The notes beneath the pieces are model-generated. The model worked only from the letters and a program-made list of their open reading frames with translations, was not told the DNA's origin and made no database searches. A stretch of 32,191 nucleotides of DNA from positions 1 to 32,191 of the forward strand of contig JANWZJ010000016.1 of assembly GCA_025054525.1 (NCBI GenBank), read 5' to 3'. Of this stretch, positions 1 through 32,191 are shown piece after piece. A program made the position numbers and the translations under genes. This stretch comes from Bacteroidia bacterium. GTDB taxonomy: Bacteria > Bacteroidota > Bacteroidia > SpSt-205. Within the stretch, counting starts at the first letter, position 1; every line of letters starts with the position of its first letter.

Positions 1-1703
1 CTCGGCCCCGGATAAATCGCACTGCGGGGCGTAAGTCCATTTGCCTTGCAGAGTTTATCTATGCTCATGCCGTATCGCTGCGCTATGCTCCATAGAGACT
101 CGCCAGCTTTCACCACATGATACCGAGAGGAAGGAGAATGCGAAGAGGATGTAGAGGAAGGGGCAGGACTCTTAGAGACGGAGCCAAGCACTGGTATGCG
201 CAGCGTTTGTCCTGCCCGAATGAAGGAGCCCCTGAGTCCATTTGCTGTGCGGATAGCTTGTACGGTTACCCGATAGCGGTGAGCGATTTCTCCCAAGGTT
301 TCTCCTGCTCGGACCCTGTGATACAGATAGGTGGGGCGGGGGGGCGCATAGGTAGTGGGAGGAGCGCCCCCAAACTGCGTGATAGATGGGGTCAGGGGTA
401 TCACAGGGGCAGAGACTTTGAGCAGCGAGTCAGGAAGGGCAGGCACAGTGGCACTTTCTTCGGCGGGGTTTGGCAGCGCTCCCTGCAGGTAGCCCATGTA
501 GCCTTTCAATACAGCAGCTAAGAGCATTTGTCCCTTGAGGGTATAGCCTAAGGGGGTGAGATGAACATGGTCAGCCTGAGCTAAGCCGCTCAATCGCCAA
601 GCTCGCATGCTTCCCAGAATAGTATAGGCATCCCATACGCTTACCTTTTTCTGGGTGGCTATCCAGCGGATAAGATGGGATACCTGGGGCAGAAGAGAAA
701 TAGGCCGCAACTTCCGATAAAAGTCTTGGGGCGTGGTCAAAAGGATGGGGGTCTCGGGTAAAATGCGCCGAATCGTGTCTATCGCAGCTTCCCATAGCCG
801 CCGAAACTCTCCTAAACTCATTTCTCCACCGTACAGGTCATTCGTGCCTAAGTCTAAGATAATAAGGTCTGGCGCCAAAAGCAGCAAACTTTCACGCAGG
901 AGGGGGAGTTGTATCCACTGGCTAAGTTTGAGTCCATTCAAGCCCACTGTGTGCCAGTTGAGGGAAGCCGCTCCACCTTCTAAGAAGAGGCCTTGGATTT
1001 CTGCGTAGCTGAGTGAGTCGTTACTTTCCCAGGAGAACTGTCCTTTTAGGTAAGAAATCTTGCCTGGGAGTGTGTATTGGAGAAGCCTGTAGCCCGCTGG
1101 AAGGGTATCTCGGATGAGAGGTAAAGTGTCATTCCAGCGAAGGGTTAGCGTGATGCCAGGGCGCAAGGTACGCACTAATAGTGCGACACAAGAGCCCGTG
1201 GGGGGATACTCGGCGCTCCAGCGGATTTCCCAAGTAGCCGTAGGGTCATAAGTGCCAATAGATATACCTGTAAAACCCAGCGGAATAGAAGGAGAAGCGA
1301 GCGTAGCCCGACTGGACAACCACTGACCTGCACCGGGTGTGATGTAGTCATAAGCACCCGTACTGCCTGCCAGTGCAAACGGAAATACATATCCCCTTCC
1401 GCCACTGCCCCATAAGGCATAGAGGCGAGCGCGAATCGCACTACCTTGGACTTCGTTGTGAATATGCGAGTCGCCGATATGCAGAATGCGAATTGTTCCA
1501 GTTCGGCTGCGTACTTTTTGCCAGAAAGGGGTGAGGTATGCAGGGAGAAAGAGCTGGTTCTCGGATATTTTGAGGAAGGGGTAGAGGGAGTCAGGAGTGA
1601 GAAAGGACTGAATAGTTTCGGGGGAGGGTTGGGGTGGGAGGGATTCGGGTTGTCCCCAGCATGCCCACCATAGAAAGGGCAGCCTCCACCACTTCCATTT
1701 CAT
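1..1703 (-). CDS. Exported SGNH/GDSL hydrolase with C-terminal LysM repeats (3' end cut by window)
   Basis: The frame is open from an ATG at 1703 to the left edge (about 567 codons). It begins with a basic, hydrophobic signal-like segment (MKWKWWRLPFLWWACWG). SGNH blocks are visible: GDSH at residues 77-80 (nucleophile S79), GTND at 286-289 (block III Asn), and DHVH at 378-381 followed by LTPLGY (catalytic Asp/His). A Ser/Pro-rich linker leads to two LysM modules at about residues 461-507 and from 528 on (AGETLGEIA and AGESLWSIA cores). LysM binds peptidoglycan or other GlcNAc glycans, so an envelope esterase or deacetylase is likely; the substrate is not shown. The start codon overlaps the ridA stop as ATGA, so the two are probably co-transcribed. 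More LysM units may lie beyond the edge. Confidence 0.88.
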   Translation of the reverse strand, partial: MKWKWWRLPFLWWACWGQPESLPPQPSPETIQSFLTPDSLYPFLKISENQLFLPAYLTPFWQKVRSRTGTIRILHIGDSHIHNEVQGSAIRARLYALWGSGGRGYVFPFALAGSTGAYDYITPGAGQWLSSRATLASPSIPLGFTGISIGTYDPTATWEIRWSAEYPPTGSCVALLVRTLRPGITLTLRWNDTLPLIRDTLPAGYRLLQYTLPGKISYLKGQFSWESNDSLSYAEIQGLFLEGGAASLNWHTVGLNGLKLSQWIQLPLLRESLLLLAPDLIILDLGTNDLYGGEMSLGEFRRLWEAAIDTIRRILPETPILLTTPQDFYRKLRPISLLPQVSHLIRWIATQKKVSVWDAYTILGSMRAWRLSGLAQADHVHLTPLGYTLKGQMLLAAVLKGYMGYLQGALPNPAEESATVPALPDSLLKVSAPVIPLTPSITQFGGAPPTTYAPPRPTYLYHRVRAGETLGEIAHRYRVTVQAIRTANGLRGSFIRAGQTLRIPVLGSVSKSPAPSSTSSSHSPSSRYHVVKAGESLWSIAQRYGMSIDKLCKANGLTPRSAIYPGP

Positions 1704-2074
1704 CCGAGATAGGCGATAGCGGATATTTCTACGCGAGCACCTCGGGGCAAGGCCGCTACGGCTACGGTCTCTCGGGCAGGATAGCTACCCTGTGGGAAAA
1801 AGCGTTCATACAAGGCATTTACCTCGGGAAAAAATGCCATATCGGTTAGGTAGATTGTAGCTTTTACGATTTGATCGGGATGGGCGTTTGCAGCGTGTAG
1901 GATGCTTCTTAGGTGGCTTAGAATAAGTTCTACTTCGGCTTGGAGGGAGGATTTTTCCACGCTGCCATCGGGTCTAAGGGCGATTTGTCCCGAGATGAAA
2001 AGCCAGTCTCCTGCTCGTACCGCAGGACTATAGGGACCGATAGGCTGTGTCCCATTAGGAAAAATCCGCTGCAT
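1700..2074 (-). CDS. ridA: RidA/YjgF/YER057c/UK114 family enamine/imine deaminase
   Basis: This 124-residue protein matches RidA over its full length. The family clears reactive 2-aminoacrylate and related enamines made by PLP enzymes, as cytosolic trimers. The active-site arginine of the PARETV motif is R101, with Y14 (GPYSP) and E116 (VEISAIA) in the other expected places; the family Cys near position 107 is Ala here. An upstream in-frame extension to 2230 exists, but it would run through the divergent promoter and secG, so the ATG at 2074 is chosen. A TATTATTG box (one mismatch to TAnnTTTG) ends 4 nt before it. The gene leads a two-gene unit with the SGNH hydrolase. Confidence 0.93.
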   Translation of the reverse strand: MQRIFPNGTQPIGPYSPAVRAGDWLFISGQIALRPDGSVEKSSLQAEVELILSHLRSILHAANAHPDQIVKATIYLTDMAFFPEVNALYERFFPQGSYPARETVAVAALPRGARVEISAIAYLG

Positions 2075-2078
2075 GCCA

Positions 2079-2086
2079 CAATAATA
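2079..2086 (-). promoter_or_regulatory. Bacteroidota -7 box (TATTATTG) for ridA
   Basis: One mismatch to TAnnTTTG, 4 nt upstream of the ridA ATG on the minus strand. No -33 TTG is evident. Confidence 0.45.
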
Positions 2087-2106
2087 CGAACGGCGGCTTT
2101 TTTCGC

Positions 2107-2114
2107 TACCTTTG
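2107..2114 (+). promoter_or_regulatory. Bacteroidota -7 box (TACCTTTG) for secG operon
   Basis: Exact match to TAnnTTTG, 6 nt before the ATG at 2121. A TTG at 2112 that would extend secG lies within the box, which argues for the ATG as start. Confidence 0.7.
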
Positions 2115-2120
2115 TCAAGT

Positions 2121-2453
2121 ATGGGATGGCTATTGGGGACGTTGATTTTTCTTCTCGTAGTGGATGCGGTTCTGCTTACGCTTCTTGTGCTGATACAGCA
2201 GGGCAAAGGAGGTGGGCTCGCTACAGACATCCAAGGGGTCGCCCAAGCCTCGCAGCTATTAGGGGTGCGTCATGCAGCCGACTTCGCAGAAAAAGCCACC
2301 TGGACCCTCTTCGGGATACTTATAGGTCTGACCTTGCTCATTCATGCTGTGCATAGTAGCATGCGAGAAGGGACTACCGCCACCCCTCGTACTGCTAATG
2401 TGATTGAAACCCAGCCTATTCCTTCTTCTCCTGCGCAGCAGCCCAATAAATAA
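2121..2453 (+). CDS. secG: Preprotein translocase subunit SecG
   Basis: This 110-residue protein has the SecG plan. A first hydrophobic helix (residues 2-22, MGWLLGTLIFLLVVDAVLLT) leads to VLIQQGKGGGLA, the hallmark QxGKGGG loop, and then a second helix (about 58-75, TLFGILIGLTLLIHAVHS). A short Ser/Thr/Pro/Gln-rich tail follows. SecG is a non-essential helper of the SecYEG channel in the inner membrane. The ATG at 2121 is preferred over TTG 2112 because the latter sits in the -7 box. It leads a + strand run with the E1 gene 6 bp downstream; the two functions are unrelated. Confidence 0.9.
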   Translation: MGWLLGTLIFLLVVDAVLLTLLVLIQQGKGGGLATDIQGVAQASQLLGVRHAADFAEKATWTLFGILIGLTLLIHAVHSSMREGTTATPRTANVIETQPIPSSPAQQPNK

Positions 2454-2459
2454 CCAGCG

Positions 2460-4472
2460 ATGGAGCCTTCTGTAGCCGAAAAGCCATATTTTGCTTACCG
2501 AGCCGAAGGTATTCCGAAGGAGATACTGCTAAAGCTTCATAAAGAAATGCTCTATGCCCGGATGATTGAAGAGAAGATGCTTTCTCTGCTGCGTCAGGGT
2601 AAAGTAGCGAAATGGTTCTCTGGCATAGGGCAGGAAGGTATAGCGGTTGGCTCTACGCTAGCACTCCGAGAGACGGATTATATTTTCCCGTTGCATAGGA
2701 ACTTAGGGGTATTCACGAGTCGGGGGATGCCTCTTCGCAAACTCTTCGCGCAGTGGCAGGGAAAAGCCTCGGGTTTTACCAAAGGACGCGAGCGTTCTTT
2801 TCACTTTGGCGCCCCCGAGTATAGAGTAATCGGCATGATATCTCACTTAGCTGCGATGCTCCCCGTAGCTAATGGCGTCGGTCTCGCTTCAAAGCTGGAG
2901 GGAACGGACCTTATCGCACTAGCATTCATCGGCGATGGCGGTACTAGCGAAGGCGACTTTCACGAAGCCCTGAATGTAGCCAGCGTTTGGAAGCTCCCAG
3001 TGATTTTCCTCATAGAAAATAATGGTTATGGGCTTTCTACCCCTACCCATGAGCAGTTCGTCTGTCAATCCCTTGCCGACCGTGCGATAGGGTATGGCAT
3101 GGAAGGCTGCGTCATAGAGGGCAATAATGTTTTAGAGGTTTATCGTACGATTCGCGAGATAGCTGAGTCTATCCGGAAAGACCCCCGACCCTATTTAGTG
3201 GAAGCTATTACTTTTCGCATGCGCGGGCATGAGGAAGCCTCAGGCACTAAATATGTGCCTCCTCATCTCTTTGAAGAGTGGGGCCAAAAAGACCCTGTCC
3301 GCAACTATGAGCAGTTTCTCCTACAGGAGGGTTATCTCGCTGAGAGAGAACTCAAGGATTTGCGCAAGAACTTGAAAAGCCTCATAGATTCTGAGATACA
3401 ACCTGTCCTTCAAGAGCCTGAGCCTATTCCAGACCCCGCCCAAGAAGAAGCCGAAGTATATGCTCCTTGGGATGAACCCTTGGTATCCCCGCCTGCTGAC
3501 CCTGGTACTCGTAGCTTGCGGTTCGTAGATGCGATTTCTGAAGCCCTGCGCCAAGGAATGGAACATGACTCCAAGCTTATCCTCATGGGGCAAGACATAG
3601 CCGAATATGGAGGGGTCTTCAAGGTTACAGAAGGCTTCGTGGAGCGCTTCGGCAAAAATAGAGTGCGGAATACCCCCCTCTGTGAATCGGCTATTCTGGG
3701 AATGAGTCTCGGCTTGGGTCTGCGGGGATTTTCCAGCATGGTAGAGATGCAGTTCGCCGATTTCGTAAGCTACGGCTTCACGCAAATCATCAATAATTTA
3801 GCCAAGAATCATTACCGATGGGGGGTGCCGCCGCGAGTCGTGGTAAGGCTGCCCACTGGGGCAGGGGTCGGGGCTGGACCTTTTCATTCTCAAAGCCTGG
3901 AAGCGGTTTTCATGCACATTCCCGGACTCAAGATCGTCTATCCCTCTACTGCTTACGATGCCAAGGGTCTCCTCACTACTGCCCTGCGCGACCCTAATCC
4001 TGTCCTTTTCTTTGAGCATAAGGCCTTGTATCGCAGTATTCAAGACCCTGTTCCTCCTTCTTACTATAACCTTCCTCTGGGTGCGGCTCGGGTGGCTAAA
4101 ACAGGCAGTTCTCTCTCTATCATTACCTACGGAATGGGCGTAGTAGAAGCGTTGAAGGTAGCTCAAACCTTACCCGATATAAATATAGAGGTAATAGACC
4201 TGCGTACTCTGCTTCCATGGGACAAAGAGACCGTAGCGGCTTCTGTCCGCAAAACTCATAGAGCTTTAGTTCTGTATGAAGGCACCTACACGATGGGAGT
4301 AGGCGCAGAAATCGCTGCGTGGATCAGCGAATACCTTTTTGAATGGTTAGATGCACCGGTCATGCGATTAGGTTCGCTGGATACGCCTGTGCCATTTAGC
4401 TTGAGCTTAGAAGCGGCATTCCTTCCTTGGAAACGCTTGCCCGAAGTCGTGCGCAAACTCGCTGCTTACTGA
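2460..4472 (+). CDS. Fused E1 alpha/beta 2-oxoacid dehydrogenase (branched-chain type likely)
   Basis: The 670 residues join the two E1 subunits in one chain. The alpha half (about 20-330) holds the thiamine diphosphate motif, GDG at 158-160 through ENN near 186-188, and the RMRGHEE loop. An acidic, Pro-rich linker (about 330-350) leads to the beta half, with GQDIAEYGGVFKVTEG and the Glu of PLCESAILG, the usual position of the catalytic Glu. E1 decarboxylates a 2-oxoacid and passes the acyl group to E2 lipoyl. Fused E1 chains of this size are common in Bacteroidota and usually labelled 2-oxoisovalerate dehydrogenase. Pyruvate cannot be excluded from sequence alone. No E2 or E3 gene is nearby, so they must lie elsewhere. 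The following gene starts 1 bp after the stop. Confidence 0.92.
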   Translation: MEPSVAEKPYFAYRAEGIPKEILLKLHKEMLYARMIEEKMLSLLRQGKVAKWFSGIGQEGIAVGSTLALRETDYIFPLHRNLGVFTSRGMPLRKLFAQWQGKASGFTKGRERSFHFGAPEYRVIGMISHLAAMLPVANGVGLASKLEGTDLIALAFIGDGGTSEGDFHEALNVASVWKLPVIFLIENNGYGLSTPTHEQFVCQSLADRAIGYGMEGCVIEGNNVLEVYRTIREIAESIRKDPRPYLVEAITFRMRGHEEASGTKYVPPHLFEEWGQKDPVRNYEQFLLQEGYLAERELKDLRKNLKSLIDSEIQPVLQEPEPIPDPAQEEAEVYAPWDEPLVSPPADPGTRSLRFVDAISEALRQGMEHDSKLILMGQDIAEYGGVFKVTEGFVERFGKNRVRNTPLCESAILGMSLGLGLRGFSSMVEMQFADFVSYGFTQIINNLAKNHYRWGVPPRVVVRLPTGAGVGAGPFHSQSLEAVFMHIPGLKIVYPSTAYDAKGLLTTALRDPNPVLFFEHKALYRSIQDPVPPSYYNLPLGAARVAKTGSSLSIITYGMGVVEALKVAQTLPDINIEVIDLRTLLPWDKETVAASVRKTHRALVLYEGTYTMGVGAEIAAWISEYLFEWLDAPVMRLGSLDTPVPFSLSLEAAFLPWKRLPEVVRKLAAY

Positions 4473-4473
4473 C

Positions 4474-5340
4474 ATGTCCCCTTTCGGTGCATATCTGGGT
4501 TTATTCACGGGGCTGGTGATTATGGGGATGGGCATTTACCTGTATGTCAAGCCTCTTCCCGCTCATTTGCCCTGGTGGGTCGTGCAGGGACTACCCTTTT
4601 TTCTCGTGGCTTATGGGGCAGTCCGATGGGGTTACAGCTTCTATCTCGTCTGGCGCAAAAAACGCCCTTCCTCTTCCGCCCTATCTGCTATCCTGCTTCT
4701 AATCCTCAATGCCTGCAGCTCAGGCCCTGAACCAAACCTTCGCATTCGCTTTGACTATGTAGGGGATTGCTCCCACTGCCCTATTCAACGAATGGACTCT
4801 CTACTCCGGTTTCACTTTCCCTTAGGTGTCGTCGCTACAACCTTTGATAGTGTCCAGCATCAGGTAGTTTTGGATTTGGATAGCCAACATGTCCGCTTAG
4901 ACACGCTAAGCAAAGTGCTTTTAGCCTACGGATATGAAATCAACGGCGAAATCAGCATAGACCCCATTCTTTCCCCATGCTGCACTTATGTAGGCGAGGA
5001 GGCAAATACGCATGGGACAGAGATGAATACGCCTACCCCAATCTCTTCAGGAAGTGGCGATGCTTCTAAAAGACCTTCCGCCAGTTCTTCCATGTCTGAA
5101 TATGAAACCGAAACAGACCCCCATCTCCCTGAAATGGGTATCCTCTTACCTGAGGAGCAGTTAGAAGCCTCTATTGAAGCAGAACTCAATACGGATGAAG
5201 CACTTGGCATAGAGGATATTGATTTGGGGGACGGGATGGATTTGGGGGGGGCAGAACTGGAAGAACTGGATTTTGGGGATGATTTAGATTTAGACAATGA
5301 GGGCACTTCCCCGCCGAAAAAAGGTACAGCCAAAAAATAG
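4474..5340 (+). CDS. Two-TM membrane segment joined to lipobox and HMA-like CxxC domain with acidic tail
   Basis: The family is not recognised. The 288 residues fall into parts. Residues 5-26 and 34-60 are two membrane helices. A basic RKKR (61-64) and hydrophobic stretch ending LNAC (C81) look like an internal lipoprotein signal. Residues 88-162 have the beta-alpha-beta-beta-alpha-beta spacing of a heavy-metal-associated domain, with CSHC at 99-102 in the metal-site loop. CC occurs at 169-170. Residues 185-275 are Ser/Thr-rich then strongly acidic, ending in a Lys-rich tip. If RKKR is cytosolic, the CxxC domain would face the periplasm. It could be a metal or thiol protein, or two genes merged. 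It starts 1 bp after the E1 stop, and its last 51 bp overlap the convergent aroK. Confidence 0.75.
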   Translation: MSPFGAYLGLFTGLVIMGMGIYLYVKPLPAHLPWWVVQGLPFFLVAYGAVRWGYSFYLVWRKKRPSSSALSAILLLILNACSSGPEPNLRIRFDYVGDCSHCPIQRMDSLLRFHFPLGVVATTFDSVQHQVVLDLDSQHVRLDTLSKVLLAYGYEINGEISIDPILSPCCTYVGEEANTHGTEMNTPTPISSGSGDASKRPSASSSMSEYETETDPHLPEMGILLPEEQLEASIEAELNTDEALGIEDIDLGDGMDLGGAELEELDFGDDLDLDNEGTSPPKKGTAKK

Positions 5341-5841
5341 ACACCGCTTTACCCATCGCTCTACTATGGGGGAGGGGATGCGTTCAGGGTTCCAGTGTAG
5401 GTCCGCTTGTCTGTAGAAGAAGCGCCGTTTTTCTAGGAGGACCCTCCACTGAGCATCGTCATAGGCTTGGAGCAGGGGGCGAGTAGATACAGCGGCTCTC
5501 CATCGTAGCCGTAGCTTCTCCCAAGGCAAATCTATCCACACTACATATCCCGCTCGGCTCAAGGCATCCACCATACCTTCTTGTGTGGGAAGCCCACCGC
5601 CCGTAGCTACAATCAGAGGAGGTTCATGGACTAAAAGCGAATACATAATCGTTCTCTCCGCTGCTCGGAAAGCTGGTTCCCCTTGCTGGCTGAACCACTG
5701 GGAAATACAGATTCCGCTTCTTTTCTCTATCTCCTCATCCGTATCGTAAAAGGGCACTTGCCATTTCTCAGCCCAGTAGCGTCCCCATGTCGTTTTCCCC
5801 ACTGCCGGCGCTCCTATCAGAAAAACTCGCCCCGCTTTCAA
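5290..5841 (-). CDS. aroK: Shikimate kinase
   Basis: The enzyme phosphorylates shikimate to shikimate 3-phosphate in chorismate synthesis, in the cytosol. Visible signatures are the Walker A GAPAVGKTT (10-18), the substrate-binding DTD (33-35), R59 in the PAFRAAE motif, GGG (81-83) and the lid arginine R121 in STRPLL. The 183-residue length is normal; the C-terminal 15 or so residues look unconserved. The start is a TTG whose last two bases are the first two of the upstream TGA (TTGA), so translation is probably coupled to the DUF4835 gene. The 3' end overlaps the convergent gene by 51 bp, coding on both strands. Confidence 0.93.
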   Translation of the reverse strand: MKAGRVFLIGAPAVGKTTWGRYWAEKWQVPFYDTDEEIEKRSGICISQWFSQQGEPAFRAAERTIMYSLLVHEPPLIVATGGGLPTQEGMVDALSRAGYVVWIDLPWEKLRLRWRAAVSTRPLLQAYDDAQWRVLLEKRRFFYRQADLHWNPERIPSPIVERWVKRCLFFGCTFFRRGSALIV

Positions 5842-6728
5842 CGTTCCTTCTCTTCTTGCAGGAGATTTTCGTAGACGGCGAGGTTATTCGGGTCTAACTG
5901 CTTCATAGCCTCTACGAACCGCTGCTTCTGCTCCGACGTGGATTTCTGAAAAATCTGCATTAGCTCATTCCCTTTGGTATCTACGAAAAGACGCGTAAGG
6001 ATGGAGTTAGGGTGTTCCCGAGCCAGCTTCACCATCCCGAGAAGAACCTCTAATAAAACCTCCCGCGAGGCAGGAAGGTCTTTATGCATTTTGTCTAAGG
6101 CATCTCGGTGATACCGATACATGAGGGAATGAAAAGCTTTATAGCTGGTATTGAGTAGGTTTTCTACGAGCCAATAGCGCGAGCGCAGAAAGTTTCCAGC
6201 GGGCTGCCAGGCAGATTCGTTGGAGTTTGCAGCGGCGAGATTGACTACTTGTTGTGCTTTTTGAAAGAAGGGAATCCCTGCCTCTGCGCCAAAACTATTG
6301 TAATCCATTCCTAAAATAATATACGCATAAAAGTTGAGCAGTGCTGTAAGATTGTCTATGTAGGTATTCTCCGAAAACTGCAAAGTCTGAGTGGCGCTAT
6401 AATCTACGCGAAAGTTTTGGTCGTTGAAGTTGAAGACCAAGGTTTCGTAGGTACTATTGAGCACAGGGCGAATGGCTTGGACTTGCATCGTGCCTTCAAA
6501 GCGGGTGGGGTTAGGCAGTGCGGTGATGGTAATAGTGAATATGCACTTTATTCGTTCGTTCCCTGCGAATACATCTTCGGAAAATCGGTTATTCATGAGA
6601 TACTGAGTGATATCTCGCTGCATTTGCTGTAGGATAGAACGGTCTATACCTTGGATACCGGGCGCTTGAACATTGACGATAGGTAGTAGTTCTTGCGCCC
6701 AAAGGAGACTACACACTGCCCATCGCAT
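5838..6728 (-). CDS. porD: DUF4835 protein, T9SS PorD-like
   Basis: This 296-residue exported protein has a short hydrophobic leader (WAVCSLLWAQ) followed by ELLPIVNV, as in DUF4835 members, whose mature N-terminus often begins with such a strand. Its central FSENTYIDNLTALLNFYAYIILGMDYNSF segment (about 118-147) and the C-terminal ending QLDPNNLAVYENLL are diagnostic. The family is annotated as T9SS component PorD and sits right after coaBC in many Bacteroidota, exactly as here. Its molecular job is not established. The start overlaps the coaBC stop region by 20 bp, and the stop overlaps the aroK start. The gene name rests on family annotation; only the family match is seen directly. Confidence 0.85.
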   Translation of the reverse strand: MRWAVCSLLWAQELLPIVNVQAPGIQGIDRSILQQMQRDITQYLMNNRFSEDVFAGNERIKCIFTITITALPNPTRFEGTMQVQAIRPVLNSTYETLVFNFNDQNFRVDYSATQTLQFSENTYIDNLTALLNFYAYIILGMDYNSFGAEAGIPFFQKAQQVVNLAAANSNESAWQPAGNFLRSRYWLVENLLNTSYKAFHSLMYRYHRDALDKMHKDLPASREVLLEVLLGMVKLAREHPNSILTRLFVDTKGNELMQIFQKSTSEQKQRFVEAMKQLDPNNLAVYENLLQEEKER

Positions 6729-7920
6729 GCGCTATAAACTCTAATAGCTTTAAAGCTACTGTATTTTTGGTAGCCAGGGGTATTTCGTGGCGATGTCCGT
6801 GTCGGCTGCGAAGTACGATGATATTTGTGTCGGTCCCCATGCCGGTTTGGGGAGAAATGAAGTTGATAGCCATCCAGTCGGCGCCTTTGCGGAGGAGTTT
6901 TTCATAGGCGTTTGCTTCTTCGCCGGGATTGTCTAAGGCGAATCCTATGAGCAGTTGATGAGGTTTCTTATGAGCGCCAGCCCATGCCAAAATATCCGGT
7001 GCGGGTACTAAAGATAGAGTTAGTCCCTCTGGCTTTTTTCGGACTTTATAGTCTAAAGTCTGAGCAAATGTATAATCGCTTACTGCTGCAGCGAAGAGAA
7101 CCCAATCATATCGCTCGTACAGGCGCTGATAAGCTGCTAAGAGGGACTGTGCATGGGAGACGGGGGTGATATGAAAGAGGTTTTTGGGTAGAGCGACTTC
7201 AGTATGGGCGGCTAAGAGATGAATTTCCTGGGCGCCTAAGATATAAGCGGCTTCGGCGAGGGCAAGTGCCATTTTCCCCGTGGAGCCATTAGAGAGAAAG
7301 CGCACGCGGTCCCACGGCTCTCGCGTCGCCCCAGCGGTAATGAGTATCCTTTTGCCATGCAATAGGGGTGGATGAAGAGCCCGCTCCACAGCTAAGTAGA
7401 TTCGCTGAAGAGAGGCTAATCTTCCCACATCTTGTTCGCCACTGGCTAAGAAGCCCTTTCCTGGGGGTATTATGCGCACGTGGGGCAACCGACGCAGCCG
7501 CCGTAGGTTCTGCTGCACGGTCGGATGGCGGTACATATTTCCTTCCATCGCTGGGGCTATCAGTACGGGCTTGCGAATAGAGAGAAAAATAGCACTGAGC
7601 AGATCATCACACATGCCCTGAGCCAAACGAGCGATTAGATGAGCAGTGGCTGGTGCGATTAGCAGAAGGTCGGCTTGTCGTGCTAAAGCGATATGCTGAG
7701 TCCAGAGCCCCGGTGCTTCGGCAGTAGCTTCTCTACCCCAGAGATTGCCCAAAGGAGGTCGGCGCGTCAGAGTCTCCAAAGTAAGCGGCGTTACGAACTT
7801 CTTCGCTGCGCGCGTAAGAATAGCTGTTACTTCATGCCCTGCTTTTTGGAGCTTGCGAATAAGGAGGGGTGCTTTATACGCAGCGATGCTTCCTGTTATG
7901 CCTAATAGTATATGAGCCAC
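6709..7920 (-). CDS. coaBC: Bifunctional phosphopantothenoylcysteine decarboxylase / phosphopantothenate-cysteine ligase
   Basis: CoaBC makes 4'-phosphopantetheine for coenzyme A: the C-terminal ligase joins cysteine to phosphopantothenate, and the N-terminal flavoprotein decarboxylates the product. The 403 residues show the flavodoxin-like start GITGSIAAYK (8-17), the active-site H76 (TQHIAL), and PAM at 123-125. The ligase half begins near 188 with ITAGATREPWDRVRFLSN and carries AAAVSDY and the GFALD strand. Two CoaC residues are unusual. The position of E. coli Dfp Asn125 (PAMN) is Glu (E126), and the position of Cys158 (ACG) appears to be Ser (S160 in LASGEQ). The gene follows rpoZ by 3 bp in the bamD-rpoZ-coaBC-porD unit. 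Confidence 0.95.
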   Translation of the reverse strand: MAHILLGITGSIAAYKAPLLIRKLQKAGHEVTAILTRAAKKFVTPLTLETLTRRPPLGNLWGREATAEAPGLWTQHIALARQADLLLIAPATAHLIARLAQGMCDDLLSAIFLSIRKPVLIAPAMEGNMYRHPTVQQNLRRLRRLPHVRIIPPGKGFLASGEQDVGRLASLQRIYLAVERALHPPLLHGKRILITAGATREPWDRVRFLSNGSTGKMALALAEAAYILGAQEIHLLAAHTEVALPKNLFHITPVSHAQSLLAAYQRLYERYDWVLFAAAVSDYTFAQTLDYKVRKKPEGLTLSLVPAPDILAWAGAHKKPHQLLIGFALDNPGEEANAYEKLLRKGADWMAINFISPQTGMGTDTNIIVLRSRHGHRHEIPLATKNTVALKLLEFIAHAMGSV

Positions 7921-7923
7921 AGC

Positions 7924-8274
7924 TTAGGAAGCAGGGGGCTCATGTAGCTTTTCCCACAGGGCTATCAGCGAAGCCTTAGGTAAGCTCCGATAGTACTCCA
8001 GCCAACGCGAGAGTTCTTGCCGTAGTAGATTCATTTGTTTCTCATCCCGAGGCACCAAATCGTCTCTACCTTCCAGTTCCTCTAACTTTTGGCGAAACTC
8101 CTGATTAAGTTCGGTCAGGATTTCTGCGGAACGCTGGCTAATAGCCACTACGACCTCGTAGATATTCTGCCGAGAGGAGCGCCGAATAAGCTCTCGAATA
8201 GATACCGCTTCAATCTCCTGCGGTACCCCCAACTTCTCGGCGAGGGACGCGTAATGCTCTCTGCGTGTGCTCAT
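7924..8274 (-). CDS. rpoZ: RNA polymerase omega subunit, Bacteroidota type
   Basis: This 116-residue protein carries the omega/Rpb6 core RQNIYEVVVAISQRSAEI (about 36-53), which matches the NIYE(A/S)V..IAKRA motif that contacts the beta' subunit. The rest is helical and charged. Position between bamD and coaBC is the common one for the Bacteroidota omega gene. A longer in-frame start at 8325 exists, but the ATG at 8274 (MSTRREH) gives a normal-length protein. Even so, its first 65 bp overlap the end of bamD. A start further inside cannot be excluded. Confidence 0.8.
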   Translation of the reverse strand: MSTRREHYASLAEKLGVPQEIEAVSIRELIRRSSRQNIYEVVVAISQRSAEILTELNQEFRQKLEELEGRDDLVPRDEKQMNLLRQELSRWLEYYRSLPKASLIALWEKLHEPPAS

Positions 8275-9019
8275 ATTGGCTCCGAAGAATAGGGAGATAT
8301 TTACTCTGTGGATATTCTTGGACAAAGGTACGATAAAATTCTTCTGCTTCGGTGAAGCGGGGGAGCTGCTTTTCTTTGATACTTTGCTCAGCCATCAGAA
8401 AGCCCGCCATCGCCCTCTTGAATGCTGCTTCTTCTCGCAGATCACTCTGCGTGCCGTAGGTAAGAAAGTCGCTATAAAGTACCTGCGCTGCGCGATACCG
8501 CTCTATGCGATAGAAGGTTTCCGCTGCATGAAAGGCCTTGAGCTCTAACTTGCGCTCCAGCTCCTTGAGTTTCTTTTCTGCTTCGGGAAAGCGGGGACTC
8601 TCGGGATAAAGCGTCATATATGCTTGAAACTTCTCTATGGCTTTCTTGGTCTCCTTCTGGTCAAAATCGTAATCATTAGAGAGCGTATAGTTCATTTCAG
8701 CCTGCATGAAAAGCGCCTCTTCGGCGCGAGGACTGAGAGGATATTCATCCACAAGCTGGCCGAAGTAACGCTCCGCTGCGTAGTAATCTTTGAGTCGCAT
8801 GCGCGCTATGGCTAAATGATATAGAACCTCAGCGGCTCGCGGATTGCCTCGGTATAAGCCCACGAGCTCCTCAAAGAGGGGGGTAGCCGACTCATACTGC
8901 TTCCGCCGGAAATAGCCAAAGGCAGCCGAATCGCGGTCAGCTAACTTTTTGCTTTTGGCGAGCTTCCGGTAAGGGTCACAGCTAAGGATGAGTAGGCTCA
9001 CCAACAAAAGGTATCGCAC
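8210..9019 (-). CDS. bamD: Outer membrane assembly lipoprotein BamD (YfiO)
   Basis: The 269-residue protein starts with a lipoprotein signal ending LILSC (C14), followed by TPR-like helical pairs. These include FEELVGLYRGNPRAAEVLYHLA, FGQLVDEYPLSPRAEEALFMQA and FQAYMTLYPESPRFPEAEKKL, which match the BamD repeats. BamD is the essential partner of BamA in inserting beta-barrel proteins in the outer membrane. The start is GTG at 9019; TACCTTTG lies 7 nt upstream on the minus strand. It is the first gene of the bamD-rpoZ-coaBC-porD-aroK unit and is divergent from the CcmF-type gene with only 40 bp between start codons. Confidence 0.92.
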   Translation of the reverse strand: MRYLLLVSLLILSCDPYRKLAKSKKLADRDSAAFGYFRRKQYESATPLFEELVGLYRGNPRAAEVLYHLAIARMRLKDYYAAERYFGQLVDEYPLSPRAEEALFMQAEMNYTLSNDYDFDQKETKKAIEKFQAYMTLYPESPRFPEAEKKLKELERKLELKAFHAAETFYRIERYRAAQVLYSDFLTYGTQSDLREEAAFKRAMAGFLMAEQSIKEKQLPRFTEAEEFYRTFVQEYPQSKYLPILRSQYEHTQRALRVPRREVGGTAGD

Positions 9020-9026
9020 GAGGGGT

Positions 9027-9034
9027 CAAAGGTA
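9027..9034 (-). promoter_or_regulatory. Bacteroidota -7 box (TACCTTTG) for bamD operon
   Basis: Exact TAnnTTTG on the minus strand, 7 nt before the bamD GTG. It lies 6 bp from the divergent box at 9041, so the upstream parts of the two promoters overlap. Confidence 0.7.
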
Positions 9035-9040
9035 ATGCAT

Positions 9041-9048
9041 TAGATTTG
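9041..9048 (+). promoter_or_regulatory. Bacteroidota -7 box (TAGATTTG) for the ccmF-type gene
   Basis: Exact TAnnTTTG, 11 nt before the GTG at 9060. This is the longest box-to-start gap in the window. Confidence 0.65.
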
Positions 9049-9059
9049 TTGAGAGCATC

Positions 9060-11804
9060 GTGAAAGAAGCGGGTGTAGCGCTAATAGCCCTGACCTGGGT
9101 AAGTGGATTATGGGGGGCTGTAGCCTTATGGGAAGCTCGCCGAGGAGAACCTTTCTGGGAGAGAGCCGGTAAAGTCTCCTGGGTTCTACACCTTTTGGCG
9201 CTGGCTGGCACGCTGGGACTGCTGCTTTATATGCTCTTAGCACACCGCTTTGAATATCATTATGCGTGGGCCCATGGGTCTCGGCTCCTTCCGACTGCCT
9301 ATGTGTTAGCCGCCTTATGGGAAGGACAAGAAGGGAGCTTCCTACTGTGGATGTTTTGGCATGCGGTGTTCAGTGTAGGGCTCTGGCTGACTCGCGATTC
9401 CCAGAGACGATCCATTACCGCAGGACTCCTACTGACGAATGCCTATTTTGCTACGTTTCTGCTGGGGATACAGATGAGCGCATGGGTATGGCTGCTTGTG
9501 GGGAGTTTCGTTTGGCTCGTATGGGCAGCCGAAGGAATGCCCTGGCTTCATAGGGTGGTTGGATTAGGGCTTTTAGCTGGGATATGGATGGCAGGACATC
9601 CCTGGCTTAGGGGAATTGGGGTCTTTTGGATAGCTGGAGCCGCTTTTTATTGGCGATGGCTGCCGATTCGAGCCGCCGTAGGAGCTGTGGCGCTTTTGCT
9701 GCTACCCTCCGAAGAGCGCTGGGGTAGCCTTCCATTTCTCTACCTATGGGAGGTGCGCTCTGATGTAGCGGTGGGTACTATCCCCCCCGATGGAAACGGA
9801 CTCAATCCCTTGCTTCAAAGTTTCTGGATGGTGATTCATCCGCCTGTGCTGTTTAGCGGATATGCGGCAGCGGCTCTCCCTTTCTGGGAAGGGCTCCTGG
9901 CAGCCCGAGAAGGCAAGCTCACTATGGAACGCAGCCGACGCCTCCTGCGCTTTCTCTGGATAGCAGTGAGCTTATTGGGAATGGGTATCGCCTTAGGAGC
10001 TTTCTGGGCCTATGAAACCCTCAACTTCGGCGGCTACTGGAACTGGGACCCTGTGGAAAATGCCTCCTTAGCCCCGTGGCTGATCTTAGTAGCGGCAGCT
10101 CATATGCTCTGGGTCTGGCGCCGACACAAGAAAGGCGAAACAATTGCTCTAAGCCTTTCGCTTTTAGGTTGGCCCCTCGTGCTTTATAGCTCATATCTCA
10201 CGCGAAGTGGCGTACTCTCAGACAGCTCCGTACATAGCTTTACGGATTTGGGTTTGGGTTCGCTGCTGCTATGGGGTACGGGGACGAGCTTAGTCGCCCT
10301 CCTCTTGGCTCAGCGGTCGTCTTTCTCAGGCTTATCCAGCTCTCTGCCTAAGGTCTCCCTTACTTGGGGGATTCTCCTGATGAGCTGGATTACGCTGGTG
10401 CTGCTTGTTCTGACCTCGCTGCCTGCGCTCAATAGACTTTTAGGCACGGCATGGGCGCTGGGTAGTGGCGCCCTACAAGTATATTATGAGTGGATAGGGG
10501 TTTTTGCGGTGCCGATGTTAGGACTGATGGGTTTCGCCCTCGTAGAATCTTTTCGCCTAAAAGGGTGGAACGCTATACTCTGGGGTACAGGCGCATTCTT
10601 GCTGGGCACGGTCGGGCTGCTGTGGTGGTTGGGCTGGGATTTCGTCTATCATCCCTCCTACCGAACCCTCCTGGAACAAAGCTGGCTGGATAGGCTTCGT
10701 GCCAGTTTATTCTTGCTCTTGGATGACTTGCTGCTGGGTGGAGCATTAGTGGGGGTAGGTGCTGCCTTAGCCCTGCTGACTCAGCGAAAAAGTCCCTCTT
10801 CCTGGGGTGCTGGCATAGCCCATCTGGGGTTTGCCCTTCTCATTATAGGTGCGCTATTTTCCAGCGGCTATCAAAAAACCCTCAGCCAAAACCTGAGCCC
10901 TCACAGCCCCGCAGCCGCTGACAATCTTTTCTTGCCCTTAGGAGGCAAAGCAAGCGCGCTGGGGTATATGGTAGAATACCACGGCCTCTTACGACCTGTA
11001 CCTCCCCTCCAAATTCTGCGCCCTATCCTCCATGAGAAAGGACTCACGCTCTGGCGATTCGTAGATAGCTTGGGTTATGCCTATCAGCTTTGGCTGCCGG
11101 ACTCCTTCCCTAAGGGGAAAGGCATTTTTCATCCCGTGAGCCAACCTTCTCTACTGCCGTGGATAGAGCGCAATCTATTTCTACTACCTGTCATACCCGC
11201 CGATAATCGCTACCGGTACTTCGTACGACTCACTGACTTGGACAAAAACTCTGTCTATCCTCTGTACTTAGAAGCGGACTTGAGCCAAAACTCAGGGCTT
11301 CTGGCGCATCCTTCTCATATTCGTTTCTGGCATGGGGATTTATATATTCATCTGACGAGTGTGCCCCAGCCAACTGCCTCTATGGCTATGCAGCAGCTGC
11401 TTCTCCTGTCCTTAGGCGATACAGCAGAATGGGACGGATTATATGTCCATTTCTACAAGCTCACTGAGATAGAAGACGCTCCGCATCCGACTTTTCGTGC
11501 GTGGCTGCGCCTGTGGCGAACCCTACCTGAAACCGCCCGCATACTACCTGTGGAGTTCTCTCTGCAGGAGAAAGAGCTGCTTACGCCGCCTGCTTCGCTT
11601 GTAGAATGGGGTATCGGCGTACAACTGGAAGACATACTCATCCAAGAACGGAAACTACGCTTTCGCCTCTCTCAAGTGCCGCAGCCTGACCGCTTTATCA
11701 CTATCAAAATCTTGTACAAGCCCTTTATTGGACTGTTATGGGGCGGAATAGGGCTTATGCTGGTAGGGACGCTGATCGCAGTATGGCGGCACAGGTCGCA
11801 CTAA
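9060..11804 (+). CDS. ccmF: CcmF-type cytochrome c heme lyase / CcsA-superfamily membrane protein
   Basis: The 914-residue polytopic membrane protein has about 14-15 helices. It shows the CcmF features LLPTAYVLAALWEGQEGSFLLW (about 79-100) and the tryptophan-rich WWD heme-handling motif GGYWNWDPVENASLAPW (about 323-340). HPPVLFSGYA lies before it and LTRSGVLSDSSVHSF after it. A large extracytoplasmic part (about 620-890) precedes a last helix ending in WRHR. Such proteins attach heme to apocytochrome c CXXCH motifs on the outer face of the inner membrane. No other ccm or ccs gene is nearby, so the system type (I or a mixed Bacteroidota form) is open. The start is a GTG with no alternative between it and the promoter box. 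Confidence 0.9.
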   Translation: MKEAGVALIALTWVSGLWGAVALWEARRGEPFWERAGKVSWVLHLLALAGTLGLLLYMLLAHRFEYHYAWAHGSRLLPTAYVLAALWEGQEGSFLLWMFWHAVFSVGLWLTRDSQRRSITAGLLLTNAYFATFLLGIQMSAWVWLLVGSFVWLVWAAEGMPWLHRVVGLGLLAGIWMAGHPWLRGIGVFWIAGAAFYWRWLPIRAAVGAVALLLLPSEERWGSLPFLYLWEVRSDVAVGTIPPDGNGLNPLLQSFWMVIHPPVLFSGYAAAALPFWEGLLAAREGKLTMERSRRLLRFLWIAVSLLGMGIALGAFWAYETLNFGGYWNWDPVENASLAPWLILVAAAHMLWVWRRHKKGETIALSLSLLGWPLVLYSSYLTRSGVLSDSSVHSFTDLGLGSLLLWGTGTSLVALLLAQRSSFSGLSSSLPKVSLTWGILLMSWITLVLLVLTSLPALNRLLGTAWALGSGALQVYYEWIGVFAVPMLGLMGFALVESFRLKGWNAILWGTGAFLLGTVGLLWWLGWDFVYHPSYRTLLEQSWLDRLRASLFLLLDDLLLGGALVGVGAALALLTQRKSPSSWGAGIAHLGFALLIIGALFSSGYQKTLSQNLSPHSPAAADNLFLPLGGKASALGYMVEYHGLLRPVPPLQILRPILHEKGLTLWRFVDSLGYAYQLWLPDSFPKGKGIFHPVSQPSLLPWIERNLFLLPVIPADNRYRYFVRLTDLDKNSVYPLYLEADLSQNSGLLAHPSHIRFWHGDLYIHLTSVPQPTASMAMQQLLLLSLGDTAEWDGLYVHFYKLTEIEDAPHPTFRAWLRLWRTLPETARILPVEFSLQEKELLTPPASLVEWGIGVQLEDILIQERKLRFRLSQVPQPDRFITIKILYKPFIGLLWGGIGLMLVGTLIAVWRHRSH

Positions 11805-11809
11805 GGGCG

Positions 11810-11817
11810 TATTTTTG
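11810..11817 (+). promoter_or_regulatory. Bacteroidota -7 box (TATTTTTG) before pepP
   Basis: Exact TAnnTTTG in the 19-bp gap between the ccmF stop and the pepP ATG, ending 6 nt before that ATG. It suggests pepP-gldH has its own promoter. The 3' part (TATTTTTG, G-run, GGCATGC) closely resembles the one before the CHAT gene at 17291. Confidence 0.6.
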
Positions 11818-11823
11818 GGGGGC

Positions 11824-13074
11824 ATGCTCCGATATCCAGCATTACCCACGGGTTTTTATGCGCGTAATCGCCAGCGCTTGATAGAAGCTCTACCTCCCGG
11901 CGTAGCGGCTATCGTATTTGCGAATGAGCTATTACCAGGGGAGGCAGATACCACCCTCCCTTTCCAGCAAAATAGCAACTACCTCTATCTCACTGGAATA
12001 GAAACCCCAGGCGGACTGCTGTGGCTGTTTCCCGATGCGCCCGTGGAAGAAGCGAGAGAGGTACTATTCATTCCCATAGCCTCGCCAGAGAAGCGCCTGT
12101 GGGAAGGGTGGAGCTACGGTATAGAAGAAGCGGCTACTCGCAGCGGCGTGAAGCAAGTCAAGCCCCTCCCCGAATGGAATGCTTTTTGGCGGCGAATGGT
12201 GAGTCGCATTCAGGGTATCGCCTTAGACTATAACGAACATGACCGTCAAACCTACAGTTTTCTCCCTTCACCCGCTCATCGCTTCGCTCAGAGAATCCGG
12301 CAGGAGTTTCCAGCACATACCCTGCATCGCTTAGCCCCTATTTTAGCCCGTCTCCGCCAAAGCAAAAGCCCCGAAGAAATCCTGCTTCTCCGAGAAGCTA
12401 TCGCCATCACGATAGAAGCCTATCAAACTATTCTACCGCTTCTTCAAGAGGAGGTGATGGAATATGAGATAGAAGCGGAGATTCTGCGAGTGTTTGTGAA
12501 GAATCGGGCACAGCCCTCTTTTCCGCCGATTATTGCTGGTGGCGAACGCGCCTGCGTCCTCCATTACCACCATAATAGTCAGCCGCTCCAAGCTGGTACG
12601 CTGGTACTCATAGATATTGGAGCGAGGTTAGGGCCGATAGCGGCTGACCTGACCCGTACAATACCCGTAGGAGAGCCTTCTCCTTTAGCCCAGAAATATC
12701 TTCTCCTGGTAGAGGAATGTCAAAAATATGCCCAAAGCCTTCTGCGTCACGGAATTTCTCTGGACTCTTGGCATCGTAGCTTTACTGCCTATCTGCAGGA
12801 TAAGCTCAAAGAAGTAGACCTTCTCTCCCAAGAAGCAAGCCCAGAAGAATACAAGAAGTTTTTCCCCCATGGATTAGGGCATTTCTTGGGGATAGATGTA
12901 CATGATGTGGGTTCTCGGTATGATCCCCTGCCTGTGGGAAGTGTGGTTACCTGCGAACCTGGACTCTATGTGCCTGCCCAGAGAATAGGCATCCGAATTG
13001 AAAATGACCTGCTGGTTACCGAGCAAGGCTGCGAAAACCTTAGCGCTGCTCTGCCTGATAGGCTGGAGCTGTAG
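11824..13074 (+). CDS. pepP: Xaa-Pro aminopeptidase, M24B (PepP-like)
   Basis: This 416-residue cytosolic metallopeptidase would remove an N-terminal residue followed by proline. It has the N-terminal creatinase-like domain (FQQNSNYLYLTGIETPGG) and the pita-bread catalytic domain with all five dinuclear metal ligands: D264 and D275 (LIDIG, AADLTRT), H353 (HGLGHFLG), E378 (CEPGLY) and E393 (RIENDLL). An in-frame TTG at 11815 lies in the promoter box, so the ATG at 11824 is taken. The last 71 bp overlap the start of gldH in another frame. Confidence 0.93.
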   Translation: MLRYPALPTGFYARNRQRLIEALPPGVAAIVFANELLPGEADTTLPFQQNSNYLYLTGIETPGGLLWLFPDAPVEEAREVLFIPIASPEKRLWEGWSYGIEEAATRSGVKQVKPLPEWNAFWRRMVSRIQGIALDYNEHDRQTYSFLPSPAHRFAQRIRQEFPAHTLHRLAPILARLRQSKSPEEILLLREAIAITIEAYQTILPLLQEEVMEYEIEAEILRVFVKNRAQPSFPPIIAGGERACVLHYHHNSQPLQAGTLVLIDIGARLGPIAADLTRTIPVGEPSPLAQKYLLLVEECQKYAQSLLRHGISLDSWHRSFTAYLQDKLKEVDLLSQEASPEEYKKFFPHGLGHFLGIDVHDVGSRYDPLPVGSVVTCEPGLYVPAQRIGIRIENDLLVTEQGCENLSAALPDRLEL

Positions 13075-13480
13075 TCCCTCAGAGTCAGTCGTTTTACGGC
13101 GCAGCTTCTCAAATAATACATGGCTCTACCCTGATACACTCTGGGGGCTTATCCAAGTGGCGGAGGCTCCCGCCTGCTATAAACTGGAACTCCACCTTTA
13201 CATGGAAGAGACATACCCTTGGGCTAACCTATATCTGCTTTTTTGGATAGATACACCTGAAGGATTCCGAGAACAGCGCAAGATTTATATTGCTTTCTCT
13301 GATTCCATAGGCCAGTGGTACGAGGAAAACCTCCATTTCCGAAAGGTCATCGGAGAACAGGTCCACCTCGGCGCTAAGGGAATGTACCGAGTGGGTATAT
13401 TGCCCTACATTCGCCAAGATACCGTGGTCGGTGTGCGTAGGATAGAACTACACACCCTACGCTGCCCTAAGGGGAAATAA
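13004..13480 (+). CDS. gldH: GldH-like gliding motility lipoprotein
   Basis: This 158-residue protein has a lipoprotein-type signal ending in IGWSC near residue 23; the lipobox is loose, with Gly at -3. The mature part follows GldH: a TWLYPDTLW opening, YPWANLYLLFWIDTPEGF, FSDSIGQWYEENL and GMYRVGILPYIRQD, ending with a strand before a basic tip. GldH is an outer-envelope lipoprotein required for gliding and linked to GldK/T9SS function in flavobacteria. The signal peptide is encoded inside the 3' end of pepP (71-bp overlap). A TTG at 12998 is an alternative start two codons upstream. The match is by pattern and length, without an alignment. Confidence 0.8.
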   Translation: MTCWLPSKAAKTLALLCLIGWSCSPSESVVLRRSFSNNTWLYPDTLWGLIQVAEAPACYKLELHLYMEETYPWANLYLLFWIDTPEGFREQRKIYIAFSDSIGQWYEENLHFRKVIGEQVHLGAKGMYRVGILPYIRQDTVVGVRRIELHTLRCPKGK

Positions 13481-13489
13481 CACCCCTTA
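13468..13489. terminator. Hairpin spanning the two convergent stop codons
   Basis: A perfect 7-bp inverted repeat (TAAGGGG and CCCCTTA) with an 8-nt loop covers the gldH stop (13478-13480) and the facing stop (13487-13489). There is no strong T-run on either strand, so termination would be weak or factor-assisted. Confidence 0.4.
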
Positions 13490-14263
13490 TCGGATAAACT
13501 CGTATATGCTCATGAGCACGGTAAGCAGTGTCATACCTGCTCCCATCAGCCATGTCAGCAACCGAAATCGCTGATTCATTTCCTCAAATCGCTTGTCTGC
13601 ATACTCTCGCAGTTCTATAAGCCGCTGATTGTAGTCTTCATAGCGCCGATTCATATATTCCATTTGCCCGGCGAAACGCTGATTGATGTGCTCTGTTTGG
13701 TCAGTGAAGCGCTGGTTGATCTGCTCCATTTGGTCGGCGAAGCGCTGATGGATGTACTCTGTTTGGTCAGTGAAGCGCTGGTTGATCTGCTCCATTTGCT
13801 CGGCGAAGCGCTGATTGATCTCCTGCCGAAGTTCTCTCATCTGATTCTCAGCTAAATCTATACGCTTCTCCAAACTTTCTTTGAGCAAGCCGAACTGCTT
13901 CTCTAAGTTTTCTTGGACTAAGGTGAGTCGCTTCTCCAAATTGTCTTGCGATGAGCTGATTTGCTTCTCTAAGCTTTCTTTCAGAAAGCTGAGCTGCTTT
14001 TCTGAGTTTTCCTGAAGCAGGGTAAGGCGCCGATCAAGATTTTCGTGGAGTAGTCTTAGTGACTGCTCGAAGCTCTCTTTGAGTAGCGTGAGATAATGTT
14101 CTTGGAAAGCTCTTTCTTGGCTCAACCGTTCATCTATGCGGTTCCATAAGCGGTCAAACTCCGAAGCGCGGACGGAAAGCACTTCGGATAAGAGTTCCAG
14201 TATTCCTTCGTCTATCTGCAGACCTCGGCGGCGCGCCAGTTCTTTTAGCTCCGAGAGGGTCAT
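13487..14263 (-). CDS. Hendecad-repeat coiled-coil protein with C-terminal membrane anchor
   Basis: The function is unknown. The 258 residues have a short helical head (1-59), then a long rod, then a C-terminal helix (about 237-254, TWLMGAGMTLLTVLMSIY) that would anchor the protein by its tail. The rod is built from 11-residue units. Seven LLxENLEKxLx-type units cover 60-136, a junction follows at 137-148, and five INQRFxDQxEx units cover 149-203. Three degenerate units then lead to the membrane helix. Eleven-residue periodicity predicts a nearly straight coiled coil. Similar architecture occurs in DUF1640/CCDC90-like and Borrelia Bdr proteins, but homology is not shown. An exact TATCTTTG box lies 6 nt before the start, so it is its own transcription unit, facing gldH. 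Confidence 0.85.
   Translation of the reverse strand: MTLSELKELARRRGLQIDEGILELLSEVLSVRASEFDRLWNRIDERLSQERAFQEHYLTLLKESFEQSLRLLHENLDRRLTLLQENSEKQLSFLKESLEKQISSSQDNLEKRLTLVQENLEKQFGLLKESLEKRIDLAENQMRELRQEINQRFAEQMEQINQRFTDQTEYIHQRFADQMEQINQRFTDQTEHINQRFAGQMEYMNRRYEDYNQRLIELREYADKRFEEMNQRFRLLTWLMGAGMTLLTVLMSIYEFIR
13655..13819 (-). repeat. 33-bp tandem coding repeat, five copies in a 66-bp higher-order pattern
   Basis: It encodes residues 149-203 of the coiled-coil gene. Alternate 33-bp units are more alike than neighbours; the stretch around CAGTGAAGCGCTGGTTGATC recurs 66 bp apart. This points to recent duplication of a two-unit block. Confidence 0.85.
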
Positions 14264-14269
14264 TCTCTA

Positions 14270-14277
14270 CAAAGATA
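14270..14277 (-). promoter_or_regulatory. Bacteroidota -7 box (TATCTTTG) for the hendecad-repeat gene
   Basis: Exact TAnnTTTG, 6 nt before the ATG at 14263. A perfect 10-bp palindrome TGCACGTGCA at 14290-14299 lies 12 bp further upstream, where an operator could sit. Confidence 0.65.
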
Positions 14278-14387
14278 AAAAATAGGCAGTGCACGTGCAT
14301 GATACCCAAAGTTTATTCTGCCCTTAGGGCTCAGGGTGTGGCACTTCTGACTCACTTCCAAGCGTCATACGCGCCCGCTAATAGATT

Positions 14388-14395
14388 TATTTTTG
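14388..14395 (+). promoter_or_regulatory. Orphan -7 box (TATTTTTG) in gene-free region
   Basis: Exact copy of the box used before pepP and the CHAT gene, but with no start codon 3-11 nt downstream. It points into a structured gene-free stretch and then runs antisense to the plug-protein gene. Confidence 0.45.
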
Positions 14396-14510
14396 CCTTC
14401 AAGCACTCTGCATTCCGCTTCGGCATCTATTACGCACCCACAGGGTAATCCCTTCTTCCCGCTAAAGAGTAGCCTATATTGTCTGTGGATTCAGCATAAG
14501 CGGTTTTATT
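14396..14510 (+). ncRNA. Candidate small RNA with nested stems
   Basis: No known RNA family is recognised. Downstream of the orphan box, CCGCTT (14415-14420) can pair with AAGCGG (14498-14503). CCACAG (14438-14443) can pair with CTGTGG (14483-14488) inside it. Small hairpins GGG-TAAT-CCC (14443-14452) and GCTA-AAGAG-TAGC (14461-14473) lie within. The outer stem is followed at once by TTTTATT, like an intrinsic terminator. The 3' end would overlap the last codons of the convergent plug-protein gene. The same pairings exist on the minus strand, where this would be a 3' UTR structure. The remainder of the 14264-14505 gap shows no ORF. Confidence 0.3.
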
Positions 14511-15756
14511 CCTGATAGAAGTTATGCCAGCGATGCCCTACGACTCGTACTTCCCTATCCGTAATGCCCTTGTACAATGCTAAGATGGTATAAGTATTTT
14601 CTGCTTCAAAGTAGCTTCCTTCTACGGGTTCGGTTTGAAAGAAGCCTTCACTGCTGAATAGTGCATAGAGATAATCATAGACACCCTGTTTGAGGAGGAG
14701 CTTGCCTCGGTATTCGCTGCGTGTCTCATCATAGATGAGCAGGCAACGGGGATCAGGGTACCAGCGCATAAACCCCCCCACTACATAAAGGGGATAAGGA
14801 TAAGGCGTACTGGCTCGCAAGCGAAACTCCACCCAGAAGTATTCGCCTTGTGTGGCAGAGGCTTCATCTCGTCCCAACCAGTAGCGCGTCGTATCCGCAA
14901 AACCTTCTCGTAGTTGGATAAAAAATCTTCCGTTGAGGTCTAATGTAGTAGTATAAGCGAGGCCAGCTCGTGGGTCCTCTGGCAGTAGTTTTACCACGAT
15001 GCCGCTATCAGACCAAAGCACCCTTTCTATCTGGAAACTGCGGCGCCGCAGCACCGAACGCAAATCCAACATCCGAAATTCCACCCCTGCTGGAATATCC
15101 AGTCCATTTTGAAAGCGATATTCTAAGTGGTCGCTCTGGAGGAAGGTAGGACGCAGCCTAGAACGGGCATTATCCCAGCGCCCATTTTGAAGAAGCATGC
15201 ACTGGAATTCTTGATAATTCATAGAGGAAGCCAAACTGCCCGGGTAAAGTGAAAAGGCTACTGTTTGTACGCTTTGACGCTTGCTTGTGATGACTTGCTG
15301 ACTGCGGTCTGGGATAATCCGTACAAGATTCTCCACTACATAAAATCGGCAGCGCAGAACTACTTGACGAGGATCATTCTCTCGCAGTACTTCTATCACG
15401 TATAGCCCACTGCGCCGAAAGTGATTGAGAAGCCTGTATCGGTAATGCACATAAGGTATGCGGGTACCTTGTGAAGGCAAAATATCGGTAATACGGTCGC
15501 TCAAAAAAGCAGGCCAGTATTCGGTGATAGGCATAGAGGAAGGCTCCCAACTGGCATCGCAGAGCTGTATCCGCACCCAAAAATCCTCGGGCATTCCTGT
15601 ATTCACTTCATCAAACTCTAAGGTGAGATAGTTATGCTCTCCCAGCCCCAGAAAGGGATAGCTTAGGGTATTTTCTCCCCGATAGAACTGCAGCGTATAG
15701 ATAGCAGGGTCAAAGATTCCCTCTACCAACGGCAAAAGCAGCCATAGATATCCCAT
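14506..15756 (-). CDS. DUF5103 protein, T9SS plug protein-like
   Basis: This 416-residue protein has a short N-terminal hydrophobic leader (GYLWLLLPLVEG). The DUF5103 pattern follows: YPFLGLGEHNYLTLEFDEV, WVRIQLCDASWEPS, ITEYWPAFLSDRITDI and HYRYRLLNHFRRSGLYVIEV near the start. Later come SDSGIVVKLLPEDPR, LYVVGGFMRWYPDP and GKLLLKQGVYDYLYAL. In the SprA translocon structure of Flavobacterium a plug protein occludes the periplasmic side of the pore, and this family is annotated accordingly. The start lies 1 bp after the GH3 stop, so the two are co-transcribed. This pairing is not an obvious functional one. Confidence 0.87.
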   Translation of the reverse strand: MGYLWLLLPLVEGIFDPAIYTLQFYRGENTLSYPFLGLGEHNYLTLEFDEVNTGMPEDFWVRIQLCDASWEPSSMPITEYWPAFLSDRITDILPSQGTRIPYVHYRYRLLNHFRRSGLYVIEVLRENDPRQVVLRCRFYVVENLVRIIPDRSQQVITSKRQSVQTVAFSLYPGSLASSMNYQEFQCMLLQNGRWDNARSRLRPTFLQSDHLEYRFQNGLDIPAGVEFRMLDLRSVLRRRSFQIERVLWSDSGIVVKLLPEDPRAGLAYTTTLDLNGRFFIQLREGFADTTRYWLGRDEASATQGEYFWVEFRLRASTPYPYPLYVVGGFMRWYPDPRCLLIYDETRSEYRGKLLLKQGVYDYLYALFSSEGFFQTEPVEGSYFEAENTYTILALYKGITDREVRVVGHRWHNFYQE

Positions 15757-15757
15757 A

Positions 15758-17272
15758 TCAAGCTGGTGTAGGATGAGTTTCTATGGGTGATGCCGAGGGC
15801 ATCAGGGCATCTAATAATAGGCGATCACTGCGCAGGTGGGGATATTTATTTTGCCCACCGAGTTTGCCCTGAGCTTCCATCCACTGATAACCTGCATTTA
15901 TGGGGAGGCGATAGAGACGCGGGGCGACTAAAATTTCCCCTCGCCGCAGGTCATCGTAATAAGGGTTGAGCTTACGCAGAGTCGTATCTAATATCTCTTG
16001 GAACTGCTGCCAACTTTCAGGCTCTTGTAATACTTCCAACATCCATTCGTGGCAGGGGGCGCCTGGCCCTAAGTAGGGCCCCACGGTGTATTCATGAATA
16101 CGGGCTCCGGTAGCCCGAGCAGCAGCTTGTAAAGCTTTTTCTACTTCTGCTTCAATCACATGCTCTCCAAAAGCACTAAGATGATTCTTTACGCGACCCA
16201 CGACTTGGACGCGATAGGGGTTTGTAGAGGTGAAACGCACTACGTCGCCTATGGCATAGGCCCAGAGTCCCGCATTAGTGGTGATGAGCATCGCATAAGG
16301 GCGCCCCACCTGAACTTCCTCTAATGGCAGGCGAGAAGGATTGGATTTCTGAGCTTCTTCTAAAGGAATGAACTCATAGAATATCCCATTATCGGTGAGG
16401 AGTCTGAGACCTTCTTCTCGGCTTTCCGTATCTTGAAAAGCAAAGAATCCCTCTGAAGCAGGAAAAGTCTCTATCAAATCTACGCCAGGCAGTAGGGCTT
16501 GGATTCGCTCTTCGTATAGACGGAAATCTACGCCTCCATGTACATATACTTGCAGGTGGTGCCAGAGCTGAGTAGCCTTTTGCTGGAAGCGGCTTTCCAA
16601 GAGGAGGAGCATTTGCTCTATCCAGGGGGGTATGCCTGAGAGAAGCCGAAGGTCCTGCTGGGCGGCTTCTTGAATAACAGCTTCTACTTTTTCCTGCCAG
16701 TTTTCTATGCAGTTAGTGGTCCAGGAGGGGAGCCGTTGGCTGCGCAAGTAGGAAGGCACCCAGTGATGTACGATTCCCGAAAGCCTGCCATATAAAGCCC
16801 CTCCGGGTGTGCGCTCTAATTGAGGCGTCCCTGAGAGAAAAAGCCATTTCCCCGAGATAAATCCAGTCTTACCCGTACGGGCTACATACAGAAGGAGCGT
16901 ATCCCGAGCGCCGCGAATGTGCGTAGGCATACTCTCGCGGGTGATTGGAAGATACTTGGCGCCCGCCGTAGTGCCAGAAGTTTTCGCAAAATACCATACC
17001 TTTCCGCGCCATGTGATATTTGGCTCTCCTTGCCAAGCCCGGTGAAGGTATCTCTCATAGAGTTCCTCATAAGTGTAAATCGGCACAGCCTGACGGAACT
17101 CTTCATAGGTGCGCACTTCGGAGAGGCGATGATCCCTGCCAAAGGCTGTCTGGTATCCTACTCGGCACAAGTACTGAAATAGCTGTCTCTGGTGAGCTAC
17201 GGCATGCTTTTCTCTTTGAGCGTACCAGTGCTTGCGCCAGGTCGCCCAGTGCTTTGCTATCCACTGTTTCAC
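15758..17272 (-). CDS. GH3-family acyl-adenylate amido synthetase-like protein
   Basis: The 504 residues match the GH3 auxin-responsive promoter family of the adenylate-forming (ANL) superfamily. The ATP loop is AKTSGTTAGAKYLP (96-109), followed by the FPASEGFFAF region. A hinge-like VVGRVKNHLSAFGEHVIEAE (about 353-372) leads to a small C-terminal domain ending near QGKLGGQNKYPHLRSDR. Plant GH3 enzymes conjugate amino acids to acyl hormones; the substrate of the bacterial ones is generally unknown. The start is a GTG, with TAACTTAG (one mismatch to the -7 box) 4 nt upstream. Confidence 0.9.
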   Translation of the reverse strand: MKQWIAKHWATWRKHWYAQREKHAVAHQRQLFQYLCRVGYQTAFGRDHRLSEVRTYEEFRQAVPIYTYEELYERYLHRAWQGEPNITWRGKVWYFAKTSGTTAGAKYLPITRESMPTHIRGARDTLLLYVARTGKTGFISGKWLFLSGTPQLERTPGGALYGRLSGIVHHWVPSYLRSQRLPSWTTNCIENWQEKVEAVIQEAAQQDLRLLSGIPPWIEQMLLLLESRFQQKATQLWHHLQVYVHGGVDFRLYEERIQALLPGVDLIETFPASEGFFAFQDTESREEGLRLLTDNGIFYEFIPLEEAQKSNPSRLPLEEVQVGRPYAMLITTNAGLWAYAIGDVVRFTSTNPYRVQVVGRVKNHLSAFGEHVIEAEVEKALQAAARATGARIHEYTVGPYLGPGAPCHEWMLEVLQEPESWQQFQEILDTTLRKLNPYYDDLRRGEILVAPRLYRLPINAGYQWMEAQGKLGGQNKYPHLRSDRLLLDALMPSASPIETHPTPA

Positions 17273-17276
17273 CTGT

Positions 17277-17284
17277 CTAAGTTA
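17277..17284 (-). promoter_or_regulatory. -7 box variant (TAACTTAG) for GH3-plug unit
   Basis: One mismatch to TAnnTTTG, 4 nt before the GTG at 17272. Confidence 0.4.
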
Positions 17285-17290
17285 GGGATT

Positions 17291-17298
17291 TATTTTTG
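17291..17298 (+). promoter_or_regulatory. Bacteroidota -7 box (TATTTTTG) for the TPR-CHAT gene
   Basis: Exact TAnnTTTG, 5 nt before the ATG at 17304, inside a 31-bp divergent gap. Confidence 0.7.
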
Positions 17299-17303
17299 CG
17301 GGC

Positions 17304-20300
17304 ATGCGTAGGGGGTATTTAGCAGGACTTCTGTGGGTCATAGTCGGATGGGCACAAGAGGAACTTCTGCGGGAAGCAGAAATCTATCAGCAGCAACGGC
17401 GATATTCTCAAGCCTTGGCGGCTTATGAGTCTGTACTCCGACATGCCCATGCCACTGACATCCAAAAGCTCCAAGCCTATGTGGGTGGCGCTACTTGTTT
17501 GCGCTACCTGCAAGACCTGCCGCAGTGGGGCAAATGGCTCTCCGAAGGCAAGCGTCTCGCTCAAAGCTTACGGGATACCCTTAGTCAAGCACAGCTACTT
17601 ACGCTGGAGGGGGAATATCATCGGATGCGCCGAGATTTTTCCGCTGCTGTTCAAGCTCACCAGCAAGCCGCCCTTCTCTACGAGAAAAAAGAAGGCAAGC
17701 AGAGTCTCTCTTACGCTCATGCGCTCCATCGCTTGGGGAACTCTCATTTTCTGGCAGGTAGCTATGGAGAAGCAGAAAAATGTCTCACTGAGACGAGCCT
17801 CCTCTATAACAGGCTGTTAGAGAAAAATCACCCCGATAGGGCTATTCTTTCCAGAGACATGGCTCGGGTCTATACAGCTCAGGGTAGGCACAAAGAAGCA
17901 GAAAAAATCTACGCTGACTTGCGCAAGGCCATGGAGAGAAGCGAAGGAGGTAGCGCAGTGGATTATGGATTACTTCTTCGGGACATAGCGAAGTTCTATG
18001 AGGCACAGGGGAAAAATCCAGAAGCAGAAGGGGCATATGCAGAGGCTCGCGCATATCTCCTTCGGTCTTTAGGTCCTACTCACCCTGCATATCTCCAGCT
18101 TCTGAGAGATATGGGAGATTTCTATAGGAAACAGCGAAAGATGCCTCAAGTAGAGCATACTTATCAAGAGATGCGTCAAGTTGCGGAGAAGCTCTTTGGA
18201 AAGATTAGCCCTGACTATGTAGATGCACTGCATGAAATAGCCCAAATCCGAGTGGAACGGGGGTATTATCGGGAAGCCGAGCGGTTGTACCGAGAGACGC
18301 GCAGAGTCCTACCTAACCTCTACGGCAACGATCATCCTGCCATGGCACTCTGTCTCAACAACCTTGCGACCGTTCTTCATAAGCAGGGGCGTTATGCCGA
18401 GGCAGAACCCCTCTATCTTCAAGCAGCTCATATTTATGAGAAACAGGTAGGCGAAGAGCACCCCGAATACCTCTCCACGATGACAAATCTCGCAGCACTT
18501 TATGCAGAAATGGGGATTTATCCCCAAGCGGAGAGGATATACAATCAAGTCTTGACGGTTCGTGAGAAACGAGCAGAAAAGCAGACGGTTTCGTATACTA
18601 TTCTCTTAGGTAACATCGCTAACTTGTACCAGCTTCAAAAGCGCTACTTGGAGGCTGAGAGGCTCTACAAGGAAGCCCTTGCGCTCAAGGAGAGACTATT
18701 AGGCAAAGAGCATGTAGATTATGTAGCCACTCTGCAGAATTTAGCGCTTTTGTATCAGGCTCAACGGCAGTATAAGCTGGCTGAATCGCTTCTGCTGCAA
18801 GCGGTTTCTCTCTACCGAAAACTACAAGGCGAACGCAGCCGAGATTTGGTAGTAACAGCGGGCAACTTAGCTGCTTGTTATCGCCTTCAAGAAAAACATG
18901 GCTCAGCAGACTCCTTGTACAGAGAGGTATTTCGTCTCGCTAAGACTAACTTAGGCGAAGAGCATCCTTATTATTTAGGGCTCATAGGCGGTTTATGCCA
19001 GCTCAGGGTGGGGCAGAGGCGTTTCCGAGAGGCTGATTCGCTCTGGAAGGAGGGTATAGCTCGGGCATTTCGGCGTATTCGGCGGGAGTTTGGTATTCTA
19101 CCCCAAGTCTATAGGGAACAGCTCGTGGAAAATACCCTGCTGCCTTACTTCACGGACTTTGAGCGGTACGTCGCTCTTTATCGCAAGGAAGTACCAGAGA
19201 TGGTAGAGCTGGGGTATCGGGTGGCACGCAGCATGAAAGGACTGGTGCTCTCTTCGGCAGAGGGGGTGCGCTATTGGATAGAAGCCTCCAAAGACTCTAT
19301 GTTTCTGCGGCTTTATCACGAATGGAGAGAGCTGGGAGAAGAATACGCTTTTTTTCTCCTTCAGGGAAAGACAGAAGCATCTGATTCGGTATGGCAAAGA
19401 GCAGTCGCTATTGAGAGAAAAATCTTAGAAAAGCTCCCCTCTATTGAGGACTTTCTACCTAATCCAGAAGTAGAGGCAACTTTTCCCCCGCTCAGGCCGG
19501 AGGAGATGGTGGTGGAAGTACTGCGGGTAGAAGTCGGTGATTCTATCCTCTATCTATACTACCTCCTCTATCCAGAAAAGCATCATCCGCGGCTCACCCT
19601 ACAGATACTACCTGTGAATACTCGGTGGGAGAAACAGATGCAGCAAGCATATGCCATTTTATGTTATCAACCTACTTCCCGTCCCACGGGTGTGAGTTAT
19701 GAGGGCATGTGGAAGTTTATAGACACGCTCATTCCAGTTCATGTGAAGAGAGTGTATTTCGCACCGGATGGTATCTATTACAAAGTAAATATCGTCTCGT
19801 TATATGATGTCGTGCGCAAAGGGTATGTACTGGATCGGTATCAAGTGCAATATGTAGCTACAAGCCGAAGGTTGCTACGGCGAAAAGTGGGTGTCCAATC
19901 GGGAAAAGCTGCTGTAATAGGAGGGCCTAACTTCTATGGAGTGGATACCGTATTTCTACAGCTTGCTAAGATAGAGCGGCTTTTTCCTCAGGGTATCCCG
20001 GTGCTGCCTGGGGCTAAGGCCGAAGCTATCGCTATCGCCAAGCTCATAGGCGTTTCGCCGATTACTGATGATCAAGCGAACGAAGCCTACCTCAAGCGGT
20101 TGCGTGCCCCCGAAGTGCTTCATATCGCCACGCATGGGTACTATTATGAGGGGACTGGGTCGCCTCTGGTACGGGGAGGCCTACTGCTGGCACAAGCGGC
20201 AGTATGGGATAGCATTTTTGTAGATTTAGATATAGAAGATGGCAAGCTAACCGCTCAGGAAGCCGCCACGATGAATCTACAGGGTACGCAGCTGGTCGTA

Positions 20301-20576
20301 TTGTCGGCTTGTGAGTCGGGTCTGGGCGAAATCAAAGGAGAAGGTCTCTACGGATTGCAACGAGCATTCTTAGAAGCAGGGGCGGTCTGTGTGATTAGCG
20401 CTCTGTGGCGGATTGATGATGCGGCTACGCAGGAGCTAATGCGAAACTTCTATCAATACTGGTGGCCCCGACGCGCCCAGGTCTCGGTGGCGCAAGCCTT
20501 CCATGAGGTTATTCAAGCATTCCGCAAAGAATACCCTCATGTGTATTATTGGGGCGCATTCATTCTGATGCAGTAA
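17304..20576 (+). CDS. Exported TPR-CHAT protein (caspase-like peptidase fold)
   Basis: The 1090-residue protein opens with a signal peptide-like segment (RRGYLAGLLWVIVGWAQ). About a dozen TPRs with the 42-residue spacing of kinesin light chain-type repeats follow (about 20-590; units like LGEEHPEYLSTMTNLAALYA). A helical linker leads to a C-terminal CHAT domain (about 800-1090). The predicted catalytic dyad is H944 in HIATHGYY and C1003 in LSACESG, followed by GEGLYGLQRAFLEAGA and the typical end YYWGAFILM. CHAT is a clan CD (caspase/separase-like) peptidase fold. TPR-CHAT proteins are widespread in Bacteroidota with largely unknown roles. The signal peptide would place this one outside the cytoplasm. 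No partner gene is adjacent, and it is transcribed alone. Confidence 0.92.
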   Translation: MRRGYLAGLLWVIVGWAQEELLREAEIYQQQRRYSQALAAYESVLRHAHATDIQKLQAYVGGATCLRYLQDLPQWGKWLSEGKRLAQSLRDTLSQAQLLTLEGEYHRMRRDFSAAVQAHQQAALLYEKKEGKQSLSYAHALHRLGNSHFLAGSYGEAEKCLTETSLLYNRLLEKNHPDRAILSRDMARVYTAQGRHKEAEKIYADLRKAMERSEGGSAVDYGLLLRDIAKFYEAQGKNPEAEGAYAEARAYLLRSLGPTHPAYLQLLRDMGDFYRKQRKMPQVEHTYQEMRQVAEKLFGKISPDYVDALHEIAQIRVERGYYREAERLYRETRRVLPNLYGNDHPAMALCLNNLATVLHKQGRYAEAEPLYLQAAHIYEKQVGEEHPEYLSTMTNLAALYAEMGIYPQAERIYNQVLTVREKRAEKQTVSYTILLGNIANLYQLQKRYLEAERLYKEALALKERLLGKEHVDYVATLQNLALLYQAQRQYKLAESLLLQAVSLYRKLQGERSRDLVVTAGNLAACYRLQEKHGSADSLYREVFRLAKTNLGEEHPYYLGLIGGLCQLRVGQRRFREADSLWKEGIARAFRRIRREFGILPQVYREQLVENTLLPYFTDFERYVALYRKEVPEMVELGYRVARSMKGLVLSSAEGVRYWIEASKDSMFLRLYHEWRELGEEYAFFLLQGKTEASDSVWQRAVAIERKILEKLPSIEDFLPNPEVEATFPPLRPEEMVVEVLRVEVGDSILYLYYLLYPEKHHPRLTLQILPVNTRWEKQMQQAYAILCYQPTSRPTGVSYEGMWKFIDTLIPVHVKRVYFAPDGIYYKVNIVSLYDVVRKGYVLDRYQVQYVATSRRLLRRKVGVQSGKAAVIGGPNFYGVDTVFLQLAKIERLFPQGIPVLPGAKAEAIAIAKLIGVSPITDDQANEAYLKRLRAPEVLHIATHGYYYEGTGSPLVRGGLLLAQAAVWDSIFVDLDIEDGKLTAQEAATMNLQGTQLVVLSACESGLGEIKGEGLYGLQRAFLEAGAVCVISALWRIDDAATQELMRNFYQYWWPRRAQVSVAQAFHEVIQAFRKEYPHVYYWGAFILMQ

Positions 20577-20695
20577 GCTGACTCAAGGAGACAAAATACG
20601 GCTTCTACCTACGCAGCCTATGTGTAGTAGTAATAGGGCCTTCCTCGTCGGGAAAGGCTACTCCAAGGGAAATAGCTTCTCCTATTTTAGGGGGC
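20577..20695. other. Convergent intergenic gap without a recognised gene
   Basis: This 119-bp gap lies between facing stop codons. It holds an imperfect hairpin, GCCTTCC paired with GGAAAGGC (one bulge, around 20639-20658), without a T-run. No ORF or -7 box stands out. Confidence 0.4.
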
Positions 20696-21508
20696 TTAGG
20701 AGGGGCTGACAGGAGATTGAAGGGGAGGGTGGGCGGCAAGTTCCGAAAGCAAGAAAGGCACTTCCTCTATGGAACGGAAAGTGCGCCAAGCACGAGCAGC
20801 GAGAGGATGGGTATTTTCACATAACCAGGTGGCTCCGGTGCGAACTATGCCTTCTTCTCCATAGGGCTTCCCCAGAGAAATCAAGACTCGGCTGCGCATT
20901 AGGTACAACTCTTCTTCTATCCAAGGTAGTCCTAAGTATAGCTTTATCTGCTCTGGGAATCGGGTAGCGGCACTACGCAGAGGGGTTACTTTTTGAGGGG
21001 TGCCCAGGACGAAGATTGTATGGGTTTTGAGGGCTAAGAGTTCTGCCAAATGAGCACCTAATACCGCTGCGTCTTGGTGGAGATATAGGCTCACCGTGTG
21101 AGGTTCGGGACTGCTGGGCTCTGAGGCATAAGGTGGCAGAGAATGGGGATAGGTTTCCACCCACTGGAGGGGGTATTTGCGTTTCCAGCGGGGAAGCCAG
21201 CCCTGTACCCAGGGCAGAGAGAAGGTATAAATACTCTCAGGGACGAAGCCTTCTTCGCTCCATAGATTCTCTAAGAGGAGGCGCATGCGGCGGGGGCGCC
21301 ATGCCCCTAAAAATCCTATATGCCGTCGTTGGGCATTCTGCACTATAAGGACATAGCTCGGTTTGCTACGGCTCCACTGCGGATTCCAACTCACACTCCA
21401 GATAAAGTCCTCTCGGGAAAAGCGATGTAGAAGCAAGTGATATAGCTCACCTATGGCTTCATAGTGGGTGGTTTCTTCGGTAGGAAGGCACCAGAGGATG
21501 GATTTCAT
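20696..21508 (-). CDS. Hypothetical protein, 270 residues
   Basis: The family is not recognised. The protein is soluble, without a signal peptide or membrane helix, and rich in Trp, Leu, Arg and Pro. Alternating strand/helix segments with Gly turns in both halves could be a two-domain Rossmann-like fold, as in GT-B glycosyltransferases: FLGAWRPRRMRLLLENLW near 67-84, HTIFVLGTPQKVTPL near 165-179, and VLISLGKPYGEEGIV near 207-221. This is only a fold impression, since no donor-site motif is visible. The ATG at 21508 overlaps the pdxA stop as ATGA; a longer in-frame start at 21556 would lie within pdxA and is rejected. It is the last gene of the pepA-pdxA unit. Confidence 0.75.
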   Translation of the reverse strand: MKSILWCLPTEETTHYEAIGELYHLLLHRFSREDFIWSVSWNPQWSRSKPSYVLIVQNAQRRHIGFLGAWRPRRMRLLLENLWSEEGFVPESIYTFSLPWVQGWLPRWKRKYPLQWVETYPHSLPPYASEPSSPEPHTVSLYLHQDAAVLGAHLAELLALKTHTIFVLGTPQKVTPLRSAATRFPEQIKLYLGLPWIEEELYLMRSRVLISLGKPYGEEGIVRTGATWLCENTHPLAARAWRTFRSIEEVPFLLSELAAHPPLQSPVSPS

Positions 21509-22530
21509 GCAGAGAGGGAATAAGCTCGCCGGCGAGCGATCGCCAAGCCTTCCCAAATCGCGCTCTGCAGGCTGCTGGAGTCTACTTCTGCACTCCCTAC
21601 TTTGTCATAAGCTACGCCATGATCGGGCGCAGTTCGTACAAAAGACAACCCCGCTGAGTATTGGAATCCCTCCCATCCTGCGAGGATTTTGAAGGGAATC
21701 AGTCCCTGGTCATGATATAAGGCTAAAACCGCATCCGTATCTCGGTAGAGCCTGCCTGCAAAGAAGCCGTCCGGCGAAAACGGACCACTAATGTAATAGC
21801 CCTTTCGCCAGAAGTCTGTCAATAATGGTGCGAGAATCTCTTTTTCCTCCGTTCCGATTAGGCCGCTATCGCCAGCGTGGGGGTTGAGCCCTAAGACAGC
21901 GATCCGAGGCGAAGCAACAGCAAAATCTTCTCTCAAACTGCGATTTAAGGTTTCTATGGCCCAGCGTAGGGCTTCGGTGTGGATATGTTCATGTACTGCG
22001 CGCAGGGGTATATGCTCTGTTAGCACGGCTATGCGAAGGTTCTCGCTCACCATCATCATGAGGGGGGGAGTGGGCGATGCAGCGCGCAGATATTCGGTGT
22101 GGCCTCGATAGGGAAACTCCGTCTCGTGGAAAAAAGTAGATTTATCCACAGGCAGTGTAACTAAAACGGAGAGATTCCCACTTTGGGCTGCTTGAACGCT
22201 GGCGCGAAAAGCCTCCCGTGCCAAATAGCCGCCTTCACCCGAAGGCTTACCCAGCGTGAAGTCTGCCTGAGCCGTACATTCTATGAGGTTAATCTTTTGG
22301 GGTTCAGCTTCCGTAGGAGACTTGATGAGATGATAACGCAGCGTAGATATCCCACAAAACCCGCGCCAGCGCTCTATTATTCGCCTATGCCCGAAGATGA
22401 TGGGTATGAAGGACTCCTGCCATCCTTCTTGGGCGAGGAACTGAAGCAGGAGTTGAGGACCGATGCCGCCTGGCTCTCCTATGGAAAAACCTACTCGGGG
22501 AAGATTAGCTGCCGAAGAGCCGTTCTCCAT
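21505..22530 (-). CDS. pdxA: 4-hydroxythreonine-4-phosphate dehydrogenase
   Basis: PdxA oxidises 4-phosphohydroxy-L-threonine in the DXP-dependent pathway to pyridoxal 5'-phosphate. The 341-residue protein has GEPGGIGP (18-25) at the nucleotide end and the metal histidines H173 (TEHIPL), H218 (LNPHAGDSG) and H273 (YHDQGLIPFK). Their spacing (45 and 55 residues) is the same as in E. coli PdxA H166/H211/H266. The product-end motif VRTAPDHGVAYD is also present. The start overlaps the end of the upstream aminopeptidase gene by 26 bp. No other pyridoxine gene is in the window. Confidence 0.95.
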   Translation of the reverse strand: MENGSSAANLPRVGFSIGEPGGIGPQLLLQFLAQEGWQESFIPIIFGHRRIIERWRGFCGISTLRYHLIKSPTEAEPQKINLIECTAQADFTLGKPSGEGGYLAREAFRASVQAAQSGNLSVLVTLPVDKSTFFHETEFPYRGHTEYLRAASPTPPLMMMVSENLRIAVLTEHIPLRAVHEHIHTEALRWAIETLNRSLREDFAVASPRIAVLGLNPHAGDSGLIGTEEKEILAPLLTDFWRKGYYISGPFSPDGFFAGRLYRDTDAVLALYHDQGLIPFKILAGWEGFQYSAGLSFVRTAPDHGVAYDKVGSAEVDSSSLQSAIWEGLAIARRRAYSLSA

Positions 22531-23971
22531 GCCGCATCAGGAATGCTACGGTCAGGCGGACGCCCACTCCAGAAGCATGTTTAATTTGGTAGCTGCGGGG
22601 AAAGCCTCGTTCAGGTGGAGTGGGTTTATTGAGGTAGGCAGTGCCGGCAATATCCACATGAGCCCAAGGATAACGCACGAAGTACTCTAAGAACTTTGCG
22701 GCGGTGATAGCTCCTGCTTCGCGCCCGGCAGAGTTCTTGATAGCAGCAATATCGCTGCGAATCATGTACCCATACTCTTCCCACAGAGGAAACTCCACCA
22801 GTCTTTCATAAGTGTGCCATCCAGCTTCTATGAGGGCATCCCGAATAGCCGGTCCGGCATTAGTGAAGAAGACGGAAGCATGATGACCCACGGCTAAGGC
22901 AGCTGCCCCAGTCAGCGTGGCAAAATCTAACACGAAAGCAGGATTATATCGCCGAGCATATACCAGCGCATCCGCTAAAATCAAGCGCCCTTCTGCATCC
23001 GTATTGCGGATTTCCACGGGAGTTCCATCGGATATATGAATGATGTCGTTGGGGGTGTAGGCATTTTCGCCAGGGCGATTATCAGTGGCAGGGATAAGCG
23101 CTATCATGTGGAAGGGGAGTTTGAGGAGCGAAATCGCTCGGAGTGCCCCTATTACGGCGGCTGCACCAGCCATGTCGGCTTTCATATAATCCATGCTATC
23201 TTGGGTGGGCTTGAGACTTAGCCCCCCTGTGTCAAATACTAACCCTTTTCCTACCAAAACAATCGGACGGGAGTTGATAGACTGTGCTGGGCGGTACTCT
23301 GCGATAGTGAAAGTAGGCGGGTTTAGGCTGCCTCTATTGACAGCTAAAAGCCCTCCCATTTTCTCGGCTTCTATGCGCTTTTTGTCCCATATCTCTACAG
23401 AGAAGCCGACTTGCTTCCCAGTCTCTGCGATCCGACGAGCCAACTCTTCAGCAGTAAGCACATTGGGCGGTTCATTCACCCAATCTCGGGCCGTATTGAC
23501 ACTTTCCCCGATGATCATTCCCCGACGCACTGCTTCTTGTGCCGCTGAAGAGGGCGCATAAATCTGTACTTTCTCTACCACTACATACGGCTCTACTGCA
23601 TACTTATTGAAGCGGTAGAGGCTCATGTGGGCAAACTCCCCCAGCGTCTGATAGTAGTCGGAGAGTTCTTCGGGACCTTGAGTGGAGATCCATACGAGTT
23701 GTACTTCGCGCCAGCCGACCTCTTCGGCTTTGCGCATTCCGTAGAAAATCCCACGGCGTAGCCCTTCCAGACTTTCTTCTGGGGGACGAACTTGAATCCA
23801 CCTGCGCTGACCATCTACAAAAAAAGCCAGCTTAGTGCCTAGAGGAAACTGCGCCGCAGAAACTCCCCACTGACTAAGTGTCTCATTCCAAGCTTTTTCG
23901 GTCAGCTTGGGAGAGACTATCCAAATGATGGGTATTTCAGGTCTGAGAGTCTGGATAATCCCTACTTCCAT
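22505..23971 (-). CDS. pepA: Leucyl aminopeptidase, family M17
   Basis: This 488-residue cytosolic metallo-aminopeptidase has the M17 layout: a variable N-terminal domain (1-160), then the catalytic domain. The two-metal ligands are K242 and D247 (VGKGLVFDTGG), D266 (MKADMAG), and D325 and E327 in the signature NTDAEGRLILADAL. R329 of the same motif is the bicarbonate-site arginine. The ATG at 23971 is preceded on the minus strand by an exact TATCTTTG, 5 nt away. It leads a unit with pdxA and the hypothetical gene, with overlaps throughout. Divergent from the amine oxidase gene with only 35 bp between the start codons. Confidence 0.95.
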   Translation of the reverse strand: MEVGIIQTLRPEIPIIWIVSPKLTEKAWNETLSQWGVSAAQFPLGTKLAFFVDGQRRWIQVRPPEESLEGLRRGIFYGMRKAEEVGWREVQLVWISTQGPEELSDYYQTLGEFAHMSLYRFNKYAVEPYVVVEKVQIYAPSSAAQEAVRRGMIIGESVNTARDWVNEPPNVLTAEELARRIAETGKQVGFSVEIWDKKRIEAEKMGGLLAVNRGSLNPPTFTIAEYRPAQSINSRPIVLVGKGLVFDTGGLSLKPTQDSMDYMKADMAGAAAVIGALRAISLLKLPFHMIALIPATDNRPGENAYTPNDIIHISDGTPVEIRNTDAEGRLILADALVYARRYNPAFVLDFATLTGAAALAVGHHASVFFTNAGPAIRDALIEAGWHTYERLVEFPLWEEYGYMIRSDIAAIKNSAGREAGAITAAKFLEYFVRYPWAHVDIAGTAYLNKPTPPERGFPRSYQIKHASGVGVRLTVAFLMRHGERLFGS

Positions 23972-23976
23972 CCTCG

Positions 23977-23984
23977 CAAAGATA
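23977..23984 (-). promoter_or_regulatory. Bacteroidota -7 box (TATCTTTG) for pepA unit
   Basis: Exact TAnnTTTG, 5 nt before the pepA ATG. It lies 10 bp from the divergent box at 23995, so each promoter's -33 region would fall over the other's start. Confidence 0.7.
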
Positions 23985-23994
23985 GGAAGCCAGT

Positions 23995-24002
23995 TACCTT
24001 TA
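23995..24002 (+). promoter_or_regulatory. -7 box variant (TACCTTTA) for the amine oxidase gene
   Basis: One mismatch to TAnnTTTG, 4 nt before the GTG at 24007. Confidence 0.5.
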
Positions 24003-24006
24003 CAGA

Positions 24007-25332
24007 GTGTGGGACGCCCTCATAGTAGGAGGAGGAATAAGCGGTGTATATGCAGCATATCTCCTACGAGAGAAAGGCTATAGAGTATTAGTGTTAGAGG
24101 CACAATCGCGGTTGGGTGGCAGGTTATATACGGTCTATACGCCGGAGGGTTGGCCTGTGGATTTGGGGGGGCAGTGGGTGGGTCCGCAGCAAACGCATCT
24201 CTTACGCCTTATAGAGAAGTTAGGTTTGGGTTTTTATCCCACGCCGATGCAGGGAGACCATTTGCTTGTGCTTCCCGAGGGTGGGATACAGCGCTATAAG
24301 GGTAGTATTCCTAAGCTGCCATGGCTGGCCTTGGTGGATTTAGGGTGGGGGCTTCATCGCTTCCGTGCCAAAATGAAAGCCGTACATCCTCAGGCGCCTT
24401 GGCATATCACTGAGCCGACCTGGGAAGCGATTACATTAGCCGAGTGGAGCCGAAGCCAATTTCGTACTATACTGGCTCGGGAACTCTTCAATACGGGGAT
24501 GGCTACGGTGCTTGGCTGTGAGCCTGAAGAAGTCTCTCTTTGGCATGCTCTATTCTATGCACGCAGTGCAGGGAGTTTAGAGGCATTGATTGAGACGGAG
24601 GGCGGCGCCCAAGCTTACAAAATCACTCCCGGCGCATCTGTGCTCGTGGAGACCTTGGCTCAGTTTGTTCCGTATCAGATAGACCAGCCCGTCATCCAAA
24701 TAACCTACTGCCCAGATAAAGTAGAAGTGCGCACGCTCCGAGGTGATACTTTTCAGGCGCGGTGGGCTATCATAGCTATACCTCCAGCCATGACAGCGAG
24801 AATTCACTGGAGTCCTCCCCTTCCCCCTCTGTATCAGCAGCTGGGGCAGCGCATGCCCATGGGGGCAATAACGAAAGTAGTGGCTTTTTACGAAAGGCCA
24901 TTTTGGCGGGATAAAGGCTACAGCGGACATGTGGTCAAGCTCGCAGGCGCTCTTCGCACTCTATTTGATACTTCGCCCCCAAATGCTACTTACGGGCAGC
25001 TCACAGGATTTGGTGTGGGAGCGCTCGCCAGAGCATTACTCACCGTTTCTCCCGAAGCACGCACCGACCATTATCAACAAGAGCTCACAAAACTATGGGG
25101 TACGCCTCCTCAGCGCCTCTATGTTCAAGCCTGGAGTGGAGAACCTTTCATCGGTGGAGGATATGGGGGGTACTTTCCCCCAGGGGGGTGGAGATTTTGT
25201 GGACAAGTTCTAAGAAAACCCCTACCGCCTCTTTACTGGGCAGGGACGGAACGCTCGCCTGCTTGGATGGGCTACATAGAGGGAGCACTTATCGCCGCTC
25301 AGAATGCCGTAGAAAATTATACTAAGTATTAG
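24007..25332 (+). CDS. FAD-dependent amine oxidase (flavin monoamine oxidase-like)
   Basis: The 441-residue flavoprotein opens with the dinucleotide fold ALIVGGGISGVYAAYLLREKG (4-24). The Glu-ending strand VLVLEAQSRLGGR follows, then VDLGGQWVGPQQ, as in monoamine oxidase-type enzymes. The C-terminal flavin motif YWAGTERSPAWMGYIEGALIAA is intact. Members oxidise amines to imines and H2O2; the substrate here cannot be read from sequence. There is no C-terminal membrane anchor and no signal peptide. The start is a GTG placed directly after the promoter box. Confidence 0.92.
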   Translation: MWDALIVGGGISGVYAAYLLREKGYRVLVLEAQSRLGGRLYTVYTPEGWPVDLGGQWVGPQQTHLLRLIEKLGLGFYPTPMQGDHLLVLPEGGIQRYKGSIPKLPWLALVDLGWGLHRFRAKMKAVHPQAPWHITEPTWEAITLAEWSRSQFRTILARELFNTGMATVLGCEPEEVSLWHALFYARSAGSLEALIETEGGAQAYKITPGASVLVETLAQFVPYQIDQPVIQITYCPDKVEVRTLRGDTFQARWAIIAIPPAMTARIHWSPPLPPLYQQLGQRMPMGAITKVVAFYERPFWRDKGYSGHVVKLAGALRTLFDTSPPNATYGQLTGFGVGALARALLTVSPEARTDHYQQELTKLWGTPPQRLYVQAWSGEPFIGGGYGGYFPPGGWRFCGQVLRKPLPPLYWAGTERSPAWMGYIEGALIAAQNAVENYTKY

Positions 25333-25377
25333 GATAGCTGAGGGGACAACATAGTTGCGGGAACGCTTATGTCTCAG

Positions 25378-25385
25378 TAACTTTG
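25378..25385 (+). promoter_or_regulatory. Bacteroidota -7 box (TAACTTTG) for the small TPR gene
   Basis: Exact TAnnTTTG, 4 nt before GTG 25390 and 7 nt before ATG 25393. It shows this gene is not simply read through from the amine oxidase gene. Confidence 0.65.
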
Positions 25386-25389
25386 TAGA

Positions 25390-25959
25390 GTGATGATAAG
25401 CGAGTACTTGAAGCAGAGTTGGCATCTCTCGGAAGCAGGTCTGCTGAGGGAAGCGTTGTCGCCTATTCATATTGGTTTAGGCATTCATCCCAATAGCCCA
25501 GAGCTTTGGTATGAGAAGTACCGGTTATTGCGTCGCCTGAATGACCCCGAAGCCTACAAAGCTCTTATGGAATGTCGCAGAGTAGCCCCTGATTATTTGC
25601 CCGCCCTTCAATCTCAGTATGAGGAGCTAGTGCGCATGAACCGATTGAAAGAGGCCTATCAGCTTCTGCAAGAGCTGCTCCAAAAAGATGAGATGAATCC
25701 TCGCTGGTGGGCGCACAAGGCTTTTTGGGCTATGCATTTCGGTGATTTGGAGGCAGCGGAAGAAGCGATTCAGAAGGCGAGCGAGCTTCCCACCCAAACC
25801 CCTGAGATTTTGTACTACCAGGCCCTTTTCTTAGCGCGTCTTGGGAGACAGAAGGAAGCCAGTGCCCTCTTAGAGAAGTGTGTCCAACAAGAGCCTCAAC
25901 TTCTCAAAGACATAGCCGAAGAGCCTATTCTGCAGGCCTTGATGCTTTCATCCAAATAG
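25390..25959 (+). CDS. TPR-repeat protein
   Basis: A 189-residue soluble protein made almost wholly of tetratricopeptide-like helix pairs, with no signal peptide and no catalytic motif. The pairs run from about residue 6 (SWHLSEAGLLREALSPIHIGLGIHPNSPELW) to near residue 170 (ALFLARLGRQKEASALLEKCVQQEPQ). A scaffold or adaptor role is likely; the partner is unknown. The start is GTG at 25390 or ATG at 25393, one codon apart. The last 12 bp overlap the end of the convergent rodA gene. Confidence 0.8.
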   Translation: MMISEYLKQSWHLSEAGLLREALSPIHIGLGIHPNSPELWYEKYRLLRRLNDPEAYKALMECRRVAPDYLPALQSQYEELVRMNRLKEAYQLLQELLQKDEMNPRWWAHKAFWAMHFGDLEAAEEAIQKASELPTQTPEILYYQALFLARLGRQKEASALLEKCVQQEPQLLKDIAEEPILQALMLSSK

Positions 25960-27183
25960 GCGCATGCGCCGCTCCCGATAGAGGCTCTGGAGCATGCCTA
26001 TTCCCCATGCTACCGCTATCCAGGAAGAGCCCCCGTAACTAATAAATACCAGCGGTATCCCGACTACAGGAAAAAATCCCACAATCATACTCACATCTAT
26101 CACCCAGTGTATCCAAAGCACGCCCGCTAAAGCATAGCCGTAGTACAAGGTGAAATCGCTGTTGGAGTTTTCAGCGAGGTGGGCTATTCGCAGAAGGAAA
26201 ACCGCATATAGTCCGAGAAACAGAGCCGAGCCAAGCCATCCCCATTCCTCGGCTATGCCGCAGAAAGCGAAGTCTGTATGCCGCTGGGGAATGAAGTCTA
26301 ACTTGCTTTGAAGTCCTTTTCCGTAGCCTTTGCCAGAGAACCCTCCAGCAACGACGGCTAAGCGGGCTTGGATGGTATTCCAGCCTGCGCCCAGAGGATC
26401 ACTATAGGGGTCTAATAAGGCTTGCACCCGCTGTTTCTGGTGGGGAGCCAAGACATATCGGTAAAGAGTACCCGCTCCAGCAAGCCAGAGGATCAGCCCG
26501 CCTATGATAAGAAGGTGTAGAAGGAGTTTTTGCCGTCGGAATAGAAGAAGGTAAGACGCAGTGCCAACTAACCCGATCCCCAGAGCAAGATAATACCACG
26601 GCATGAGCAAGGTCAGAAAGGCTAATACCCCTAAGGCGAGAGGTATTACGATAACCCATGCGGCAAGTCCGCCTCGGTAGCATCCTGCCAACAAACCTGC
26701 ATAGGTGAGGGTGGTGCCTGTATCTTTCTGAAGGAGGGTAAGCAGAGCGGGTAAGAAGATGATAACCAAAGCCCCTGCCGCTTCTCGGAGACGGCTCCAG
26801 CGAAAATCGTAGCGGCTCATGAAAGCAGCTAAGGTTAGAGCGGTAGCGACTTTCATGAACTCTGAGGGTTGGAAACGGAAACCGCCGATTTCCAGCCAGG
26901 CACGGGCGCCCTTCACTTCGCGGGCGATAAGAGCCGTAAGCAGCATGATTCCTATGCCGCTGGCGTAGAGCAAATAACTCAGATAGCGCCAGAGTTGCCC
27001 TTCGGTCAAGGATGCCACGATCATCACCCCTATCGCCAACAGAGCCCAAGCTGTTTGTCGCACATAAGCGTACTTCCAGCCAAAGGGCGGGAAACCTTCT
27101 ATGGAGTAGAGATTGGCGATACCTATGCTCATAATCAGCAGCACTATGGCGTAGAGCCATCCGTCAGCCGCGGTTCTCTCCAT
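25948..27183 (-). CDS. rodA: Peptidoglycan glycosyltransferase RodA (SEDS family)
   Basis: The 411-residue protein has about ten membrane helices and belongs to the FtsW/RodA/SpoVE family, which polymerises lipid II for the elongating wall. Signatures include the GARAWLEIGGFRFQPSEFMK loop, QKDTGTTL with the conserved Asp, DPYSDPLGAGWNTIQARLAVVAGG, GKGYGKGLQSKLDFIPQRHTDFAF with EEWG, and the terminal GFFPVVGIPLVFISYGGSS. RodA rather than FtsW is preferred from the lack of long terminal tails and the HTDFAF/EEWG form. No penicillin-binding protein or mre gene is adjacent; moxR lies 2 bp upstream. Confidence 0.93.
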   Translation of the reverse strand: MERTAADGWLYAIVLLIMSIGIANLYSIEGFPPFGWKYAYVRQTAWALLAIGVMIVASLTEGQLWRYLSYLLYASGIGIMLLTALIAREVKGARAWLEIGGFRFQPSEFMKVATALTLAAFMSRYDFRWSRLREAAGALVIIFLPALLTLLQKDTGTTLTYAGLLAGCYRGGLAAWVIVIPLALGVLAFLTLLMPWYYLALGIGLVGTASYLLLFRRQKLLLHLLIIGGLILWLAGAGTLYRYVLAPHQKQRVQALLDPYSDPLGAGWNTIQARLAVVAGGFSGKGYGKGLQSKLDFIPQRHTDFAFCGIAEEWGWLGSALFLGLYAVFLLRIAHLAENSNSDFTLYYGYALAGVLWIHWVIDVSMIVGFFPVVGIPLVFISYGGSSWIAVAWGIGMLQSLYRERRMRLFG

Positions 27184-27185
27184 GA

Positions 27186-28127
27186 TTAGTAGGGTATAGT
27201 TTGGAGGAGAGCTTGGATGAAGGTATCGGTGCGTATTCCTTCAGCCAGGGCCGTGTAGGATAAGATGACTCTATGTCGCAGTACGGGCAAGGCTATTGCT
27301 TTGATGTCTTCGGGGTGGACTACGGAGCGTCCTTCCAGAAGGGCGCGGGCTCGGGCCGCTCTGTGAAGAGCTAGACCAGCCCGAGGTGAAGCACCATATG
27401 CAATTTTTTCTTGCCATTCTTTCAAGCCTACACGAACCGGTTCTCGGGTAGCCCGCACGAGATTCACGATGTATTTCTCTAAACGCGGATGCACCTCTAT
27501 GGTTCGGGCTTTTTTCTGATACTCCAAGACTTGCTCAGCGGTGATGAGGGGAGGGGGCAGGGTAGGATAGAGACTGCGTGCCCATCGATTCAGGATTTCC
27601 TCTTCTTCTGACTCGCTGGGATAGCTCACTTCTACCCGAAAAAGAAACCGGTCTATCTGGGCTTCAGGAAGGGCGTAAGTGCCTTCTTGTTCTATGGGAT
27701 TTTGGGTGGCTAAGACCCAGAAAGGACGAGGTAAAGGATAGGTGGTGTCTCCTAAGGTAACTTGTCCTTCCTGCATGCTCTCGAGTAAGGCACTTTGCAC
27801 TTTGGCGGGAGCGCGATTGATTTCGTCGGCGAGGAGCACCTGAGTGAAAATAGGCCCTTTGCGTACGGAAAAGCGCCCAGGTCCTTCATACACTACCCCT
27901 CCCAGTAGATCAGAAGGTAGCATATCGGGCGTAAATTGTACTCGGCGAAACTCTAATCCAGAGAGGCGGGCTATTACACTGGCCATGAGGGTTTTGGCGA
28001 TGCCAGGAACCCCTTCTAAAAGGACATGACCTTCGGCGATAAGTGCTATCCAAAGCTGTTCCAAAGGCTCCCGCTGTCCTACCACGACCTGTTGGGCTGC
28101 CCTCAGCCAATCTTCCCGAAGCGGCAC
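27186..28127 (-). CDS. MoxR-family AAA+ ATPase
   Basis: The 313-residue protein has the MoxR core: Walker A GVPGIAKTLM, Walker B LLADEINRAPAKVQSALLESMQE, sensor 1 LATQNPIEQEGTYALPEAQIDRF and sensor 2 SPRAGLALHRAARA. MoxR ATPases act as chaperones, usually next to a DUF58 and von Willebrand factor A genes. Those partners are missing here; the neighbour is rodA, 2 bp downstream. The frame extends to a TTG at 28133, but that codon lies in the -7 box (CATATTTG), so the GTG at 28127 is preferred. Confidence 0.9.
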   Translation of the reverse strand: MPLREDWLRAAQQVVVGQREPLEQLWIALIAEGHVLLEGVPGIAKTLMASVIARLSGLEFRRVQFTPDMLPSDLLGGVVYEGPGRFSVRKGPIFTQVLLADEINRAPAKVQSALLESMQEGQVTLGDTTYPLPRPFWVLATQNPIEQEGTYALPEAQIDRFLFRVEVSYPSESEEEEILNRWARSLYPTLPPPLITAEQVLEYQKKARTIEVHPRLEKYIVNLVRATREPVRVGLKEWQEKIAYGASPRAGLALHRAARARALLEGRSVVHPEDIKAIALPVLRHRVILSYTALAEGIRTDTFIQALLQTIPY

Positions 28128-28130
28128 GGG

Positions 28131-28138
28131 CAAATATG
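28131..28138 (-). promoter_or_regulatory. -7 box variant (CATATTTG) for moxR-rodA
   Basis: One mismatch to TAnnTTTG, 3 nt before GTG 28127. Confidence 0.4.
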
Positions 28139-28139
28139 T

Positions 28140-28147
28140 TTATTTTG
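28140..28147 (+). promoter_or_regulatory. -7 box variant (TTATTTTG) for the surface-protein gene
   Basis: One mismatch to TAnnTTTG, 7 nt before ATG 28155. Confidence 0.4.
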
Positions 28148-28154
28148 CGGATAC

Positions 28155-30830
28155 ATGCGCTTGCTGCAGGCTTTTCCCCTCGTCGGCATCTTGTGGGCTA
28201 CCCATAACTTAGCAGGGCAGATTACTTACGATTATCTGGGTCCTAATCGTTACCGCGTCGCTATCACGACTTACACTGACTCAGCGGCAGCGGGAGTAGA
28301 CCGATGCACAGCCGATTTGGAGGTGTGGAGTGTCATTGGCACTACTCGCACCTTAGTCAATGTATATCGCAATATACCCCGCAGTAATGGTCCTTCGGGT
28401 TCCAGCTGTGCGGCGCCAGCGCGTTTAGGAGTTAATCTCCGACCCCGCGTCAAGAAGAACTTCTACATAGTGGAAATCACTCTGCCTGGGCCGGGGAGTT
28501 ATGAGCTGCGCTATACGGACTTCGCCCGAGTGGAAAATGTGAGAAATATGAGCAATTCGGGTGCGGTCTCCTTCTACATAGAAACTATCCTCAACAATAA
28601 CCCCTTCATCGGTATCAATCGCTCTCCCCTTCTACTCAACGATCCCATAGATGATGCTTGCACGAATCGCCTCTGGACCCATAATCCCGGGGCTTATGAT
28701 CCAGATGGAGACTCTTTAGTTTTTAGCTTGATTCCCTGTCAGCAATATGACCCCACCTTCATGCAAAATCCCGTACCTGTGCCCAACTACCGCTACCCCA
28801 GCGCTTTCGGAGGAACCTTTACCATAGATCGGCAGACAGGGCTTCTACGCTGGAATACCCCCCAACAGGTAGGCGTCTATAATGTAGCTATCCTTATAGA
28901 AGAATACCGTCGCGGTCGCAAAATCGGCCATGTGATTCGGGACATGGCGATTTTTGTCTATCCCTGCCAAAATAATCCCCCTGTTATAGAAGTTTCAGCC
29001 GAGACCTGCGTCGTAGCGGGAAGTCGGCTGCGCTTCACGGCTACGGCTTACGACCCCGATCGCCGAGACAGCCTCTACTTCTACCTAAATAACGGTGGAA
29101 TAGGGAATAACGGACCATTCCAAGTCCAGCCCAGCCCTGCTACTATTGTGCCTTCCGTCTTTCCTATCACTGCTTTTCTTCCCCCACAGGCCCAAGCCAC
29201 CGTAACTTGGCAGACCCTGTGCGAGCATGTACGCTCCCAACCCTACCAGATAGACTGGTATGCCCACGATAACCTCTCTTACCGACCACCTTTGGCTGCT
29301 AATGCTATCACTCGGATTTATGTGATACCCCCTGCTCCTACTCGGATCTCCGCTAATGTAGGGCCTCGGCAAATCACCCTCACTTGGTCCCCCGCCGCTT
29401 GTGTGCCAGATAACTATCTCATTTATCGTTCTACTTCTGCGCAGCCTTATCCCGATACGCCTTGCTGTCGGGCGCCTCTCTCTGGTTATACCCTCATAGC
29501 GGTGGTGCGGGGTACAGATACCACCTTTGTAGATAGAGACTTAGAGTTCAATCCCCGTTATTGTTATCGCATACGAGCGCGCTTGCGGGGGGTACTGAGC
29601 TGTCCTTCACCCGAGGTTTGTGTAGAATTTCCTCTCAATTTTCCTGTCATGCTTCAGGATAGCATTCACACGACTGCCTCGCAAAATGGGGTTATTCTCG
29701 TAAGCTGGCACCCCCCACTGGTCTTGGATAGCATATTTTTTCCACCTCCTTATCGCTACACTTTGGAACGGGCGGTTGGCATGGCAGGCACTGGTTTCAG
29801 TGTGGTAGCCTCGGACCTGAGCGGGACTCGGTATGTGGATGCCGCCCCCAACTTAGCCACAAGCCAAAATCCTTACCGCTATCGCGTGCGACTCAAAGAC
29901 GGCTCAAACCGAGAGATAGCAGTCAGCAATATCGCCACCAGCTTATTTTTGACCTTAGAACCCAGGGATCGCGCTATGTTGCTGCGTTGGGAACAGAACG
30001 TTCCCTGGACGAATGATACCTTCTATATCTTCCGAGCGGACCCGCCTCAGCCGGGTACTTTTCGTTTGGTGGCACGGATACCCGCTCGTGTCTCAGGCCG
30101 AGCCACCTTCTCTTATTTAGACGCAGGTCTTACGAATGACCAAACCTACTGCTACTATGTGTTATCTCGGGGCTCTTATTACACCCCAGGAGTACCCGAA
30201 GGGTTTGAAAACGCCTCCAACAAAGCCTGTGCTGAGCCTAGAGATACTGTACCTCCTTGCTTGCCTGACCCGACTACTTATCGGATAGAGTTTGATTGCG
30301 AAATGCATACAGTCTCCTTTTCTTGGCTGCCTCCCGACACTACATGTGGAGGGGACGTCGGCAGCTATGGCATTTACATAGCGCAGGAACCTATAGGACC
30401 TTACAGGCTCATCACCTATGTGCGAGAACCTGAACGCACTTTCACTTGGCGAGGACCAGGCACTATTCTTTTCTGTTTCGCCTTCACTGCTCGGGATACT
30501 GTGGGCAATGAAAGCCGCTTAGGTCCTCCTATCTGCTTAGATAACTGTCCCGTCATCATGGTGCCTAACACCTTCACCCCCAACGCAGACGGTATCAACG
30601 ATGTATTCCGCCCCTTTATTTACCGCAACATCCGAAGAGTGCGCTGCTGGATTTATGACCGATGGGGACTTCTCGTCAGCTTTAGTGAAAATATAGACCT
30701 GCTCTGGGATGGCACGAAAAATGGTCAGCCTATGCCAGAGGGCACCTACTTCTATGTATTAGAGGCTGAGCTGGACACGCGTGAGCCCCGTCTCTACCGA
30801 AAAGCCGGTTCTATCACCCTTCTGCGATAA
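28155..30830 (+). CDS. Large T9SS cargo protein with FnIII-like domains and gliding-associated C-terminal domain
   Basis: The 891-residue secreted protein starts with a signal peptide (RLLQAFPLVGILWATHNLAGQ). An N-terminal region of about 370 residues contains cadherin/Ig-like phrases such as AYDPDGDSLVFSLIPCQQYDP and TFTIDRQTGLLRWNTPQQVGVYNVAI. About four fibronectin III-like domains follow (roughly 390-490, 500-605, 605-710 and 720-800). The last 90 residues are the CHU_C / type B sorting domain, VPNTFTPNADGINDVFRPF (from 803) through YDRWG, LWDGTKNGQPMPEGTYFY and a closing ITLLR. That domain directs export by T9SS, so the protein should be displayed or released outside the outer membrane. 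The frame extends upstream to 28026, but ATG 28155 begins the signal peptide. Many Cys suggest disulfides. Confidence 0.92.
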   Translation: MRLLQAFPLVGILWATHNLAGQITYDYLGPNRYRVAITTYTDSAAAGVDRCTADLEVWSVIGTTRTLVNVYRNIPRSNGPSGSSCAAPARLGVNLRPRVKKNFYIVEITLPGPGSYELRYTDFARVENVRNMSNSGAVSFYIETILNNNPFIGINRSPLLLNDPIDDACTNRLWTHNPGAYDPDGDSLVFSLIPCQQYDPTFMQNPVPVPNYRYPSAFGGTFTIDRQTGLLRWNTPQQVGVYNVAILIEEYRRGRKIGHVIRDMAIFVYPCQNNPPVIEVSAETCVVAGSRLRFTATAYDPDRRDSLYFYLNNGGIGNNGPFQVQPSPATIVPSVFPITAFLPPQAQATVTWQTLCEHVRSQPYQIDWYAHDNLSYRPPLAANAITRIYVIPPAPTRISANVGPRQITLTWSPAACVPDNYLIYRSTSAQPYPDTPCCRAPLSGYTLIAVVRGTDTTFVDRDLEFNPRYCYRIRARLRGVLSCPSPEVCVEFPLNFPVMLQDSIHTTASQNGVILVSWHPPLVLDSIFFPPPYRYTLERAVGMAGTGFSVVASDLSGTRYVDAAPNLATSQNPYRYRVRLKDGSNREIAVSNIATSLFLTLEPRDRAMLLRWEQNVPWTNDTFYIFRADPPQPGTFRLVARIPARVSGRATFSYLDAGLTNDQTYCYYVLSRGSYYTPGVPEGFENASNKACAEPRDTVPPCLPDPTTYRIEFDCEMHTVSFSWLPPDTTCGGDVGSYGIYIAQEPIGPYRLITYVREPERTFTWRGPGTILFCFAFTARDTVGNESRLGPPICLDNCPVIMVPNTFTPNADGINDVFRPFIYRNIRRVRCWIYDRWGLLVSFSENIDLLWDGTKNGQPMPEGTYFYVLEAELDTREPRLYRKAGSITLLR

Positions 30831-30832
30831 AT

Positions 30833-31450
30833 ATGTTTTCGGGCATCGTAGAGGCATTAGGAACGGTGCAGGCGATAGAGAAGATGGAGCGAGCCAGACG
30901 CCTGTGGATTCATGCACCTTTCGTGGAGGAGATTACGCTGGGCAGCAGTATTGCTCATAACGGAGCTTGTCTCACGGTTGTCGCAGTCAAACATCGGTTC
31001 TACTGCGTGGAAGTGGTAGAAGAGACGCTGCAGCGCACTAACTTAGGCAAGCTCCAAGTAGGCGACATAGTGAATGTAGAGCGTAGCTTACCCCTTGGTG
31101 CTCGGGTAGAAGGGCACCTCGTACAGGGGCACATAGATACTACCTTGGAAGTTATAGAGGTGGAAAAGGTAGGGGAAGATAGCTACTACTTCACCTTTGA
31201 GCTACCAGAGTCGTGGTCTCATTTAGTAGTGGAGAAAGGCTCTATTGCCTTAGATGGGGTGAGCTTGACAGTAGCCAGTGTGCAAAAAGGAGCTTTTCGC
31301 GTAGCAATCATCCCATGGACTTACACGCATACCACTTTTTCTCGACTGCGCAAAGGCATGCGAGTTAATGTAGAGTTTGATATAATGGCCAAGTATCTAT
31401 GGCAGTGGAGTCAGCGATACTTACCTCAAGAGGGCTCGGAGCGCAGCTAA
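30833..31450 (+). CDS. ribE: Riboflavin synthase, alpha chain
   Basis: The enzyme dismutates two 6,7-dimethyl-8-ribityllumazines to riboflavin. The 205 residues hold the two homologous lumazine-binding domains. The first opens MFSGIVEALGTV, with SIAHNGACLTVVAV and GHLVQGHID at its end; the second has SIALDGVSLTVASV and IIPWTYTHTTF. Length and the start MFSGIVE are standard. It begins 2 bp after the cargo-protein stop and probably shares its transcript, although the functions do not relate. The last 30 bp overlap the convergent tpx gene. Confidence 0.95.
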   Translation: MFSGIVEALGTVQAIEKMERARRLWIHAPFVEEITLGSSIAHNGACLTVVAVKHRFYCVEVVEETLQRTNLGKLQVGDIVNVERSLPLGARVEGHLVQGHIDTTLEVIEVEKVGEDSYYFTFELPESWSHLVVEKGSIALDGVSLTVASVQKGAFRVAIIPWTYTHTTFSRLRKGMRVNVEFDIMAKYLWQWSQRYLPQEGSERS

Positions 31451-31936
31451 AGCCGCATCATAGTTGGGCTCTTGGGCGATTTCGGGGACAAGTTCGCTAT
31501 AGGTGATTTTCCCGGCGCTATCTATGACGAAAACCGCTCGTGCCAAAATCCCACGCAGTGCTCCCTCTGCGATAACTACTCCATACTTGACCATATCTCG
31601 GTAGCGGTAGTCCGAAGCCACCTCTATTCCTGCGACTTGATATGAATCGCAGTATCTCTTCTGAGCAAAAGGTAAATCCATGGACACTACGACGGCGCGG
31701 ATTTGGTCACCTAAGGCACTGAGCGCTTCGTTGAATTTCTTAGCTTCATTAGCGCACACGGGGGTATCCAGAGAGGGAACAACGATGAGAATCTGAGGCT
31801 TTCCTAACGCCCCACCTACGAAAATCTCTTGATTCTCGCGATTTACCAAGCAGACTTGGGGGGCTGTTTGTCCTACTTGCAGGGGCGAGCCTGCAAGAGT
31901 AAGGGGACTTCCCTTGAGAGTAACGGTAGCTGCCAT
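31421..31936 (-). CDS. tpx: Thiol peroxidase Tpx (atypical 2-Cys peroxiredoxin)
   Basis: Tpx reduces hydroperoxides with electrons from thioredoxin. The 171-residue protein carries the peroxidatic C61 in PSLDTPVCANEAKKFNE and the resolving C96 in AQKRYCDSYQ, matching E. coli Tpx (C61, C95). Length is normal. No signal peptide is present, so it is probably cytosolic. The -7 box is poor here (TACTTCGG, two mismatches, 3 nt before the ATG). A strong hairpin and T-run just upstream separate it from the previous gene. Confidence 0.95.
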   Translation of the reverse strand: MAATVTLKGSPLTLAGSPLQVGQTAPQVCLVNRENQEIFVGGALGKPQILIVVPSLDTPVCANEAKKFNEALSALGDQIRAVVVSMDLPFAQKRYCDSYQVAGIEVASDYRYRDMVKYGVVIAEGALRGILARAVFVIDSAGKITYSELVPEIAQEPNYDAALAALRALLR

Positions 31937-31951
31937 GCCCCGAAGTAAACG

Positions 31952-31982
31952 AAAAAAGCCAGAAGCATAAACGCTTCTGGCT
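31952..31982 (-). terminator. Intrinsic terminator of the rhodanese-domain gene
   Basis: A perfect 10-bp stem (AGCCAGAAGC / GCTTCTGGCT) with a 6-nt loop is followed on the minus strand by TTTTTT at 31957-31952. It lies 26 bp after the upstream stop codon and 15 bp before the tpx ATG. It is the clearest terminator in the window. Confidence 0.88.
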
Positions 31983-32007
31983 GAGTGTGGGAATGAGTTG
32001 GGGCCGC

Positions 32008-32191
32008 TTATTTGATGCGGGTGATAGCCTCGCTCACATCATAGACGGGAGTTTTGCCTGCGGCAAGGAGAATACTACTTCCTACCGCCGAGCGATACCC
32101 CCCTGCGCAGTGTACGGCAATAGGCTTGCCTGCTGGCACTTCAGGAAGTTTTTCCCGTAGGTCCGCCAACCGAATATGCACCGACCCTGGG
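32008..32191 (-). CDS. C-terminal part of a rhodanese-domain protein (5' end outside window)
   Basis: The last 60 or so codons form the end of a rhodanese fold: GSVHIRLADLREKLPEVP, then IAVHCAGGYRSAVGSSIL with the active-site loop cysteine (HCAGGYRS), then a short closing strand/helix ending in ITRIK and TAA at 32010-32008. The HCAGGYRS form is frequent in Bacteroidota metallo-beta-lactamase-fold hydrolases fused to rhodanese domains, so the full protein may be such a persulfide dioxygenase-like fusion. The N-terminal part is not visible, and a stand-alone rhodanese is possible. Confidence 0.85.
   Translation of the reverse strand, partial: PGSVHIRLADLREKLPEVPAGKPIAVHCAGGYRSAVGSSILLAAGKTPVYDVSEAITRIK

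Follow-up and report, generated by a model that had tools for sequence, protein, structure and literature searches.

A composite Bacteroidia gene with two membrane helices, an internal lipoprotein-type signal and an HMA-like domain

What becomes of a lipoprotein signal that lies in the middle of a membrane protein? The question is raised by a gene in a 32,191-nucleotide contig of a Bacteroidia bacterium (JANWZJ010000016.1; this whole stretch of analysed DNA is called the window here). An earlier note on this DNA had described its product as two membrane helices, the basic sequence RKKR, a hydrophobic run leading to LNAC with C81, a CSHC motif and an acidic tail, and had offered two readings: fusion of a small membrane-protein gene with a lipoprotein gene, or a product cut in two by signal peptidase II. 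Each of these parts lies where that note had placed it. The features of the locus are the following.

2460..4472, forward strand: upstream gene for a fused alpha/beta E1 of a 2-oxo-acid (pyruvate-type) dehydrogenase, named by sequence recognition
4474..5340, forward strand: composite gene, 288 amino acids from an ATG start; 11 orthologous proteins
4474..4659, forward strand: two-helix membrane module, residues 1-62 (AlphaFold2); conserved in 11 rows, with unfused counterparts L064, L057, L058 and L014
4654..4665, forward strand: RKKR (61-64), basic stretch after helix 2, n-region-like; basic residues in 11/11
4672..4713, forward strand: short hydrophobic run, residues 67-80, h-region-like, up to C81 (AlphaFold2 and sequence)
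4714..4716, forward strand: codon of C81, invariant Cys at the lipobox position (LNAC); 11/11
4729..4968, forward strand: HMA-type ferredoxin-like domain, residues 86-165, by profile and predicted fold
4768..4779, forward strand: CSHC (99-102), a CxxC and predicted metal site, by sequence and alignment
4978..4983, forward strand: CC (169-170), conserved second Cys pair, by alignment
4984..5337, forward strand: acidic low-complexity tail of D/E/L repeats with a basic very end, by sequence; low pLDDT

Architecture, distribution and neighborhood of the gene

AlphaFold2, run on the full protein with nine aligned rows, predicted helices at residues 4-25, 34-62 and 67-81 and a beta-alpha-beta-beta-alpha-beta domain at residues 89-164, with pLDDT below 50 at residues 170-226 and 236-286. 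The whole order of parts is kept in all 11 composites, and each contains exactly five cysteines, all five of which are aligned and invariant. A tail near-identical to that of the composite ends a 214-residue, otherwise unrelated-looking protein of genome G006 (L016, positions 1141-1785; EEDLDLEELDFGDDL), and from this likeness the acidic tail may be a low-complexity module that is reused within the genus.

Composites were found in 11 of the 12 family genomes compared, namely 10 of 11 genomes of the genus (window included) and the one family genome from outside it. The genus genome lacking a match, G008, has an E1 contig that stops inside E1, and the composite would come next. At the level of the order, the HMA half was matched in 12 of 13 genomes; in the sister family genome, G012, it is an unfused lipoprotein. 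Eight named composite records come from Bacteroidia metagenome assemblies (KatS3mg025, the SKW and SKY series, and one labelled Sphingobacterium sp. RSWP8), several of which we take to be hot-spring series. A first scan of genome contigs returned no relative. Among 395 sampled genomes of the phylum, a full-length composite profile matched the window genome alone; the remaining genomes of the family had presumably not been sampled. That two genes were wrongly joined by annotation or assembly is practically inconceivable, as the identical joined frame occurs in 11 separate assemblies, including the single-contig genome G006; the 11 orthologous proteins rule out chance or artifact as the source of the part order.

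In the window, a single base separates the E1 stop codon from the composite ATG; each of the other 10 orthologues has a stop with the same gap or with a one-base overlap (the upstream reading in G001 and G007 covers the 60 bases before the ATG). Because the stop nearly touches or overlaps the start, translation of the composite is probably coupled to that of E1. The E1 gene lies directly upstream in the window and at all eight loci read for context (L069-L076). At six of the eight, secG (named by eye) precedes E1, and a shikimate kinase gene (named by eye) lies downstream on the opposite strand at six of the eight as well as in the window. In G240, G264, G059, G347 and G186, the gene that follows E1 corresponds to neither half of the composite. 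The link to E1 is thus positional and, as far as seen, specific to the family of the composite.

Origin of the two halves

The earlier note had rested its metal-domain reading on an HMA-type, ferredoxin-like fold for residues 85-165, to be sought by profile and structure, and both searches bore it out. The best match of a 13-row profile was 2l3m (E 3.9e-5), followed by ATP7B, CopA, MerP and CopZ at 1e-3 to 1e-2, and the CxxC of loop 1 is invariant in all 13 rows. The domain is predicted to be ferredoxin-like. Residues 81-175 modeled alone with AlphaFold2 gave pLDDT 76 and pTM 0.63; Foldseek with the whole model returned CopZ, MerP and Atx1 as its small-domain matches (E 9e-3 and weaker). VIA-align superposed the predicted domain on Atx1 (1cc7) over 72 residues at 2.3 A with a Z of 8.5, a value that by the tool's own warning can reflect a common arrangement when near 8, and HMA proteins made up most of its list. 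In Pfam, single composite sequences went unmatched: the window protein matched no family at E up to 10, PF00403 included, and the composites L071 and L075 matched none at E up to 1. Among relatives outside the composites, PF00403 gave 17.2 bits for L013 and 19.0 for L031 against a cut-off of 24.8 and no score for L012 and L033; L038 passes with 44.8. By profile and predicted fold, the composite domain is a divergent HMA relative and is filed as HMA-like. With HMA proteins (PF00403; CopZ, Atx1, MerP) it shares a CxxC in the first loop, the beta-alpha-beta-beta-alpha-beta order and a GY(E) near the end. In HMA domains, Met often precedes the first Cys. The composite differs in lacking this Met and in failing the Pfam model, and it adds a CC pair, an acidic tail and the membrane module.

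Unfused versions of this half have a signal peptide at their start followed by the Cys, the HMA domain with its CxxC, the CC pair and an acidic tail, and thus differ from the composite in lacking the fusion. Six were found (L012, L013, L030, L031, L032 and L033), from six genomes and five families; L013 and L030 belong to the same genus, and L012 is from the sister family. Beyond the order, 42 genomes matched the HMA profile, and 17 loci were read (L030-L046), 15 of which were judged, L034 and L045 being left out because they lie at contig ends. The two-helix module was fused to HMA in none of the 15. The secreted HMA proteins among L035-L046 have the domain and the CC pair in common with the composite and begin directly with a signal peptide. 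Such secreted proteins with a terminal CC occur across many Bacteroidia families: in a class-wide sample the HMA profile matched 54 of 395 genomes, a few of them through frames of P-type-ATPase size. Two were scanned, and neither passes an NCBIfam cut-off.

The other half also has unfused counterparts in other families, in L064 (73 amino acids), L057 (70), L058 (90) and L014 (64), which resemble the composite N-terminus in length, two helices, a YG..R motif and a basic end. Their similarity to it scores low (E between 2.7e-6 and 0.4, mostly 1e-4 or worse) and may be biased by membrane composition. The small two-helix proteins gave sub-threshold scores alone, to DUF308, DUF6114 and the SA1362 family, and the first 64 residues of the window protein matched no NCBIfam family at E up to 1. 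A two-helix start at a contig end of G012 (L127; E 0.03) is a very short fragment. Genome G347 encodes an HMA lipoprotein and a two-helix protein on separate contigs. The split relatives that the earlier note had proposed looking for therefore exist for both halves, with the two-helix proteins recognized by weak scores.

Spacing indicates to which half C81 belongs. The distance from the C81-type Cys to the first Cys of CxxC is 18 residues in 10 of 11 composites and 19 in one, whereas the distance from this Cys to the last Tyr of helix 2 takes seven values between 23 and 30 residues, always in frame. Because the first is nearly fixed and the second variable, the Cys goes with the HMA half. With unfused relatives of both halves in other families and C81 moving with the HMA domain, the fusion raised by the earlier note is well supported: the composite arose from a gene for a two-helix membrane protein and a gene for an HMA lipoprotein. 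From its restriction to one family and its shared place after E1, we infer that the fusion happened once, in an ancestor shared by the family.

Two other arrangements were considered. A two-helix gene overlapping the lipoprotein start in G012 was dropped, as a stop interrupts the upstream frame, in which there is no second helix. Separate translation of the second half was rejected as a conserved mechanism; it is unlikely because one frame is kept in 11/11 despite varying spacing and because the window protein and L006 have no ATG, GTG or TTG at residues 46-80.

C81 and the fate of the lipobox

The earlier note had named orthologues without Cys at position 81 as a finding that would count against it. 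C81 is invariant in 11/11 composites, and all of them have the signal elements in the right order: a basic stretch, then a short hydrophobic run, then the Cys. The hydrophobic run has 12 to 17 uncharged residues in nine of the 11, the other two having Q at -2. Rather than forming an N-terminal signal peptide, this signal-like stretch is internal in 11/11, beyond both helices at roughly residues 61-81. In the excerpt of PMC8048626, the lipobox consensus is [LV][ASTVI][GAS]C, with G, A or S at -1 and with variations, and Ycf48 has an atypical yet functional box that deviates at -3, according to the excerpt of PMC8038367. At -3, the composites have L (nine) or M (two). At -1, they have A, S, R, Q, A, S, Y, Y, G, H and H (L001 to L011), so that G, A or S occurs in five of 11; in LNAC of the window protein, this residue is a permitted A.

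We compared this count with three sets of lipoproteins, and because the compared genomes are related, all p-values on the -1 residue are a rough guide. G, A or S stands at -1 in 6/6 unfused HMA relatives versus 5/11 composites (p 0.043), and in 11/11 BamD-like lipoproteins of the order (p 0.012). The latter, named by eye, were matched in 12 of 13 genomes, one partly, and 11 had a readable N-terminus; in the nine genomes shared by both sets, the counts were 4/9 for composites and 9/9 for BamD-like proteins (p 0.029). Among N-terminal lipoprotein candidates of the genus, taken from three genomes (about 799 kb, 661 ORFs), the count was 16/20 (p 0.11). Three of the four candidates outside G/A/S are membrane-protein-like by eye, and with these dropped the count becomes 16/17 (p 0.007). 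On a tree of the 13 rows, in which 1 of 10 inner branches is starred (weakly resolved), the -1 class changes three times.

These data bear on whether the product is a polyprotein, in which Lgt would lipidate C81 and signal peptidase II would cut before it, yielding a lipidated HMA protein and a two-helix protein with the old signal peptide still attached. The presence of the Cys in unfused relatives as well as in every composite, the ordered signal elements, the aliphatic residue or Met at -3 and the permitted A of the window all fit such processing, but R, Q, Y, Y, H and H at -1 in six orthologues do not, nor does the prevalence of G/A/S in the three comparison sets. We regard the polyprotein as unlikely but a serious contender. 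Its full form, in which Lgt and LspA would act inside a polytopic precursor at an internal lipobox relaxed at -1 and yield the two-helix protein and a lipidated metallochaperone in strict 1:1 ratio, coupled to synthesis of a pyruvate-dehydrogenase-type E1, we consider rather unlikely. Judged from the aligned sequences, the case for signal peptidase II cleavage of the composite is weakened because -1 lies outside G/A/S in 6/11 orthologues; the window protein itself, with its permitted A, may be cut.

Since C81 is invariant while its neighbors vary, something keeps it, and C81 would still be needed for residual lipidation or in a thiol role. In the latter case, C81 would be an unlipidated fifth thiol by the membrane, serving as a metal relay or as a disulfide partner for CxxC or CC. 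The strict set of five cysteines, the near-constant 18-residue spacing to CxxC and the non-standard -1 residues are all consistent with this proposal. Against it, C81 comes right where the hydrophobic run stops, its counterpart in the unfused relatives is a standard lipobox Cys that lipidation explains, and the tether length may persist by descent. A fifth thiol is a doubtful candidate, if one to be taken seriously.

A membrane-anchored periplasmic product and its known relatives

Overall, we favor with moderate confidence an old single fusion that produced an inner-membrane-anchored periplasmic HMA protein, binding a soft metal, likeliest Cu(I), with an anchor independent of lipidation. A small two-helix inner-membrane protein would have been joined to a periplasmic lipoprotein with an HMA domain, CC pair and acidic tail. 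The single polypeptide would begin in the cytoplasm, with helix 1 running outward, helix 2 returning and the basic loop inside; the former signal peptide would then cross outward as a short third helix, placing the HMA domain against the periplasmic face of the membrane, with the acidic tail extending into the periplasm. The CxxC and CC pairs would bind the soft metal. The added helices would make anchoring independent of lipidation, which would explain why the lipobox of six of the 11 composites has lost the standard residue at -1. In this model we infer the topology, the metal, the partner and the lack of obligate cleavage. Against it, the hydrophobic run is short for a lasting membrane helix, and the invariance of C81 may mean that lipidation persists or that C81 is a metal or thiol residue; moreover, Pfam's HMA model does not match the window protein and the two-helix homology rests on weak scores.

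A soft metal such as Cu(I) is suggested because four invariant cysteines form two pairs on a predicted HMA fold that would be periplasmic in the proposed topology. Apart from the composites, genome G052 encodes a CusB-type RND efflux adaptor with a related HMA and CC domain at its C-terminus (L043, positions 157-1755), which matched TIGR01730 at E 1.3e-39, CusB (NF007303) at E 7.1e-34 and, at residues 449-510, CopZ at E 9.4e-8. It is apparently a copper/silver efflux fusion and is the best lead linking the HMA and CC domain to copper. The source genome of the window has one HMA-bearing P-type ATPase, and SCO1 occurs in three of four genus genomes and is absent in G000, a pattern that is not decisive for copper. 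No metal gene adjoins the composite in the window or at the eight loci, a further point against the favored model. This absence, the lack of a Met before the first Cys and the two invariant Cys pairs would also suit a thiol or redox rather than a metal role for CxxC and CC in the envelope. Such a role is improbable, as the relatives by profile and fold are metal-binding proteins and a related domain is fused to a CusB-type adaptor.

Whichever role C81 has, the composite is a clear natural example of fusion enclosing a lipoprotein signal within a membrane protein, and each part has unfused relatives. It allows one to ask directly whether Lgt and LspA can work on an internal site, and what becomes of a lipobox that another anchor would make dispensable; here the Cys stays and the neighboring residue drifts. 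The polyprotein reading would deserve more interest, if true.

Searches of the literature (internal lipobox, polytopic lipoprotein, Bacteroidetes HMA lipoprotein, MerTP) returned no such protein, which is not proof of absence, and none is described in the excerpts of PMC8038367, PMC8048626 and PMC2398784. Like substrates of Lgt and LspA, the composite combines a basic stretch with a short hydrophobic run that leads to a Cys; unlike them, it has this signal internally after two helices, with a non-standard -1 residue in 6/11.

A similar known layout is that of MerTP and MerT-CopZ, in which membrane helices and then an HMA domain are placed on one chain. MerT itself has a Cys pair in helix 1 that is required. 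The composite helices, in contrast, are without Cys in 11/11, the first Cys of the window protein being C81, and unlike in MerTP the third segment is lipoprotein-signal-like. The MerTP and MerT-CopZ models (NF033556 and NF045683) match the HMA part of unfused relatives, NF033556 weakly; the window protein matched no NCBIfam family at E up to 10, with the MerTP and MerT models included. The earlier note knew of no family with this order; this stands in that the helices are of another kind and the window protein matches no NCBIfam model, and needs qualifying in that MerTP fusions also put HMA after membrane helices. The order of two helices, internal lipoprotein-type signal, HMA domain and acidic tail is without a Pfam or NCBIfam model, and each of the halves that it brings together is known or at least recurring.
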